Made by a program: the position numbers and the translations under genes. Below the pieces are notes generated by a model. It saw only the letters and a list, made by a program, of their open reading frames with translations, ran no database searches and was not told the DNA's origin. Shown piece after piece: positions 1 through 64,000 of a stretch of DNA of 64,000 nt; the first letter of the stretch is position 1; each line of letters starts with the position of its first letter. The stretch spans positions 1 to 64,000 of the forward strand of contig NZ_JABCSC020000007.1 in the NCBI RefSeq assembly GCF_012972705.2, read 5' to 3'. The stretch is from Uliginosibacterium aquaticum (GTDB lineage: Bacteria > Pseudomonadota > Gammaproteobacteria > Burkholderiales > Rhodocyclaceae).

Positions 1-454
1 TCCAAGGAGGTTAGGCGGCCTGGTGACTGGATGCTTGCTCGCTTCTTGAATGGCTTGGGCCGCTGTCGATAGGCTCTCAGAGCATAAGGATGCGAGGGGA
101 AGGCTGAGTACGGACAGTTCTATTTTTATTGAGTCAGGCCAACCGCCGCGGAGGCCGAGTAGTGCGAATGGCTCATCTGGCAGGTTTGAAAGCACTGTGG
201 CCATTCCGATTGCCGGTTTGTCGCATGGGCGAATGCCCGCACCTAGCCGACAGCAGCCATTCTAGTCCGCGGGCATCAACGACCGCCAAGGCCGACAACC
301 AGCGTCCGCCTCTACAACTTGAGCCGCAGGCCACGCCGTATTTCAAGCGTAACCCTTTCCACACCCACACCGGAAACGAGCCGTGATAGATCGACGGGCA
401 GGCGCTCAAGCCTCCGTCAAACGGCAACCAGAAACGAAATTCTGGGATAGAAAG
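1..454. other. Stretch without a recognisable gene
   Basis: About 450 bases upstream of the tRNA-Pro terminator. Short open frames exist on both strands, but none has a convincing ribosome binding site, a family motif or the codon pattern of the neighbouring genes. I see no tRNA or repeat in it. It could be the decayed end of a gene lying to the left of the window. Confidence 0.4.
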
Positions 455-481
455 CAAAAAGCCCAATCCGAAGATTGGGCT
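455..481 (-). terminator. Intrinsic terminator of tRNA-Pro
   Basis: A perfect 9-bp stem (AGCCCAATC / GATTGGGCT) around a CGAA loop. On the minus strand it is followed by a T run. It lies 17 bases past the 3' end of tRNA-Pro. Confidence 0.85.
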
Positions 482-497
482 AAGTGCTTGTTTCTGT

Positions 498-575
<78 letters not shown>

Positions 576-634
576 CACAGAAGCGAGATTATAGCAGGAG
601 AATCTAATCTTGCCAGCCTCCCAAGAGGCTTTTC

Positions 635-1009
635 TTACTCACGCAGGAGCGCAAGGATTGCTTGCAGTTCGCCACGCACCTGCGCGTTAGTTGCACGGCC
701 ACGCTCGACGATTTCGTCCGTCTCGCGGCGCAGGATCTGGTACTCCTCCAGGCGATTGCGCGCACCGCTGATGGTAAAACCTTCGCTGTAGAGCAACTCG
801 CGAATACGGCGTACGAGAAGAACTTCGTGGCGCTGATAGTAGCGGCGATTGCCACGCCGCTTGACCGGCTTGAGCTGGGTGAACTCCTGCTCCCAGTAGC
901 GCAGCACATGCGGCTTCACTCCGCACAGCTCACTCACCTCGCCAATGGTGAAGTACCGTTTGGCAGGGATAGGGGGAAGCTCTGTTAGCTCTTCAAGCTG
1001 ATGGTCCAT
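635..1009 (-). CDS. MerR-family transcriptional regulator
   Basis: A 124-residue protein with an N-terminal MerR winged helix-turn-helix at about residues 18-85. The run [20 protein letters not shown] is the recognition region, followed by RRGNRRYY, the typical wing. A short C-terminal helix (about 88-124) probably dimerises. No metal-binding cysteine pair is visible at the C terminus, so a metal-sensor role is not supported. It overlaps the end of ihfA by 17 bases, and this order (pheT-ihfA-merR) is common in beta- and gammaproteobacteria. The ligand and target genes cannot be read from the sequence. Confidence 0.88.
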
Positions 1010-1322
1010 CGCTCAGTTGTTCAACTGCCGTCTTAAGTTTCTGGCTGGCATGGAAGGTCACTACCCGCCTTGCGGTAATGGGGATTTCCTCACCCGTCTT
1101 GGGATTGCGTCCAGGCCGCTGGGGCTTGTCACGTAGTTGGAAATTACCGAAGCCAGAAAGTTTCACTTCTTCGCCACGTTCAAGTGCGTTACGGATTTCT
1201 TCGAAGAAACCTTCAACCATGTCCTTGGCTTCACGCTTGTTGAGGCCAACACGATCAAAGAGAAGATCGGCGAGCTCGGCCTTGGTCAGCGTGATCCCGT
1301 TTGTCTTGCTTTCATCAGGCAC
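993..1322 (-). CDS. ihfA: Integration host factor subunit alpha
   Basis: The alpha subunit of the IHF heterodimer, a nucleoid protein that bends DNA sharply at specific sites in replication, recombination and sigma-54 promoters. The core starts at [12 protein letters not shown]. The DNA-binding arm contains [12 protein letters not shown], with the proline (in NPKTG) that intercalates into the minor groove. The chosen start is a GTG at 1322 that overlaps the pheT stop by 8 bases and gives 109 residues; the same frame opens at 1355 but would lie deep inside pheT. The GTG has a G-rich run upstream. Translational coupling to pheT is likely. IHF is of interest here because a sigma-54 promoter occurs upstream of nirB in this window. 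Confidence 0.95.
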
Positions 1323-3690
1323 GAAGCTGCCCCCCCAGCTCTCGCTCTGCGGCACTCACAAGAGCGCGCATGGCGTTATCGATTTCCGTCTCTTCCAGCG
1401 TGCGTTCAGTGTGCTGAAGCACCACACGCAGTGCAATGCTCTTGTGATCGGCGGCAACACCCTTGCCCGCATAGACATCAAATACATCTACCGTCCGGAC
1501 AATTTCAATCGCAGCCGCGCGCAACACGCGCAACAGATCCGCGGCAGACACTTCCTGTTTGAGCACAATGGCCAAGTCGCGTAGCACAGCCGGGTGACGC
1601 AGCAGGTCTGCGTGTGCAGGAACGCCAACGGCCAAGGCTGCGGCGAGATCCAGCTCAAATACGACCGGAGCATTGCCCAATTCGTAGCTTTGTACCAGAG
1701 CCGGATGCAGCTCGCCCATGAAGCCTGTCACAGTCCCGTTCACTTTGATTTCTGCGGAACGCCCGGGATGCAGCGCAGGATGCTTGGCAGCAGCGAACTC
1801 CGCTTGCTCACCGAGAAGGCGCTCGACATCACGCTTCACATCGAAGAAATCAACCTTGCGTGCGGCCTGCCCCCATTGCTCGGGCGCCACCGCGCCCCAG
1901 GCCAGACCGGCCACGCGTAGCGGCTGGGCGGCCGGATCAAGCGGCGTTTCAGCCGCGTTGCCAGCAAAACAGCGGCCCACTTCGAACAGACGCACGCGGC
2001 TGGCGCGGCGCCGCTGATTCGCGGACAGCGCGCCGACCAGGCCGCCCAGCAGGCTGGAGCGCATCACGCTCATCTGGCTGGCGATCGGGTTGGCGAGCTT
2101 CACCGGATTGGTGTTGCCGGCAAAATCCTTTTCCCAGGCTGCATCGACGAAGGCGTAGGAAATCACTTCCTGATAGTCCTGCGCCGCCAGCCAGCGGCGC
2201 AGGCGATGCACCGGACGCAGGGTCTCGGTACTGGCCAGCATGTTGGCCGGGCCTTTCGGCGGCAGCGGCTGGATATTGTCGTAACCGTAAACGCGGGCAA
2301 CCTCTTCGATCAGGTCTTCCTCGATGGCGATATCGAAGCGGTAGCTCGGCGGCGTCACCGCCAGCGCCTCGCCCTTTTGCTCGACCTGCATGCCGAGCAG
2401 GCGCAGCGAAGCCTCGATCTGCTCATCAGAGATATCAAAGCCCAGCACCTTGCGGGCGCGGGCAGGACGGAAGATCACCGGCAGGCGCTGCGGCAGCTTG
2501 TCCGCTACCACGGTCTCGATGACCGGCCCTGCCGAACCGCCGCAGATATCCAGAATCAGCTGGGTGGCGCGCGCCATGGCTTGCGGCGCGAGTTCGAAAT
2601 CCACCCCACGCTCGAAGCGATGGGAGGCGTCCGACGAGAAATTCAATGCGCGGGCGCGACCGACGATGGCGTCCGGTTGGAAGAAGGCTGACTCCAGAAA
2701 AATCTCGGTCGTCTCGTCGCTCACGCCGCTGTCTTCGCCGCCCATCACGCCGGCCAGCGCCAGCGCGCGTGCTTCGTCGGCAATCAACAGCATATTGGCG
2801 GCTGGCTCGATTTCCTGGCCGTTCAGCAGGGTGAGTTTTTCACCCGCATTCGGCCAGCGCACATGGATCGCGCCTTGCAGCCTGGCGTTGTCGAAGGCAT
2901 GCAGCGGCTGACCGAGCTCCAGCATCACGTAGTTGGTGATGTCCACGGCAGCGCTGATCGAGCGCACGCCGCAGCGGGCCAAGCGGGCCTTCATCCAGTC
3001 CGGCGTCGCAGCCTTGGCATTCACGCCGGTGATCACTCGCCCCAGATAACGCGGGCAGCCTTCCGGTGCATCCAGCACCACGGCCCGCTGCTGCGCATGG
3101 GCAACTTCAACGCTGCGCGGCGCGGTGATCTGGGCAGGGGTTCCGGTCAGCGCCGACAGCTCGCGGGCGACGCCAGCGAGGCTCAGGCAGTCAGCGCGAT
3201 TCGGCGTGAGCTTGATGGTGATTTTCTTGTCATCCAGAGCCAGATACTCGCGGATGTTCGTGCCGACCGGTGCATCGTCCGGCAGCACCAGCAGGCCGTC
3301 GTGATCCTGGCTCATGCCCAGCTCATCGGCCGAGCACATCATGCCGAAGGACTCCATGCCGCGCAGCTTGGCCGGCTTGATCTCGAAGCCCGGCAGTTTG
3401 GCGCCCACCATGGCGCACGGGGCCTTCATGCCTTCAACCACATTGGGCGCACCGCACACGATCTGCAGCGGCTCGCCCTGCCCCACATCCACGCGGCACA
3501 CGCGCAGCTTGTCGGCATTCGGATGCTTTTCGAAGCTGACGATCTGGCCCACTACCACGCCGGTAAAGGGCGGCGCGACGGCCTCGACCTCTTCCACTTC
3601 GAGGCCGGCCATAGTCAGCAGATGACACAGCGCTTCAGAATCAAGCGCCGGATTACACAGGCTACGCAGCCATTGTTCGGAAAACTGCAT
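1315..3690 (-). CDS. pheT: Phenylalanine--tRNA ligase beta subunit
   Basis: The beta subunit of the (alpha-beta)2 phenylalanyl-tRNA synthetase, which binds tRNA-Phe and edits mischarged Tyr. At 791 residues it has the usual bacterial length. An OB-type tRNA-binding domain lies at about 40-150 ([10 protein letters not shown]), followed by the B3/B4 editing region, the B5 domain, the catalytic-like core and a C-terminal ferredoxin-like anticodon-binding domain at about 695-791 ([11 protein letters not shown] at its start). pheS ends 5 bases upstream, so the two are translated together and give equal subunits. Confidence 0.97.
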
Positions 3691-3695
3691 GTCGA

Positions 3696-4810
<1,115 letters not shown>

Positions 4811-4823
4811 ACTCCCGGACAGC

Positions 4824-5183
4824 TCAGGCGCCGAGCTGTGCCTTGGCCTGATTGGCCAGCGCCGCAAAAGCGGGCTTGTCAAACACAGCCAGATCAGCCA
4901 GCACCTTGCGGTCGACTTCGATCGCAGCCTTCTTCAGGCCGTTCATGAAGCGGCTGTAAGTCAGACCGACTTCGCGGGCAGCCGCGTTGATACGGGCGAT
5001 CCACAGTGCACGGAACTGACGCTTGCGCTGACGACGGTCACGGTAAGCGTACTGACCGGCCTTCATCACCGCTTCTTTGGCGATACGATATACGTTCTTG
5101 CGACGGCCGCGGTAACCCTTGGCTTTGTCGAGGACTTTCTTGTGACGGGCGCGAGCCGTTACACCACGTTTAACGCGAGGCAT
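4824..5183 (-). CDS. rplT: 50S ribosomal protein L20
   Basis: Large-subunit protein L20, 119 residues, needed early in 50S assembly and known as an autoregulator of the infC-rpmI-rplT mRNA in E. coli. The sequence starts with the typical [15 protein letters not shown] and is rich in Arg/Lys throughout. The C-terminal globular part contains [20 protein letters not shown]. rpmI ends 19 bases upstream and a ribosome binding site (AGGAG) precedes the ATG. Confidence 0.98.
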
Positions 5184-5202
5184 GTTTTATCTCCTTCCTG
5201 AA

Positions 5203-5400
5203 TCAAGCGTAAGGCATCATTGCGTGGATGCGTGCGGTATCGGTGTCATGAACACCGGTCATGCCGCGCAGCTGACGCTTTGCCTTGGTGGTTTTCTTGG
5301 TCAGGATGTGGCGCTTGAACGCCTGGCCGCGCTTGACGCTGCCACCCGCACGAACCTTGAAGCGCTTGGCAGCGCCGCTCTTGGTTTTCATCTTGGGCAT
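5203..5400 (-). CDS. rpmI: 50S ribosomal protein L35
   Basis: Small basic ribosomal protein of 65 residues, beginning [19 protein letters not shown]. The ATG at 5400 was chosen because it gives the conserved N terminus and has a GGAG box 6 bases upstream; the frame is open further upstream without homology. It lies between infC and rplT. The spacer of 127 bases to infC is longer than the others in the operon; in E. coli part of this region is an L20 operator, but I cannot show that here. Confidence 0.97.
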
Positions 5401-5527
5401 TTGATACTCCAACGATTTTAGATATGACCCCCGGTGGCTCCGCCTGGAGCGCTTCAACTACCGGAACATCACTTGTTTTGCAGCAATCAGCCGGTGCTCT
5501 GGCCAGGGCTGCTGCGCCCCTTCAAAC

Positions 5528-6052
5528 TCAAATTTTCTTCTTCGGCGCAATCACCATGATCAGTTGGCGACCTTCCAGCTTCGGAAACTGCTCAACCACA
5601 ATGGTGTCGCCCAGATCCGCCTTGATCCGCTCAAGCTGGCGAATACCGAATTCCTGGTGAGCCATTTCACGGCCGCGGTAACGCAGGGTTACCTTGACCT
5701 TGTCGCCCTCTTCCAGGAAGCGGACCATGTTACGCATCTTGATCTGGTAGTCATTCTCGTCCGTTGCCGGGCGCAGCTTGACTTCCTTGACCTGGATCTG
5801 CTTCTGCTTCTGCTTGGCTTCGTGAGCCCGCTTCTGCTCCTGGTACTTGAACTTGCCGTAATCCATCAAACGGCAGACCGGGGGCTTTGCCTGGGGGGCG
5901 ATTTCAACCAGATCGACCTCGGCTTCTTCAGCCATGGCCAGCGCCTGATGAGTCGGAACAACACCAAGTTGTTCGCCTTCTTCACCTACCAGCCGCACCT
6001 CGGGAACACCGATTTCCCGGTTGATGCGATGCGAGTTCTTTTCCTGAGCTAT
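5528..6052 (-). CDS. infC: Translation initiation factor IF-3 (AUA start)
   Basis: IF-3 binds the 30S subunit, prevents premature 50S joining and proofreads the start codon and initiator tRNA. From the first ATG (5998) only 156 residues would be made and the conserved N terminus would be lost. Reading further up, the frame continues [19 protein letters not shown], the standard IF-3 start, behind an ATA codon at 6052 that has a perfect AGGAGG 8 bases upstream. This gives 174 residues. A rare start codon is the known device of infC autoregulation in E. coli (AUU there). The N domain is at about 1-80 and the C domain at about 90-174, ending IAPKKKI. Confidence 0.93.
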
Positions 6053-6080
6053 GGCAGAAACCTCCTAGAAAAACAAAAAA

Positions 6081-7997
6081 TCAAGCCTCGGCGCCACGGC
6101 TTTCCAGCTCGTGTTGCCAACGCTCAGCCAATTCCGTGATGGACATTTGCCCCAGATCCTGACCGCCCCGGACGCGCACTGCGACCTTGCCGGCTTCTTT
6201 TTCCTTGTCGCCTACGACAAGCAGGTAGGGTAGCTTTTGCAAGCTATGTTCGCGGATTTTATAGGTAATTTTCTCGTTCCGCAAATCCGATTCGACACGA
6301 AAGCCCTTGGCGCGCAACTCTGCCACAACTTCTTGCACGTAATCGGCCTGCCCTTCGGAGATGTTCATCACCACCGCATGAGTCGGCGCCAACCACAAAG
6401 GGAAGGCGCCGCCATGATTTTCGATCAGGATGCCAAGGAAACGCTCAAGCGACCCAAGGATCGCGCGGTGCAGCATCACAGGACGGTGGCGGGCGTTGTC
6501 TTCAGCAACGTATTCGGCACCAAGGCGCTCGGGCAGCACGAAATCCAGCTGAATCGTGCCGCACTGCCAGGAGCGCCCCAGCGCATCCTTGATGTGATAC
6601 TCGACCTTGGGGCCATAGAAGGCGCCTTCGCCCGGCAATTCCTCCCACTCCTTGCCGGAAGCCTTGAGCGCCGCGCGCAGACCGTCTTCAGCCTTATCCC
6701 AAGTAGCATCGGAACCGGCACGTTTTTCAGGACGCAAAGCCAGTTTCACAGCCACATTATTGAAGCCGAAATCCTTGTACACACTCATCAGCAGCGCGTC
6801 GAAATCGGTTGCCTCGGACTCGATCTGATCTTCTGTACAGAAGATATGTGCATCATCCTGCACGAAGCCGCGCACGCGCATCAGGCCATGCAGCGCGCCA
6901 GACGGCTCGTTGCGGTGACAGGAACCAAACTCAGCCAGGCGCAGTGGCAAGTCGCGGTAGGAACGCAGGCCGTGGTTGAAAATCTGCACATGACCCGGAC
7001 AGTTCATCGGCTTCACCGCGTAGTCGCGCTTTTCCGACTCGGTGGTAAACATGTTGTCGCGGTAGTTTTCCCAGTGACCGGACTTCTCCCACAAGGTGCG
7101 ATCCATCACCATCGGCGTACGCACTTCCTGATAGCCCGCAGCATTCAGACGTGCGCGCATGTACTGCTCGACTGCCTGCCACAGAGTCCAGCCCTTCGGA
7201 TGCCAGAACACCATACCTGGCGCCTCATCCTGCAGATGGAAGAGATCAAGCTGCTTGCCAACACGGCGATGGTCGCGCTTTTCCGCTTCTTCCAACATGT
7301 GCAGATAGGCTTCCAGCTCTTCCTTCTTGGCCCAGGCCGTACCGTAGATACGCTGCAACTGCTCATTCTTGGCGTCACCGCGCCAGTAAGCGCCCGCCAC
7401 TTTCATAAGCTTGAAGAACTTGAGCTTGCCGGTAGAAGGCACATGCGGGCCGCGGCACAAGTCGATGAAATCACCTTCTCGGTACAAGGAAATGGTCTGA
7501 CCTGCCGGGATCGCAGCAATCAGCTCGGCCTTGTACTTTTCGCCCAGCCCAAGGAAGAATTTGACCGCCTCATCACGATCCCACTCTTCCCGGCTGATGC
7601 CGATATCCTTCTTGGCCAGCTCAGCCATGCGTTTTTCGATGGCAAGCAGATCTTCCGGCGTAAAAGGGCGGGAGTAGGCAAAGTCGTAATAGAAACCATG
7701 TTCGACCACCGGACCGATAGTGACCTGGGCTTCCGGGAACAGCTCTTTCACTGCATAGGCCAACAGGTGGGCCGTGGAGTGGCGGATAACTTCGAGACCA
7801 TCCGCATCCTTCTCGGTCACGATCGCCAGCTTTGCGTCAGCAGCCATCACATGCGAGGTATCGACCAACTGGCCATCAACCTTGCCAGCCAGCGCAGCCT
7901 TGGCCAGACCAGCGCCAATCGAGGCCGCAACCTGGGCAACCGAAACCGGTGCCTCAAAACTGCGGACGGAACCATCAGGGAGGGTGATATTCGGCAT
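6081..7997 (-). CDS. thrS: Threonine--tRNA ligase
   Basis: Class II threonyl-tRNA synthetase, 638 residues as in other bacteria. A TGS domain (1-62) is followed by the editing domain with [18 protein letters not shown], the catalytic core with the zinc cysteine in MNCPGH and motif 2 [10 protein letters not shown], and the C-terminal anticodon-binding domain. It is the first gene of the infC operon; infC begins 28 bases after its stop, and that gap holds the infC ribosome binding site. Confidence 0.98.
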
Positions 7998-8028
7998 TGT
8001 CTGGCCTCAAGCAATCGAAAATGCGGGC

Positions 8029-8060
8029 AAAAAAAAAGTGCGGGCTTAGCCGCACTTTTT
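8029..8060 (-). terminator. Bidirectional terminator between tRNA-Val and thrS
   Basis: Stem GTGCGG / CCGCAC with A9 on one side and T5 on the other. On the minus strand it ends the tRNA-Val transcript and continues into a long T run. It lies 31 bases upstream of the thrS start, so a thrS leader role is also possible. Confidence 0.75.
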
Positions 8061-8159
8061 CAATTTTCTACCAAATCGGGGACGCGCGGCGGTGAGCGCT
8101 TAAAAAGCAATCATCACCGTGCGAGTTCGAAACATTTTTAATCCCCGCTTCAGGAATTT

Positions 8160-8236
8160 TGGTAGGCGCGATTGGACTCGAACCAACGACCCCCACCATG
8201 TCAAGGTGGTGCTCTAACCAGCTGAGCTACGCGCCT
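8160..8236 (-). tRNA. tRNA-Val (anticodon GAC)
   Basis: A 77-nt cloverleaf with acceptor stem AGGCGCG/CGCGCCT, anticodon stem CCACC/GGTGG with loop TTGACAT (anticodon GAC, reads GTC), GTTCGAGTC T arm and encoded CCA. Confidence 0.95.
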
Positions 8237-8281
8237 GAAGAGCTGCGCATTATAGAGATTTTTTTTCGACTGTCAAAGACT

Positions 8282-8833
8282 TCAGGCGGGAAGTCGCAAG
8301 AAATTTTCGCGGTAGTAGCGCAGTTCCTCGATGGACTCACGGATATCGGCCAGCGCGGTATGCGCTTCGCTCTTCTTCACGCCTGCAGCCAGCGCCGGAT
8401 GCCAGCGCCGCGCCAGCTCCTTGAGGGTGCTGACATCGATATTGCGGTAGTGGAAGTAAGCCTCCAGCGCAGGCATATAGCGCGCCATGAAGCGGCGATC
8501 CTGGCCGATAGTGTTGCCACACATCGGCGTCGTGCGTTTCGGCACGTATTGCGCCATCCACTCAAGATAGAGTGCTTCGGCTGCAGCCTCATCCGTCGTG
8601 GAAGCCTTCACGCGCTCAATCAGGCCGGACTTGCCATGGGTGTTCTTGTTCCAGTCGTCCATAGCGTCCAGCACTGCTGCTGATTGATGCACAACCACCA
8701 CCGGGCTTTCGGCGATCACATTGAGATTCACGTCGGTCACGATCATGGCGATCTCGATGATGCGGTCACGGTCCGGCTCCAGCCCGGTCATCTCCATGTC
8801 CAGCCAGACAAGGTTGTTCTGATCCTGTGCCAT
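8282..8833 (-). CDS. orn: Oligoribonuclease
   Basis: A 3'-5' exonuclease that degrades very short RNAs (including pGpG from c-di-GMP turnover) to mononucleotides; essential in many proteobacteria. It has 183 residues of the DEDDh family: [10 protein letters not shown] gives the first Asp and Glu, and HTALADI near residue 160 gives the last His and Asp. The start at 8833 was chosen because GGAGG lies 7 bases upstream; an upstream in-frame ATG at 8887 adds 18 non-conserved residues. It is divergent from the M48 protease gene, as in many betaproteobacteria. Confidence 0.97.
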
Positions 8834-8904
8834 ATAATCCTCCAGCGCTTGCAAAGCCCGGATTCTCGCATGTACGAGCCTTTTCACCTTAGCCGCAGAC
8901 CCTC

Positions 8905-10155
8905 ATGACCGCTTCCACGCTGACCGCCCTGTTCCTGCTGGCCCTCTTTCTTTCCAGCGGTATCCGCCTGTGGCTCTCGCTGCGCCAGGCACGGCATGTC
9001 GCCGCCCATCGCGCCGCCGTGCCGGCCGAGTTTGCGGCCAGCATCGAGCTGGCGGCCCACCAGAAAGCGGCGGACTACACACTTGCCAAGGGCCGCTTCG
9101 GTCGCATCGAGCTGGCGCTGGGGCTGGTCTGGGTATTGGCCCTGACCCTGGGCGGTGGCCTGCAGCTCATGCACGACCTGCTTGCGCAATGGTTTGAGCC
9201 AAGCACGCTGTGGCACGGGCTCGCACTCTTCGGTTTGCTGTCCGTGGCGGGCTTCGTCTGGGAGCTGCCGGGCTCGCTGTATTACACCTTCGTGCTCGAG
9301 GCACGTTTCGGCTTCAATAAAACCACCGTCAAGACCCTCATTCTCGATACGCTCAAGAGCAGCCTGCTGGCCGTGTTGATCGGCGGACCTTTGCTGTGGT
9401 GCGTGCTGTGGCTGATGCGCAGCATGGGGGCGAACTGGTGGCTGTGGACCTGGGGCGTGCTGATCGCTTTCAATCTGGCGGCGATGGTGATCTATCCGCT
9501 TTTCATTGCACCGTTGTTCAACAAGTTCGAGCCACTCAAGGACGAAGCCTTGGCTGCCCGCATCAACTTGCTGCTGGCCCGCTGCGGCTTCCAAAGCAAG
9601 GGCCTGTTCGTGATGGATGGCTCCAAGCGCAGTGCTCACGGCAATGCCTACTTCACCGGCTTCGGAGCGGCCAAGCGCATCGTGTTCTTCGATACCCTGC
9701 TCGCCACACTCACGCCTGAAGAAGTCGAAGCCGTGTTGGCCCACGAACTGGGTCACTTCAAGCATCGCCACATTGCCCAGCGCGTGGCACTGTTCGCCGT
9801 GCTTTCACTGGCCTTTTTCGCGCTGCTGGGCTGGCTGGCGCAGCAACCAGCCTTCTTTGCCGGACTGGGCGTCGAGGCACACAGCGAAGCGCTGACCCTG
9901 ATCCTGTTCTCGCTAATCCTTGGCCCCTTCACTTTCCCGCTCACTCCCATGATGAGCTTCTGGTCGCGCAAACATGAGTTCGAGGCCGATGCCTATGCCA
10001 TGGCCCATGCCCAGGCGGGGGATCTGGTCTCGGCACTGGTGAAACTGTATCGAGACAACGCCGCCACTCTCACACCGGACCCGCTCCATTCGCTGTTCTA
10101 CGACTCGCACCCGCCTGCCACGATCCGCATCGGGCGCCTGAAAGCGGCGGCATGA
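8905..10155 (+). CDS. M48 family membrane metallopeptidase (Ste24/CAAX type)
   Basis: Membrane-bound zinc peptidase of 416 residues, similar to eukaryotic Ste24 (CAAX prenyl protease 1). The zinc motif HELGH is at residues 280-284 and the third ligand lies in EFEAD at 358-362. Several membrane helices precede the motif (about 3-20, 65-90, 105-125, 150-170, 180-200) and two follow (about 300-320 and 330-350). In bacteria these enzymes are thought to deal with membrane protein quality control; the substrate here is unknown. Its stop overlaps the start of rsgA (ATGA). Confidence 0.93.
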   Translation: MTASTLTALFLLALFLSSGIRLWLSLRQARHVAAHRAAVPAEFAASIELAAHQKAADYTLAKGRFGRIELALGLVWVLALTLGGGLQLMHDLLAQWFEPSTLWHGLALFGLLSVAGFVWELPGSLYYTFVLEARFGFNKTTVKTLILDTLKSSLLAVLIGGPLLWCVLWLMRSMGANWWLWTWGVLIAFNLAAMVIYPLFIAPLFNKFEPLKDEALAARINLLLARCGFQSKGLFVMDGSKRSAHGNAYFTGFGAAKRIVFFDTLLATLTPEEVEAVLAHELGHFKHRHIAQRVALFAVLSLAFFALLGWLAQQPAFFAGLGVEAHSEALTLILFSLILGPFTFPLTPMMSFWSRKHEFEADAYAMAHAQAGDLVSALVKLYRDNAATLTPDPLHSLFYDSHPPATIRIGRLKAAA

Positions 10156-11051
10156 GCGCGCGCCAGATCGGCACGGTCATCGCCGCCTTCGGGCGCCAGT
10201 ACGCGGTGCGCCTCGCAGACGGCAGCCAGCTGCTGTGCGTGCCGCGCGCCAAAAAGAGCGAAGTCGCCTGCGGTGATCGCGTGGAGCTGGCCATGGCCAG
10301 TGCAGATCAGGGCGTGATCGAAAAGATCAGCGAACGCGCCAGCCTTTTCTACCGCGCCGACCAGTGGAAAGAGAAGCTCATCGCGGCCAATGTGAGCCAG
10401 GTCGTCGTCGTCGTAGCCACCGAGCCCGGCTTCTCGGACGAGCTGATCACACGCTGCCTGGTGGCCGCCGATGCGCAGGACATCCCGGCCCTGATCGTGC
10501 TCAACAAGTGCGACATCACCGCCGGCCTCGAATCGGCGCGCCGCCAGCTCGAAACCTTCGTCAAGGCAGGCCACGACGTGCTGGAGCTTTCCGCCAAGGG
10601 TGATGTGGAAGCGCTGCGCGCCAGGCTCGCCGGGCATGTCAGCTTGCTGGTCGGGCAGTCCGGCATGGGCAAATCCACGATCACCAATGCGCTGATTCCG
10701 GAAGCCGATGCGCGCACCCGAGAGATCTCGGCCGTGCTCGATTCAGGTAAACACACCACCACTCACGCCCGCCTCTACCCTCTGCCCGGCGGCGGTGAGC
10801 TGATCGACAGCCCCGGCCTGCAAAGCTTCGGCCTCGCCCATCTGACGAAGAATGAAATCGAGTGCGGCTTCCTGGAAATCCGCGCCCTGCTCGGCACCTG
10901 CCGCTTCCGCGACTGCAGCCACATCAAGGAGCCGGACTGCGCGATCCGCGCCGCGCGGGATGGCGGCCAGTTCAACGAACGCCGCTATGCCACTCTGCTG
11001 CAGATCCTCGACGAGCACGAGGTGGCGCGCAAACACAATCTGGAACATTGA
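10152..11051 (+). CDS. rsgA: Ribosome small subunit-dependent GTPase RsgA
   Basis: Circularly permuted GTPase that checks late 30S maturation. An N-terminal OB domain (about 1-65) is followed by the permuted G domain: G4 NKCD at 118-121 comes before the P loop GQSGMGKST at 168-176, which is diagnostic. The C-terminal zinc module has the Cys-Cys-His-Cys pattern in CRFRDCSHIKEPDC. The 299-residue length is normal. It is translationally coupled to the M48 peptidase through an ATGA overlap; orn, the peptidase and rsgA are neighbours in other betaproteobacteria as well. Confidence 0.96.
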   Translation: MSARQIGTVIAAFGRQYAVRLADGSQLLCVPRAKKSEVACGDRVELAMASADQGVIEKISERASLFYRADQWKEKLIAANVSQVVVVVATEPGFSDELITRCLVAADAQDIPALIVLNKCDITAGLESARRQLETFVKAGHDVLELSAKGDVEALRARLAGHVSLLVGQSGMGKSTITNALIPEADARTREISAVLDSGKHTTTHARLYPLPGGGELIDSPGLQSFGLAHLTKNEIECGFLEIRALLGTCRFRDCSHIKEPDCAIRAARDGGQFNERRYATLLQILDEHEVARKHNLEH

Positions 11052-11062
11052 TTGGTCGGTGT

Positions 11063-11103
11063 GACTTCAGTCGCACAAACCACCTGTGCGGCCGACTGAA
11101 GTC
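11063..11103. repeat. REP-like palindrome
   Basis: A long interrupted palindrome: GACTTCAGTC at 11063-11072 pairs with GACTGAAGTC at 11094-11103, and GCACA (11073-11077) with TGTGC (11085-11089). It lies in the 80-base gap between rsgA and the nucleotidase gene. No T run follows, so it resembles a repetitive extragenic palindrome more than a terminator. Confidence 0.6.
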
Positions 11104-11131
11104 GGCCCTACGAACGACAAGGAGCCCGCAC

Positions 11132-12028
11132 ATGCCATTCGATCTTTCCGACAAGCTGGTTATCGGCCTTTCCTCCCGGGCCCTGTTCGATCTTGAGAGC
11201 GAAAACGCGCTCTACGAGAAGCAAGGTGTAACGGCCTATTCCGACTATCAGCGTGCTCACGAAGATCAGGTGCTCTCCCCTGGCACGGCCTTCCCGCTGG
11301 TGAAAGCCCTGCTGGGCCTGAATGAACTGGTGTCAGGCAAGCAGTTCGTTGAAGTGGTGCTGATGTCACGCAATACCGCGGACACCGGCATGCGCGTATT
11401 CAACAGCATCGAGCACTACCAGTTGCCGATCACCCGCGCAGCCTTTTCCGGCGGCGAGCCGATCGTCTCCTACCTGCAGCCCTTCAAGGTCGATCTCTTT
11501 CTCTCCAAGTCCCAGGATGACGTGCAGAGTGCCGTGAATGCCGGCCTGGCCGCCGCCACGCTCTACGCCCCGCCCACCGCCAACGCCGCGCGGCAGGAAC
11601 AGATCCGCATCGCGTTTGACGGCGATGCAGTCCTGTTCTCGCCCGAATCCGAATTCATCTACAAGGAAAAAGGACTGGACGCCTTTTACGCCCATGAACA
11701 AGCCCACCGTTTCGACTCGATGCGCGAAGGTCCCTTCGCCAAACTGCTGATCCTGCTCGCCAAGCTGCAGAAGCAGTTCCCGGCCGAACGCTGCCCGGTG
11801 CGCATCGCCATCGTCACCGCGCGTGCCAGCCCGGCCCACGCCCGCGTGGTACACACCCTGCGTGCCTGGGGGGTGACCGTGGACGAAGCCTTCTTCCTCG
11901 GCGGCGTGACCAAGCACGAAGTACTCGCAGCATTTGGCGCACATATCTTCTTCGACGATCAGGATGTGCATCTGGCGAGCGCTGCACCGCTGGTGCCCAG
12001 CGCCAAGGTACCCTATCGCCAGGCCTGA
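11132..12028 (+). CDS. 5'-nucleotidase (cytosolic cN-I-like family)
   Basis: A 298-residue soluble protein that resembles the cytosolic 5'-nucleotidase 1 family (NT5C1-like), which removes phosphate from nucleoside monophosphates. The most telling run is FDGDAVLFSPESEFIY near residue 160, the HAD-type motif of this family; VVLMSRNTADTGMRVFNSI is also typical. No signal peptide. A ribosome binding site (AAGGAG) stands 8 bases before the ATG. The palindrome upstream and the hairpin downstream suggest it is a single-gene unit. The preferred nucleotide cannot be read from the sequence. Confidence 0.85.
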   Translation: MPFDLSDKLVIGLSSRALFDLESENALYEKQGVTAYSDYQRAHEDQVLSPGTAFPLVKALLGLNELVSGKQFVEVVLMSRNTADTGMRVFNSIEHYQLPITRAAFSGGEPIVSYLQPFKVDLFLSKSQDDVQSAVNAGLAAATLYAPPTANAARQEQIRIAFDGDAVLFSPESEFIYKEKGLDAFYAHEQAHRFDSMREGPFAKLLILLAKLQKQFPAERCPVRIAIVTARASPAHARVVHTLRAWGVTVDEAFFLGGVTKHEVLAAFGAHIFFDDQDVHLASAAPLVPSAKVPYRQA

Positions 12029-12037
12029 AGCGGCACC

Positions 12038-12069
12038 AGCCGGATGTCGTAAAGACATGACATCCGGCT
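12038..12069 (+). terminator. Hairpin after the nucleotidase gene
   Basis: A perfect 11-bp stem (AGCCGGATGTC / GACATCCGGCT) with a 10-base loop begins 10 bases after the stop codon. No T run follows, so it may stabilise the mRNA 3' end rather than terminate by itself. Confidence 0.5.
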
Positions 12070-12151
12070 CGACAGAACTTGCGGCCGGCATGTACCTGCG
12101 GCATGCTGCCCGGCGATACACAACACCCACAACAGATCAGGGAGCGCTTTC

Positions 12152-12946
12152 ATGCAAACACAGGGCAATAACCCGTACGCACCGCCGGCTGCAATCGTTG
12201 AAGATGAACAGAACTGGCAGCAGGACGGTCAGTACATCCCCGGCGGCCGTACGGTCAGCGCGGGTCGCGGTGTGTCCTGGTTCGGCATGGGCTGGGAGTT
12301 TTTCAAGCAGAGCCCGCTGGGCTGGATCGTGCTGCTGATCGTTTTCGGCGTACTGTGGATGGTGGTGTCGATGATCCCGCTGGTGAACCTGCTGGCCATC
12401 GTGCTCTTCCCGGTACTCAACGGTGGCGTGATGATTGCCTGTGAAAACCAGCGCCGGAACGGCTCCCTCGCCATCGGTGACCTGTTCGCCGGCTTCCAGC
12501 AGAAGTTCGGCCCGCTGGCCATCCTCGGGCTGATTTCCTTCGGCGTCATGCTGGTCAGCATGATCCCGGTCATCGCCATCATGGGCTTTGGTTTTGCATC
12601 GGCCCTGATGGGTGGCCAACAGATCGACCCCTCAATGATCATGGGCATGATGGGCTCTTTCGGTCTCGCCATGCTGCTGATGGTTGTGGTCTCGATGCTG
12701 ATGTACTCGGCCCTGTGGTTTGCACCGGCGCTGATTACCCTGCAAAACCTGTCTCCCGTAGAGGCGATCAAGGCCAGCTTTGCCGGCTGCTGGAAGAACT
12801 TCCTCGCCGGTCTGGTGTATTTCATCACCGCCACCATCCTGATGATTCTCGGTGCCATCCCGCTCGGGCTGGGCCTGCTGGTCGTGCTGCCGATGCTCAT
12901 GGTGTCGATCTACGCCGGCTACCGCGACATTTTCATCGAAGAGTAA
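12152..12946 (+). CDS. BPSS1780-type integral membrane protein
   Basis: A 264-residue polytopic membrane protein. The N terminus is soluble and Pro/Gln-rich (NPYAPPAA), followed by about five or six membrane helices between residues 50 and 260 separated by short loops. It has the look of the betaproteobacterial BPSS1780 membrane family, whose function is unknown. The segment LVSMLMYSALWFAPAL, followed by LSPVEAIKASFAGCWKNF, is characteristic. It is the first gene of the RDD-SpoIIM-DUF4129-DUF4350-MoxR-DUF58 series; AGGGAG precedes the ATG. Confidence 0.8.
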   Translation: MQTQGNNPYAPPAAIVEDEQNWQQDGQYIPGGRTVSAGRGVSWFGMGWEFFKQSPLGWIVLLIVFGVLWMVVSMIPLVNLLAIVLFPVLNGGVMIACENQRRNGSLAIGDLFAGFQQKFGPLAILGLISFGVMLVSMIPVIAIMGFGFASALMGGQQIDPSMIMGMMGSFGLAMLLMVVVSMLMYSALWFAPALITLQNLSPVEAIKASFAGCWKNFLAGLVYFITATILMILGAIPLGLGLLVVLPMLMVSIYAGYRDIFIEE

Positions 12947-12959
12947 TTCTCTCTCCTTC

Positions 12960-12985
12960 ACGGTGGCACTCACGGGTGCCACCGT
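12960..12985 (+). promoter_or_regulatory. Perfect hairpin just before the RDD gene
   Basis: A 10-bp perfect stem (ACGGTGGCAC / GTGCCACCGT) with loop TCACGG ends 6 bases before the RDD start codon. It occupies the place where a Shine-Dalgarno sequence would be, and none is otherwise visible. It could be a partial terminator or could limit translation of the RDD gene. Confidence 0.55.
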
Positions 12986-12991
12986 CTGCCC

Positions 12992-13678
12992 ATGCTCGAC
13001 ACCCTGCGTCACGTCACCACCCCGGAACTCATCGAACTGCAGTTGCGCCCGGCGGGCCTCCTGCCGCGCAGCCTTGCCTGGACGATAGACTTCCTGATCC
13101 GCATGGCCCTGCTGCTGTGCCTGATTCCGCTGACCAGCGGCCTCGGGCGTGCCGGCGGCGGGCTATGGCTGCTCGCCTACTTCCTGCTGGACTGGTTTTA
13201 CCCGGTCTTCTTCGAGGTCTGGCGCCAGGGAGCTACCCCTGGCAAGAAAGCACTAGGCCTCATGGTGGTGAATGACAATGGCACGCCCGTGGGCTGGGGG
13301 GCGTCGTTTTCGCGCAACCTGCTGCGCGTGGCCGACATGCTGCCCATGGCTTACGGCTGCGGCCTTGTCACGATGCTGTGCCATCAGGAATTTCGCCGCC
13401 TTGGCGATATCGTGGCCGGCACCCTGGTGGTCTATCGCGAGAAACCGGTGGCCCTGCCTGCCCTCGAAAAAACTGCCGCCATCGCGCCTACCGAGCCGCT
13501 CGACCGGGCGACCCAACGCGCCTTGCTGGCCTTTGCCGAGCGCGCCGCAAGCCTCACCCCGGCGCGCCAGGAAGAACTGGCCAGCCTGTTGCCCCAGCTC
13601 TCGCAAGGCAGCTATGGCCCGCAGGGCGCGGCGCGCCTGCTTGGCCTGGCGAGTCATCTGATTGGGCGGCGCACATGA
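12992..13678 (+). CDS. RDD family membrane protein
   Basis: A 228-residue protein with an RDD domain at about 20-150: RSLAWTIDFLIRM carries the Arg-Asp pair and GATPGKKALGLMVVNDNG is the second conserved block. Three or four membrane helices; the C-terminal 80 residues are soluble and rich in Ala/Leu. RDD proteins are poorly understood; some are linked to ion or compatible-solute transport. The N terminus MLDTLRHVTTPE fits the family, although no ribosome binding site is visible. Its stop overlaps the start of the next gene (ATGA). Confidence 0.88.
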   Translation: MLDTLRHVTTPELIELQLRPAGLLPRSLAWTIDFLIRMALLLCLIPLTSGLGRAGGGLWLLAYFLLDWFYPVFFEVWRQGATPGKKALGLMVVNDNGTPVGWGASFSRNLLRVADMLPMAYGCGLVTMLCHQEFRRLGDIVAGTLVVYREKPVALPALEKTAAIAPTEPLDRATQRALLAFAERAASLTPARQEELASLLPQLSQGSYGPQGAARLLGLASHLIGRRT

Positions 13679-14661
13679 AGCAGGACACTTTCGAACTGCA
13701 TCATCGCCAGGACTGGGCGGCCTTCGAAACCTGGCTGACGTATGCCGCACTACCGCTGCGGCAACGCAATGCACAGCAACCGCCCTTTCCGGCCCACGAG
13801 CTGCCACAGCGCTACCGCCACCTGTGCCAGCAACTCGCCCTGGCACGGGACCGCGACTACAGCCTATCGCTGGTCGAGCGCCTGCACGCCCTGGTCCAGC
13901 AAGGGCATGACCTGCTCTACGGTGCGCAAGGCAATCTGGGGCAACGCGTCTGGCGCTACGCGGCCGGAGGTTTTGCGCGTGATGTGCGCCGTGAGCGCTG
14001 GTGGGTGCTGGCGGCAGCCCTGCTGCTGTTCGGCCCCCAGCTGACGATGATGCTGGCGGTGCACCTGAAGCCGGATCTGGCTTACCTGATTCTGGATCCA
14101 CAGCAACTCAGCCAGATCGAGCACATGTACAGCCACGAGGTGAAGAACCTCGGCCAAGTGGCGCGCGAGGCCTCAACCGATTTCCAGATGTTCGGTTTCT
14201 ACATCTTCAACAACGTGAGTATCGCCTTCCGCTGCTTCGCCGGTGGCATCAGCGCCGGACTGCTGACGATCTTTGCTCTGGTGCACAACGGTCTGTTCTT
14301 CGGCGTGATCGAGATGCGCCTGATTCAGGCCGGGCTGGCGGAGAACTTCCATTCCTTCGTGATCGGCCACAGCGGCTTCGAGATGGGGGCGATCGTGCTC
14401 TCCGGCGCGGCCGGCCTGCGCCTGGGTTTCGCGGTGCTGGCACCGGGCCAGCGCACCCGCAGCGCCGCCCTCGCCCACACCGCCCGCAGCCTCATCGGCA
14501 TGGTCTGCGGGCTGGCAGTGATGCTGGTGATCGCAGCCCTGATCGAAGCCTTCTGGTCTCCTTTGCGCCTGGCCTTCCCGATCAAGCTCGGTGTGGGCAG
14601 CCTGCTGATCCTCACCCCCTTGTTGTACTTCCTTTTTGCCGGGAGGCGTGATGGATCTTGA
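13675..14661 (+). CDS. SpoIIM-like (stage II sporulation protein M family) membrane protein
   Basis: A 328-residue membrane protein of the SpoIIM/DUF95 family. The N-terminal 110 residues are soluble and helical (LHHRQDWAAFETWL); six or so membrane helices lie between about 115 and 325. The segment FGFYIFNNVSIAFRCFAGGI is the family's conserved core. In Firmicutes SpoIIM drives septal peptidoglycan remodelling with SpoIID and SpoIIP; this organism shows no sporulation genes here, so the role must differ. It starts at an ATGA overlap with the RDD gene. Confidence 0.86.
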   Translation: MKQDTFELHHRQDWAAFETWLTYAALPLRQRNAQQPPFPAHELPQRYRHLCQQLALARDRDYSLSLVERLHALVQQGHDLLYGAQGNLGQRVWRYAAGGFARDVRRERWWVLAAALLLFGPQLTMMLAVHLKPDLAYLILDPQQLSQIEHMYSHEVKNLGQVAREASTDFQMFGFYIFNNVSIAFRCFAGGISAGLLTIFALVHNGLFFGVIEMRLIQAGLAENFHSFVIGHSGFEMGAIVLSGAAGLRLGFAVLAPGQRTRSAALAHTARSLIGMVCGLAVMLVIAALIEAFWSPLRLAFPIKLGVGSLLILTPLLYFLFAGRRDGS

Positions 14662-16180
14662 ACGCCTGTCGGTCACCCTGCGGCCGCGCAATCACTGGGA
14701 GGCCATCGATCTGGGCGTGCGCTTCGCGCTGAGCCGCGCCCGCCCGCTGTATGCCGCCTGGTTCGCGCTGACCCTGCCGGTGCTGGCTGTGCTGACGCTG
14801 ATCTTTGCCTTGTGGCTGGGCGAGATCTCCTGGGTATTGCTGATCATGTGGTGGCTCAAGCCGGTCTTTGATCGGCTCGCCCTGCATGTGGTGAGCCACG
14901 CCGTGTTCGGCGAAATTCCGAGCCTGCGCCAGAGTCTGCGCGCCTTGCCGGGCCTGCTGCGCAACTCGCGCCTGCTGGCCGCCCTCACCTGGGAGCGTTT
15001 CAGCCTGACGCGCAGCATCCGGCTGCCGGTGGATCAGCTTGAAGGCCTGCGCGGCAAGGCCGGGCGCCAGCGCAAGAGCCTGCTCGGCCGGCGCATCGGC
15101 AGCGCCGCCACCTGGCATACGCTGGCCTGGCTGCATCTGGAAACCATCCTGTGGACCGGCCTGCTGGGCCTTGTCTGGTTGCTGATCCCTGAAGACCTGA
15201 TGCCGGCCGGGGTGACGCTGTGGAAACTCCTCACGGCGCAACCTCTATGGTTCTCCTGCCTGCTCTACCTGCCGCTGCTGGCCTGCAGCCTGCTGCTGGA
15301 ACCGCTCTATGTGGCGGGCGGCTTCATGCTCTATCTCAAGCGCCGCACCGATCTGGAAGCCTGGGATGTCGAGCTGCAGTTCCGCCGCCTGGCCCAGAGC
15401 CACACCGCGCGCAGTGGCCTTGCCTCGGTATGCATCGCGATCCTGCTCGGCCTGTTGCTCGGCGTGGCAACGCCGAGCCCGGCCGAGGCGGCCGACAGCG
15501 CCAGCCTGCGTGAAACGCAGATCAGCCAGTCCGGCGAAACCATCAAGCAGGTGATGCAGGACCCGGCCTTCGGCAAGGAAGAAACGGAACGCCGCCTGCA
15601 CTGGCGCAGCAGCGATGAACCCAAAAACAAGGATGCCTTCAAGCTGCCGGACGGGCTACGTGGACTCTTCCAGGGACTGGAGAGCTTTTTTGAGTGGATC
15701 GGCAAAGCCATGGCCATGCTCGGGCGCATCGGCAGCTGGCTACTGATCCTGGCGGCTCTGGGGCTGCTGCTGTATCTGGCCAGTCGCTTCGGTTGGCTCA
15801 GAAACAGCGGGGACGCCAAGGCGCCGCCCGCCGAACTCGCCGGTTTCGATATCCGCCCGCAGTCCCTGCCGGACGATCTGGCCAGCGCCGCACACGCCCT
15901 GCTCGCCGCAGGCGATGCGCGAGGAGCCCTAAGCCTGCTCTTCCGCGGAAGCCTGTCGCGGCTCGCCCATCGCGAGCAAGTCGCCTTCGCCCGCGGCGAC
16001 ACCGAGGGCGACTGCCTCGACCGCACCCGTCAGCAAGCCTCCGCCCGCGCGCCTTATCTGGCCCGCCTGCTCGGCTGCTGGCAGCGCCTGGCCTACGCCC
16101 ATCAGGTCATTCCGCCGGCCGAGATCGAAGCCCTGTGTCAGGACTGGCGCAAGCACTTCGAGGAGGTTTCGCGTGGATAA
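14651..16180 (+). CDS. DUF4129-type membrane protein
   Basis: A 509-residue membrane protein. Several helices fill the N-terminal half (about 40-75, 165-190, 200-225, 265-285), then comes a polar region (about 290-350), one further helix at about 360-385, and a soluble C-terminal domain (from about 400) with DARGALSLLFRGSLSRLAH, the hallmark of DUF4129. The start at 14651 overlaps the SpoIIM-like gene by 11 bases and has a GGGAGG box; an in-frame start 15 bases further up is less likely. The function is unknown; DUF4129, DUF4350, MoxR and DUF58 genes travel together in many bacteria. Confidence 0.8.
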   Translation: MDLERLSVTLRPRNHWEAIDLGVRFALSRARPLYAAWFALTLPVLAVLTLIFALWLGEISWVLLIMWWLKPVFDRLALHVVSHAVFGEIPSLRQSLRALPGLLRNSRLLAALTWERFSLTRSIRLPVDQLEGLRGKAGRQRKSLLGRRIGSAATWHTLAWLHLETILWTGLLGLVWLLIPEDLMPAGVTLWKLLTAQPLWFSCLLYLPLLACSLLLEPLYVAGGFMLYLKRRTDLEAWDVELQFRRLAQSHTARSGLASVCIAILLGLLLGVATPSPAEAADSASLRETQISQSGETIKQVMQDPAFGKEETERRLHWRSSDEPKNKDAFKLPDGLRGLFQGLESFFEWIGKAMAMLGRIGSWLLILAALGLLLYLASRFGWLRNSGDAKAPPAELAGFDIRPQSLPDDLASAAHALLAAGDARGALSLLFRGSLSRLAHREQVAFARGDTEGDCLDRTRQQASARAPYLARLLGCWQRLAYAHQVIPPAEIEALCQDWRKHFEEVSRG

Positions 16181-17636
16181 GCGCCGCCTCCTCACCGCCC
16201 TGCTCGCCCTGTGTGCGCTGGCATTTGCCGGCTGGTACGTGACCGAGCATCTTGAATGGCGCGAAGAGAAATCGCGCAGCGGCTACTCGCCAGAAGCACG
16301 CACCAACACCTGGCATGCCGGCCGGCTCCTGCTGGGCCGCCTGGGCTATGCGGCGGACTTCGCCAGCACCGAACGGGCGCTCGACCAGCTCGCTCCGCAA
16401 GGCACCCTGATGCTCTCCGGCATGGATCGTTTCGCCGACCCGGAACTGCGCACCAGACTGCTTGACTGGGTGAAACGGGGCGGCCACCTCGTACTGCCGC
16501 TCAGCACCGAAGACAAGGATCGCGAGCTCCTGCGCGAATTGCAGATCGACATTCGCGGCGGCCTGCAGACCGGCGGAGAGCTGATCGGCGCGATGAGTGA
16601 GAAATTCGGCGTGGATATCGATCTGATTGGCCGGCGCAAACTCAGCGCCGAGGGTCACGCCGCGCAGCTTGTGCTCCACGATGCGCCGGTTTTCCGCGCC
16701 GGCCTCTTCGCAAAGCGCCCCGGCGAATGGCAGGCCAGCCTGCGTGGAAGCCTGTCCGGAGACGAAAACCAGCCGGACGTGTTCGAACCGCTCAGCGAGG
16801 ACGAGCAGGAGCTTCCGCCTGCCCACAACGACAGCTGCCCCAATCCACAGCCGGCCGCGCCCGCTGAAGCCGATAGCGAAGCGGCGCCAGGGGAGTCTCG
16901 CAGCGAGCTGATTCCGCTGGCCGACAGCGAGCCCGTGCCACCGGAAGCAGCCGCTCCGGCAAGCGAGGAGGACACGCCAGATGCCGCCGAGGAAGACGAG
17001 CACGCCCACATTGAAACCCTCGCCCTGTATTCACGCTTCCGCCTCGGTGAAGGCATGGTCACCGTCGGCAGCTTCGCACCCTTCGCCAACGAGCGCATCG
17101 AGAAGTTTGATCACGCCGCCTTCTTTGTGCGTCTGCTGACCCTGCCGACCGAGCCGCGCCCGGTACTGATGCTGGTGCTGCCACCTTACCCGGGCCTCTT
17201 CAGCTGGCTCATTGATCACGCACCCGAGGCCTTGCTGGTTGCCACCCTGTTGCTGCTGGCCGCCTTGCGCCGGGTGATGCCGCGCTTCGGCCCCTTGCTG
17301 CCGGATGCGCCGCCGCAGCGCCCGGGCCTGCGCGAGCACCTTGCCGCCAGCGGTCATTTCCTGCTCCGCCAGCACTGCTACGAAGCCCTGCTCGCCCCGC
17401 TGCGCGAAGCCGTACTGCGCCAGCTCGACGGGCTGCAGCATCGCCACCCCGAAATCGAGGGCCGCGAGCAACTCGGCGAACACCTTTCCGGCATCAAGGC
17501 CGCCGACATCCAGCGCGCCCTGAGCCCAGACCCTGCCAACGCGCATGAATTCCTGCGCCGCGCCCGCATCCTTGCCACGCTGCGCCAGCAATGCCGCCTG
17601 CTGCAACGCCCATCCCTTCCCGGAGCCGAACCATGA
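16173..17636 (+). CDS. DUF4350-type membrane protein
   Basis: A 487-residue protein. One membrane helix at 5-22 leads into an extracytoplasmic domain resembling a ThuA/glutamine-amidotransferase-like fold typical of DUF4350 (LLLGRLGYAADFASTERAL and KRGGHLVLPLS). A long acidic Pro/Glu/Ala linker lies at about 205-275, with EEDTPDAAEEDE. A second helix is at about 350-368 (EALLVATLLLLAALRRVM), and a short cytoplasmic tail follows. It overlaps the previous gene by 8 bases. The acidic linker is unusually long and may be a flexible spacer. Confidence 0.8.
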   Translation: MDKRRLLTALLALCALAFAGWYVTEHLEWREEKSRSGYSPEARTNTWHAGRLLLGRLGYAADFASTERALDQLAPQGTLMLSGMDRFADPELRTRLLDWVKRGGHLVLPLSTEDKDRELLRELQIDIRGGLQTGGELIGAMSEKFGVDIDLIGRRKLSAEGHAAQLVLHDAPVFRAGLFAKRPGEWQASLRGSLSGDENQPDVFEPLSEDEQELPPAHNDSCPNPQPAAPAEADSEAAPGESRSELIPLADSEPVPPEAAAPASEEDTPDAAEEDEHAHIETLALYSRFRLGEGMVTVGSFAPFANERIEKFDHAAFFVRLLTLPTEPRPVLMLVLPPYPGLFSWLIDHAPEALLVATLLLLAALRRVMPRFGPLLPDAPPQRPGLREHLAASGHFLLRQHCYEALLAPLREAVLRQLDGLQHRHPEIEGREQLGEHLSGIKAADIQRALSPDPANAHEFLRRARILATLRQQCRLLQRPSLPGAEP

Positions 17637-18604
17637 GCCTGCCCACCACGCCGCTTGAAGCCACCGAACTCGCCCGCGCCCTGCGCCAGGAACTCGGCCG
17701 CGTCTTCGTCGGCCAGAGCGCCGTCGTCGAACACACCCTCTGCGCGCTGGTCGCCGGCGGCCACATCCTGCTCGAGGGCGTGCCCGGTCTCGGCAAGACC
17801 CTGCTGGTCAAGGCACTCGCCAAGACCTTCGGCGGCCAGTTCTCGCGCATCCAGTTCACGCCCGATCTGATGCCCGCCGACGTCACCGGCCACACCCTGT
17901 TCGATACGCGCAGCAGCCAGTTCGTGATCCGCCGCGGCCCGGTCTTCGCCAATCTGGTGCTGGCCGACGAAATCAACCGCGCGCCGGCCAAGACTCAGGC
18001 CGCCCTGCTCGAAGTAATGCAGGAAGCCCAGGTCACCATCGAAGGCAAGACGCTGCCGCTGCCACCGCCCTTCCTGGTGCTCGCCACCCAGAACCCGATC
18101 GAGCAGGAAGGCACCTACGCCCTGCCCGAAGCGCAGCTCGACCGCTTCCTGCTCAAGGTGCTGATCGACTATCCGAGCCTGGATGAAGAGCGTGCGCTGG
18201 TTGCCGCTTCCTGCACCGGCCGCACCGGCGACAAGCTGGAAGTCGAAGCCGTGCAGCAGGTTGCTACACCGGAGCAACTCATCGCCATGCAGCAAATCGC
18301 CGCTGGCCTGCGCATCGACGAGGCTGTGCTGGACTATGCAGTACGCATCGTGCGCAACACCCGCGAATGGAGCGGAATCGCCATCGGCGCCGGCCCGCGC
18401 GGCGCGATTGCGCTGGTGCGTGCGGCCCGTGCCTCGGCCCTGCTCGCCGGGCGCGAATTCGTCACCCCGGATGATGTGAAGCGTGTTGCCCTGCCGGCCC
18501 TGCGTCACCGCATCAGCCTGGTGCCGGAAGCCGAGATCGAAGGCCTGTCGATCGACAGCGTGCTCACCAGCCTGCTCGCCCGCACCGACGCTCCACGCGC
18601 ATGA
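17633..18604 (+). CDS. MoxR-type AAA+ ATPase
   Basis: A 323-residue MoxR-family AAA+ ATPase. Walker A GVPGLGKT has its lysine at residue 55; Walker B and the following segment read VLADEINRAPAKTQAALLEV; the sensor 1 region is FLVLATQNPIEQEGTYALPE. MoxR proteins act as chaperones that assemble or insert cofactors into partner complexes, often with vWA-type partners; the DUF58 gene directly downstream (ATGA overlap) is the usual partner. Position within the membrane-protein operon suggests that the ATPase acts on that membrane complex. Confidence 0.95.
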   Translation: MSLPTTPLEATELARALRQELGRVFVGQSAVVEHTLCALVAGGHILLEGVPGLGKTLLVKALAKTFGGQFSRIQFTPDLMPADVTGHTLFDTRSSQFVIRRGPVFANLVLADEINRAPAKTQAALLEVMQEAQVTIEGKTLPLPPPFLVLATQNPIEQEGTYALPEAQLDRFLLKVLIDYPSLDEERALVAASCTGRTGDKLEVEAVQQVATPEQLIAMQQIAAGLRIDEAVLDYAVRIVRNTREWSGIAIGAGPRGAIALVRAARASALLAGREFVTPDDVKRVALPALRHRISLVPEAEIEGLSIDSVLTSLLARTDAPRA

Positions 18605-19932
18605 TGCTGCCCGCCAAGGCCCTGCTTGCGGCCCTCGCCGCCTGGCTCGTACTGGCCATTGCCAGTGCCATCGAACCCGCCCTGCAGCCGCTCGATAACG
18701 CTGCGGGGGTAGCGCTATTGCTGTGGGCGGCGGTGGACTGGCTGCGCGCGCGCAGCGAAGCCCTGCCTGCCGCCCAGCGCGTGGTGAATGCCACACTCGC
18801 CGTCGGCGAGTGGGCACAGGTGGAACTGCGCTTTCACTGGGCACACCGCGTGCCAGCCGAGCTCAGCGTGTTCGATCACCATCCCGCCAGCTTTCAGCAG
18901 GAAGGGCTGCCCGCAGCCGTTCGCACCGCCGGCAATAACGCTCAAGCCCTGCGCTACCGGGTACGCCCGCAGGCCCGCGGCGATCACGCCTTCGGCCACA
19001 TCGAACTGCGCATCCGCTCGCCCTGGGCGGCCTGGTTGAGGCAAGTACAGGTCGCCGAAGCGCAGGAAGTGCGCGTCTATCCCAACTTTGCACCGCTGGC
19101 CCGCCACGCACTGCGCGCGGTGGATTACCGCAATGCGCGCTTCGGCCTGCAGCAAAGGCAGCGGCGTGGGCAGGGGATGGATTTCTCGCAGCTGCGCGAA
19201 TATCGCGAAGGCGACTCGATGCGCCAGATCGACTGGAAAGCCACCACGCGCATGGGCAAGATGATTTCGCGTGAATATCAGGATGAGCGCGACCAGCGCA
19301 TCCTCCTGCTGGTCGATTGCGGTCGGCGCATGGGCGCCAGGGAACGCGATCCCGGGCGAACCTCGGGGAGTGATCTCTCGCACTTCGATCACGCCCTGGA
19401 CACGGTGCTGATGCTTGCCTATGTGGCGCTCTCGCACGGCGACCGCGTTGGCCTGATGACCCTCGGCGGCCCTGAACGCTACCTGCCGGTGCAGCACTCG
19501 GCCGCCACCGTCAGCCGCATCCTGCGCGAGACCTACGATCTGCAACCCACGCTGCAGGTCAGCGATTTCGAACGCGCGGCCCAACAACTGCTGCTGCGTG
19601 AGCGCAAACGCGCGCTGGTGGTATTGATGACCAATCTGCGCGATGAAGATGATCAGGGCCTGCTGGCTGCCGTGCGCCTGCTCAGCAGCCGCCATCTGGT
19701 GCTGGTTGCCAGCCTGCGCGAAGCAGCCCTCGATGCGGCGCAGGACGAAGGCATCCAGGATGCCTTCGATGCCGCCCGCGTCACCGCCGCGGTGGACTAC
19801 GCGCGGCGCCGTGAAGCCACGCTGCGCCGGCTACGCGCGGAAGGCGTACTGTGTCTGGACGTAAAGCCTGAAGATCTGGCGATCGAAACCGTGAACCGCT
19901 ATCTGGCGGTCAAGGCGGCCAACCGGCTGTAA
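18601..19932 (+). CDS. DUF58 domain protein (vWA-like partner of MoxR)
   Basis: A 443-residue protein with two N-terminal membrane helices (about 5-20 and 24-42), a beta-rich region, and the DUF58 block GMDFSQLREYREGDSMRQID followed by WKATTRMGKMISREYQ. After it comes a von Willebrand A-like fold beginning RILLLVDCGRRM. The classical MIDAS DxSxS motif is altered here to DCGRR, so metal binding at that site is doubtful. It is the last gene of the operon. Families of this kind are known as MoxR partners; the biological role here is unknown. Confidence 0.9.
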   Translation: MMLPAKALLAALAAWLVLAIASAIEPALQPLDNAAGVALLLWAAVDWLRARSEALPAAQRVVNATLAVGEWAQVELRFHWAHRVPAELSVFDHHPASFQQEGLPAAVRTAGNNAQALRYRVRPQARGDHAFGHIELRIRSPWAAWLRQVQVAEAQEVRVYPNFAPLARHALRAVDYRNARFGLQQRQRRGQGMDFSQLREYREGDSMRQIDWKATTRMGKMISREYQDERDQRILLLVDCGRRMGARERDPGRTSGSDLSHFDHALDTVLMLAYVALSHGDRVGLMTLGGPERYLPVQHSAATVSRILRETYDLQPTLQVSDFERAAQQLLLRERKRALVVLMTNLRDEDDQGLLAAVRLLSSRHLVLVASLREAALDAAQDEGIQDAFDAARVTAAVDYARRREATLRRLRAEGVLCLDVKPEDLAIETVNRYLAVKAANRL

Positions 19933-19939
19933 CAGCCGG
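19923..19939 (+). terminator. Hairpin over the DUF58 stop codon
   Basis: CCGGCTG and CAGCCGG are perfect complements around the TAA stop codon, which forms the loop. There is no T run, so its power as a terminator is uncertain. Confidence 0.4.
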
Positions 19940-19988
19940 TCTCCGCCCAGAAGCTTATTACGACCTTACTGCGAGACCGGAGCAGCTC

Positions 19989-20900
19989 TCAGAGCATGTA
20001 ACCCAGGCCCAGTGCTGTCGCCCGGCTGTTGCAAGGCCTTCTGAAGCAATCCGCCAGCATCAGCGAAACCGGCGTGTTCAGCTTGGACGTCTTGAACCAG
20101 CGCTCGTAAATCGAACTGATCTCACCCGAGGCATAGAGATTCGCGAGGGTCTTGTCGACCACGGCCTTGAAAGCCGGATCTTCCTTCCGGACCATCAGGG
20201 TCATCGGCTCGATGGAGAGCGGCTTCGTGCTGATCGCGTACTGACCCGGCTGGGCGCTGCTCTGACGCATGCCTTCGAGCAGAATGTCCAGCTGGGCCAC
20301 CGCCGCCACGGTGCCGGCCTCCAGCGCCTTCATCGCATCCTGGTTCTTGCTGAAAACCACCAGCTTCATGGACTTGAGCGTGTCATCGCGCAACTGGTTG
20401 AAGAGCTTCTCGGCCGTGGTGCCCTTGACGATGCCGACCGCCTGACTGTTGAGCTGGGTGTAATCGCTCAAACCTGCGGACTGCTTGCTCATGAAGCGCG
20501 TACCAGCGATAAAGTGGGCGTAGGAAAAATCCACATCCTTGGCACGCGTCTGGGTGTTCACTGTCGTGCCGCACTCGATGTCTGCGACACCATCGCGCAC
20601 CTTGGCCAGACGGTCAGCCGCCGTCACCACGACATATTGCACACGCAGCTCGGAGAGCTTCAGTTCCTTCCTGATCTGCTCGGCAACTTTCTGGCACAGA
20701 TCGATCGAGTAGCCCGACGCCACGCCCTGGCTATAGCCCGCGAAAGGCAGGTTGTCTTCGCGGACGCCGATGTTGAGCACCTTGCTCTTGCTGATCTTCT
20801 CCAGCGTCTGGGCGTGTGCCCCACTCTGCAGACCACAGGCCACGGCCAACACCACCGCCCAAGAGAATGTTTTCTGCCACTTCAGGCCGTACTGTGCCAT
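19989..20900 (-). CDS. ABC-type amino-acid solute-binding protein, C terminus probably frameshifted
   Basis: A family 3 extracellular solute-binding protein (GltI/glutamate-aspartate type). A signal peptide at 1-30 ends SGAHAQ. The type 3 pattern is clear: NIGVREDNLPFAGYS, GYSIDLCQKVAEQI, then the DFSYAHFIAGTRFM region. No permease or ATPase gene is adjacent, so it is an orphan. GGAG lies 6 bases before the ATG at 20900. The last 20 or so residues (DCFRRPCNSRATALGLG) look unlike the family, while the next frame reads LLQKALQQPGDS, which resembles a normal C terminus; see findings. Confidence 0.85.
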   Translation of the reverse strand: MAQYGLKWQKTFSWAVVLAVACGLQSGAHAQTLEKISKSKVLNIGVREDNLPFAGYSQGVASGYSIDLCQKVAEQIRKELKLSELRVQYVVVTAADRLAKVRDGVADIECGTTVNTQTRAKDVDFSYAHFIAGTRFMSKQSAGLSDYTQLNSQAVGIVKGTTAEKLFNQLRDDTLKSMKLVVFSKNQDAMKALEAGTVAAVAQLDILLEGMRQSSAQPGQYAISTKPLSIEPMTLMVRKEDPAFKAVVDKTLANLYASGEISSIYERWFKTSKLNTPVSLMLADCFRRPCNSRATALGLGYML

Positions 20901-21031
20901 CACCTGCTCCGTAAGTTTTAACGTCGAACGATCTGAATCCTCTCACAGATCTTTTCCGCCAAAACGACAACAAATGTGGCATCGGATGGATGGACAGACG
21001 GCCCTGCGCGGCACCTCAACGCCAAGCCGGG

Positions 21032-21886
21032 CTAGGATTTCGGACCCGACTTGCGCGCCCGCCACAAGCGCCGCCCGCCCCACAACACGGCAGCTCCGAC
21101 TGCGAACCAGGGCAAACCACCCACCAGAAAATACATCAGCATCGCAAGACTCTCGGCAAAAGTGCTGCCCAGCCGGCGCCAGGCCTCGCGCAGCGGCTCC
21201 CAGCTACCGGGCTGGCTCAGCGAGGCCGGTGCGCGGAACTGGATATCGAAGCTGACTTTCTCGGTGACCGCCAGCGTGGCGCGCATCTGCCCTTCCAGCG
21301 AATCGATCTCGCCCTGAACCCGGGCCAGCTCGCGCTCGACTTCCAGCAGATCGCGCACCTTGTCGACTCGCCCGGCCAGCAGCCCGCGCAAGCGATCGCG
21401 CAAGGCTTTCTGGTTGGCCAGGCGTGCCTGCCGATCAACCACCTCATTGGTGCGATCGTTCTGGCTCATCTCATGCTGTGCCAACTTGCCCAAGCCCCGC
21501 AGGGTCGCCAGCAATTCCCCCGCCCGCCCCGGCACGATGCGCAGTGCAAGATTTGCGCTGGCCATGTCACCGCGCTGGTTCGCGATTCCCGCCGCCACCA
21601 CCTCACAGGCCGGCAACTGGCAGGCCTCCAGCTGTGCGCGCCAGAGGGCTTCGAGCCGATCCTCCGCCACTTCGATCACCACGTTGTGGCGCAACTCGAT
21701 ATGGCGCGGCACGCTGGCGGGCTGGCCGGCATCGGTCTGAGGCGCCTCCAGCTTGCGTGCCATCTCGACGGCCGGCGCAGCCGCCAGCATCGGCGCAGCC
21801 GCCATCTCTTCCTTCCGGCCGCAGGCAGCCAGCACCAGCACCAGCACCAGCAGCACACAGATCCCGCTCACCAGCTTGCGCATCAT
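21032..21886 (-). CDS. DUF4349 lipoprotein
   Basis: A 284-residue predicted lipoprotein. The signal peptide ends in the lipobox LAAC. The central part is DUF4349: RHIELRHNVVIEV, then the coiled coil LANQKALRDRLRGLLAG continuing to ERELARVQGEIDSLEG. A membrane helix close to the C terminus (MLMYFLVGGLPWFAVGAAVL) would anchor it a second time. The ATG at 21886 has GGAGAG 7 bases upstream. DUF4349 proteins have no established function. Confidence 0.85.
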   Translation of the reverse strand: MMRKLVSGICVLLVLVLVLAACGRKEEMAAAPMLAAAPAVEMARKLEAPQTDAGQPASVPRHIELRHNVVIEVAEDRLEALWRAQLEACQLPACEVVAAGIANQRGDMASANLALRIVPGRAGELLATLRGLGKLAQHEMSQNDRTNEVVDRQARLANQKALRDRLRGLLAGRVDKVRDLLEVERELARVQGEIDSLEGQMRATLAVTEKVSFDIQFRAPASLSQPGSWEPLREAWRRLGSTFAESLAMLMYFLVGGLPWFAVGAAVLWGGRRLWRARKSGPKS

Positions 21887-21943
21887 GGTTTCTCTCCGAA
21901 AAAACGCTCGTAGCACTTCAACGGGCGAACACCCGTCTGCGGG

Positions 21944-22588
21944 TTAGCCTGCCAGCGCGGGATAAATTTCAGCGGGCTGACTGAATAGATAACGCGGCGC
22001 CCCGGCAGCCAGCTCGGCATGCGAGCCAAAGCCCCACAGCACGCCCGCAGCGGCCAGGCCGCTGCGATGCGCGGCGTCGATATCCACCTCGCGGTCGCCC
22101 ACCATCAGGCTGGCCCGGCTCACGATGCCGTCGGCCACCAGCGCGGCGATCTGCTCCCACTTGTGGATGTCCACGTCGCCACCACTGACGAAGTAGAAGT
22201 GCTGGCGCAGGCCGAAGAGATCGAGGATGCGCTCGGCGAAATCGGCCCGCTTCGAGGTGCATAAGCCCATCGGAATGCCGGCCGCATCGATGGCCGCCAG
22301 CGCCTCGGGGATGCCCGCGTAAAGCGTGTTCTCGGCGTAACCCACATCACCATAGCGCTCGCGATACTTGTCGATCAGCTCACGCACATGCGCGTCGGAA
22401 TCCGTGCCGGTCAGCTCGCGGAAGCTGTATTTCAAGGGCGGCCCCACGCAGAAACGCAGATCGTCGAGCGCCCGCTCGGGATAGCCGAAGTGCGCCAGCG
22501 CGTAATTGATCGAACGACCGATACCCTGCAGCGGATCGCTGAGGGTGCCGTCGAGGTCGAAGAGGATGAAGTCGTGGGTCGCAGCCAC
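21944..22588 (-). CDS. HAD-superfamily phosphatase (phosphoglycolate phosphatase-like)
   Basis: A 214-residue HAD hydrolase of subfamily IA with a helical cap. Motif I is FDLDGTLSDPL with the nucleophilic Asp and acid Asp; motif II is the Thr/Ser in GLCTSKRADFAE; motif IV is SLMVGDREVDI. The most similar named enzymes are phosphoglycolate phosphatases and 5'-nucleotidases, so the substrate is open. Two GTG starts are possible; the one at 22588 was chosen because GGGAG lies 9 bases upstream and it avoids overlap with the upstream gene. Confidence 0.85.
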   Translation of the reverse strand: MAATHDFILFDLDGTLSDPLQGIGRSINYALAHFGYPERALDDLRFCVGPPLKYSFRELTGTDSDAHVRELIDKYRERYGDVGYAENTLYAGIPEALAAIDAAGIPMGLCTSKRADFAERILDLFGLRQHFYFVSGGDVDIHKWEQIAALVADGIVSRASLMVGDREVDIDAAHRSGLAAAGVLWGFGSHAELAAGAPRYLFSQPAEIYPALAG

Positions 22589-22605
22589 TGTTCGTATCTC
22601 CCGAG

Positions 22606-23400
22606 TCAGCACGACACAAGATTAAATTTAAATTGTCCATCATCGAGTTCGACTTTACGGAATGAACAAGACAAGCCAGCGTCTTTCACCCAAGTCCGAA
22701 CGTCATTTTGCTTTTCCGAATCGCAATCCAATCCGAAGACAACGCCAGTCAAAGTTTCGACCGGAGCGATATGCAAACCCGGGCCTGTCATTTGGCCATC
22801 AAGGCCTAGCTTAGCTAAGGCGCTTCCGTCGTTATTGACGTAGGAAACTATTCGCCACTCTTTTTCGTAATCCCAATACGTGGCTTTTGTACATGCCACA
22901 GTTCGGTGGATGTCCAGATAGCTCTGGTTCGCCGTGTCAACGAAGGGATACGTGTCTTGATACACGACCTCCCAAGCAAGCTGAAAAAGCCACTTTGATG
23001 TTTCAAACTCAAGACATACGCCTCGGTGCGTATCGGCGTAATGCGCCCACATCAAGGGAGAATCAGGCAACTCAGAGAGCGAAAGAAGTCCAACCCCCTC
23101 CATCTGACCTCGCTGCAAACGAGGCATGCGCTTCATTTGCGCAGCCAACTGCAATCTCTTGGCTGGTTTTGCGTCGGGGCGGGCTCTCTTTACCAACGCC
23201 CCAAGATGGGCTCGGGTGTTAGCCCCCTTCGGCGAAAATCCAGCAAGAGGGCGGCACTCGAACGGATCATTTAGTTGCCGTGGCGAAGGAAAGTAATGCT
23301 CACCATGAAGAATGATCCGTTGAACGATGGGTTCTTTGGTTACTGGATCAAGGCTGTCTAGCGACCGATACCGATAAAGTCGTGGAGGAACGCGCTTCAC
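22606..23400 (-). CDS. DUF2971 domain protein, atypical base composition
   Basis: A 264-residue protein of the DUF2971 family, recognised from RLYRYRSLDS at the start, the LNDPFECRP block, and the central SLSELPDSPLMWAHYADTHR with GVCLEFE. No catalytic function is established. The GTG start at 23400 has AGGAG 6 bases upstream. Its DNA is clearly poorer in G+C than both neighbours and uses AT-ending codons that the neighbours avoid, which suggests transfer into the locus between the PurM-like gene and the HAD gene. Confidence 0.85.
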   Translation of the reverse strand: MKRVPPRLYRYRSLDSLDPVTKEPIVQRIILHGEHYFPSPRQLNDPFECRPLAGFSPKGANTRAHLGALVKRARPDAKPAKRLQLAAQMKRMPRLQRGQMEGVGLLSLSELPDSPLMWAHYADTHRGVCLEFETSKWLFQLAWEVVYQDTYPFVDTANQSYLDIHRTVACTKATYWDYEKEWRIVSYVNNDGSALAKLGLDGQMTGPGLHIAPVETLTGVVFGLDCDSEKQNDVRTWVKDAGLSCSFRKVELDDGQFKFNLVSC

Positions 23401-23414
23401 GACTATCTCCTGAA

Positions 23415-24524
23415 TCAAGCCCGCAGATGCAGCTCATCGGCCGCGTAAGTCAGATTCAGCGGTTCGATCACGACCTGCTTCGGGCCGGCTTCGACGCGGC
23501 CGGCGACCCAGGCTTTCACGCCCAGACCGTTCGCGATACGCGCAACCTCTTCGGCCTGCTCAGCGGCGACGTAGAAGGCGAAACCGGCGCCCATGTTGAG
23601 GCTGCCGTAGGCTTCGCGGTCGTCAATGCCGGCGTGCTCCTGCATGAAGGCCAGCACCGGCGGCACGTCCGGCAGGGTGTGGATGCGATAAGTGAAGTTG
23701 CCGGGGTGACGCATGATCTTGCGCCAGCCGTGGCCGGTGATGTTGGCCGAGTAGTGCGGCACGATGCCGGCCGCAAACAGGGCTTCGGTCACCGGCACAT
23801 AGAGCGTGGTCGGGTCCAGCAGGGCTTCGCCGTAGAGGCGGCCGTCCGAGAGCTTGGAGGCATAGCCTTCAGGCAGGCGCTCGACCAGCTTGCGCGCGAG
23901 GCTCACGCCGTTGGCGTGAATGCCCGAGGAGGCCAGCAGCACGATGGCGTCGCCATCCTGCATCTTGTCGCCCAGCGTCAGGCGCTCACGCGAAGGGATG
24001 ATGCCGACCGAGGAGGCCGCCAGATCGATGCGACCGGCTTCCACCACACCGGCCAGCGCCGGGGTTTCGCCGCCGCCCCAACTGACCTTGCACACGTCGC
24101 AGGCCTTCTGCCAGCCCAGCACCAGGTCGCGCATGCGCTGCTCGTCGGCAAACCATTCGCTGCCGCCAGCGGACCAGTAGGCGTGGATCGAGAGCGGCGT
24201 GGCGCCCACGGTGATCAGGTCGTTCACCGCCATGGCGATGGTGTCCTGCGCGATCGAGTCGTAATGCGTCTTGCCGGTGATCGGGCGCACGGCGTCCGCC
24301 ACCAGGGCCTTGGTGCCGAGACATTCGGTGATCGAGGCGATCAGGGTGCCGCCGATGTCCATCACATAGGCCGACTCGCCGCGCGAGGCGAGAATTTCGG
24401 AGACCCCGTGGCCGGCCAGATTGCCGGCAGTGGCGCTGGCAGCTTTCTGGGCAAGGATCTTGAGCGGATCGATCTTGCTGTAATCCACGCCAGCGGCGGT
24501 GTAGTCGAGAGGGGTCTGGGCCAT
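23415..24524 (-). CDS. PurM-like AIR synthase (divergent phosphoribosylformylglycinamidine cyclo-ligase)
   Basis: A 369-residue protein of the PurM/AIR synthase fold. PurM converts FGAM to AIR with ATP in purine synthesis. The start YTAAGVDYSKID, the central SWGGGETPALAGVVE and the C-terminal ANITGHGWRKIMRHPGNFTY support the family, but the usual proteobacterial N-terminal SGTDGVGTK block is replaced by MDIGGTLIASITECLGTK. It therefore belongs to a less common PurM variant. Its place next to hda matches the position of purM in related genomes, so it may be the working enzyme. ATG 24524 lacks a strong ribosome binding site. Confidence 0.8.
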   Translation of the reverse strand: MAQTPLDYTAAGVDYSKIDPLKILAQKAASATAGNLAGHGVSEILASRGESAYVMDIGGTLIASITECLGTKALVADAVRPITGKTHYDSIAQDTIAMAVNDLITVGATPLSIHAYWSAGGSEWFADEQRMRDLVLGWQKACDVCKVSWGGGETPALAGVVEAGRIDLAASSVGIIPSRERLTLGDKMQDGDAIVLLASSGIHANGVSLARKLVERLPEGYASKLSDGRLYGEALLDPTTLYVPVTEALFAAGIVPHYSANITGHGWRKIMRHPGNFTYRIHTLPDVPPVLAFMQEHAGIDDREAYGSLNMGAGFAFYVAAEQAEEVARIANGLGVKAWVAGRVEAGPKQVVIEPLNLTYAADELHLRA

Positions 24525-24664
24525 GATGGGGAACTCGGTCAAGCGGGAAAGGCCGGCATTTTACCTGCTCGGGCGGCTCGGCGCCCGTCGGATCTGCAGG
24601 CGGATGTGCTGTGAGAGGGCGCCGACAGGTAAAATCCCGCCCTCACCCACCGCAGCTGCCCCTC

Positions 24665-25378
24665 ATGTCCGCCCTCCCCAGCCCTTATCCGACGCATCAG
24701 CTCACGCTCGACGTGCGCCCCCGCGTGCCGGCGACGCTGGAGAATTTCGTGGCGGGCGATAACGAGGCCCTACTGCTGGCCTTGCGCCGCCAGCTCGGCG
24801 CGCGCGACGGCAGCTGGTTCTATCTGTGGGGTGCCGCCGGCTCCGGACGCAGCCATCTGCTGCAGGCGGCGGTAGCCGAATCAGCGGCGGCCGGCCGGCC
24901 CGCTTGCTATCTCGATGCCACGCAGGGCGACACGCTGCAGATGGAAGATGGCCTGCTGGCAGCGCTCGACGATGTCGACCAGCTTGATGCCGACGGCCAG
25001 GCCGCCCTGTTCCGCGCCCTGATCCAGGCCCGCGAAGCACAAGGCTCGCTGATCCTCGCCGGCAAGCTGCCGCCCCAGCACCTCGCCCTGCGCGAAGATG
25101 TACGCACCCGCATTGGCCAAGCCCTGATCTTCGAGATCCAGCCGCTGGACGACGACGCCAAGGGGGCGCTGCTGATGCAGCACGCCATGGCGCGCGGCAT
25201 GCTGCTGCCGGCGGACGTCATCGAATACCTGCTGCGCCATGGCCGCCGTGACACGCACTGGCTGATGGAAGTGCTCGACGCGCTCGACGATGCGTCGCTC
25301 TCGCAGTCCCGCCCGCTTACCCTGCCGCTCTTGCGCGAAGTGCTGCGCGAGGACTGCGAACCCGAACTCCCCTTCTGA
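24665..25378 (+). CDS. hda: DnaA regulatory inactivator Hda-like protein
   Basis: A 237-residue DnaA-like AAA+ protein without the DNA-binding domain IV of DnaA, which makes it an Hda-type regulator (with the sliding clamp it promotes DnaA-ATP hydrolysis). The N-terminal HQLTLDV resembles a clamp-binding motif. The P loop is altered to GAAGSGRSHLLQA; the Walker B region is ALDDVDQLD. It is divergent from the PurM-like gene, as in related genomes, and is followed by HAD-IB. Confidence 0.92.
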   Translation: MSALPSPYPTHQLTLDVRPRVPATLENFVAGDNEALLLALRRQLGARDGSWFYLWGAAGSGRSHLLQAAVAESAAAGRPACYLDATQGDTLQMEDGLLAALDDVDQLDADGQAALFRALIQAREAQGSLILAGKLPPQHLALREDVRTRIGQALIFEIQPLDDDAKGALLMQHAMARGMLLPADVIEYLLRHGRRDTHWLMEVLDALDDASLSQSRPLTLPLLREVLREDCEPELPF

Positions 25379-25393
25379 TAAAGCTGAAACACC

Positions 25394-26104
25394 ATGAACC
25401 TCGCTCTCTTTGATCTCGACAACACCCTGCTCGACGGCGACTCCGACCACGCCTGGGGCCAGTTCCTGTGCGACAAGGGCGTTGTCGACCCGGTGGAATT
25501 CAAGGCTCGTAACGACGCTTTCTACGAGCAGTACAAAGCCGGCACCCTGAACATCGACGAATTCCTCGACTTCGTGCTCGCTCCGCTGGCCCGCCACTCG
25601 CGCGAGGAGCTGATGAAACTGCATGACGAGTTCATGAACGACGTGGCCTTCGGCATGATCAACGAGATGGGCAAGCAACTGGTGAACTGGCACCTGGCGC
25701 AGGGTGACCTGTGCGCTGTCGTGACCGCCACCAATGCCTTCGTCACCGAACGCATCGTGCGCTACTACTTCCATGTGCCGCACCTGATCGCCACCGTACC
25801 GGCCCTGGAAAATGGCCGCTTCACCGGCAAGGCGCGCGGCACGCCGGCCTTCCGCGAAGGCAAAATTACCCGCGTGAATGCCTGGCTGGAATCGATGGCG
25901 CTGGATCTTTCCTGCTTCGAAAAGAGCTGGTTCTACAGCGATTCGGCCAATGACATTCCGCTGCTCGAGCAGGTCAGCGATCCGGTGGCCGTCGATCCCT
26001 GCATCGCCCTGCGTCTGCGTGCCGAAACCCTCGGCTGGCCGATCATCAGCCTGCGCGAAAAGAGTCAGGACGGCGCCGGCAGCGGCATCATTCTGCAAGC
26101 CTGA
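25394..26104 (+). CDS. HAD-IB family hydrolase
   Basis: A 236-residue HAD hydrolase of the SerB-like IB subfamily. Motif I is FDLDNTLLDGDSDHAW; motif II is the Thr in VVTATNAFVTE; motif IV is FYSDSANDIPLLE. Such enzymes include phosphoserine phosphatases, but phosphoserine-specific residues cannot be assigned here. It starts 15 bases after hda and is probably co-transcribed with it. Confidence 0.9.
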   Translation: MNLALFDLDNTLLDGDSDHAWGQFLCDKGVVDPVEFKARNDAFYEQYKAGTLNIDEFLDFVLAPLARHSREELMKLHDEFMNDVAFGMINEMGKQLVNWHLAQGDLCAVVTATNAFVTERIVRYYFHVPHLIATVPALENGRFTGKARGTPAFREGKITRVNAWLESMALDLSCFEKSWFYSDSANDIPLLEQVSDPVAVDPCIALRLRAETLGWPIISLREKSQDGAGSGIILQA

Positions 26105-26172
26105 TCGGGCAATCCCTTGTCTGCCCGCACAGTGCACTGGCAGGATGCGGGCAGCACATTGGAGACTCCGCC

Positions 26173-26556
26173 ATGAACCTCGAAAAAGTCATCTTCGGCT
26201 TCTTCATCATCCTCGCCTGTACGCTGAACTTCGGCTTCTTCATCGGCGACATCGACCGGCCCGAGCTCCACCATGCTTCCGAGCTCTTCGCCGCCATCGT
26301 GGTGAACCTGATCGCCACGGTGCTGAAATTCGGTGACCGCACCCACATCGGCGCCACCCACCTCGCCACCAGCCTCGTCGCGATGCTGCAACTGCTGGCG
26401 GGCAGCTTCGTGTGGATGTGGCAACTGCATATCGTGGGTCAGCCGATGGATGGCCACACCATCTCGATCGTGGTCTCGCTCTCGGGTGGAGCCCTGCTGG
26501 CCAATCTCATCTCGGTGATCCTGCTGATCGGCGAGACCCTGCGCCAAAGCCGCTGA
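26173..26556 (+). CDS. DUF6394 small membrane protein
   Basis: A 127-residue protein with four membrane helices (about 5-24, 38-55, 65-88, 98-122) and a conserved start NLEKVIFGFFIILACTLNFG. I recognise it as the DUF6394 family, which often stands next to K+ channel genes. The next gene starts 6 bases after its stop, so the two are likely to be coupled, perhaps as channel and accessory subunit. A GGAGA box precedes the ATG. Confidence 0.8.
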   Translation: MNLEKVIFGFFIILACTLNFGFFIGDIDRPELHHASELFAAIVVNLIATVLKFGDRTHIGATHLATSLVAMLQLLAGSFVWMWQLHIVGQPMDGHTISIVVSLSGGALLANLISVILLIGETLRQSR

Positions 26557-26562
26557 GCCCAC

Positions 26563-28260
26563 ATGGGTGACGTTCTCTTCATTGCGCTGCGCCGCCTGCG
26601 CACGCCGCTGATCACCCTCATCCTCGCCTATGCCATCTCGGTGGCCGGGCTGGTCGCCATGCCCGGGCTGGACGGCAGTGGCCAGCCCATGAAGCTGGGT
26701 TTCTTCCATGCCTTCTACGTGGTGAGTTATACCGCCACAACCATCGGTTTCGGCGAGCTGCCCTGGGTCTTCACCGACGCTCAACGCGCCTGGATCACCT
26801 TCACCATCTATCTCTCGGTCACCTGCTGGGCCTATGCGCTGGGCAGCATCTTCGCGCTGGTGCAGGAACCGGTGTTCCGCACGGCCGTGGCGCGCAGCCG
26901 CTTCACGGCGCGGGTCCGGCGCCTCGACGAGCCCTTCTACATCATCTGCGGTTACGGCCAGAGCGGCACGGCCCTGGCGCACGCCTTCGATGCACTGGGC
27001 ACCCGCAGCGTGATCATCGAAACCCGCCCCGAGCGCGCCGCCCGGCCAGACGTGGAAATCTACCAGGAGCCGCCCTGCTGTCTTGCGGCAGACGCGCGCT
27101 GGCCCGACGTGCTGCAGGATGCCGGCGCGACCCATCCGCGCTGCAAGGCCCTGATCGTGCTGGTGAGCGACGACGAAGCCGCTCAGGCCATCGCCATCGG
27201 TGCGGCGGCCCTGAGCTCCGACCTGCCAGTAATCGCCCGGGTGCATAGCGCACTGGCCCGCGCCAACCTCGACAGCTTCCCGAACATCACGGCCATCGAC
27301 CCCTTTGACACCTTCGCCACCAACCTTGAGCTGGCCCTGGCCATGCCCGCCGTGCTGTGGGTGGAGGACTGGCTCTCCAGCGTGCCTGGCAGCGCCTGCC
27401 CGCCACCACCGATCCTACCTGCCGGACATTGGCTCGTGCTGGGTTTCGGCCGCTTCGGCCACGCCGTGGCACGGGCCCTGGAGCGCACCGGTTCGACCTG
27501 GACCGCCATCGACTCCAACCTGCACCTGACTGATGAACCCCATCTGCAACACAGCGACAATTCGGTCGAGAGCCTCGGTGCAGCCGGCATCGACCGGGCC
27601 GTCGGCATCATCGCCGGCACCGACCGCGACGCCATGAACCTGGCCCTCGTCACGCGCGCCCGCAAACTCAATCCGAAGCTGCACGTGATCATCCGCCAGA
27701 ACCATGTCGCCGAGCGCAGCCTGATCGAAGCCGCTCGCGCCCAGCAATGCTTCGTGAAATCCGAAATCATGGTGCGCGAATGCCTGCAGTTGCTGGTCGC
27801 CCCACTGCTCAACCGCTTCCTGCTGCAGGTGCGTAAGCACGGCGCGGAGCTCGCCGAACAAATCGCTGTGCGCTTGCTCACCGGGCTCGAAGAACGGGTG
27901 CCACACATCTGGGTTTTCAACGCCTACGCCTCCTACCCGGGCCTGCGCGCAGCGCTCAGCGGCCAGGCAGGAGCCCCCTTGCGCCTGAAGGAACTACAGA
28001 TCCACCCGCTCGACCCGAGCTTGCAGCTGTGCGCCGTGCCCCTGCTGCTGCTACGTGGCGAGGAAGAGTTCATGCTGCCGGCACTGGACATGGAACTGCA
28101 GTCCGGCGACCGGATCCTGTTTGCCGGCCGCGAGGGCGAAGAGCGTCTGCAGCACCGCTTCCACCTCGACCCCAGCCCGCTCGAGTTCGTCCGCAGCGGC
28201 GTGGAGCCCGCCCGTAGCTGGATCTTCCGTCAGCTTCAAAAACGCCCCCGCGTGCGCTGA
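26563..28260 (+). CDS. Potassium channel-like protein with two TrkA-N domains
   Basis: A 565-residue protein. Two membrane helices flank a pore loop whose filter is TIGFGE (residues 60-65) rather than the common TVGYGD. Two Rossmann TrkA-N (RCK) domains follow: YIICGYGQSGTALAHAF at about 125 and WLVLGFGRFGHAVARAL at about 288, each with the GxGxxG NAD-binding pattern. TrkA-C-like segments lie in the last 150 residues. It probably gates K+ flow in response to NAD(H) or a related ligand. It is coupled to the DUF6394 gene. Confidence 0.88.
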   Translation: MGDVLFIALRRLRTPLITLILAYAISVAGLVAMPGLDGSGQPMKLGFFHAFYVVSYTATTIGFGELPWVFTDAQRAWITFTIYLSVTCWAYALGSIFALVQEPVFRTAVARSRFTARVRRLDEPFYIICGYGQSGTALAHAFDALGTRSVIIETRPERAARPDVEIYQEPPCCLAADARWPDVLQDAGATHPRCKALIVLVSDDEAAQAIAIGAAALSSDLPVIARVHSALARANLDSFPNITAIDPFDTFATNLELALAMPAVLWVEDWLSSVPGSACPPPPILPAGHWLVLGFGRFGHAVARALERTGSTWTAIDSNLHLTDEPHLQHSDNSVESLGAAGIDRAVGIIAGTDRDAMNLALVTRARKLNPKLHVIIRQNHVAERSLIEAARAQQCFVKSEIMVRECLQLLVAPLLNRFLLQVRKHGAELAEQIAVRLLTGLEERVPHIWVFNAYASYPGLRAALSGQAGAPLRLKELQIHPLDPSLQLCAVPLLLLRGEEEFMLPALDMELQSGDRILFAGREGEERLQHRFHLDPSPLEFVRSGVEPARSWIFRQLQKRPRVR

Positions 28261-28408
28261 TCATCCGCCAGCGCAGCACGCACGCGACAGTACCCGACGC
28301 TGTTTGTTCGTGCGCCCCGGCACTAAATTCCGAAGCAGGCATGCCAGGCGATATACTTCCCGGCTTCAAGAACCTCTTCAGGGCCATCGGCCCCCAGCCC
28401 ACATCGGC

Positions 28409-29764
28409 ATGATCCGCAAACTGCTGCGTCGCGTCTTCAAGAAAGCCCCCGCCTCCCTTCCCGTGGCCGAGGCGGCTGCCATCCCGCTGGAACTTCACGG
28501 CATCCGCCGCGAAATGGTCTCACCCGCCTCGCGCAAGGTCTGCCATGTGCTGCAGGAAGCCGGCTTCAAGGCCTACGTGGTCGGCGGTGCGGTGCGCGAC
28601 CTGATCGCCCGCATCGACCCGAAGGATTTCGACGTGGCCACCAATGCCACGCCGGAAGAGGTGCGCCACCTGTTTCGCCGCTCGCGCATCATCGGCCGGC
28701 GCTTCCGCATCGTGCACGTGATGAGCGGGCCGGAGACCATCGAAGTCTCCACCTTCCGTGCGCTGCACGACGAAGACACCGTCACCGACGAGCACGGCCG
28801 CGTACTGCACGACAACACCTGGGGCACGATCGAAGCCGACGCCACCCGCCGGGACTTCACGGTGAATGCGCTCTACTACGACCCGACCACCGAAACCGTG
28901 CTGGACTTCCACCACGGCGTGGCCGATCTGAAGCAGAAAACCATGCGCGTGATCGGTGACCCGGCGACGCGCTACCGCGAAGACCCGGTGCGCATGCTGC
29001 GCGCCGTGCGTCTAGCCGCCAAGCTCGACCTGGCCCTCGATCCGGACGCCCGCAAGCCGATCCGCGAAATGAGCGAGCTGCTGGCCAATGTGCCCGCCGC
29101 ACGCCTCTTCGACGAAATGCTCAAGCTGCTCTCCTCCGGCTACGCCGTGGTGAGCCTCAAGCGCCTGCGCGACGAGGGCCTGCACCACGGCCTGCTGCCC
29201 CTGCTCGACGTCATCCTGGAGCAGCCGCAGGGCGAGAAATTCGTCTGGCTGGCCCTCGAAAACACCGATGAACGCGTGCGCGCTGGCAAACCGATCTCTC
29301 CTGGCTTCCTGTTCGCCACCCTGCTGTGGCACGAAGTGCTAAGCAACTGGAGCGCCCGCAAGGAGCGGGGCGAGTATCCGCAGCCGGCGCTGTTTGAAGC
29401 CATGGACGAAGTGCTCGCCTCACAGGCCGAGAAGCTCGCCATCACGCGCCGTATCGCGGGTGACATCACAGAAATCTGGGCACTCCAGCCACGCTTCGAG
29501 AAGCGCGCCGGCAAAGCACCTTTCCGCCTCATTGAGCAGCCACGCTTTCGCGCTGCGTACGACTTCCTGCGCCTGCGCGCCGAATCTGGCGAGATCGAGA
29601 TGGCGCTGCCGGACTGGTGGGATGATTTCGCCAATGCCAACACCGATGATCGCGAAACCATGCTGGTAGCAGACAAGAAAGGTGACGGCGCGGCCCGCAA
29701 GCGTCGCCCCCGCCGCCGCAAGCCGCGCAGTGAAGCCGGCGGCGCCGAGCCGGCAGGCGAATAA
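28409..29764 (+). CDS. pcnB: Poly(A) polymerase I
   Basis: Adds 3' poly(A) tails that promote RNA decay. 451 residues. The nucleotidyltransferase motif VVGGAVRDLIARIDPKDFDV gives the catalytic Asp pair in DFD; the RNA-binding block RDFTVNALYYD and the flexible head domain follow. The C terminus is Arg/Lys-rich (RKRRPRRRKPR), which separates PcnB from the CCA-adding enzyme. The ATG at 28409 was chosen by the conserved RKLLRRVF start. folK starts 3 bases after the stop, the usual pcnB-folK pair. Confidence 0.96.
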   Translation: MIRKLLRRVFKKAPASLPVAEAAAIPLELHGIRREMVSPASRKVCHVLQEAGFKAYVVGGAVRDLIARIDPKDFDVATNATPEEVRHLFRRSRIIGRRFRIVHVMSGPETIEVSTFRALHDEDTVTDEHGRVLHDNTWGTIEADATRRDFTVNALYYDPTTETVLDFHHGVADLKQKTMRVIGDPATRYREDPVRMLRAVRLAAKLDLALDPDARKPIREMSELLANVPAARLFDEMLKLLSSGYAVVSLKRLRDEGLHHGLLPLLDVILEQPQGEKFVWLALENTDERVRAGKPISPGFLFATLLWHEVLSNWSARKERGEYPQPALFEAMDEVLASQAEKLAITRRIAGDITEIWALQPRFEKRAGKAPFRLIEQPRFRAAYDFLRLRAESGEIEMALPDWWDDFANANTDDRETMLVADKKGDGAARKRRPRRRKPRSEAGGAEPAGE

Positions 29765-29767
29765 GCG

Positions 29768-30259
29768 ATGGCCGTACTCGCCTGGATCGGACTGGGTGCC
29801 AATCTCGGCGACCCGGTCAACACCCTCAGGGAAGCCTTCACCGCATTGGGCCAGCTGCCCGGTTGCCGCGTACTGACGTCCTCCAGCCTCTACCGCACCG
29901 CCCCGCAAGGGCCGGGCACCGAAGGCCAGCCGGACTATGTCAATGCCGTGGCGGCACTGGATACCACCCTCGCCGCCCCCGAACTGCTCGAAGCCCTGCT
30001 CGAACTCGAAAAGAACTTCGGCCGCCAGCGCAGCACACGCAACGCTGCCCGCACCCTGGATCTCGACCTGCTGCTCTACGGCTGCGAGATTCTCGATGCG
30101 CCCGGCCTGCACCTGCCCCACCCGCGCATGCACGAACGTGCCTTCGTGCTCATCCCGCTCGCCGAACTGGCGCCGGAAACCCGCATTCCCGGCCGCGGCC
30201 CGGTGCTCGAACTGCTCAACGCGCTGCCGGACCAGCGCATCGCACGTATCGCCGACTGA
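29768..30259 (+). CDS. folK: 2-amino-4-hydroxy-6-hydroxymethyldihydropteridine pyrophosphokinase
   Basis: Transfers pyrophosphate from ATP to 6-hydroxymethyl-dihydropterin in folate synthesis. 163 residues, normal length. The start WIGLGANLGDP and the signature TLDLDLLLYG then LHLPHPRMHERAFVLIPLAE are diagnostic. It follows pcnB and precedes a DMT-type gene. Confidence 0.97.
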   Translation: MAVLAWIGLGANLGDPVNTLREAFTALGQLPGCRVLTSSSLYRTAPQGPGTEGQPDYVNAVAALDTTLAAPELLEALLELEKNFGRQRSTRNAARTLDLDLLLYGCEILDAPGLHLPHPRMHERAFVLIPLAELAPETRIPGRGPVLELLNALPDQRIARIAD

Positions 30260-30269
30260 AGGAAAGCCG

Positions 30270-30611
30270 ATGCCGATCTGGATGCAAACCGCCGGCCTGC
30301 TCGTCGCCTCCAACGTGTTCATGACCTTTGCCTGGTATGGCCACCTCAAGCATCTCGGCAATCGCCCCTGGTTCATCGCAGCGCTGATCGCCTGGAGCAT
30401 CGCCCTCTTCGAATACGTGCTTCAGGTCCCCGCCAACCGCATCGGCGCCCAGGCCTACTCGCTGGGTCAGCTCAAGATCATGCAGGAAGTGATCACGCTG
30501 GCCGTATTCGTGCCCTTCGCCGTGTATTACATGGACGAGCCCCTCAAGCTCGATTACCTGTGGGCCGCGCTATGCATGCTGGGTGCGGTGTACTTCATCT
30601 TCCGCACCTGA
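30270..30611 (+). CDS. DMT family (DUF486) small membrane protein
   Basis: A 113-residue protein with four membrane helices, family DUF486 within the drug/metabolite transporter group. The run TFAWYGHLKHL and VPANRIGAQAYSLGQLKIMQ are typical. The substrate is unknown. It sits between folK and the deoxynucleoside kinase with gaps of about 10 bases, so it is part of the same operon. Confidence 0.88.
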   Translation: MPIWMQTAGLLVASNVFMTFAWYGHLKHLGNRPWFIAALIAWSIALFEYVLQVPANRIGAQAYSLGQLKIMQEVITLAVFVPFAVYYMDEPLKLDYLWAALCMLGAVYFIFRT

Positions 30612-30620
30612 AAGCCCGGA

Positions 30621-31256
30621 ATGCTCGAAAAAGCCCGCTACATCGTCGTCGAAGGCCCGATCGGGGCCGGCAAGACCAGCCTCGCCCGGCGCCTCTCGGA
30701 GCGCCTGTCGGCCAGTCTGGTACTCGAACAGCCGGAGATGAATCCCTTCCTCGCCCGCTTCTACGCAGAGCGCGAGCGCTGGGCCCTGGCCACCCAGATC
30801 GAATTCCTGTTCCAGCGCGCCGATCTGCTCGCCGAAGCCACTCGCCTCTTGCAGGGTGGCCAGCGCGTCATCAGTGATTTCGTGCTCGAGAAAGATCCGC
30901 TCTTCGCCAGTCTCAATCTCACCGAGGACGAAGCGCGCCTGTACGAAAAGGTCTTCACCCAGCTGCGCCCGGCGCCGCTCAGGCCGGATCTGGTGATCTA
31001 CCTTCAGGCCCAGCCCGAGACCCTGATCGAACGAGTCAGGAAACGCGGGCTGGATGCCGAGCGCCGCATCACCGAGCAATACCTTGGCACCGTGTCGGAG
31101 CGCTATGCGCGCTTCTTCCACGATTACAATGCCGCCCCGCTGTTCGTGATCAACGCCGAAGTCCTGAATCCGGTCGACGAAGACGACGACTTCGAACTGA
31201 TCCTGCAGCGCCTGCAAGCCATGCGTGGCTATCGCGAATACTTCAGCTACGCCTGA
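30621..31256 (+). CDS. Deoxynucleoside kinase (deoxyadenosine/deoxyguanosine kinase type)
   Basis: A 211-residue P-loop kinase that phosphorylates deoxynucleosides for salvage. P loop GPIGAGKT at 12-19, followed by LARRLSERL; then the substrate-binding EQPEMNPFLARFYAERERWA and the LID-region Arg in RVRKRGLDAERRI. Betaproteobacteria carry this gene beside folK and panB, as here. Base specificity cannot be settled from the sequence. Confidence 0.9.
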   Translation: MLEKARYIVVEGPIGAGKTSLARRLSERLSASLVLEQPEMNPFLARFYAERERWALATQIEFLFQRADLLAEATRLLQGGQRVISDFVLEKDPLFASLNLTEDEARLYEKVFTQLRPAPLRPDLVIYLQAQPETLIERVRKRGLDAERRITEQYLGTVSERYARFFHDYNAAPLFVINAEVLNPVDEDDDFELILQRLQAMRGYREYFSYA

Positions 31257-31391
31257 ACCCGTCTCGCTGCGCAGCGTTCATGCATCTATAAAAAGGCTGG
31301 ATGCCCGTCAGCAGGAGATTGACGGACAATGCGCTCCCGTTCGCCGGCGACGCATTCGCCCGGCTCGTCGCCACACCGCACAGGAGTCGAC

Positions 31392-32207
31392 ATGAGTTAC
31401 CTCGAAAACGCCAAGCCCGTCACCCTCACCAGCCTGGCCGCGATGCGCCAGAACGGCGAGAAGATCGCCATGCTCACCGCCTACGATGCGAGCTTCGCCG
31501 CACTGTGCGAGCGCAACGGCGTGGATGTGCTGCTGATCGGAGATTCACTCGGCAACGTGATCCAGGGCCAGAAAACCACCCTGCCGGTGACGATGGAGCA
31601 GATGGTCTATCACACCGAGTGCGTGGCGCGCGCCGCCCAGCGTGCCTGGGTGATCGCCGACCTGCCCTTTGCCAGCTACCAGGAAAGCCCGCAGCAGGCC
31701 CTGCGCAACTCGGCGCGCCTGATGGCCGCCGGCGCCCAGATGGTGAAGCTTGAAGGCGGTGCCGTGATGGCCGAGACGGTGCGCTTTCTGGTCGAGCGCG
31801 GTGTACCGGTGTGTGCCCACATCGGCCTCACGCCGCAATCGGTACATCAGCTCGGCGGCTATCGCGTGCAGGGCAGAACTGAAGCGGGCGCGGCACAGAT
31901 GAAAGCCGATGCGCTGGCACTCGAAGCGGCTGGCGCCGCCATGGTCGTACTGGAAATGGTGCCCGCCACCCTGGCCGCCGAACTGACCGCCCAACTCAGC
32001 AGCATGGCCACCATCGGCATCGGTGCCGGTAAGGACTGTGATGGTCAGGTGCTGGTCTTGCACGACATGCTGGGCGTCTATCCCGGCAAGAAGGCACGCT
32101 TCGTGAAGAACTTCATGGACGGCGCGGCGAGCATCGATGCGGCCGTAGCCGCCTATGCCGCTGCGGTGAAGGACGGCAGCTTCCCGGCGCCGGAACACAC
32201 CTACTAA
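31392..32207 (+). CDS. panB: 3-methyl-2-oxobutanoate hydroxymethyltransferase
   Basis: First step of pantothenate synthesis: adds a hydroxymethyl group from methylene-THF to 2-oxoisovalerate. 271 residues. The motif [12 protein letters not shown] carries the metal-binding Asp, ADLPFASYQ and [19 protein letters not shown] are typical, and the C-terminal [20 protein letters not shown] completes the family. CAGGAG lies 6 bases before the ATG at 31392. panC is not adjacent in this window. Confidence 0.97.
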
Positions 32208-32330
32208 GTTGCGAGCGGCAAGGGCGCGCCTTCGGCGCAACAAGCTTCAAGTAAAAACCCGGCGGGATGCGCGGCCAAAATTCATGGTTTGCGGGCCACA
32301 ACTCGCAACTTACAACTTGCGACTTGAAGC
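32206..32330. repeat. REP/BIME-like palindromic element
   Basis: AAGTTGCGAG (32206-32215) is complementary to CTCGCAACTT (32302-32311), and GCTTCAAGT (32244-32252) to ACTTGAAGC (32322-32330). The four arms interleave, as in paired extragenic palindromes, between convergent panB and the J-domain gene. It may also end transcription from both sides. Confidence 0.6.
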
Positions 32331-32352
32331 CGCGTAGCGGTGCTCTGGCAAG

Positions 32353-33576
32353 CTACTCGCACTGACTGCGGATGAACTCCGCCATCTTGCGCAGCCGCGC
32401 CGCATCAAAAGTGCCGTCGGCCTCATCACGAGTCACGAAGAGATTGATGCCGGCATCAAAGCCATTGGCGGCGAACCAGCCTTGGCGCTCCTGCCAGGCA
32501 GTACGCAAAGCTTCGCTCTCAAGCACGCCCAGATGCTCCCATAGCAGGCTCTGCCCCTTGGCATCCCGGATCGTGAAGGCCGGCTCACGCTCACCCGGGC
32601 GGGCGCTGCCGGCCAGAGGCTGACGGTAGGCGTACTCCAGCCCTAGTTCGTCGAGCAGCGCGGCGATCGCCAGCTCGGCCGGGCTGAACTGTGGCTGGCG
32701 CATCGCGGCCTCATCCTCTGCCGGTTCGTCCTGTGAGTCGCCCGGTTCGCCTTCCGGGCTGGGTTCGCCCGCCGCAGCCACTTCAGCGGCCACCGGCATC
32801 AGGGCCTGCTGACGCAGCCGGGCAAGCTCGTTCTCGGCGCGGGCAATGTCGCGCTCGATACCGATCTCGATGATGCGCAGCTTGTCCTCCCCCCGTGCCT
32901 CAGCCTCCTCCACCGCCTTGTAGAGCCGGTAGAGGCCGGACTCGCGCAGGGTCGCGGTGGTCTGGCCGATATTGCTGATCTGCTCCCGCACCCTCGACAT
33001 CAGGCGGATGGTGCGGATCAGGCGGGTGGCCGCATCGTCCTCGCCCGGCTGGGCGCGCATCTGGTATTCGTCGATCAGGGCCTGGATGGTGTGCACATGG
33101 CCATCGCGATAGGCCACATTGATACGCGACATGATCTCGTCACGCAGGCTGCGGTCGTCGTCATCACCGGCGCGGTCCGGGTGTACGATCTTGGCCGCCA
33201 TCCGGTAGTACTTGCGCAGATCATCACTGGGCATGAACTCCTCGGCACCCGGATCGATATCGATGGCGCGGGCGGCTTCAGCGCTGGCCTGAGCCTGAGT
33301 ACTGGCAGCGCGGGCGGCAGCCTGGCGCAGCGCATCGCGTGGTGCGAGGCGCACGCGCAGCTGGGCAATCTCGGCGCGCACGCGATCGAGCCGCGCATAC
33401 AGATCCCCTACCCGGCGCCAGTAGCGCAACTTGAAGGCAGCCAGGCCATTCTGCAGGGTGGCGTATTCGGTCTGCACCTCGGCGTAGCGCTCTTCGAGCA
33501 CTTCGAGCTGCTGCAGCTTGGCTTCGAGCTCAAGCTCCTCGGGTGCGGGGCGATCACTGCTGAGCCACTTGAACAT
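32353..33576 (-). CDS. J-domain protein with C-terminal nuclease-like (PD-(D/E)XK-type) domain
   Basis: A 407-residue cytoplasmic protein. Residues about 10-90 form a coiled coil. A J domain lies at about 118-160, with the essential HPD at 132-134 (KIVHPDR), which would stimulate a DnaK ATPase. A second helical part (185-265) precedes an acidic linker. The C-terminal 100 residues resemble the restriction-endonuclease-like domain seen at the end of some helicases: LEYAYRQPLAG, then PAFTIRD and WEHLGVLE (E347). The usual PDFT is PAFT here (A333), so the acidic catalytic residue is missing. It is coupled to the ankyrin gene by ATGA. Confidence 0.75.
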   Translation of the reverse strand: MFKWLSSDRPAPEELELEAKLQQLEVLEERYAEVQTEYATLQNGLAAFKLRYWRRVGDLYARLDRVRAEIAQLRVRLAPRDALRQAAARAASTQAQASAEAARAIDIDPGAEEFMPSDDLRKYYRMAAKIVHPDRAGDDDDRSLRDEIMSRINVAYRDGHVHTIQALIDEYQMRAQPGEDDAATRLIRTIRLMSRVREQISNIGQTTATLRESGLYRLYKAVEEAEARGEDKLRIIEIGIERDIARAENELARLRQQALMPVAAEVAAAGEPSPEGEPGDSQDEPAEDEAAMRQPQFSPAELAIAALLDELGLEYAYRQPLAGSARPGEREPAFTIRDAKGQSLLWEHLGVLESEALRTAWQERQGWFAANGFDAGINLFVTRDEADGTFDAARLRKMAEFIRSQCE

Positions 33577-34826
33577 CAGGTCTGACTCCTGCCGGCCCAC
33601 TCACGATAGGCGCGGGCGAGATGCGGGCGGTTTTCGGGGCCCAGGGTTTCGGCCAGCCAGTCGCTGAGCACCAGCAGGCTGCGATTGGAAAACGGGGACT
33701 CGACCAGCAGGTTTTCGAGAAAATCGCGCTGTTCGGCATAGTCATCCGGACTGCAGCGCACCAGTTGTTCGTCGAGCGGACCATAAACCGCGTCAGGCTG
33801 GCCCTGCAAGGCGCGCTGCAGCACACCGGGCAGCAGCGGATTGCCGCTGCGTTGCGCCATTTCCAGCGCGCTTTCGCCACTGGCCGGCTCGATCAATGCT
33901 GGGTTGGCGCCGTAGCACAGGAGCATCGCGGCCGCTTCCAGATGACCATTCACTACCGCGTAATGCAAAGCGCTGAGCCCGGTCGTGCCGCCTTCAAACG
34001 CGCACACCTCCTGAGCATCCGGCTCAGCGCCGGCGGCCAGCAGCACCTCGAGCACCCCCACCGCACCACGTGCGGCCGCGTAGTGGAGCGGCGTACGCAA
34101 GTCGGCGCACGCCGCGTCACGCGTGGCGCCGGCCTTCAGCAGCAGAAAGGCGGTGGCAGCACAGTTGCTCAGGGCGGCAGCATGCAGGGGCGAGCCGCCA
34201 CCGAATGCACCGAGCTGATCATCAAAGGAATGCCAGCCAGACATCGCATCCACATCCGCTCCGGCAGCAATCAAGGCTTCGACCAGCGCCGTCATACCTT
34301 GCCCGGCAGCCAGATGCAGTGCGCTTTCGCGCCGCCCCGGCAAGCTCGCATTGGGGTCGGCCCCGGCCGTCAGCAAGCTCAGCGCAGCGTCCTCGCAACC
34401 CGCCTCGCAAGCCACCAGCAAGGGCGTAGCGCCCGGAAAGAACACGCCTTCGCGCAGATGGCCGCTGGGAGAATCAAGCGGCGCGCCCTGCTCGACCAGT
34501 AAACCGAGTGCCGCCAGCGAAGCACGCCGGGCCGCAAAGTGCAGCAGTTGCTGGCCCTCGTCGTCGTCCGAACGGTATTCCAGCAACTCCGGCTCGTCGC
34601 GCAGCAAGCGCGCCAGGGGGGCCAGCTCATTGCGTTCAATGAGGATACAAGCCTCGGCGTACTGCACAGCCAGATCGCCTGCCACGCGATCGCGCCACAG
34701 GATGGCCAGTCCGCGATTGACGAAGCCGGCGGCATCCTGCACCAGCACGGCCAGCTGGCGCTCGGGCGTAGCCAGCGCGGCGTGGGGCGTGACAAGCGTG
34801 CTGAGGCTACTGGCTTCCGGGTTCAT
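33576..34826 (-). CDS. Ankyrin-repeat protein
   Basis: A 416-residue protein without a signal peptide. At least seven ankyrin repeats between about 70 and 340 are visible from repeated units such as ESALHLAAGQGMTALVEALI, TPLHYAARG-like and SALHYAVVNGHLEAAAMLL. The N-terminal 60 residues are helical; the C-terminal 65 contain DFLENLLVESPFSNRSLLVL. Ankyrin arrays bind other proteins. The J-domain gene starts inside its stop codon, so the two products are probably made together and may act as a pair. ATG 34826 was chosen over a TTG further up. Confidence 0.88.
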   Translation of the reverse strand: MNPEASSLSTLVTPHAALATPERQLAVLVQDAAGFVNRGLAILWRDRVAGDLAVQYAEACILIERNELAPLARLLRDEPELLEYRSDDDEGQQLLHFAARRASLAALGLLVEQGAPLDSPSGHLREGVFFPGATPLLVACEAGCEDAALSLLTAGADPNASLPGRRESALHLAAGQGMTALVEALIAAGADVDAMSGWHSFDDQLGAFGGGSPLHAAALSNCAATAFLLLKAGATRDAACADLRTPLHYAAARGAVGVLEVLLAAGAEPDAQEVCAFEGGTTGLSALHYAVVNGHLEAAAMLLCYGANPALIEPASGESALEMAQRSGNPLLPGVLQRALQGQPDAVYGPLDEQLVRCSPDDYAEQRDFLENLLVESPFSNRSLLVLSDWLAETLGPENRPHLARAYREWAGRSQT

Positions 34827-35004
34827 GCAGGGCCGCAAAAGGGTGGATGACCCTGCATGATACTGGCCTCAGCCGGCGGCTGCGCGGGCTCATACTCCTA
34901 GAGGCAGCGCGGCACGCCGTATTCCGTACTCGCCCGCAGCGCCCCGGCCGGCTTATCATCACAGAACTGAACTGAATGCCATTGACCGACCGGAATCCAC
35001 GCCG

Positions 35005-36639
35005 ATGAACCCGACCCAGACCCTTGCCTGGCAACAACTCGCAATGCACGCCCGTGCGCTCGAAGCCACCCACCTGCGCGAGCTCTTCGCGGCCGATCCC
35101 GACCGCGCCGGCCACTTCAGCAGCAAGGCCTGCGGCATCCTGCTCGATTACTCGAAAAACCGGATCACGGCCGACACCCTGCGCGAACTGCTGGCACTCG
35201 CCGAAGAATGTGCGCTGGGCAGCGAGATCCGCGCCATGTTCGAGGGGGGCGAGATCAACAACACCGAACACCGCGCCGTGCTGCACACCGCGCTGCGCGC
35301 CCAGGGCGAAGTTCAGGTCCGTGTGCAGGGCGAAGACGTGATCCCGGCGATCCGCGAAGTCCGCGCTCGCTGTGCAGCCTTCAGCGAACGCGTACGCAGC
35401 GGCGAATGGCTTGGCTACAGCGGCGAGACCATTACCGACATCGTGAACATCGGCATCGGTGGCTCCGACCTCGGCCCGCTGATGGTCTGTGAAGCACTGA
35501 AACCCTATGCCGACGGCCCCCGCCTGCATTTTGTCTCCAACGTAGATAGCCTGCACCTCACCCAGACGCTGGCTGGCCTGAACCCGGCACGTACCCTGTT
35601 CATCATTGCGTCCAAAACCTTCACCACGGTCGAGACCCTGACCAATGCCCGCAGCGCCCGTGCCTGGCTGGTCAAGGCCGCCGGCTCGGAGTCGGCTGTC
35701 GCCAAGCACTTCGTGGCGGTATCGACCAACGCAACCAAGGTTGCTGAGTTCGGCATCGACACCGCCAACATGTTCGGCTTCTGGGACTGGGTCGGCGGCC
35801 GTTACTCGCTGTGGAGTGCCATCGGCCTGCCTATCACCCTCGTCATCGGTGCCGCCGGCTTCGATGCCCTGCTCGAAGGCGCGGCCGACATGGATCAGCA
35901 CTTCCGCACAGCCCCGTTCAAGGACAACCTGCCGGTGCTGCTGGGCCTTCTGGGCGTGTGGTATGTGAACTTCCTGGACTGCCGCTCACAGGTCGTCGCC
36001 CCCTACAACCAGACCCTGCACCGCCTGCCGGCCTTCCTGCAGCAACTGGACATGGAATCCAACGGCAAACAGGTGCGCGCAGACGGCAGCCCGGTCGACT
36101 ACGCCACGGGCCCGGTGATCTGGGGTGAGCCCGGCACCAACGGCCAGCACGCCTTCTTTCAGCTGATCCATCAGGGCACGGCGGTGATCCCGGTTGATTT
36201 CATCCTCGCCCTCTCGCAACCGGGTCAGCTCGCTAACCACCGCGTGAGCCAGATCGCCAACTGCCTTGCCCAGTCAGCCGCCCTGATGCAAGGCAAGACA
36301 GCGGACGAAGTACGCGCCGAGATGGAGGCCAAGGGCGTCGCCACGGCAGAAATCGAAACCTTGCTGCCGCACCGCGTCTTCCCCGGCAACCGCCCGAGCA
36401 ACACCTTGCTGCTGGACGATCTCTCGCCACGCACGCTGGGGGCACTGCTGGCGCTCTACGAACACAAGGTCTTCGTGCAAGGCAAGATCTGGGGCCTGAA
36501 CTCCTTCGACCAGTGGGGTGTGGAGCTCGGCAAACAGCTTGCCAGCGGGATTGAGCAGCGCCTCAGTGCTGCGAGTGGCCCTCGCTATGACACATCGACT
36601 GAAGCGCTACTGGCTTACATCGGCAAATCCATATCCTGA
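35005..36639 (+). CDS. pgi: Glucose-6-phosphate isomerase
   Basis: Interconverts glucose-6-phosphate and fructose-6-phosphate. 544 residues, normal for proteobacteria. The first signature is [19 protein letters not shown], the SIS region carries [17 protein letters not shown], and [13 protein letters not shown] and the late [13 protein letters not shown] with its catalytic Lys are all present. It is a single gene followed by an intrinsic terminator. Confidence 0.98.
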
Positions 36640-36661
36640 CCCCCTTCAGCAAACATTCATC

Positions 36662-36694
36662 AGAAAGCCGGTCCGTAAGACTGGCTTTCTTGCT
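36662..36694 (+). terminator. Terminator after pgi
   Basis: Imperfect 11-bp stem AGAAAGCCGGT / ACTGGCTTTCT with a 7-base loop begins 22 bases after the pgi stop and continues into TTGCTTTC. Confidence 0.7.
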
Positions 36695-36712
36695 TTCAGC
36701 CTTCCGCTTTGA

Positions 36713-37050
36713 CGCGCCGTCAGACAGCTCGGGCGCATGGCTATCTCAAGCATCATGCTCGCCGAGCGGGCGCATGGCGCTGAAAAAGGCAGCCAGGTTT
36801 CACGCAACCTCACCGTGGTGGAAGACTTCTGCAGCCGCCTGGCCGTGCCGCCCCATGGCGAACGCGAGGCACATCATTACGGCGGCCTCCGAGCCGCGCC
36901 GGAGAAAACGGGCCAGCCCATCGGCGCAAACGATCTGCATAGGGCAGCCCACGCTCGCGCGCAGGGGCTGACGCTGATCAGCAATAATCTGCGCGAATTC
37001 GAACGCGCGCCGGGCCTGTTACCCGAGAACAGGGTGTCAGTACCAAGATT
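36713..37050 (+). pseudogene. Truncated VapC-type PIN-domain toxin remnant
   Basis: In one frame the sequence reads AISSIMLAERAHGAEKG, then SRLAVPPHGEREAHHYGGLR and IGANDLHRAAHARAQGLTLI followed by SNNLREFERAPGL. This is the body and C terminus of a VapC RNase toxin of the tRNA-fMet-cleaving type. The N-terminal 40-45 residues, including the first catalytic Asp (DTN motif), are missing: an in-frame TGA stands at 36710 directly upstream and no start with a ribosome binding site exists. No vapB antitoxin gene is present upstream. The central Asp (IGAND) remains. It is a dead gene fragment. Confidence 0.82.
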
Positions 37051-37061
37051 TCGACAGACAC

Positions 37062-37092
37062 AAAAAAAGCCAGACACTGTCTGGCTTTTTTT
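37062..37092. terminator. Bidirectional terminator between the vapC relic and secA
   Basis: A near-perfect palindrome: A7 then GCCAGAC, a 3-base loop, then GTCTGGC and T7. The T runs on both strands would end secA transcription from the right and stray transcription from the left. Confidence 0.85.
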
Positions 37093-37220
37093 ATTCATCA
37101 TCGCCCGAACCAGGCGTTGGCGGAAAGCGTAGCGAGCGGGCCGCGATTGAGGCGAGACACGCAGCCGTATGCTTTATACAGCGAACATCACAGCCTCAAG
37201 CCCGGTTCGCGCAGCACGCT

Positions 37221-39950
37221 TTACGCCAATGCCCCGTGGCACTGCTTGTACTTCTTGCCTGAACCGCATGGGCAAGGATCATTGCGCCCCACGCGCAAGC
37301 CGTTGTTTTCAACCGGCAGCTGCTTCTTCTCGGTGACGGCCGCCTCCGCCAGCGCTTCGTCGTAGTCAGCGTGGTGGTATTGCACGTTTTCCACACCCGG
37401 ATGCTGTTCGGCGACCTCTTCGATCTGCTCCTCTGAACGCACCTGCACGGTCATCAGCAAACGCACCACTTCGGTCCGCACGGTGTCCAGCAAGGATTCG
37501 AAGAGTTCGAAAGCTTCGCGCTTGTATTCCTGTTTCGGGTTCTTCTGCGCATAGCTGCGCAGATGGATGCCCTGACGCAGGTGATCCAGCGCAGAAAGGT
37601 GTTCGCGCCAGTGCTGATCAAGGGTATTGAGCATCACGCTGCGCTCGAAACCAGCCCAAGCGTCGTGCTGCACATCCTTGACCTTGTCGGCATAGGCCTG
37701 ATCGGTCGCTTCAACCACCTTGACGAGCAGGTCTTCGTCAGAGAGACGGGTGTTGTCCTTGGCCCACTGGCCCACCGGTACCTCTACACCATACTCGGCC
37801 TTGAGCGCCTTCTCGAAACCGGCCAGATCCCACTGCTCTTCGACCGACTCAGCCGGCACGTAGGTGCGGAACAGTTCGGCGATCACACCCTGGCGCATGG
37901 CAGTGATGGTCTCGCCAATATCGCTGGCTTCAAGCAGTTCGTTGCGCTGGTGGTAGATGACCTTGCGCTGATCGTTGGCTACGTCATCGTACTCGAGCAG
38001 TTGCTTGCGGATATCGAAGTTGCGCTGCTCGACCTTGCGCTGGGCGGACTCCAGCGAACGGTTGACCATGCCTGCTTCGATCGGCTCGCCTTCAGGCATC
38101 TTCAGGCGCTGCATGATGGCGGAGAGACGCTCGCCGCCGAAGATCTTCATCAGCGGGTCTTCCAGCGACAGGTAGAAGCGGCTGGCGCCGGCATCCCCCT
38201 GACGACCGGAGCGGCCGCGCAGCTGGTTGTCGATCCGACGCGATTCATGGCGCTCGGTACCGATGATCTTGAGGCCACCAGCGGCCAGAACCTGCTCGTG
38301 CAGGCCCTGCCACTCATTGCGCAGGGTGGCGATCTTGTCGGCTTTCTGCTCGTCAGAAAACTCGGTGTTTTCCTTGACCAGCGAGATCTGCTTCTCGACG
38401 TTGCCGCCCAGCACGATGTCCGTACCACGGCCGGCCATGTTGGTGGCAATGGTGATCACGCCGGGACGCCCGGCATCCGCCACGATCTCGGCTTCACGGG
38501 CGTGCTGCTTGGCATTGAGCACGTTGTGCGGCAGCTTCTCGACCTTGAGCAGTTCGGACAGGAGTTCGGAAGACTCGATCGAGGTGGTACCGACCAGCAC
38601 CGGCTGACCACGCTCGTGGCAGTCCTTGATGTCCGCAATGATGGCGGCGTGCTTTTCCTTCTCGGTGCGATAGACCAGATCGTTCATGTCCAGGCGGATC
38701 ATGGGGCGATTGGTCGGGATCACCACCGTTTCCAGCCCATAGATGGAGTGGAATTCGTAGGCCTCGGTATCGGCCGTACCCGTCATGCCGGCAAGCTTGC
38801 CGTACATGCGGAAGAAGTTCTGGAAGGTGATCGAGGCCAGGGTCTGGTTCTCGGAGTTGATCTTCACGCTTTCCTTGGCTTCCACGGCCTGATGCAGACC
38901 GTCGGACCAGCGGCGGCCAACCATCAGGCGGCCGGTGAATTCATCAACAATGATCACTTCGCCGTTCTGCACCACGTACTGCTGATCCTTGTGGAACAGC
39001 GAGTGCGCACGCAGCGCGGCGTACAGGTGATGGATCAGCAGGATGTTGCCCGGCTCGTAGAGGCTGCGGCCTTCGGGCAGCAAGCCCAGACGCACCAGAA
39101 TCTCTTCAGCATGGTCATAGCCTTGCTCGGTCAGCAGCACTTGCTGCTGCTTGAGGTCGACGGTGTAGTCGCCCGGCACGGTAACGTTGTCGTCCTCACC
39201 TTCCTGCTGGGTCAGCAGGGGCGCCACAGCATTCATGCGCACATAGAGGTCGGTGTGATCTTCGGCCTGGCCGGAGATGATCAGCGGCGTACGCGCTTCG
39301 TCGATCAGGATCGAATCCACCTCATCGACGATGGCAAAGTTCAGGCCGCGCTGGGCACGCTGACCGAGCTCGTAGACCATGTTGTCGCGAAGGTAGTCGA
39401 AGCCGAACTCGTTGTTGGTCCCGTAGGTGATGTCCGCAGCGTAGGCGGCAAGCTTCTCGGCTTGCGGTTGCTGCGAATAGATCACGCCAGTGGAAAGGCC
39501 CAGGAAGCTGTAGATGCGCCCCATCCAGTCCGCATCGCGGCTGGCAAGGTAATCGTTCACCGTCACCACATGCACGCCCTGGCCGGTGAGAGCATTCAGA
39601 TAGACCGGCAGCGTAGCGGTCAGCGTCTTGCCTTCACCGGTGCGCATTTCGGCGATCTTGCCATCGTGCAGCACCATGCCACCGACCATCTGCATGTCGA
39701 AGTGGCGCATGCCGTGCACCCGCAAGCCGGCTTCGCGGACTACCGCAAATGCCTCCGGCAGCAGTGCATCGAGGCTTTCGCCCTTGGCGATGCGCGCCTT
39801 GAATTCCTCGGTCTTGCCGCGCAGCGCTTCATCGCTGAGCGCCTGGATCTGCGGCTCAAGGGCGTTGATGGCACGCACCTTGTGCATGTATTGACGGACC
39901 AGCCGGTCATTGCGGCTGCCGAAGACTTTCTTGAGAAGGCCAGCGATCAT
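37221..39950 (-). CDS. secA: Preprotein translocase ATPase SecA
   Basis: ATP-driven motor of the Sec pathway. 909 residues. Walker A is [32 protein letters not shown] is the DEAD-like Walker B block; motif [20 protein letters not shown] lies in the second nucleotide domain. The C terminus has the zinc SEC-C motif [14 protein letters not shown], which binds SecB and lipids. ATG 39950 ([14 protein letters not shown]) gives the conserved N terminus; 15 additional upstream codons are not conserved. A terminator is found 129 bases downstream. Confidence 0.98.
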
Positions 39951-40130
39951 TTTGGATGGACGAGTAAGGCGCGGCAAAGACGCGGATTCTAGCATGCGGC
40001 CCCGGCATGGCCCGCCGGGCGTTTCGGAGGCCGATCAGCTCTTCCTTGCTTGCTTGCTACAACGCAAACACGGCATGCTTGAGCCCTGCTGACTCACTCC
40101 CCCTTGTGCGCCCACATGGGGCCGATTTCG

Positions 40131-40574
40131 ATGGCTACAAGCCCGCTCAACCGTTTCATCGGACGCTCGGACGTCCTCGCCCGCCTGCAGGACCACGCCG
40201 CCCTCCTGCAGCGCCTGCAGCGCAAGCTCGACGCTGCCCTGCCGGCGGTATCGCGAGGAGCCGCGCAGGTGGCCAATTTCCAGGACGGCGAACTGATCCT
40301 GCACGTGGCCTCGCCCGTGATGGCCACCCGTCTCAAACTGGGGCTGGAAACCCTCAAGCATTCACTGCAGGTGGCCGGCGAGCCGATCCAGAGCATCAAG
40401 GTGAAAGTGCGGGCCAGCCCCTTTACGGGCAACGGGCGCGAAGAGGAAGTCATCGTGCGGCCGATTGGCGCCGACGGGCGGGCTGCGCTGCTGGGACTGG
40501 CTGAAGGCCTCAAGCCGGACGATCCGCTGGCGCGGGCCCTGAAGCGGATGATCGAGCGCAGCGCAAAGGGCTGA
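40131..40574 (+). CDS. DciA family protein (DUF721)
   Basis: A 147-residue protein of the DUF721/DciA family. DciA is the ancestral loader of the replicative helicase DnaB in bacteria without DnaC. The N-terminal RLQDHAALLQRLQRKLDAAL helix precedes the KH-like core ANFQDGELILHVASPVMATR, which is typical of the family, and the C-terminal tail is likely disordered. It is divergent from secA and convergent with lpxC, a betaproteobacterial arrangement. An in-frame ATG at 40116 would add five residues. Confidence 0.82.
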   Translation: MATSPLNRFIGRSDVLARLQDHAALLQRLQRKLDAALPAVSRGAAQVANFQDGELILHVASPVMATRLKLGLETLKHSLQVAGEPIQSIKVKVRASPFTGNGREEEVIVRPIGADGRAALLGLAEGLKPDDPLARALKRMIERSAKG

Positions 40575-40630
40575 TGCCTGAGCGCTTGAGCGGGGGCCAG
40601 CGGCCCGCGCGTTTCCAGTAGGAGCGGCCC

Positions 40631-40819
40631 TCAGACCAGCGGCGCGATCAGGCGTTCGAACACCAGCAGGACCAGGGTGACCAGCCCCACAACGAGTCCG
40701 TAGCGGAACAGATTCCAGGCCCAGCGGAAGAAGTGTGGCTGCCGCGTGAGCAGGCCCAGCGCGGCACACACACCGATGGCCAGAGCCAGTGCGAGGGCAA
40801 CCAGGCGCAGGATCAGCAT
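40631..40819 (-). CDS. Small two-helix membrane protein
   Basis: A 62-residue protein with two membrane helices (about 3-24 and 36-58) separated by a short basic/aromatic loop (RQPHFFRWAWNLFRYG). It starts 7 bases after the lpxC stop, so it is translated in the lpxC mRNA. I do not know a name for the family. Small membrane genes at this position occur in related genomes, but the role is unknown. Confidence 0.7.
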   Translation of the reverse strand: MLILRLVALALALAIGVCAALGLLTRQPHFFRWAWNLFRYGLVVGLVTLVLLVFERLIAPLV

Positions 40820-40826
40820 GACCGCC

Positions 40827-41750
40827 TCAGGCAAAGGCCAGCTGGGTTTCGAGCTGGCCGCGCAGGGTTTCGGGCAGCTTTGCGTCATCTTCGAAAGTAA
40901 CGATCTCCCAGGCTTCCTTATCCTCCAGCAGCACGCGCAGGATCTGGTTGTTGAGCGCATGGCCAGACTTGTTGGCCACGTAATGCGCGAGCAGCGGATG
41001 GCCGCACAGGTAAAGATCGCCAATGGCGTCGAGCACCTTGTGCTTCACGAACTCATCCGCATAGCGCAGGCCGTCCGGATTGAGGATCTTGTATTCGTCC
41101 AGCACGATGGCGTTATCGAGGCTGCCGCCCTGCGCCAGGCCCATGCCGATCAGCACCTCCAGATCCTGCACGAAACCGAAGGTGCGGGCCCGCGCTACGT
41201 CGCGCGAATAGCTCTGATTGGCAAAATCCACGGTCACTTCGGTGGCCGTGCCATCGATAGCCGGATGATTGAAGTGGATCGCAAAGGAGAGTTTGAAACC
41301 ATCATGTGGCAGCAGGCGCACGGATTTATCACCTTCCACATACTCCACCGGCTTCTTCACGCGCAGGAAACGCTTGGGAGCGTCTTGCAGCTCGAAGCCC
41401 ACCGACTGCAACAGGAACACGAAAGGCGCGGCGCTACCATCGAGAATCGGGATCTCGGGCGCATCGACGTCCACATAGCAGTTATCCACGCCCAGCCCGG
41501 CCAGGGCGGACATCAGGTGCTCTACGGTGCCGATCTTGGCGCCATCCTTCTGCAGACCGGAGCACATGCGCGTATCGACGACCGCGTAGGGATCGCAGAA
41601 CAGATCCACCGGTGGCGTCAGATCCACGCGACGAAACACGATACCGGTATCGGGGGCTGCGGGTCGCAGCGTCATTTCCACGCGCTTGCCGCCATGCAGG
41701 CCCACGCCGGTTGCCTTGACCACTGCTTTTAGGGTTCTCTGTCTGATCAC
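40827..41750 (-). CDS. lpxC: UDP-3-O-acyl-N-acetylglucosamine deacetylase
   Basis: Zinc deacetylase, the committed step of lipid A synthesis, so the organism has a Gram-negative outer membrane. 307 residues. Zinc ligands: His78 in [17 protein letters not shown] and the His/Asp pair in [13 protein letters not shown] near 238-242. The catalytic His is in NKSGHALNN. It stands after the cell-division cluster in most genomes; ftsZ would be expected upstream but is not found here, where AmmeMemoRadiSam genes diverge instead. Confidence 0.98.
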
Positions 41751-41874
41751 GCCGCTATCCTGTTGTTCATATTGAATAATTCATGCGATTGTAACGGACA
41801 GCCGGGCAATTCAGCCCGGCCAGGTGGGGTTCCCGCTACCTATAATCAGGATAGCCTCTCACTCGCCCCTGCCC

Positions 41875-42690
41875 ATGGCCACCCAGCCCGTCCGCCCCGC
41901 CGCCGTTGCCGGTCTGTTCTACCCGGCCGATCCGCATACGCTGAGCGCGCAGTTGCACAGCCTGCTCGCACAAACCGAGCGGCCGTCCGCCCTGCAGCCG
42001 CCCAAGGCGCTGATCGTGCCGCATGCCGGCTACATGTACTCCGGCCCGATCGCCGCTAGCGCCTATGCCATGCTGGAAGCCTTGCGCGACATCATTCGCC
42101 GCGTGGTACTGGTGGGGCCCAGCCACCGCGTGGCCTTTGCCGGAGCCGCCCTGCCCGGCTGCGCCGCCTTCGCCACACCGCTCGGCAATGTGGAGATCGA
42201 TAGCGAAGCCGTGTTCACGCTTGCTCAACGCCCTGGCGTGGTTTTCGATGACAGTGCCCACGCTCAGGAGCACGCGCTGGAAGTCCAGCTGCCCTTCCTG
42301 CAGACCGTGCTGGAGCACTTTCGCATCCTGCCGCTGACCCTTGGCATGATCGAAGCCCAGCAGGTCGCCGAGCTGCTCGAAGCCGTGTGGGGCGGGCCGG
42401 AAACCCTGATCGTGGTGAGTTCTGACCTCTCCCACTACCACCCCTATGCCCAGGCCCAGGCCGACGACATGGACAGCATCGGCCAGATCCTCGAAGGCGA
42501 AGGGCCACTCAACCACGAGCAGGCTTGCGGCGCCACCGCGATCAATGCACTGAGCATCGCCGCCCGACGCCACGGCCTCTTGCCGCGCCTGCTTGATCTG
42601 CGCAACTCGGGCGACACGGCAGGCGACCGCTCACGCGTGGTCGGCTACGCGGCCCTGAGTTTTTCGCCCGGCCAGCGCCGCACGCACTGA
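41875..42690 (+). CDS. AmmeMemoRadiSam system protein B (Memo-like)
   Basis: A 271-residue protein of the MEMO1 family, related to class III extradiol dioxygenases. PAAVAGLFYPAD at the start, ALIVPHAGYMYSGPIAASAY with the putative metal His, VGPSHRVAFAGAALPG, and LIVVSSDLSHYHPYAQAQ are all hallmarks. Members bind metal but have no settled activity in bacteria. It is followed by the AMMECR1-like gene 6 bases later and the radical SAM gene, the defining AmmeMemoRadiSam triad. Confidence 0.94.
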   Translation: MATQPVRPAAVAGLFYPADPHTLSAQLHSLLAQTERPSALQPPKALIVPHAGYMYSGPIAASAYAMLEALRDIIRRVVLVGPSHRVAFAGAALPGCAAFATPLGNVEIDSEAVFTLAQRPGVVFDDSAHAQEHALEVQLPFLQTVLEHFRILPLTLGMIEAQQVAELLEAVWGGPETLIVVSSDLSHYHPYAQAQADDMDSIGQILEGEGPLNHEQACGATAINALSIAARRHGLLPRLLDLRNSGDTAGDRSRVVGYAALSFSPGQRRTH

Positions 42691-42696
42691 GTCGCC

Positions 42697-43251
42697 ATGA
42701 CCACCGACGCCGCACTCGGCCCCCTCCTCCTTGCCCAGGCACGAGCGGCAATTGCCGGCACGCTGGGGCTGAAGGCGACCGAGCCCGGCGATCACCCGGC
42801 CCTGCATGAGCTCGGTGCCAGCTTCGTCACCCTCACCCGCGAAGGGCAGCTGCGCGGCTGCATCGGTCAGCTCCAGCCGGTCAAGGCGCTCGGCGCGGAC
42901 GTAGCCGACAACGCCCGCGCAGCGGCTTTTCGCGACCCTCGCTTCGCCCCGCTCACAGCCGAAGAATGGCCCGATCTGCAGATCGAGGTTTCGGTGCTGG
43001 GGCCGGTGAGCTTCGTGCACTGCCCCACCGAAGAAGATTGCCTGCGCCAGCTCACGCCTTTCGAAGACGGCGTGATCCTCGCCAGCGGCGCGCGGCGCGC
43101 CACCTTCCTGCCACAGGTCTGGGAGCAGTTGCCGGACCCGCAGGACTTCATCCGCCAGTTGCTGCAGAAAGCCGGCCTGCCGGTCGACCTGTGGCCCGCC
43201 GACATGCAGGTCGGCCGCTACCACGTCGCCAAGTACAAGGAAGCCGGATGA
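42697..43251 (+). CDS. AmmeMemoRadiSam system protein A (AMMECR1-like)
   Basis: A 184-residue AMMECR1-domain protein. The conserved block LRGCIGQLQPVKALGADVAD is the family signature, followed by RDPRFAPLTAEEWPDLQIEV and VLGPVSFVH. The molecular activity is unknown; a role in RNA or nucleotide chemistry has been proposed for the family. Its stop overlaps the start of the radical SAM gene (ATGA). Confidence 0.94.
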   Translation: MTTDAALGPLLLAQARAAIAGTLGLKATEPGDHPALHELGASFVTLTREGQLRGCIGQLQPVKALGADVADNARAAAFRDPRFAPLTAEEWPDLQIEVSVLGPVSFVHCPTEEDCLRQLTPFEDGVILASGARRATFLPQVWEQLPDPQDFIRQLLQKAGLPVDLWPADMQVGRYHVAKYKEAG

Positions 43252-44321
43252 ATCACCCGGCGCGCTGGTGGCATCTGCTTGATGACGGCCGCCTCCAGTG
43301 CGACCTCTGCCCGCGCGACTGCCGCCTGCATGCCGGCCAGCGCGGCGCCTGCTTCGTGCGCGAGCGGGTCGACAACGAGATGGTACTCAGCACCTACGGC
43401 CGCAGCTCCGGCTTCTGCCTGGACCCGATCGAGAAGAAACCGCTCAACCACTTTCTGCCGGGCAGCTCAATCCTTTCCTTCGGCACCGCCGGCTGTAACC
43501 TCGCCTGCAAGTTCTGCCAGAACTGGGACATCTCCAAATCCCGCGACATGGACCGGCTGATGGATCAAGCCAGCCCGCTCACCATCGCCCGCGCCGCGCG
43601 CAAGATCGGCGCGGCCAGCGTGGCCTTCACCTACAACGACCCGGTGATTTTCGCCGAATACGCCATCGACATCGCCACCGAATGTCATGTCGAGAATGTG
43701 CGCACGGTGGCCGTCACCGCCGGCTACATCCACCCCGAGCCGCGACGCGAATTCTTCGCCGTGATGGATGCCGCCAACGTCGACCTGAAAGGTTTCACGG
43801 AGGATTTCTATGTGAAGCTCTGCGGTGCGCACCTCGCCCCGGTGCTCGACACCCTGCAGTGGATCAAGCATGACAGTCGCACCTGGCTGGAGATCACCAC
43901 CCTGCTGATTCCCGGCGCCAACGATGGCGACGCCGAAATTAAGGCACTGAGCGACTGGGTCTGCCGCGAACTGGGCCCCGAAGTACCGCTGCACTTCACC
44001 GCCTTCCACCCCGACTACAAGCTCACCGACCGCCCCCCTACGCCACTCGCCAGCGTGCAGCGGGCGCGCCGCATCGCACTGGATGCCGGGTTGCGCCACG
44101 TCTACACCGGCAACGTGCATGACCCTGACGGCGCCACCACCCATTGCGCGCACTGCGGCACAATCCTGATCGAGCGCGAAGGCTATGCCATCCGCCATTA
44201 CCACCTCAGCCCGACAGGCTGCTGCCCCGCCTGTGGTCAGCCACTCGCCGGGCATTTCGCAGCGCAGGCCGGACATTTCGGCAACCGGCGTATTCCGATC
44301 CAGCTTGCCGGCAAAGGATGA
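43248..44321 (+). CDS. AmmeMemoRadiSam radical SAM enzyme
   Basis: A 357-residue radical SAM enzyme. The [4Fe-4S] motif is C83-C87-C90 in GCNLACKFCQNWD. A Cys-rich N-terminal region (CDLCPRDCRLHAGQRGAC) and a C-terminal pair of zinc-ribbon-like motifs (HCAHCG and CCPACG) suggest additional metal sites. The block SVAFTYNDPVIFAEYAIDIA and HFTAFHPDYKLTDRPPTP match the PflA-like AmmeMemoRadiSam enzyme. The substrate is unknown. The hydrolase gene starts 1 base after its stop. Confidence 0.95.
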   Translation: MNHPARWWHLLDDGRLQCDLCPRDCRLHAGQRGACFVRERVDNEMVLSTYGRSSGFCLDPIEKKPLNHFLPGSSILSFGTAGCNLACKFCQNWDISKSRDMDRLMDQASPLTIARAARKIGAASVAFTYNDPVIFAEYAIDIATECHVENVRTVAVTAGYIHPEPRREFFAVMDAANVDLKGFTEDFYVKLCGAHLAPVLDTLQWIKHDSRTWLEITTLLIPGANDGDAEIKALSDWVCRELGPEVPLHFTAFHPDYKLTDRPPTPLASVQRARRIALDAGLRHVYTGNVHDPDGATTHCAHCGTILIEREGYAIRHYHLSPTGCCPACGQPLAGHFAAQAGHFGNRRIPIQLAGKG

Positions 44322-44322
44322 A

Positions 44323-44976
44323 ATGACAAGCCCCCATGAATTACGTATCCAGACTGGCAAGGTCTGGCTCGATGCCCTCCACGCCAGCCCCGCACAGCCG
44401 CGCGGCCTGATTCTCTGTGCCCTGCCGCACATTGCACAGTTGCGCGATTCACGCGACAGCCACGCCGCCGGCTTCCTGCATGAAGCCGGTTTCGCCACCC
44501 TGCTGGTCAGCCTGCTCACCCCCTACGAAGCCCAGCACGATTCCGACGCGCATTACGACATTGCCCTGCTCGACCAACGCATCGCCGCCCTGCTCGAATG
44601 GATCGCTCACCAGCCAAGTCTGCAAGGCCTGCCACTAGGCGTACTGGCGAGCGACAGCGTGCTCGGCGCCTGCATCCGCCAGTTCGCGCGCGAGCCCGGC
44701 GATGTGAGCGCACTGGTCAGCCGCGCCGGGCGCCCGGAACTTGCCGGCGCCGCCCCGCTGCGCAGCCTGCAAGTACCACTGATGATGATCGTGCCCGAAG
44801 CCGCCAGCGAACTCGTAGCCCCCAGCCAACAGGCCTGGAAACTGCTCGGCGGCGAAAAACTCTGGCATACCGTTCCCGGCGCCAGCGCCAGCCTGATCGA
44901 GCCGGGAAGCCTGGAGAACGCCAGCCGTGCTGCCTGCGCATGGTTCCTGCGGCACATGCCAGCCGCAGAGCGCTGA
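44323..44976 (+). CDS. Alpha/beta-hydrolase-like protein
   Basis: A 217-residue protein, most like dienelactone-hydrolase-type alpha/beta hydrolases: ALPHIAQLRDSRDSHAAGFL and FATLLVSLLTPYEAQHD near the start. The expected nucleophile elbow would be around GLPLGVLASDSVLGACIRQF, where the Ser stands in ASDSVLG rather than a strict GxSxG, so activity is doubtful. It starts with ATG 1 base after the radical SAM stop and may be a fourth member of that cassette. Confidence 0.65.
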   Translation: MTSPHELRIQTGKVWLDALHASPAQPRGLILCALPHIAQLRDSRDSHAAGFLHEAGFATLLVSLLTPYEAQHDSDAHYDIALLDQRIAALLEWIAHQPSLQGLPLGVLASDSVLGACIRQFAREPGDVSALVSRAGRPELAGAAPLRSLQVPLMMIVPEAASELVAPSQQAWKLLGGEKLWHTVPGASASLIEPGSLENASRAACAWFLRHMPAAER

Positions 44977-45058
44977 AACCAGCTTGACCCGCCTGCATTG
45001 GCACCGGAAACACGGCACTGCTATCCTGCCCGCGAACCCGTTTTCGCTGGAGCACGCC

Positions 45059-46165
45059 ATGAATCCTGATCGCCGCCAATTTCTCACCCGCAGCAGCCTC
45101 GCCTTCGCCGCCCTCGGCCTCGGCGCCTGTGCCAGCGCCCCCGCCAAGCCCAAGGACGGGCCGGACAGCGTGGTCGACGCCACATTCACTGGCAAGGCCG
45201 GCAGCCTCATCAATGGCCGCCCCACCTACCAGACCGTGCAGCAAGCGCTCGATGCCGCGCCGGTCTTCGGTGACTGGTGGGTCCAGCTCAAGCCCGGACG
45301 CTACGTCGAGAAGATCACCGTCATGAAGAGCGGCCTGCGCCTCACCGGTGAAGACCGCGAGCGCTGCGTGCTGAGCTTCGATGCCTACGCCGGCCAGGTC
45401 AAACCCACCGGCGGCTTCTGGGGCACAGATGGCAGCGCCACACTGACGATCCGTGGCACAGACTTCAGCGCCGAAAGCCTCACCATCGAAAACAGCTTCG
45501 ACTACCTCGGCAACATGGCGCGAGACCGCAACGGCCCCGACTTCATCCGGGGCAGTCAGGCTCTCGCCGTCTACATCGGCGGCCAGGCCGACCGCTGCAG
45601 CTTCCGCAACGTCAGCCTGCTGGGCTATCAGGACACGCTCTGCCCCCACGTCGGCCGCAGCTACTTCGAGCGCTGCCTGATCGCTGGCAACGTCGACTTC
45701 ATCTTCGGTGGCGGCCAGGCCTGGTTCGAAGAATGCGAGCTGCGCGCCCGCCCGGCTGGCTATGCCACCACCAAGGCGGGCTACCTCACTGCGCCGAGCA
45801 CCCACGTAAGCGAAAAATACGGCTTCGTCTTCAATCGCTGCCGCTTGAGCCGCGAGGCCGGTGTGGCGAACGCCAGCGTCGCCCTGGGCCGCCCCTGGCA
45901 CCCGAATGGCGCGGCGGACGCCATCGGCCAGTCCGTCTTCCTCGAATGCTGGATGGATGCCCACATCACCGCCGAGGGCTGGGACTCGATGAGTTCCACC
46001 ACCAAGACCGGCGAACGCGTCACCTACACCCCCGAGCAATCGCGCTTCTTTGAATACAAGAGCAGCGGCCCGGGCGCAGCCATCAACGCCAGGCGCCGCC
46101 AGCTTGCCGAAACACAACTGACAGATTTCAGCCGGGACAAGCTGCTGGGTAGTTGGCACCCCTGA
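45059..46165 (+). CDS. Pectinesterase family lipoprotein
   Basis: A carbohydrate esterase family 8 pectin methylesterase of 368 residues that would remove methyl groups from homogalacturonan. The N terminus carries a twin-arginine-like start (RRQFLTRSS) and a lipobox LGAC, so it is probably a lipoprotein exported by Tat or Sec. Catalytic residues fit the family: D192 in GYQDTL, D213 in NVDFIFG, R278 in LGRPWHP. The region about 85-135 (VMKSGLRLTGEDRERCVL) begins the beta-helix. With the pectate lyase at the window end it forms a pectin-using set. Confidence 0.92.
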   Translation: MNPDRRQFLTRSSLAFAALGLGACASAPAKPKDGPDSVVDATFTGKAGSLINGRPTYQTVQQALDAAPVFGDWWVQLKPGRYVEKITVMKSGLRLTGEDRERCVLSFDAYAGQVKPTGGFWGTDGSATLTIRGTDFSAESLTIENSFDYLGNMARDRNGPDFIRGSQALAVYIGGQADRCSFRNVSLLGYQDTLCPHVGRSYFERCLIAGNVDFIFGGGQAWFEECELRARPAGYATTKAGYLTAPSTHVSEKYGFVFNRCRLSREAGVANASVALGRPWHPNGAADAIGQSVFLECWMDAHITAEGWDSMSSTTKTGERVTYTPEQSRFFEYKSSGPGAAINARRRQLAETQLTDFSRDKLLGSWHP

Positions 46166-46172
46166 GCAGTCC

Positions 46173-46200
46173 GCCGGATGCGTGCGTCAACGCATCCGGC
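46173..46200 (+). terminator. Hairpin after the pectinesterase gene
   Basis: A perfect 10-bp stem (GCCGGATGCG / CGCATCCGGC) with an 8-base loop, 7 bases after the stop codon. No T run follows. Confidence 0.5.
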
Positions 46201-46258
46201 GCGTTAGCTAGAATGCGCGTCGTCATAAAAAACAAGACCGAACACAAAAGGGGGAAAC

Positions 46259-47689
46259 ATGAAAGGAACAGCACTGTTGCGCGCCCTGAGCGCCGCAGCC
46301 GGCCTGCTGACGCTGGGTACAGCACATGCCATGCTGAGCTTCACCCAGAAAAACGAGGTATTGATGGTGCAAGGCAAGGCCGAAACTGGCGATGCCGACC
46401 GGCTGCAGGCCGCGCTCACGCCGGGCATCACCACGCTGGTCCTGCGCTCCCCCGATGGCAACAACTGGCAGGTGGCCTCGGCGCTGGCCGAGAAGGTCGA
46501 GAAGGCCAAACTCACCACGGTTGCCCACGGCAGTTGCGAAACTTTCACATGCGCCATGATGTTCCTCGCCGGGCAGCGGCGCATGTTCAGCGGCGCAGGC
46601 CGCCCCGAGATGCATTACGTCTCCCTGTTGTTCGGCGACACCACCTACCGCCAGACCGAAGACCAGACCGCAATGAGCCGGGTCGTCAGCTGGTGGGAAG
46701 ATCACACCGCGCTCTCCGGTAAGGATCTGCTGATTCATCGCGACTCAATTTTCTCAACCAACATGGACGGCATGTACGACCGCAAGGTGTTCTTCGCGCC
46801 GGGGGCACAACATTCGCTCGGCGCCGTCCTGCACTGTTCGGGAGAGCGCGCCAAGAAGCTCGGTCGCTATCAGTACCTGAGTGACTGCATGACAGCACCC
46901 GGCTCTGCCCTGCAAAAGAAGATCATCACCACCGAAGAACTCTTCACCCACGAAGCCCTTACCGAGCGCGCCGACATCACGCCTCCGCCGGCCACGCAGA
47001 TCGCCGGGCTCGACAGCACACCAATCGCTCCGCTGAGCGAAAAGTGCATTGAGGCTTACAAGCTTTTCCTCAAGCAGGACTCCCCGCGCGCCTTCGTGGT
47101 CGGAGCGGACCAGTCCTGCAAATGGGCCAATGCTCAGGTTGCCCGCCCCTATGAAGTCGCCCTCTATGCCTGCCGCAACGCAAAGATCGGCGAATGTCGC
47201 TTCTACGCGATTGATGACAAGGTCGTCTTCGTTCCCTTCGATCAGGCTGCGCCCGTCATTGCCGCCGTGCCAGCTGCTGTCAGCAAGGTTGCCAGCTCAG
47301 CCACCAGCAGCGGTGTGCCGCCCTACTTCACCCCCACCCTCAAGCCCGAGCACGTCACGCTGAGCCTGGCCCGCGATTACAGCAAGGATGCAGGCCTGCA
47401 GGGCATCGCCGACCAGTTCACGCTGGAAGGCAAGGTCGTGCTCTTTGCCAACATCTCGTGGGAACCTGCAGACTGGGCACCTGGCCTGCAGCACATCGAA
47501 GTCAAATGGTTCAAGGGCAACCAGCTGATTCGCACCCAGCGCAACACAAAGGTTGAGTACAAGCGCTCGCCCGGTACTTTCTGGGCCACACAAACCACTG
47601 TCGGACTGGGCGAAGGCCAGTGGCGCGCCGAGTTCCACGCCAACGGAGTGTTACTCGGCAGCAAAACCTTCACGATCAGCTCCAACTGA
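46259..47689 (+). CDS. Secreted protein of unknown function with a ClpP/crotonase-like N-terminal part
   Basis: A 476-residue protein with a signal peptide at 1-24 (cleavage after THAM-like AHA). Residues 30-160 recall the COG3904 periplasmic ClpP-like proteins: LVLRSPDGNNWQVASALAEK, then HGSCETFTCAMMFLAGQRRM, where CxxxxC brackets the place of the usual nucleophile Ser. A middle domain (about 255-325) has pairs of Cys in ADQSCKWANAQVARPYEV and CRNAKIGECRFYAI. The C-terminal 100 residues are beta-rich (WKPADWAPGL-like). I cannot name it. It is a single gene after the pectinesterase. Confidence 0.6.
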   Translation: MKGTALLRALSAAAGLLTLGTAHAMLSFTQKNEVLMVQGKAETGDADRLQAALTPGITTLVLRSPDGNNWQVASALAEKVEKAKLTTVAHGSCETFTCAMMFLAGQRRMFSGAGRPEMHYVSLLFGDTTYRQTEDQTAMSRVVSWWEDHTALSGKDLLIHRDSIFSTNMDGMYDRKVFFAPGAQHSLGAVLHCSGERAKKLGRYQYLSDCMTAPGSALQKKIITTEELFTHEALTERADITPPPATQIAGLDSTPIAPLSEKCIEAYKLFLKQDSPRAFVVGADQSCKWANAQVARPYEVALYACRNAKIGECRFYAIDDKVVFVPFDQAAPVIAAVPAAVSKVASSATSSGVPPYFTPTLKPEHVTLSLARDYSKDAGLQGIADQFTLEGKVVLFANISWEPADWAPGLQHIEVKWFKGNQLIRTQRNTKVEYKRSPGTFWATQTTVGLGEGQWRAEFHANGVLLGSKTFTISSN

Positions 47690-47709
47690 TCGCATTGACG
47701 CACGCCGTT

Positions 47710-47746
47710 CAGGGGCGGTTCTTCTGCAGAAGGCCGCCCCTGTTCA
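47710..47746 (+). terminator. Terminator-like hairpin after the secreted protein
   Basis: Stem CAGGGGCGG / CCGCCCCTG, extended inward by TTCT/AGAAG, followed by TTCATTC. It lies about 20 bases after the stop. Confidence 0.6.
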
Positions 47747-47788
47747 TTCATGCCCTAGAATGGACGCAAGCCCGCCAGACCAAGCCGC

Positions 47789-48499
47789 ATGATCCCCTGC
47801 CTCAACCCCGAGCATCCGCCAGCCTTCCCCCCGGTGACCCGCGCCCTGCGCGACCCGGCCGGCCTGCTCGCGGCCGGCGGGCTTCTGGAGCCGGAATGGA
47901 TCCTCGCCGCCTACCGCGCGGGCATTTTTCCGTGGTTCTCGGAAGGAGACCCGATCCTGTGGTGGAGCCCGGATCCACGCATGGTGCTGCGTCCCGGCGA
48001 AGAGCGCATCAGCGCTTCACTCCGGAAAACCCTGCGCCGCGGCCACTACGAAGTACGCTGTGACACGGCCTTCCGCCAAGTGATCGACGCCTGCGCAGCG
48101 CCGCGCAGCTATGCCGACGGCACCTGGATCGTGGCGGACATGCAGGAAGCCTATTGCCACCTCCATGAACTGGGCTGGGCGCACAGCGTGGAAACCTGGA
48201 TCGATGGCGAACTCGTCGGCGGGCTCTATGGTGTAGCCATGGGGCGGGTATTCTGCGGCGAATCGATGTTTCACCGCGCCACTGACGCCTCCAAGATCGC
48301 CTTCGCCCATCTTGCCCGCCTGCTTGCACGGGAAGGATTTGCAATCCTGGATTGCCAGATGAACACCACTCATCTAGCCTCGCTGGGAGCCGCCGAGATT
48401 CCGCGCCATGCCTATGTGGCTGGCCTCAAGGAATGGACCCGCGATGCCGTTCCCGGCACATGGCCCGCTGATTTTGCGCAGGCCGACTGGAGGAGCTGA
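47789..48499 (+). CDS. aat: Leucyl/phenylalanyl-tRNA--protein transferase
   Basis: Adds Leu or Phe from aminoacyl-tRNA to proteins that begin with Arg or Lys, marking them for ClpAP. 236 residues. The sequence [19 protein letters not shown], then [20 protein letters not shown] and [20 protein letters not shown] are all family blocks. It overlaps the next gene by one base (TGATG), giving the full N-degron pair. Confidence 0.97.
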
Positions 48500-49245
48500 T
48501 GTCCCAGTTGCAGGATCTGCCTTACGCCCTGCTGCAGTTCTACGCCACGGCGCCCTATGAATGCTCCTATCTGCCAGAGCGTCAGGCGCGCTCGCAGGTC
48601 GCCACGCCGGCCCACATGGTCGACACCCAGCTCTACAGCCAGCTCGTACGCGATGGTTTCCGCCGCAGCGGCATCTACACCTACCGCCCCTGGTGCGATG
48701 CCTGCCGCGCCTGCGTGCCGGTGCGCCTGCCCGTTGCCGAGTTCACACCCAACCGCAGCCAGCGTCGCGCCTGGGCACAGCATCAGAATCTTGAGGCGCG
48801 TGAGGCCGAGCTGCGTTTCTCGGAAGAGCACTTCGACCTCTACCGCCGCTACCAGCATGCCCGCCATGAAGGCGGCGGCATGGATCAGGATGATCGCGAG
48901 CAATACGCCCATTTCATGCTCGAAAGCCAGGTCGACACGCGCCTGATCGAGTTCCGCGAAAACGGGGTATTGCGCATGGTGAGCCTGATTGACTGCCTCA
49001 GTGACGGCCTCTCCAGCGTTTACACCTTCTACGACACCGAAGTGCCGGGCGCCTCTTACGGCAGTTTCGGCATCCTGTGGCAGATCGCCAGCTGCCACAG
49101 CATCGGCCGCCCCTACCTGTATCTGGGTTACTGGATTCGCGACAGTCGCAAGATGAGTTACAAGCAAAAGTTCCGCCCCCTCGAAGGCCGCGTGGGCGGA
49201 CAGTGGCGACGCCTCGAGGAAAGCGACTTCAGTCAGCTTGGCTAA
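48499..49245 (+). CDS. bpt: Aspartate/glutamate leucyltransferase (Bpt/Ate family)
   Basis: A 248-residue member of the ATE1-like family. In bacteria (Bpt) it adds Leu to proteins that begin with Asp or Glu. The Cys-rich start [16 protein letters not shown] and [15 protein letters not shown] are typical, as is [19 protein letters not shown] at the C terminus. It is the partner of aat; together they direct several kinds of N termini to ClpS/ClpAP. Confidence 0.95.
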
Positions 49246-49332
49246 AACGCCGACAAACGCTTGCGAAGCGACCCGGCTTGTTCAGTAGTTGCCTGACAAG
49301 CATTCCAGGGCATGCACAATCAAGGTTTATAC

Positions 49333-49355
49333 GTAAGAAGTTGTCTTACCAGACA
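49333..49355. promoter_or_regulatory. Overlapping palindromes upstream of the GntR gene
   Basis: GTAAG-N7-CTTAC (49333-49349) and TGTCT-TACC-AGACA (49342-49355) overlap about 150 bases before the GntR/FCD start. They are candidate operators for autoregulation; no other feature is visible in the 259-base gap after bpt. Confidence 0.35.
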
Positions 49356-49504
49356 CCCCAAAATAGCCCAAAAGCATGCGGGTTAACACCTAGCAAACCC
49401 TTGCCAGATCAAAAAAATCGGGCTTTTCGGCGACTTGTCCGAAAAAGGTTTACATCGCCTACAAGGTGTAAGGCAAAATGCGCCGACTCTTACAGGAGGG
49501 GCAC

Positions 49505-50245
49505 ATGGCTGACATCCAGCCGGATAGAAAAACCAGGGCAAGCGGCACGAATCGGGTGGACACCGTCTACACCGGCATCGTGGAAGCCATGTCCAACGGA
49601 GACTTCCCGGAAAACGCGCGTCTGCCGACCGAAGCCGAGCTGGCACTGCAGTACGGCGTCTCCCGCCCGACCGTGCGTGAAGCACTTTCCCGTCTGCGTC
49701 TGGATGGCCTGATTGCCTCCAAGCGCGGCTCCGGCAGCTATGTACTGCGCCGCCCGGATCGCAATATCAAGCGCTTTGCCCCGATCGAAAGCATTGCCGA
49801 CGTGCAGCGCTGCTTCGCCTTCCGCATCGCGCTGGAAGCGTCCGGAGCCAGCCTCTCGGCCGAAATGCGTACTCCGCGTGATCTGGACGACATCCGGCGC
49901 TGTTTCGATGCGATGGAAGCTGCACGCAATCAGGACGACAACATCGCCTTCGTCGAACACGACCTGCAGTTTCATCTCGCCGTCGCGCGTGGTTCGCAGA
50001 ACGTTTTCTTCGTCACGGCGCTGGAACTGATCATCGAGCAGATGCGGGTGGGCATGCAGTTGGCGCTGAATCTCTCGCTCGAACGCGAACGCGTGTGGCG
50101 TGAGCTGGTGCAGATTGAGCACCGCGAGATCCTCACCGCAATCGAAAAGGGCTCCTCGGTCGATGCAGCCGAGGCGATGCGTTTTCACCTCGGCAACGCT
50201 CGCCGCAGACTGTTTGAAGGCCCCGCTCAGAAGACCTCCGGATAA
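49505..50245 (+). CDS. GntR-family regulator, FCD (FadR-type) subfamily
   Basis: A 246-residue transcription factor. The winged helix at about 18-85 has LPTEAELALQYGVSRPTVRE. The C-terminal FCD domain (about 95-235) carries the metal/ligand residues in the pattern EHDLQFHLAVARGS and a late His in HREILTAIEKG and MRFHLGNARRR. Ligands of this group are usually organic acids or sugar acids. The TRAP transporter genes follow directly and a palindrome lies between, so it is the likely local regulator. ATG 49505 has AGGAGG 6 bases upstream. Confidence 0.93.
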   Translation: MADIQPDRKTRASGTNRVDTVYTGIVEAMSNGDFPENARLPTEAELALQYGVSRPTVREALSRLRLDGLIASKRGSGSYVLRRPDRNIKRFAPIESIADVQRCFAFRIALEASGASLSAEMRTPRDLDDIRRCFDAMEAARNQDDNIAFVEHDLQFHLAVARGSQNVFFVTALELIIEQMRVGMQLALNLSLERERVWRELVQIEHREILTAIEKGSSVDAAEAMRFHLGNARRRLFEGPAQKTSG

Positions 50246-50251
50246 GCGCGG

Positions 50252-50280
50252 GTCAGGTGTTGCTCAAGGGCAACACTGAC
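50252..50280 (+). terminator. Hairpin after the GntR gene
   Basis: GTCAGGTGTTGC (with one bulge) pairs with GCAACACTGAC; it starts 7 bases after the stop. It may separate the regulator from the transporter transcript. Confidence 0.45.
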
Positions 50281-50310
50281 ATCGCACCCGAAGGGTATGG
50301 CATCGAAAAC

Positions 50311-50333
50311 ACGATATCCCCCGGTGATATCGT
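50311..50333. promoter_or_regulatory. Candidate operator of the TRAP operon
   Basis: A perfect interrupted palindrome, ACGATATC-N7-GATATCGT, lies 126 bases before the first TRAP gene and just after the GntR/FCD gene. Its size and symmetry fit a dimeric FadR-type regulator, though it does not match a named consensus I can cite. Confidence 0.5.
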
Positions 50334-50458
50334 CGTAGCACCCCGCTCAGGCGGTATGGATTCCGATCCGCATCACCTGTGAGGGCTGGTTTCAGGAGAT
50401 GGACGGCCCCGGCCGGACGTTTTTTGTTTTGTTGGTCACTATCAGGAGACACACGATA

Positions 50459-51427
50459 ATGCGTACATCAAAGCTGGCAGCAGTACTGGCCACGGCGATT
50501 TTCGCCGCCGCCCCCGTAGCAGCCGTGGAAATCAAGGCCGCTGACGTCCACCCCGAGGGCTACCCGAACGTGGTGGCCATGCAGAATCTGGGCAAGAAGC
50601 TTGAAACCCAAAGCAAGGGCAAATACACCCTGAAGATGTTCCCGGGTGCCGTTCTGGGCGATGAAAAGTCCATGATCGAGCAGACCCAGGCAGGCGGCAT
50701 CGACATTCTGCGCACCTCGCTTGGCCCGCTGGGCCCGGTGGTGCCGGAAGTGAACGTGTTCAACATGCCCTTCGTGTTCCGTGACGAAGCTCACATGCGC
50801 AAGGTGATCGACGGCCCGATCGGCGACGAAATCCTTGCCAAGATCAGCGCCAGCTCCGCCAAGCTCGTGGCACTGGGCTGGATGGACGGCGGCACGCGCA
50901 ACCTGTACACCAAGAAGCCGGTGCGCAAACCGGCTGACCTGGCTGGCCAGAAGCTGCGCATGATGGGCAACCCGCTCTTCATCGACACCATGAACGCCAT
51001 GGGCGGCTCGGGCATCTCGATGGGCTTCGGCGAACTCTTCAGCGCCATGCAGACCGGTGTGGTTGACGGTGCCGAAAACAACGTGCCGACCTATGTGACG
51101 CAGAACCACTTCACCGTCGCCAAGTACTACGACCTGACCGGCCACCTGATCATTCCCGAAATCTTCGTGTTCTCGAAGGCCAAGTGGGAAAAACTGACCC
51201 CGGAAGACCAGGCTCTGATCAAGAAGCTGGCCAAGGAAGCTCAGTTTGAGCAGCGCGCCCTGTGGGACAAGCGCGTCACCATGGACTCCGCCCGCCTCAA
51301 GGCTGCTGGCGTGACCATTGTGGCCGACGTCGACAAGCAAGCCTTCTACAAGGCCACCCAACCGGTGCGTGACAAGTACGGTGCCCAGTTCGCCGACCTG
51401 ATCAAGCGCATCAACGACGTCAAGTAA
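50459..51427 (+). CDS. TRAP transporter substrate-binding protein (DctP family)
   Basis: Periplasmic binding protein of 322 residues with a signal peptide (1-22, ending APVAA). DctP hallmarks: FPGAVLGDEKSMIEQTQAGG, the YTKKPVRKPADLAGQKLRMM block with the substrate-binding Arg, and QTGVVDGAENNVPTY. The family binds organic acids; the early DVHPEGYPNVVAM run and the neighbouring pectin genes suggest uronic or aldonic acids, an inference only. A terminator-like stem after the gene would favour high expression of this subunit over the permeases. Confidence 0.93.
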   Translation: MRTSKLAAVLATAIFAAAPVAAVEIKAADVHPEGYPNVVAMQNLGKKLETQSKGKYTLKMFPGAVLGDEKSMIEQTQAGGIDILRTSLGPLGPVVPEVNVFNMPFVFRDEAHMRKVIDGPIGDEILAKISASSAKLVALGWMDGGTRNLYTKKPVRKPADLAGQKLRMMGNPLFIDTMNAMGGSGISMGFGELFSAMQTGVVDGAENNVPTYVTQNHFTVAKYYDLTGHLIIPEIFVFSKAKWEKLTPEDQALIKKLAKEAQFEQRALWDKRVTMDSARLKAAGVTIVADVDKQAFYKATQPVRDKYGAQFADLIKRINDVK

Positions 51428-51443
51428 TACCGCTGCACCAAGG

Positions 51444-51477
51444 AACTGGCGGGTCTGCCCGGCCCGCCAGTTTTTTT
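51444..51477 (+). terminator. Intercistronic terminator between dctP and dctQ
   Basis: Stem CTGGCGGG / CCCGCCAG followed by T7, 17 bases after the SBP stop and 23 bases before the dctQ start. A partial terminator here would give excess binding protein over the membrane subunits. Confidence 0.8.
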
Positions 51478-51500
51478 GCGGCCTTTTGGAGCAAGTAGCA

Positions 51501-52040
51501 ATGAAAGATACGTACTGCAAGGCAATGGATGCGGTGTATTGGCTCTGCATCTGGATTGCCGGTCTGGCCATGGTGGTCATGACCCTCGTCATCCCGGTTC
51601 AGGTGGTTGCCCGCAAGTGGTTCGATTCCGGCCTCTCCTGGCCTGAGCCGATGGCCCTCATGTGCATGATCATCTTTACCTTCGTCGGCTCGGCTGCGGC
51701 CTATCGCGCTGGTTCGCACATCGCTGTGACCATGCTCACCGATCGCCTGCCCCCCCAAGGCAAATACATCTTTGCCCGCATCGTCGACCTGCTGATGGCC
51801 CTCGTGGCCCTCTTCGTGATCGTCTACGGCACCGACCGTGTGCTCTTCTTCATGGAAACCGGTCAGACGCTTGCCGACTTCACCCAGATTCAAGTGAGCT
51901 GGACTTACCTGCCCCTGCCCATTGGCTCGGCGGCAACCCTGCTTTTCATCATCGAATCCTTCTTCTTCGGCTCCCAGCACCATCGCCCGATCGTCACGAT
52001 CGGCAGCCATGGTGGCAGCGCTGAAGATTCGACCAACTAA
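51501..52040 (+). CDS. TRAP transporter small permease subunit (DctQ family)
   Basis: A 179-residue membrane protein with four helices (about 12-35, 48-68, 88-110, 128-152). The conserved QVVARKWFDSGLSWPEPMAL and RAGSHIAVTMLTDRLPP are typical of DctQ. It joins the large subunit to form the transporter. A GGAG box precedes the ATG at 51501; dctM starts 10 bases after its stop, with AGGAG overlapping the stop codon. Confidence 0.92.
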   Translation: MKDTYCKAMDAVYWLCIWIAGLAMVVMTLVIPVQVVARKWFDSGLSWPEPMALMCMIIFTFVGSAAAYRAGSHIAVTMLTDRLPPQGKYIFARIVDLLMALVALFVIVYGTDRVLFFMETGQTLADFTQIQVSWTYLPLPIGSAATLLFIIESFFFGSQHHRPIVTIGSHGGSAEDSTN

Positions 52041-52050
52041 GGAGCCCGTC

Positions 52051-53622
52051 ATGGATTCTGCAATCATCATGGGCATCTTCTTCCTGCTGCTCGCAGTAGG
52101 ACTGCCCGTCGCTTACACCCTGGGGCTCACTGCCATGTTCGGCGCGATCTATTTCGCCGGCGACATGAGCTACATGACCACCATCATGCTCAAGATGGGT
52201 GACGGGGTGAACAAGTTCAGCCTGCTCGCCATTCCCTTCTTCGTGCTGGCTGGCGCCATCATGGCCGAGGGCGGCATCGCCACCCGCCTGATCAACTTCG
52301 CCTCGATCTTCGTGGGCTTCATCCGCGGCGGCCTGTCGCTGGTGAACATCCTTGCCTCCACCTTCTTCGGCGCCATTTCCGGCTCTTCCGTGGCGGATAC
52401 CGCCTCGATCGGCTCGGTGATGATTCCGCAGATGGAAAAGCACGGCTACCCGCGTGACTACGCAGCCGCCGTCACGGCATCCGGTTCGGTGCAGGCAATC
52501 CTGATCCCGCCCAGCCACAACGCCGTGATCTACTCGCTGTATGTGAGCGGCGCCTCGATTCCGGCGCTGTTCCTGGCTGGCGTGGTGCCGGGCCTCACCC
52601 TGTGTATCACCCTGATGGCGCTGTGCGTGTTCTTCGCAGCCAAGCGCGGCTATCCGAAGGGCGAAATGCTCACCGTGAAGCAAGCCGCCAAGCAGGCCTT
52701 CGATGCCATTCCCGGCCTGTTCACCGTGGTGATCATCCTCGGCGGCATCCTCTCCGGCCTCTACACGGCCACGGAATCAGCCGCCATCGCCTGTGTGTGG
52801 GCCTTCCTGGTCACCATGTTCGTGTACCGCGACTACAAGTGGAGCCAGCTGCCGGTGCTTGTGCACCGCACCGTGAAGACCGTCACCATCGTGATGATCC
52901 TGATCGGCTTTGCTGCAGCCTTCGGCCAGGTGCTCACCATCCTGTCGATCCCGGCGACTATCTCGGCCTTCTTCACCGGCCTCTCGGACAACCCGATCGT
53001 CATTCTGCTGGCCATCAACGTCCTGCTGCTGATCCTCGGCACGCTGATGGATATGGCCCCGCTGATCATGATCATGACCCCGATCCTGTACCCGGTTGTT
53101 GCCCCGCTCGGCATCCACCCGGTGCACTTCGGCATGATCATGATGGTGAACCTGGGGATCGGCCTGATCACCCCGCCGGTGGGCTCCGTGCTCTTCGTGG
53201 CGAGCGCTGTATCGGGTCGCAAGATGGAGCAGGTCACCAAGGCCATGGCCCCCTTCTTTGTTGCCCTGTTCACCGTGTTGATGATGGTGACCTATCTGCC
53301 CCAGCTTTCGCTGTGGCTGCCTACCGCAGTGGGTGAGCTGAACGCGGCCCCGACGGTGGTGGACGATGCTGGCAAGACCGCCAAGGGTCAGCCGGTGAAG
53401 ATCGAGGCGCTGAAGAACGACTCCGACAAGGAAAACAATCCGCTCATGATCGAAGAAACCAAAGTGCTGGAAGGCCAGGGCACGGTGGATTTCGACGAGA
53501 ACGGTATTGTTACCTTCACCCCGGCCGCCGACTTCGCCGGCACCGCCGTGGTCCAGTACCAGGTGACGGACTTCCTCGGCGGCAGCACCAAGGGCAAGAT
53601 CACGATCACGGTTGCCCCCTGA
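52051..53622 (+). CDS. TRAP transporter large permease subunit (DctM family) fused to a C-terminal Ig-like domain
   Basis: A 523-residue protein. Residues 1-425 are a normal DctM: FAGDMSYMTTIMLKMGDGVN, then AISGSSVADTASIGSVMIP and GLITPPVGSVLFVASAV, with about 11-12 helices that use an ion gradient. After the last helix (YLPQLSLWLP) the chain continues with about 90 extra residues (432-523): APTVVDDAGKTAKGQPVKIE, NDSDKENNPL, GIVTFTPAADFAGTAVVQYQ and VTDFLGGSTKG. This is an Ig-like/cadherin-like repeat as in large adhesins (Big_9/VCBS type). DctM C termini are expected in the periplasm, so the domain would face outward. A strong terminator follows. Confidence 0.93.
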   Translation: MDSAIIMGIFFLLLAVGLPVAYTLGLTAMFGAIYFAGDMSYMTTIMLKMGDGVNKFSLLAIPFFVLAGAIMAEGGIATRLINFASIFVGFIRGGLSLVNILASTFFGAISGSSVADTASIGSVMIPQMEKHGYPRDYAAAVTASGSVQAILIPPSHNAVIYSLYVSGASIPALFLAGVVPGLTLCITLMALCVFFAAKRGYPKGEMLTVKQAAKQAFDAIPGLFTVVIILGGILSGLYTATESAAIACVWAFLVTMFVYRDYKWSQLPVLVHRTVKTVTIVMILIGFAAAFGQVLTILSIPATISAFFTGLSDNPIVILLAINVLLLILGTLMDMAPLIMIMTPILYPVVAPLGIHPVHFGMIMMVNLGIGLITPPVGSVLFVASAVSGRKMEQVTKAMAPFFVALFTVLMMVTYLPQLSLWLPTAVGELNAAPTVVDDAGKTAKGQPVKIEALKNDSDKENNPLMIEETKVLEGQGTVDFDENGIVTFTPAADFAGTAVVQYQVTDFLGGSTKGKITITVAP

Positions 53623-53661
53623 TCGATCCCCGCTAAACCCGGCTGCGGCCGGGCAGCGCCC

Positions 53662-53698
53662 AAAAGCAAAACCCCCGGTCTCCGGGGGTTTTGCTTTT
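53662..53698 (+). terminator. Strong terminator after the TRAP operon
   Basis: A perfect 17-bp stem: AAAAGCAAAACCCCCGG, loop TCT, CCGGGGGTTTTGCTTTT. It works on either strand. Confidence 0.9.
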
Positions 53699-53847
53699 TG
53701 GGGCCCCCATTCCGCTACGGCCTGCTTGCACCAGGCACAGCGTCCCGCGACACCTGGGCTCACCAGCCCTCGCCCACAGCAACCAACTTCCTTGCGCAGC
53801 TGAGCGCGCGCACCACACCCAAACCAATGCAGCAGAGCTGCCCTATC

Positions 53848-53862
53848 GCACTACTTCAGTGC
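53848..53862. promoter_or_regulatory. NtrC-type enhancer site
   Basis: GCAC-N7-GTGC (GCACTACTTCAGTGC), the core of the known NtrC consensus, centred about 98 bases upstream of the predicted sigma-54 transcription start. This is the normal distance of an NtrC enhancer. Confidence 0.55.
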
Positions 53863-53926
53863 TGCGCAGTTTCAAACGCATCTCCTGCTCTACCTCAAAC
53901 CATTGAAAGATAAAGCCCTGTGCGTC

Positions 53927-53942
53927 TGGCACAAATGCTGCT
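53927..53942 (+). promoter_or_regulatory. Sigma-54 promoter of nirBD
   Basis: TGGCACAAATGCTGCT matches the -24/-12 consensus (TGGCAC-N5-TTGCW with one change) with the exact GG-N10-GC spacing (GG 53928-53929, GC 53940-53941). Predicted start of transcription near 53953, about 205 bases before nirB. Confidence 0.65.
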
Positions 53943-53953
53943 AGCGATCATGC

Positions 53954-54002
53954 GTCCGCCTGCAACGTAGTAGCGGACATATTGCCTCCGCCAACGACGG
54001 CG
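53954..54002 (+). promoter_or_regulatory. Tandem hairpins matching the ANTAR-protein RNA target
   Basis: Hairpin 1: GTCCGC, a bulged C, TGC, loop AACGTA (53964-53969), GTA, GCGGAC. Hairpin 2, after a 10-base linker: CGCC, loop AACGAC (53993-53998), GGCG. Both loops are six bases with A at position 1 and G at position 4, as in the leader RNAs bound by the ANTAR antiterminators NasR and NasT. It would begin almost at the predicted transcription start. Confidence 0.7.
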
Positions 54003-54003
54003 A

Positions 54004-54048
54004 AATCCGGGCCTCTCTCTTTATCGAGAGTCAGAAGCCCGGTTATTC
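54004..54048 (+). terminator. Terminator-like stem in the nirBD leader
   Basis: CCGGGC (54007-54012) pairs with GCCCGG (54037-54042); inside, CTCTC (54015-54019) pairs with GAGAG (54026-54030) around TTTATC. It is followed by the U-rich but short TTATT. In ANTAR-controlled leaders such a terminator follows the second hairpin, as here. Confidence 0.55.
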
Positions 54049-54158
54049 CAACCCGACAAAGCGCCGCGTTCTGCGGGGGCCTTCATGTACGTGCCGCTTC
54101 AAAGCCTGGCACGCGATGATTTGCACAAGCCTCCGAAGCCGGTCGTGCGAGATCCAAC

Positions 54159-56690
54159 ATGAAGATAGTCATTATCGGCCACGGCATGGTGGGCCATAAA
54201 TTCCTGGAAGAACTGCATCAGCTCCAGGTACCGGATATCGAAGTCACCGTCCTGTGCGAAGAGCCCAGGCCTGCCTACGACCGGGTTCATCTTTCTGAAT
54301 TCTTCGCCGGCAAGAGCGCTGAGGACTTGTCGCTGGTTGAGGAAGGCTTCTTCGAACGCAGCGGTTTCTCGCTGCGCCTCGCGGCCCGGGCCGTTGCCAT
54401 CGACCGTCACAATCGCACCGTCACCACGCTCGACGGTGAGCTGCTGCCCTACGACAGGCTGATCCTCGCTTCGGGCTCCACGCCTTTCGTACCACCGGTG
54501 CCAGGGCGCGAGCGGGCGCATTGTTTCGTCTATCGCACCATTGAAGATCTGCAGGCCATGCAGGCCAGCGGTGCGCAATCGCGCGTCGGGGTGGTAATCG
54601 GTGGTGGTCTGCTGGGGCTGGAATGTGCCAAGGCTCTGCGCGATCTGGGACTGGAAACACATGTCGTGGAGTTTGCGCCGCGCTTGATGGCGGTACAGGT
54701 CGACGAAGGTGGCGGACGCGTCTTGCGCGCCAAGATCGAGGCGCTGGGCGTACATGTGCATACCAGCCGCAACACGCTGGAGATCGTTGAGGGCGAGCAT
54801 GCCCGGCACCGCATGAACTTCTCGGATGGCTGCTCGCTGGAGACGGACATGATCGTGTTTTCAGCCGGCATCCGCCCCCGCGACGAGCTCGCCCGGCAGT
54901 GTCAGCTGGAGATCGGCCCGCGCGGTGGCGTAGCGATCGATAGCGTCTGCCGCACCAGTGATCCGGCCATCTTTGCGATCGGCGAGTGTGCGGCCTGGAA
55001 TGAACAGGTCTTTGGCTTGGTGGCGCCCGGCTACGACATGGCCCGCGTGGCGGCCCGCTATATCGCCGGCCAGGAACAGGTGGCCTTCGTGGGCGCCGAC
55101 ATGAGCACCAAGCTCAAACTGATGGGCGTCGATGTTGCCAGCATCGGGGATGCCCATGGCAAGACGCCGGACTGTCGCAGCTACCAGTACGTGGATGAAC
55201 GCCGTCAGGTCTACAAGAAGATCGTGGTCAGTGAAGATGGCAAGCAGTTGCTCGGTGCCGTGCTGGTGGGCAATGCCGACGAATACGGCACGCTGCTGCA
55301 GATGGCGCTCAATGGCATCACGCTGCCCGCCGATCCGGAATTCCTGATCCTCCCCTCGAGTGATGGCAAGGCCAAGCCCGGCCTCGGTGTGGAGGCCCTG
55401 CCGGAAACCGCCCAGATCTGCTCCTGCAACAACGTCAGCAAAGGGCAGATCTGTGCAGCCGTAGCTGCGGGAGCCTGCAGCATCGGCGAACTCAAGGCCT
55501 GCACCAAGGCCGGCGCCACCTGTGGCGGCTGCGTGCCGCTGGTCACCCAGGTAATGAAAGCCGAAATGGCTCGCCTCGGCATGGCCGTCAACAACCACCT
55601 TTGCGAGCACTTCCCGCACTCCCGTCAGGAGCTCTATCACCTGGTCCGGGTCGGCCAGATCAAATCCTTTGGCGAACTTCTGGCCCGCCACGGCAAGGGG
55701 CTGGGCTGCGATATCTGCAAGCCTGCCGCCGCCAATATCCTGGCTTCGTGCTGGAACGATTTTGTGCTCCAGCCCGAGCTGGCCAGCCTGCAGGACAGCA
55801 ATGACTACTATCTGGGCAACATCCAGAAAGACGGCAGCTATTCCGTTGTACCGCGCATGCCTGGCGGCGAGGTAACGCCTGACGGCCTGATCGCCGTGGG
55901 ACAGGTCGCCAAGAAATACGGCCTCTATACCAAGATCACCGGAGGACAACGCGTCGACCTTTTCGGTGCACGTGTCGAGCAACTTCCCCTGATCTGGGAA
56001 GAGCTGATCGAAGCCGGCTTTGAATCCGGTCATGCCTACGGCAAGTCCCTGCGCACGGTGAAAAGCTGCGTCGGCTCAACCTGGTGCCGCTACGGTGTCG
56101 ATGACAGTGTCGGGCTCGCAGTGGAACTGGAGAACCGCTACAAGGGCCTGCGCGCGCCGCACAAGATCAAATTTGGCGTCTCTGGCTGTACACGTGAATG
56201 CGCCGAAGCCCAAGGCAAGGACGTAGGCATCATCGCCACGGACAAGGGCTGGAACCTCTATGTGTGCGGCAACGGCGGCATGAAGCCGCGTCACGCCGAA
56301 TTGATCGCTTCAGACCTGACAAAGGCCGAGCTGCTCCGCCTGATCGATCGCTTCCTGATGTTCTACGTGCGCACGGCAGACCGCCTGCAACGCACCAGCA
56401 CCTGGCGCGAAAACCTCGAAGGCGGCCTGGCGTATTTGAAGGAAGTGCTGATCAAGGACTCCCTCGGCATTGCTGCCGAGCTTGAAGCCCAGATGCAACA
56501 TGTGGTGGATACCTACCAGTGCGAATGGAAGACGGCCATTTCCGACCCCGAAACCCGCAAGCGCTTCCGCTCCTTCGTCAATAGCGAACAAGCGGACCAA
56601 AGGATCGTTTTCGTGCAGGAACGCGGCCAGATCCGCCCGGCCCGTCCTGAAGAACGCGTCCAGACCTCAACTGACGGCAGCCCAGCCTGA
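54159..56690 (+). CDS. nirB: Assimilatory nitrite reductase (NADH) large subunit
   Basis: Reduces nitrite to ammonium in the cytoplasm with NADH. 843 residues. FAD/NAD domain at 1-410 (IVIIGHGMVGHKFLEEL, then VVIGGGLLGLECAKALRDLG). A BFD-like [2Fe-2S] domain at about 420-480 has CSCNNVSKGQICAA and CTKAGATCGGC. The C-terminal siroheme/[4Fe-4S] domain has VKSCVGSTWCRYGVDDSVGL and FGVSGCTRECAEAQ, the four cluster Cys. nirD follows 17 bases later. The long leader holds nitrogen-control elements. No nitrate reductase or nitrate transport gene is adjacent. Confidence 0.97.
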   Translation: MKIVIIGHGMVGHKFLEELHQLQVPDIEVTVLCEEPRPAYDRVHLSEFFAGKSAEDLSLVEEGFFERSGFSLRLAARAVAIDRHNRTVTTLDGELLPYDRLILASGSTPFVPPVPGRERAHCFVYRTIEDLQAMQASGAQSRVGVVIGGGLLGLECAKALRDLGLETHVVEFAPRLMAVQVDEGGGRVLRAKIEALGVHVHTSRNTLEIVEGEHARHRMNFSDGCSLETDMIVFSAGIRPRDELARQCQLEIGPRGGVAIDSVCRTSDPAIFAIGECAAWNEQVFGLVAPGYDMARVAARYIAGQEQVAFVGADMSTKLKLMGVDVASIGDAHGKTPDCRSYQYVDERRQVYKKIVVSEDGKQLLGAVLVGNADEYGTLLQMALNGITLPADPEFLILPSSDGKAKPGLGVEALPETAQICSCNNVSKGQICAAVAAGACSIGELKACTKAGATCGGCVPLVTQVMKAEMARLGMAVNNHLCEHFPHSRQELYHLVRVGQIKSFGELLARHGKGLGCDICKPAAANILASCWNDFVLQPELASLQDSNDYYLGNIQKDGSYSVVPRMPGGEVTPDGLIAVGQVAKKYGLYTKITGGQRVDLFGARVEQLPLIWEELIEAGFESGHAYGKSLRTVKSCVGSTWCRYGVDDSVGLAVELENRYKGLRAPHKIKFGVSGCTRECAEAQGKDVGIIATDKGWNLYVCGNGGMKPRHAELIASDLTKAELLRLIDRFLMFYVRTADRLQRTSTWRENLEGGLAYLKEVLIKDSLGIAAELEAQMQHVVDTYQCEWKTAISDPETRKRFRSFVNSEQADQRIVFVQERGQIRPARPEERVQTSTDGSPA

Positions 56691-56707
56691 CACCAGGAGT
56701 AAGCCCC

Positions 56708-57046
56708 ATGACAAACAGCACCCAGCAATGGACCACCGTTTGCGCAGTCAGCGACATCCTGCCCGACACTGGAGTCTGCGCCCTAATCAACGACCAGCAC
56801 ATCGCGATCTTCCGGGTTGGTCAGGCGCAGTTCTACGCCATCGACAATATCGACCCCCAATCCGGCGCTAGCGTACTCGCGCGCGGTCTGGTGGGCAGCT
56901 TCGGCGAGCGTATTGCGGTGGCCTCGCCGCTTTACAAAAACCACATCGATCTGCGCAGCGGCGAATGCCTGGAAAACCCAGCCTACTCAGTGCGTGCCCA
57001 TTCCGTGCGCGTCGAGAACGATCACGTGCAGATCGCTGTGACCTGA
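56708..57046 (+). CDS. nirD: Assimilatory nitrite reductase small subunit
   Basis: A 112-residue Rieske-fold protein, partner of NirB. The sequence WTTVCAVSDILPDTGVCALI and IAIFRVGQAQFYAIDNIDPQ are characteristic. The cluster-binding Cys/His residues of true Rieske proteins are absent, as usual in NirD. It lies 17 bases after nirB and ends at an intrinsic terminator. Confidence 0.95.
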   Translation: MTNSTQQWTTVCAVSDILPDTGVCALINDQHIAIFRVGQAQFYAIDNIDPQSGASVLARGLVGSFGERIAVASPLYKNHIDLRSGECLENPAYSVRAHSVRVENDHVQIAVT

Positions 57047-57073
57047 GTCGCAGCGCCCCACCCCCAGACAAAC

Positions 57074-57102
57074 AAAAAGGACATGCATGCCATGTCCTTT
57101 TT
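57074..57102 (+). terminator. Terminator after nirD
   Basis: Stem AAAAAGGACATG / CATGTCCTTTTT with a 5-base loop, 27 bases after the nirD stop. Confidence 0.88.
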
Positions 57103-57231
57103 GCCTTAACCACCACTGGCAAGCCCAGGATCGAGCCTGAAGTCCCATTGCGTCCAGCACGGCGTGGCCCCTGCGAATTCGCACTTGAGTCGCTAAGTGC
57201 TTAGATTTATCCAAGCACTGACCTACAAAGC

Positions 57232-57261
57232 AAAAAGCCCAGTCTTTCGACCGGGCTTTCT
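57232..57261 (-). terminator. Terminator of initiator tRNA
   Basis: Stem AAAGCCCAGTC / GACCGGGCTTT (one mismatch) around TTTC. On the minus strand it leads into TTTTTGC, 12 bases past the tRNA end. Confidence 0.8.
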
Positions 57262-57273
57262 ACTGAAGGTATT

Positions 57274-57350
57274 GGGTTGCGGGGACAGGATTTGAACCTG
57301 TGACCTTCGGGTTATGAGCCCGACGAGCTGCCAGACTGCTCCACCCCGCG
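57274..57350 (-). tRNA. Initiator tRNA-fMet (anticodon CAT)
   Basis: 77 nt with anticodon loop CTCATAA. The C1-A72 mismatch at the acceptor end and three G-C pairs in the anticodon stem (GGG/CCC) mark it as initiator. The genomic 3' end reads ACCC rather than ACCA, so the final A must be added. Confidence 0.93.
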
Positions 57351-57829
57351 TCAGAGAAGAATCATTATGTACGTTAGTTCTTAATGAGTCAAGAACTAAT
57401 TTGAAGAGACTGCCATAACATGGGTTTTTTGAAGGATTTCCTTGCCAGAAGATGCTCGATCTGGCGAACACGACAGCCGTATGGATAGCAGCAAGGAAGC
57501 CCTAACGCCTTAGAGGCTGTTCAAGATCTGTAGCGAGAGGCCGTCAGCAGGGTGAAGAGCAGTACAGGAACCGGAGTTAATGTTGGTCAATTAGGATTCC
57601 GAGCAGCGTATGAGCTCTGATCACGGCCTCGCAGTAAGTCGTGAGTAGCTTCTTACATCTTCCTGCGAAGCCCTCCCCTCAATCCACCCGGACTGCAAAC
57701 TTTGCGCCCCATCTACCTTGACCAAAACTGCTGCCAGCAATAACCACAAGTAGTGTAAGCCGCGTAATTTCAAGCAGACATCAGTAGCAAGCACGCATCT
57801 GACATTCATGCCAGGCCCCAGCCAAGCGT
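57351..57829. other. AT-richer gap without a recognisable gene
   Basis: About 480 bases between two tRNA genes, both on the minus strand. It holds one perfect palindrome, TTAGTTCTT-N8-AAGAACTAA (57374-57399), which could be an operator or a stem. Base composition is lower in G+C than the rest. A run GAGGCTGTTCAAGATC near 57513 resembles ends of some insertion sequences, but no matching end or transposase is visible. Confidence 0.4.
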
Positions 57830-57863
57830 AAAAAAAGCCAGTCTCTCGACTGGCTTTTTTTTT
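57830..57863 (-). terminator. Terminator of the lysC-tRNA cluster
   Basis: Perfect stem AAAAAAGCCAGTC / GACTGGCTTTTTT around TCTC, with T runs on both strands, 10 bases past the last tRNA-Arg. Confidence 0.88.
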
Positions 57864-57872
57864 ACTTAAACT

Positions 57873-57949
57873 TGGTACACCCAGAGCGATTCGAACGCCC
57901 GACCCCCTGGTTCGTAGCCAGGTACTCTATCCAGCTGAGCTATGGGTGC
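57873..57949 (-). tRNA. tRNA-Arg (anticodon ACG), copy 2
   Basis: 77 nt; anticodon stem CCTGG/CCAGG with loop CTACGAA (anticodon ACG, A34 is normally changed to inosine). CCA encoded. It is identical to the copy at 57996-58072, 46 bases upstream. Confidence 0.95.
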
Positions 57950-57995
57950 AAAACCCGTAAAACCAATCTTACTGAAGATTAGCTTCACCACTTAT

Positions 57996-58072
57996 TGGTA
58001 CACCCAGAGCGATTCGAACGCCCGACCCCCTGGTTCGTAGCCAGGTACTCTATCCAGCTGAGCTATGGGTGC
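57996..58072 (-). tRNA. tRNA-Arg (anticodon ACG), copy 1
   Basis: Same 77-nt sequence as the copy at 57873-57949. The two stand in tandem after tRNA-Ser in the lysC transcription direction. Confidence 0.95.
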
Positions 58073-58139
58073 AAAATCAAGAGGCAAGATTATCTGCTGC
58101 TTTTCTTGCCTTTGCAACATCTTTCGATGTTGTGTTCTT

Positions 58140-58232
58140 TGGCGGAGAGCAAGGGATTCGAACCCTCGAGACAGGTTTTGCCCGTCTGCTCCCTTAGCAG
58201 GGGAGTGCCTTCGACCACTCGGCCAACTCTCC
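58140..58232 (-). tRNA. tRNA-Ser (anticodon GCT)
   Basis: 93 nt with the long variable arm of tRNA-Ser. Anticodon stem CTCCC/GGGAG with loop CTGCTAA (anticodon GCT, reads AGC/AGT). CCA encoded. It starts 44 bases after the lysC stop. Confidence 0.94.
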
Positions 58233-58276
58233 GCGAAGAAGCAGCATTTTAGCCACTTCCCCTTGGCTGGTCAAGA

Positions 58277-59506
58277 TCAACCAGCAACCTGATCAAGCTC
58301 GAAAGCCTTGTGCAGTACGCGTACAGCCAGTTCGAGATACTTTTCGTCGATCGCCACGGAAATCTTGATTTCCGAGGTGGAAATCATCTGGATATTGATG
58401 CCTTCTTCAGCCAGCGTGCGGAACATGCGGCTGGCAATACCGACATGTGAGCGCATACCTACGCCAACCACAGACACCTTGGCCATGGCGCGGTCGCCAC
58501 GAACTTCACGGGCTCCAACATGCGCCTTGACGCCATCGAGAATCCCCAGTGCGCGATCCAGCTCGCCACGCGGCACGGTGAAGGAGAAGTCGGTGGAGCC
58601 ATCCTGACCGACGTTCTGAATGATCATGTCGACATCAATATTGGCTTCAGCTATCGGGCCGAGGATCTGGTAGGCAATGCCGGGGCGGTCAGGCACGCCA
58701 AGCACGGTGAGTTTGGCTTCGTCGCGGTTGAAGGCGATGCCGGAGATGATCGGCTGTTCCATCTTGATATCTTCCTCGAATGTAATCAGAGTCCCCTCGC
58801 CGCCTTCCTGGAAGCTTGAGAGAACTCGCAATCTGACCTTGTATTTGCCAGCAAACTCGACCGAACGGATCTGCAGTACCTTGGAGCCAAGGCTCGCCAT
58901 TTCGAGCATTTCCTCGAAAGTGATGCGGTCGAGCTTGCGTGCTTCAGGCACGATGCGCGGGTCAGTGGTGTACACGCCATCCACATCGGTGTAGATCTGG
59001 CATTCATCTGCACGCAGCGCCGCAGCCAAGGCAACGCCGGTTGTGTCGGACCCACCGCGCCCCAGCGTGGTGATATTGCCCGCATCATCAACCCCCTGAA
59101 AGCCGGCAACGACCACAACACAGCCTTCTTCAAGGTCGTGACGCATGCGGTCTTCATCGATTTTCTGGATCCGAGCCTTCGTAAAAGAACTGTCGGTCAG
59201 GATACGTACCTGAGCGCCAGTGTAGCTGCGCGCCTTGATCCCTTCGGCTTGCAGCGCCATGCTCAAAAGACCGATGGTGACCTGCTCGCCGGTCGAGATG
59301 ACCACATCGAGCTCACGGGGATCGGGATTGCTCTGGACTTCCTTGGCCAGTGCAACCAGGCGATTGGTCTCGCCACTCATTGCAGATACCACGATCACCA
59401 GTTGATGCCCTTGCGCATGCGCCCGCGCTACGCGCTTGGCCACATTCTTGATGCGCTCGGGGGTGCCGACCGAGGTGCCGCCATATTTCTGAACTATCAG
59501 GGCCAT
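58277..59506 (-). CDS. lysC: Aspartate kinase
   Basis: Phosphorylates aspartate, first step to lysine, threonine and methionine. 409 residues. The start ALIVQKYGGTSVGTPERIKN is the kinase signature; FQGVDDAGNITTLGRGGSDT is the nucleotide-binding block. Two C-terminal ACT domains (about 270-409), which bind lysine/threonine, begin near VLGVPDRPGIAYQI. ATG 59506 fits the conserved N terminus. The tRNA-Ser and two tRNA-Arg genes follow without a terminator in between, so a shared transcript is possible. Confidence 0.97.
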   Translation of the reverse strand: MALIVQKYGGTSVGTPERIKNVAKRVARAHAQGHQLVIVVSAMSGETNRLVALAKEVQSNPDPRELDVVISTGEQVTIGLLSMALQAEGIKARSYTGAQVRILTDSSFTKARIQKIDEDRMRHDLEEGCVVVVAGFQGVDDAGNITTLGRGGSDTTGVALAAALRADECQIYTDVDGVYTTDPRIVPEARKLDRITFEEMLEMASLGSKVLQIRSVEFAGKYKVRLRVLSSFQEGGEGTLITFEEDIKMEQPIISGIAFNRDEAKLTVLGVPDRPGIAYQILGPIAEANIDVDMIIQNVGQDGSTDFSFTVPRGELDRALGILDGVKAHVGAREVRGDRAMAKVSVVGVGMRSHVGIASRMFRTLAEEGINIQMISTSEIKISVAIDEKYLELAVRVLHKAFELDQVAG

Positions 59507-59824
59507 CTTGCTTGGTGCTGCCGGAACGGTAAAGGCGCGAATTCTATAACAAGCAGCCTGATCCAGACAGGGGGCGCTAGACAAGTGTGGTCAGACTTGA
59601 AGCCCCCGCATCCATAAGTAAAAGCGTGAAAAGCGCCCGGGAAACACAGCAAATGCCACTTGAATGCCCCCGAAATATTGATCTATACTGAAGACATCTA
59701 TAACCAAAGTCATAGATCGATGCTTTGGGAAGTATTTGTTTTTGTTGTTTAATATACTTCCATTCTGACTGACCATCGATCATGACGGTTCTCGCCCCCA
59801 CCCCGTTGAAAAGGATAAGGTCAT
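59507..59824. promoter_or_regulatory. Divergent control region of lysC and the HTH gene
   Basis: 318 bases. For the plus strand, TTGAAT (59660-59665) and TATACT (59684-59689) are spaced by 18 bases and would form a sigma-70 promoter. Just downstream stands the palindrome ATCTAT-N10-ATAGAT (59696-59717), and a further ATCTATA is at 59681, so a repressor could bind over the start region. The segment 59740-59760 is AT-rich. Confidence 0.45.
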
Positions 59825-60118
59825 ATGAAGATCGTTGAAAACGTAGATGTGCGTGAAATCCGCCGCAAACTGGGCCTGAACCAGTCGGATTTCTGGTCTG
59901 AAATCGGTGTGACGCAGTCTGGTGGCTCACGCTACGAGAGTGGCCGCAGCATCCCTCGCCCGGTTCAAGCCCTGCTGCGCCTGGTGCACATTGAGCAGAT
60001 CGATATCAACAAGATCCGCAAGGACGACTACGAAGTGGTCGAGTTCCTGCGCTCGCAGAAGTCGGATCTGTTCAAGAGCCTGAAGAAAGAAGCCAAGGCC
60101 TGGAAGAAGGAAAAGTAA
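59825..60118 (+). CDS. Small helix-turn-helix DNA-binding protein
   Basis: A 97-residue protein. The helix-turn-helix at about 9-55 (EIRRKLGLNQSDFWSEIGVT then SGGSRYESGRSIPRPVQALL) is of the Xre/Cro or plant-type antitoxin-like group. The C-terminal third is very rich in Lys (FKSLKKEAKAWKKEK). No toxin gene is adjacent. A good ribosome binding site (AAGGATAAGG) precedes the ATG. It may regulate itself through the palindrome upstream. Its targets are unknown. Confidence 0.82.
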   Translation: MKIVENVDVREIRRKLGLNQSDFWSEIGVTQSGGSRYESGRSIPRPVQALLRLVHIEQIDINKIRKDDYEVVEFLRSQKSDLFKSLKKEAKAWKKEK

Positions 60119-60142
60119 TTCCCTGTTTGCATTGCATCAGCG

Positions 60143-60174
60143 AAGCCCCGCCAGGCATACGTCCGGCGGGGCTT
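60143..60174 (+). terminator. Terminator after the HTH gene
   Basis: Perfect 10-bp stem AAGCCCCGCC / GGCGGGGCTT with a 12-base loop, followed by GTTGTTT. Confidence 0.75.
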
Positions 60175-60247
60175 GTTGTTTCTGCTTCGGCTACAATCCA
60201 GCACTCTCGCCCCATTGCGGGCTGACCGCATCCTCTGGACTTTCATC

Positions 60248-60688
60248 GTGATCATCACCCGCCGCCTCGAATTCGACTCCGGACACAGGATTCCGGATCA
60301 CCGCAGCCTTTGCCGACACCTGCACGGCCATCGCTATGCGCTGGAGGTCACTGTTTCGGGAGATGTCACGCGGATGGATGGTGATCCTCGCAATGGCATG
60401 GTGCTGGACTTCTCGGAGGTCAAATCCTTGATGCGGCAGTACGTGGTTGACGTCTGGGATCACGCTTTTCTGGTCTACGAGGGGGATAAACAGATCCGTG
60501 ACTTTCTCGACGGCCTGCCAGAGCATCGCACGGTCGTACTGAACGTGGTGCCGACCGCCGAAAACCTCGCAGCCAAGGCCTTCGAACTGCTCGCTCCTCA
60601 CATTAATGATCTCTGCGACAAGGCCTTGACGCTGGAAAACGTACGGATCTACGAAACGCCCAACTGCTGGGCGGATGCTCGTCGTTAA
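60248..60688 (+). CDS. queD: 6-carboxytetrahydropterin synthase
   Basis: QueD makes 6-carboxy-tetrahydropterin from dihydroneopterin triphosphate in the queuosine pathway. 146 residues from a GTG start at 60248. Zinc His residues in FDSGHRIPDH and RHLHGHRY (H13, H26, H28), catalytic Cys22 in LCRHLHG, and the motif PTAENLAAKAFELL are typical. No strong ribosome binding site is visible before GTG. Other queuosine genes are not in this window. Confidence 0.9.
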   Translation: MIITRRLEFDSGHRIPDHRSLCRHLHGHRYALEVTVSGDVTRMDGDPRNGMVLDFSEVKSLMRQYVVDVWDHAFLVYEGDKQIRDFLDGLPEHRTVVLNVVPTAENLAAKAFELLAPHINDLCDKALTLENVRIYETPNCWADARR

Positions 60689-60758
60689 GGCTGGACAGCC
60701 GCTCGAAGCAGCGGCAGAATGCCACTCCCTTGGCTTTCTGATAAGCCTGACCGATTCT

Positions 60759-60849
60759 GGAGGTGTGGCAGAGCGGTTGAATGCACCGGTCTTGAAAACC
60801 GGCGATGTTGAAAGACATCCGTGAGTTCGAATCTCACCGCCTCCGCCAG
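60759..60849 (+). tRNA. tRNA-Ser (anticodon TGA)
   Basis: 91 nt with a long variable arm. Anticodon stem CCGGT/ACCGG with loop CTTGAAA (anticodon TGA). T arm GTTCGAATC; CCA encoded. Confidence 0.95.
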
Positions 60850-60854
60850 AAATA

Positions 60855-60885
60855 AAAATGGAGCCCTTCGGGGCTCCATTTTTTC
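60855..60885 (+). terminator. Terminator of tRNA-Ser(TGA)
   Basis: Stem ATGGAGCCC / GGGCTCCAT with TTCG loop, A run before and T6 after. Confidence 0.9.
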
Positions 60886-60916
60886 GTCTCGCGCTCGCTC
60901 GCCAGCTTGCATGGGC

Positions 60917-60991
60917 TGGTACCACCAACAGGAATCGAACCTGTATCTGCCGCTTAGGAGGCGGCCGTTCTATCCATTGAACTATGGCGGC
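60917..60991 (-). tRNA. tRNA-Arg (anticodon CCT)
   Basis: 75 nt; anticodon stem GCCGC/GCGGC with loop CTCCTAA (anticodon CCT, reads AGG). CCA encoded. It converges with tRNA-Ser(TGA). Confidence 0.94.
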
Positions 60992-61103
60992 AAGAAGGCG
61001 CGCATTGTAGCGCCCTGCGGCCGTTTCGCGAAGGAGTGATACGCGGCAAAGACTAGACGGGCGAGTACAATCAGCCCCCTCCGCTTTGCCTGCCGATCGC
61101 AAC

Positions 61104-63008
61104 ATGCCTTTGCTGACTCTTGAAAATGCCTGCCTCGCCTTTGGCGACGTGGCTCTGCTGGATCATTCCGAGCTGGTTCTGGAACCCGGAGAAAAAGTCG
61201 CCCTGATTGGACGTAACGGCGCCGGCAAATCCAGTCTGCTACGCGCTCTGGCAGGGCAGGCAAAACTGGACGATGGCACGGTATGGCGCCAGCCCGGACT
61301 GAAAGTGGCTTATGTAGCGCAGGAACCAGACTTCGCGCTGGATCGGACCGTATTCGCCACGATTGCAGACGGCGTGGGTGAGGCGGCGCGCCTGATTGCT
61401 GATTATCACGCTGCGGCCCATGCACTGGCACAAGGAGAAGAGGCTGCTCTGGGGCGCATGGCCGAGCTACAGCATCAGCTCGAAGCCGGCGGCGGCTGGA
61501 GCCTGCACCACAAGGTTGAGCAAGTCATTGACCGCCTGCGCCTTGATGGCGATGTACAGGTGGCGAGTCTTTCTGGCGGCGGGATCAAACGCGTGGCACT
61601 GGCCCGCGCGCTGGCTGGTGAGCCCGATCTGCTACTGCTTGACGAACCCACCAACCACCTGGACGTTGAGGCCATCGGCTGGCTGGAGGAGCTGATCCGT
61701 GCTTTTCGGGGTGGCGTGGTGGTCATCACCCATGACCGCGCTTTCATGGACAACGTCGCGACCCGCATCATCGAACTCGATCGTGGCCGGCTGGGCAGCT
61801 TCCCGGGCTCGTTCTCCGAGTACCAGCGCCGCAAGGCCGAAATGCTGGAGATGGAGGCCAAGAGTGCTGCCGAGTTCGACAAATTCCTCGCTCAGGAGGA
61901 GGTCTGGATCCGCAAAGGTGTGGAAGCTCGCCGCACCCGTAATGAGGGCCGGGTCCGACGCCTTGAGGGGCTGCGTAGCGAGCGCGCCGAGCGGCGTGAC
62001 CGGATCGGCAACGTCAACCTGCAACTGGATCGTGGCGAGAAGAGTGGACAGCTGATCGCCGAGCTGACAGACGTAAGCAAAGCCTTTGGGACCAAGACCG
62101 TCATTCAGAATTTTTCGGCACGCATCATGCGCGGCGACCGTATCGGCCTACTGGGGCCCAACGGTGCTGGCAAGACCACCCTGCTCAAGCTGATCCTCGG
62201 TGATCTTGAGGCGGACACGGGTAGCATCCGGAGGGGAACGAAACAGCAGATCGCCTATTTCGACCAGTTCCGCGAAGCGCTGGATCCGGAAGCGCCGCTG
62301 ACCGAAGTGATCAGCCCCGGCTCCGACTATGTGGAAATCGGCAAGACGCGCAAACATGTGATCGGCTATCTGGAAGATTTCCTGTTCTCCCCGCAGCGCG
62401 CGCGCAGTCCGGTGAAGTCGCTCTCCGGCGGTGAACGCAATCGCCTGCTGCTGGCGCGCCTGTTTGCGCGGCCAGCAAACATTCTGGTGCTCGACGAGCC
62501 GACCAATGATCTGGACGTGGAAACGCTCGAACTGCTCGAAGACCTCTTGCAGTCGTATGACGGAACGGTGTTTCTGGTCAGCCACGATCGGACCTTTCTC
62601 GACAATGTCGTCACCCAGACCCTTGCGGCTGAAGGCAATGGAAAATGGCGTGAATATGCCGGTGGCTACTACGACTGGCTGAGAGTCAAAACGGCAGAGC
62701 GCGAAACCGCGGAAAAGAACGATGCGGGCAAGACCAGCACCGCCAAGCCCGTCGAATCAGAGCGCAAAGCCACTACCAACCGTAGTGTCAAACTCAGCTT
62801 CAACGAGAAACGCGAACTCGAAGCCCTGCCCGGCAGGATTTCGAGTCTTGAGGCTGAGCAGGCTGAGTTGCAACAACAGCTCGCCGACCCTGATATCTAT
62901 CGCACGCGTGGCGCCGATGTTCCGGCCATGAACGCACGCCTTGCGGAGATCGATGAAGCGCTCCTGGAGTTACTTGAACGCTGGGAAGCGCTTGAAGCAA
63001 AAAGCTGA
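61104..63008 (+). CDS. uup: ABC-F ATPase, Uup type
   Basis: A 634-residue ABC-F protein without membrane domains. Two ATPase domains: Walker A GRNGAGKSS (K42) and GPNGAGKTTLL; signatures SLSGGGIKRVALA and SLSGGERNRLLLA; Walker B DEPTNHLDVEA and DEPTNDLDVET. The linker between the domains is helical and charged. The C-terminal coiled coil (about 560-634, LEAEQAELQQQLADPDIY) is the Uup DNA-binding domain. Family members act on ribosomes or on DNA stability. The ATG at 61104 is preferred over one 18 bases upstream. Confidence 0.94.
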   Translation: MPLLTLENACLAFGDVALLDHSELVLEPGEKVALIGRNGAGKSSLLRALAGQAKLDDGTVWRQPGLKVAYVAQEPDFALDRTVFATIADGVGEAARLIADYHAAAHALAQGEEAALGRMAELQHQLEAGGGWSLHHKVEQVIDRLRLDGDVQVASLSGGGIKRVALARALAGEPDLLLLDEPTNHLDVEAIGWLEELIRAFRGGVVVITHDRAFMDNVATRIIELDRGRLGSFPGSFSEYQRRKAEMLEMEAKSAAEFDKFLAQEEVWIRKGVEARRTRNEGRVRRLEGLRSERAERRDRIGNVNLQLDRGEKSGQLIAELTDVSKAFGTKTVIQNFSARIMRGDRIGLLGPNGAGKTTLLKLILGDLEADTGSIRRGTKQQIAYFDQFREALDPEAPLTEVISPGSDYVEIGKTRKHVIGYLEDFLFSPQRARSPVKSLSGGERNRLLLARLFARPANILVLDEPTNDLDVETLELLEDLLQSYDGTVFLVSHDRTFLDNVVTQTLAAEGNGKWREYAGGYYDWLRVKTAERETAEKNDAGKTSTAKPVESERKATTNRSVKLSFNEKRELEALPGRISSLEAEQAELQQQLADPDIYRTRGADVPAMNARLAEIDEALLELLERWEALEAKS

Positions 63009-63025
63009 AAAAAGCGCACTTTTTT
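63008..63025 (+). terminator. Short A/T-arm hairpin after uup
   Basis: AAAAAAG-CGCA-CTTTTTT starts at the uup stop codon. A second perfect hairpin, TTCCGGT-CTT-ACCGGAA, lies at 63058-63074. The first resembles a weak intrinsic terminator. Confidence 0.5.
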
Positions 63026-63160
63026 GAACTGGCGAAAGCCTGCTTTTGGGCGTATGTTTCCGGTCTTACCGGAACCTGAGCCGCGACTTGGAGTCAGACG
63101 GCTCGCGCGCGGTGAGGCACCTGCACTGCCCTGCTTGTCATATTCAATCTGGAGGAGAGC

Positions 63161-64000
63161 ATGAAAAAAAACATACTGGCCCTGTCGGTCGCCATGATCG
63201 GCGTCCTGAGCGGCTGTGCCGGCTTTGAACTGGAGGCCGATGGTGATGCTTCGGGTATTGCCGGGTCGGATCTGGGCCGTGCTGTCATGCCTGCCAACAA
63301 TGGCTGGGCTGCTGCGGAAGGCACCGTCACGGGTGGCTCGGCCGCCACGGCGGAAAACGACTTCACCGTCAGCAGCCGTAAAGAACTGGTTGCTGCGCTG
63401 GCCCAAGCAGGAACGAATCCGAAGATCATCCGCATCCAGGGCACGATCAATCTCTCCAGTGATGATTCGGGACGCGAATTAACAGAGAAGGATTACGCCG
63501 TTGCACCCTACAGTTTTGACGCATACATGAAGGCCTATGCGCCGGCTGTTTGGAACCAGAAGCTGGAAAAAGGCCGCCCCAACCGCAAGCTGGATGGTCC
63601 ACAGGAAGCCGCACGCGAAGCCTCGGTGAAGCGCCAGCGCGACCAGATCACGATCAAACTGCCTTCGAACACCACCCTCGTAGGGCTGGGTGCGGATGCC
63701 AAGATCGTCAAGGGCAACTTGTGGATCGGGCCGGAATCCGAGAACGTCATCATCCGCAACATCTCTTTTGAAGATGCCTTCGACTATTTCCCGGGCTGGG
63801 ATCCGGGCGACAGCTTCAAGATCGACAAGAGCTATCCCGGCTGCCAGGAAGCCTATGTGGATGCCAAGACGGGTCCGCAACGTTGCCCGGGCGGGCGCTG
63901 GAATTCGGAGTACGACAACATTTCGGTCAACGGTGGCAAGCGCGTCTGGATTGATCACTGCACGTTCAGTGATGGTGATCGCTCCGACAAGCTCTTCCCG
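63161..64000 (+). CDS. Pectate lyase family 1 lipoprotein (partial, cut by window end)
   Basis: The first 280 codons of a polysaccharide lyase family 1 enzyme, which cleaves de-esterified polygalacturonate. A strong GGAGGAGAG box lies directly before the ATG. The signal peptide ends in lipobox LSGC, so it would be membrane-anchored. The beta-helix part has LPSNTTLVGLGADAKIVKGN, then NVIIRNISFEDAFDYFPGWD, and the family motif VWIDHCTFSDGDRSDKL at the end of the window, with the Ca-binding Asp. A segment at about 105-165 (SFDAYMKAYAPAVW) is longer than in compact pectate lyases. Confidence 0.93.
   Translation, partial: MKKNILALSVAMIGVLSGCAGFELEADGDASGIAGSDLGRAVMPANNGWAAAEGTVTGGSAATAENDFTVSSRKELVAALAQAGTNPKIIRIQGTINLSSDDSGRELTEKDYAVAPYSFDAYMKAYAPAVWNQKLEKGRPNRKLDGPQEAAREASVKRQRDQITIKLPSNTTLVGLGADAKIVKGNLWIGPESENVIIRNISFEDAFDYFPGWDPGDSFKIDKSYPGCQEAYVDAKTGPQRCPGGRWNSEYDNISVNGGKRVWIDHCTFSDGDRSDKLFP

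Follow-up and report, generated by a model that had tools for sequence, protein, structure and literature searches.

The nitrite reductase operon nirBD of Uliginosibacterium aquaticum raises the question of whether its expression is controlled twice, at the promoter by nitrogen limitation and in the leader of the transcript by nitrate or nitrite. The window analysed is a stretch of 64,000 nucleotides (positions 1 to 64,000 of contig NZ_JABCSC020000007.1), and all coordinates below are those of the window unless a different locus is named. An initial annotation, made from the letters of this stretch, had placed an NtrC site, a sigma-54 promoter and an ANTAR-type antitermination RNA within the 200 bases upstream of nirB. 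The promoter region and the genes comprise the following features.

53848-53862, plus strand: NtrC-type site GCAC-TACTTCA-GTGC (GCAC-N7-GTGC), 79 nt upstream of the sigma-54 site, by direct reading
53927-53942, plus strand: sigma-54 promoter TGGCACAAATGCTGCT, with exact GG-N10-GC spacing
53952-53953, plus strand: predicted transcription start, placed from the -24/-12 spacing
54159-56690, plus strand: nirB, large subunit of NADH nitrite reductase (TIGR02374, above the cut-off)
56708-57046, plus strand: nirD, small subunit (Rieske_2)

Direct reading confirms both promoter elements, including the exact spacing between GG and GC. CTGCT, the -12 element, differs from TTGCT by a single base, and the string TGGCACN6TGCT has a single exact occurrence on the two strands of the 64 kb window, namely at 53927-53942. 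The nirB product matches TIGR02374 with 1116.6 bits (cut-off 578.35), and an NtrC gene is present in the genome (692.5 bits, over the cut-off). The gene at 51922-53622 encodes the large subunit of a TRAP transporter (DctM) with a C-terminal bacterial Ig/cadherin-like domain (Big_9, Cadherin_5), and the fusion of such a domain to an inner-membrane permease is, to our knowledge, unusual.

A transcript initiated at about 53952 would have the first of a series of hairpins (H1, from 53954) at its 5' end. The proximal part of the leader is organised as follows.

53954-53978, plus strand: H1, the first ANTAR-type hairpin, 9 bp with one bulged C, by direct reading and fold
53979-53988, plus strand: linker between H1 and H2, 10 nt, the final 5 nt of which (GCCTC) are part of the competing helix described below
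53989-54002, plus strand: H2, the second ANTAR-type hairpin, 4 bp, with the hexaloop AACGAC at 53993-53998
54007-54042, plus strand: P3, a stem-loop with the tail UUAUUCC, the terminator of the initial annotation
54002-54006 with 54045-54049, plus strand: P3 base, GAAAU with AUUCC, 4 of 5 positions paired, covarying in relatives

The two hexaloop hairpins and the 10-base linker between them are borne out by reading and by folding. Both loops begin with A and have G as their fourth base (A1/G4), and both are closed by a C-G pair, C[AACGTA]G in H1 (loop at 53964-53969) and C[AACGAC]G in H2; the linker fits the range of approximately 5-12 nt given for Enterococcus faecalis eut, a range that several relatives exceed. 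The second stem is indeed 4 bp long: the fifth pair is lost through a single base (GGCGAA), and the 4 bp and an isolated U-A are left. In relatives, the commonest form of H2 has 6 bp (TCCGCY/GGCGGA), and the fifth pair is kept as C-G in 36 of 38 aligned rows; judged from the alignment, the short second stem of the window is a local loss. The RNA from 53951 to 54050 folds at -38.6 kcal/mol (z -3.97), with H1, H2 and P3 all present together. A search of 50000-58000 against Rfam 15, with E up to 5, returned no ANTAR-type match.

Each of these elements taken singly could be a product of chance. The two-hairpin pattern with C-G closing pairs is found twice in the window, both strands counted together, against 1.05 occurrences per dinucleotide shuffle (20 shuffles), and the NtrC pattern with 2 mismatches is found 12 times, against 13.4 expected; because these counts approximately equal those in shuffles, neither the hairpin pair alone nor the NtrC pattern alone is significant, and the significance rests on order, spacing and conservation. 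These were assessed in 88 nirB loci, i.e. those of the best 80 of 587 confirmed relatives (named genomes), six from this genome and its kin, one of which is the window itself, and two plasmid records; the fractions among the 88 loci are valid for close relatives only, and one locus (L058) has just 6 nt of sequence upstream of nirB. A locus was counted as leader-positive when it contained, within 320 nt of nirB, H2 and a sigma-54-like site agreeing with the consensus at 9 or more of 12 positions, and 55 of the 88 loci (the best 80 of 587 relatives plus 8) are of this kind. A chance resemblance without function, for which the shuffle-like frequency of the hairpin pair could speak, is scarcely credible given that order, spacing and sequence are conserved in these 55 loci, across many genera.

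A first hairpin with A1/G4 is also present in 42 of the 55 leader-positive loci, a set obtained by leaving out 12 loci that lack such a hairpin and one reversed locus (L004). Removal of four near-identical leaders gives alignment A1 of 38 rows. The rows were picked for A1/G4 and for at least 3 bp, so the pairing counts of H1 in this alignment partly reflect selection, and the test to rely on is the unselected one, in which the best hexaloop hairpin between the promoter and H2 was taken from each leader irrespective of its loop sequence: A1/G4 appears in 36 of 55 leaders, compared with an expectation of 1 in 16 if bases were equal. When the loop length was left free, the best-scoring first hairpin had a loop of 6 nt in 21 and of 4 nt in 22 of the 55 leaders, and in 20 of the latter 22 it is the same hairpin with an extra pair between positions 1 and 6. 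H2 picked by its arms only (first match per locus) is found in 66 of 87 loci, with A at position 1 of the loop in 50 and G at position 4 in 60 of the 66. The closing pairs in the 38 aligned rows are C-G in 25 and U-G in 13 for H1, and C-G in 15 and U-G in 23 for H2.

The spacing relative to the promoter is similarly narrow, the first loop beginning 36-42 nt past the T of the sigma-54 site in the 42 leaders (median 39). Of 54 leaders (one of the 55, with short upstream sequence, was left out), 23 have an exact GCAC-N7-GTGC site in the 180 nt upstream, against 0.6 expected from shuffles. Loss of the A1/G4 loops in close relatives, which would speak against the initial annotation, is seen in part, as G4 is kept and position 1 varies in the nearest kin: both loops start with G in G006, a genome of the same genus (GTCGAT, GATGAC), and the second loop does so in G032 (GACGAC). 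Three loci with NirB 77, 77 and 62% identical (L006, L007 and L008, respectively) have neither such a sigma-54-like site nor H2 within 400 nt of nirB.

A covariance model of the nirB leader family (R1), which is not a model of ANTAR RNAs at large, scores the nirB leader in its own genome at 53.5 bits, with the next match at 21.6. It matches 19 of 200 genomes of one family and, under stricter filters that lose weak matches, 2 of 250 genomes of the order, this genome included; the leader is rare in the order at large. As a general ANTAR RNA model, R1 was rejected, as it fails to find the nas leader of the same genome (see below). On the sequence comparison, then, the conserved ANTAR-type leader behind the NtrC/sigma-54 promoter is real.

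The element that opposes H2 appears to differ from the one initially proposed. P3 had been taken for a terminator; the stem and the shortness of its U tract (UUAUUCC) stand, and the role of a competing terminator finds no support in that form, P3 and H2 being formed together in the fold. The predicted competitor lies farther downstream.

54062-54080, plus strand: anti-H2 segment, for which a pairing with 53984-54002 (GCCUCCGC, AACG, CGGCG) is predicted that would exclude H2

The match spans both arms of H2 and AACG of its loop. For the RNA extended to 54095, the fold with the anti-H2 helix has -60.0 kcal/mol, compared with -51.9 kcal/mol for the fold with H2, a difference of 8.1 in favour of the former; for a slightly longer RNA, the anti-H2 fold is better by 5.9 kcal/mol. 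The two predicted folds are mutually exclusive. Where the 5' arm of H2 reads CCTCCGC, its complement GCGG[AG]GG is found downstream in 30 of 33 leaders, against 0 of the 22 leaders without this arm, and the duplex with the downstream region has a mean z of -2.3 in the CCTCCGC class and -0.05 in the others, in a comparison that ignores phylogeny. When transcripts ending 55 and 105 nt after the loop are compared, the mean predicted P(H2) falls from 0.84 to 0.19 in the 33 CCTCCGC leaders, from 0.78 to 0.42, a smaller drop, in the other 22, where the 7-mer is absent, and from 0.44 to 0.00 in the window. With the final 60 nt shuffled as a control, P(H2) is 0.68 in the 33 leaders (the observed value is lower in 28 of the 33), 0.62 in the 22 others (lower in 13 of the 22) and 0.25 in the window. 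In the consensus fold of alignment A2, which holds 29 of the 30 leaders with both 7-mers (L035, near-identical to L034, was left out), the long-range helix is absent, H2 is kept and a local 4-bp hairpin covers the anti-H2 segment; because the rows were selected for both 7-mers, the long-range helix is without covariation of its own.

P3 might nevertheless be a weak intrinsic terminator, ending in UUAUUCC, that is prevented by ANTAR binding to H1 and H2, the anti-H2 pairing being secondary. P3 with its tail is the top terminator-like element of the window leader (best score -22, against -53 for shuffles), in 43 of 55 leaders the best terminator-like element scores above the mean of its 8 shuffles, and the P3 base, which shares sequence with the 3' arm of H2, shows covariation: 93.7% of its cells are paired, and two of its pairs have changed on both sides, compared with 38-62% in slid controls (two helices together), the commonest form being GGAAC:GUUCC and that of the window GAAAU:AUUCC. 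The coexistence of H2 and P3 in the minimum-energy fold of the window speaks against termination at P3, as does the score, which is far under those of L075 and L086 (22.6 and 28.5), and the P3 helix as aligned, which pairs in 73% of cells and whose covariation is reached by 60 of 500 shuffles, appears only moderately supported. Termination at P3 is thus a possibility of rather low probability. The main excluder of H2 is predicted to be the anti-H2 segment at 54062-54080, mainly not P3, with the P3 base predicted to compete with H2 as well, as a weak extension.

Terminator scores above -1 occur in only four of the 55 leaders (L075, L078, L084 and L086), which carry a strong intrinsic terminator, GGCCCCGACCGA...GGGGCC with a T-rich tail, shortly after H2 and without overlapping it. 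A good U-tract is absent from the window both after P3 (UUAUUCC, a poor one) and after the anti-H2 segment (CUUCAU), and is usually lacking in the leaders. The absence after anti-H2 would also fit a switch that acts after elongation, through translation of a short upstream frame or through RNA decay rather than termination, and the CTTCATG that follows anti-H2 opens a frame of 25 codons (54085-54162), the stop of which overlaps the start of nirB (ATGA). A switch of this type is quite improbable, considering that, by eye, neither the start nor the length of the frame is conserved among the leaders read, and that, in the portions of the literature seen, the ANTAR proteins of nitrate assimilation act on termination. 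A conserved leader peptide was rejected, since none is conserved, by eye, among the leaders read.

The ANTAR protein on which the initial reading depended is present in the genome and is of the NasT type. It is the product of the single ANTAR gene in the genome (completeness 99.78%), a REC-ANTAR protein of 192 aa with ANTAR and Response_reg matches of 74.1 and 31.7 bits, respectively, and at what we take to be its usual phospho-acceptor position it seems to have N (INTESP). The more specific expectation of nasR or a nasST pair failed. No NIT-ANTAR protein (NasR) is encoded in the genome at this completeness, the sole ANTAR match being NasT, and no nasR lies 3' of nirD in the 64 kb window; a cytoplasmic NasS was not recognisable in a genome search with an NrtA-like protein, which a very diverged NasS could escape. 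The genome encodes two NrtA/NasS-like proteins, both with twin-arginine-like export signals by eye. The nasT cluster contains, by homology, genes for a nitrate-type ABC transporter and for an MFS transporter, as well as another nirB-like gene, which is 38% identical to nirB of the window. NasT is the only candidate ANTAR partner found in this genome.

In relatives, the partner appears to be different. In 17 of the 88 loci, nirB is followed within approximately 1.2 kb, on the same strand, by a NIT-ANTAR-like gene resembling that of Ideonella. All 17 are leader-positive and 16 have an A1/G4 H1, whereas such a gene is present in 0 of the 30 leader-negative loci whose flank is long enough (Fisher 1.2e-4, uncorrected for phylogeny). 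In a Dechloromonas locus (L080), such a gene is upstream of nirB rather than downstream. Both the NIT and the ANTAR domain were confirmed in 7 of 10 proteins checked, including those of G032, G006, Azoarcus (L199) and Ideonella (L116); the remaining three are two REC-ANTAR proteins and an NrtA-like protein (L114). Because NIT-ANTAR genes accompany leader-positive loci, the leader seems in many genomes to be a target of NasR. An ANTAR gene is present in all 19 genomes of the family sample that match R1, compared with 161 of 200 overall. The mere presence of an ANTAR gene was dropped as a discriminator, as one is found in 47 of 49 leader-positive genomes searched (the two exceptions are MAG records) and in 28 of 28 leader-negative ones.

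The two nearest leader-bearing kin genomes, G032 and G006, both have NasR, as the single ANTAR protein in G032 and together with NasT in G006, and this genome has NasT alone. The leader could, accordingly, be a relic, a former NasR target that decays after the loss of NasR, with the nitrate response gone; the fifth pair of H2, broken here, would fit such decay, and the NasT-side leader of the genus differs in appearance, its linker being 4 nt long and its hairpin GGAC[AACGGC]GTCC. Against decay stand the A1 and G4 kept in both loops, the C-G closing pairs, the 10-nt linker and a P3 base pair in which both bases are replaced (C-G to T-A), all of which give little sign of free drift. A relic is on balance unlikely.

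A second ANTAR-type leader of the same genome lies between nasT and a nitrate transporter gene (L002, positions 6230-6700, minus strand; G000:C6). It has a sigma-54 site with an exact GCAC-N7-GTGC 93 nt upstream, the paired A1/G4 hairpins AGCC[AAAGAT]GGCT and TGGAC[AACGGC]GTCCA with a 4-nt linker (found by eye and not listed by the pair-finding script), and a U-tailed terminator that ends in GGCGCCGTTTTCTTTT and takes in the second hairpin. Because this nas leader has all the parts, the two-layer design is used in textbook form elsewhere in the genome. In six kin loci, the 520 nt after nasT contain sigma-54 sites in L230, L231 and L232, exact NtrC-type sites in L231, L232 and L235, and a hairpin pair with a terminator in L234; the same interval of L228 has no sigma-54 site, NtrC-type site, or hairpin pair with terminator. 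Three nirB leaders of Paraburkholderia/Burkholderia (L092, L110 and L112) have a hairpin of another sequence, GGAC[AACGGC]GTCC. In L092 and L110, a complementary GGGACGC segment and then a T-run come after it, an arrangement that resembles the nas leader of this genome.

The preferred reading, which we regard as probable, is a two-layer switch for nirBD that combines an NtrC/sigma-54 promoter with a leader read by an ANTAR protein and opposed by the anti-H2 competitor. The initial claim that both layers act on nirBD is supported by their joint conservation in 55 of the 88 loci and by the presence of NtrC and ANTAR genes, its weak point being P3 as the competitor. Under nitrogen limitation, phosphorylated NtrC would bind at 53848-53862 and activate the sigma-54 promoter, and the RNA would start at about 53952, directly at H1. 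An ANTAR protein activated by nitrate or nitrite would bind both hexaloops and so hold H2; this protein would be NasT here, the only one found, and a NasR-type protein in many leader-bearing relatives. When the ANTAR protein is not bound, H2 would be displaced once 54062-54080 has been transcribed, anti-H2 pairing with the two arms of H2 and with part of its loop and closing a domain around P3. We infer that the transcript would then be aborted within the leader, by weak intrinsic termination or by Rho, the latter being a guess from the poor U-tracts.

The predicted competitor is atypical and the partner situation in this genome is unusual. A wider proposition, which is offered tentatively and is more doubtful than the switch itself, is that the nirBD leaders of betaproteobacteria form a family in which a long-range mirror segment, and not a U-tailed terminator, opposes the ANTAR-held hairpin, with attenuation by Rho or elongation arrest, and that in this genome the leader has switched masters, from NasR to a NasS-free NasT. 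The switch for nirBD would extend two-layer control, by nitrogen limitation at the promoter and by nitrate or nitrite in the leader, to nirBD of Variovorax, Acidovorax, Aquabacterium, Zoogloea, Thauera, Azoarcus and their kin. The predicted RNA switch has named pairing partners and is open to testing, and the genomes with NasR only, with NasR and NasT, and with NasT only, around a common leader, amount to a natural test of the matching of ANTAR proteins and RNA.

Klebsiella nasF is under NtrC/sigma-54 control and stands at the head of an operon for nitrate assimilation whose terminator is intrinsic, whereas the nirB leader here has a predicted long-range anti-H2 competitor. The accessible text on the nasF leader of Klebsiella oxytoca (NasR) likewise describes two hexaloop hairpins, A1/G4 and a C:G closing pair (PMC7496416). 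The targets of EutV in Enterococcus faecalis, and the ANTAR RNA motif described in Ramesh 2012, similarly have a dual hairpin, loop rules and, in eut, a linker of 5-12 nt, according to the parts of that paper available (PMC3369931); the operon and the sensor differ from those of the nirBD leader. Two-hairpin ANTAR targets, with the loop rules, the linker and the terminator overlap, are thus already published, to judge from the same partial texts (PMC3369931, PMC7496416), and one of them (PMC3369931) mentions motif matches in front of nitrite reductase genes and also in Burkholderia. From the available part of a study of Azoarcus olearius, nirB is induced in diazotrophic growth and a knockout of ntrBC lowers the expression of assimilatory nitrate reductase (PMC8467165). 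The literature searched, consisting of titles and abstract openings and including few subscription journals, contains no description of a betaproteobacterial nirB leader of this kind. The closest likeness, drawn from description and not from sequence, is the nirBD leader nalA of Pseudomonas aeruginosa and P. putida, for which the available text of a review gives the same operon, a sigma-54/NtrC promoter and antitermination by NasT (PMC12830290); Pseudomonas uses NasS-NasT, whereas here NasT occurs without a recognisable NasS and many relatives have the NasR type. The nirBD leader of the window belongs to the kind already known from Klebsiella nasF and Pseudomonas nirBD.
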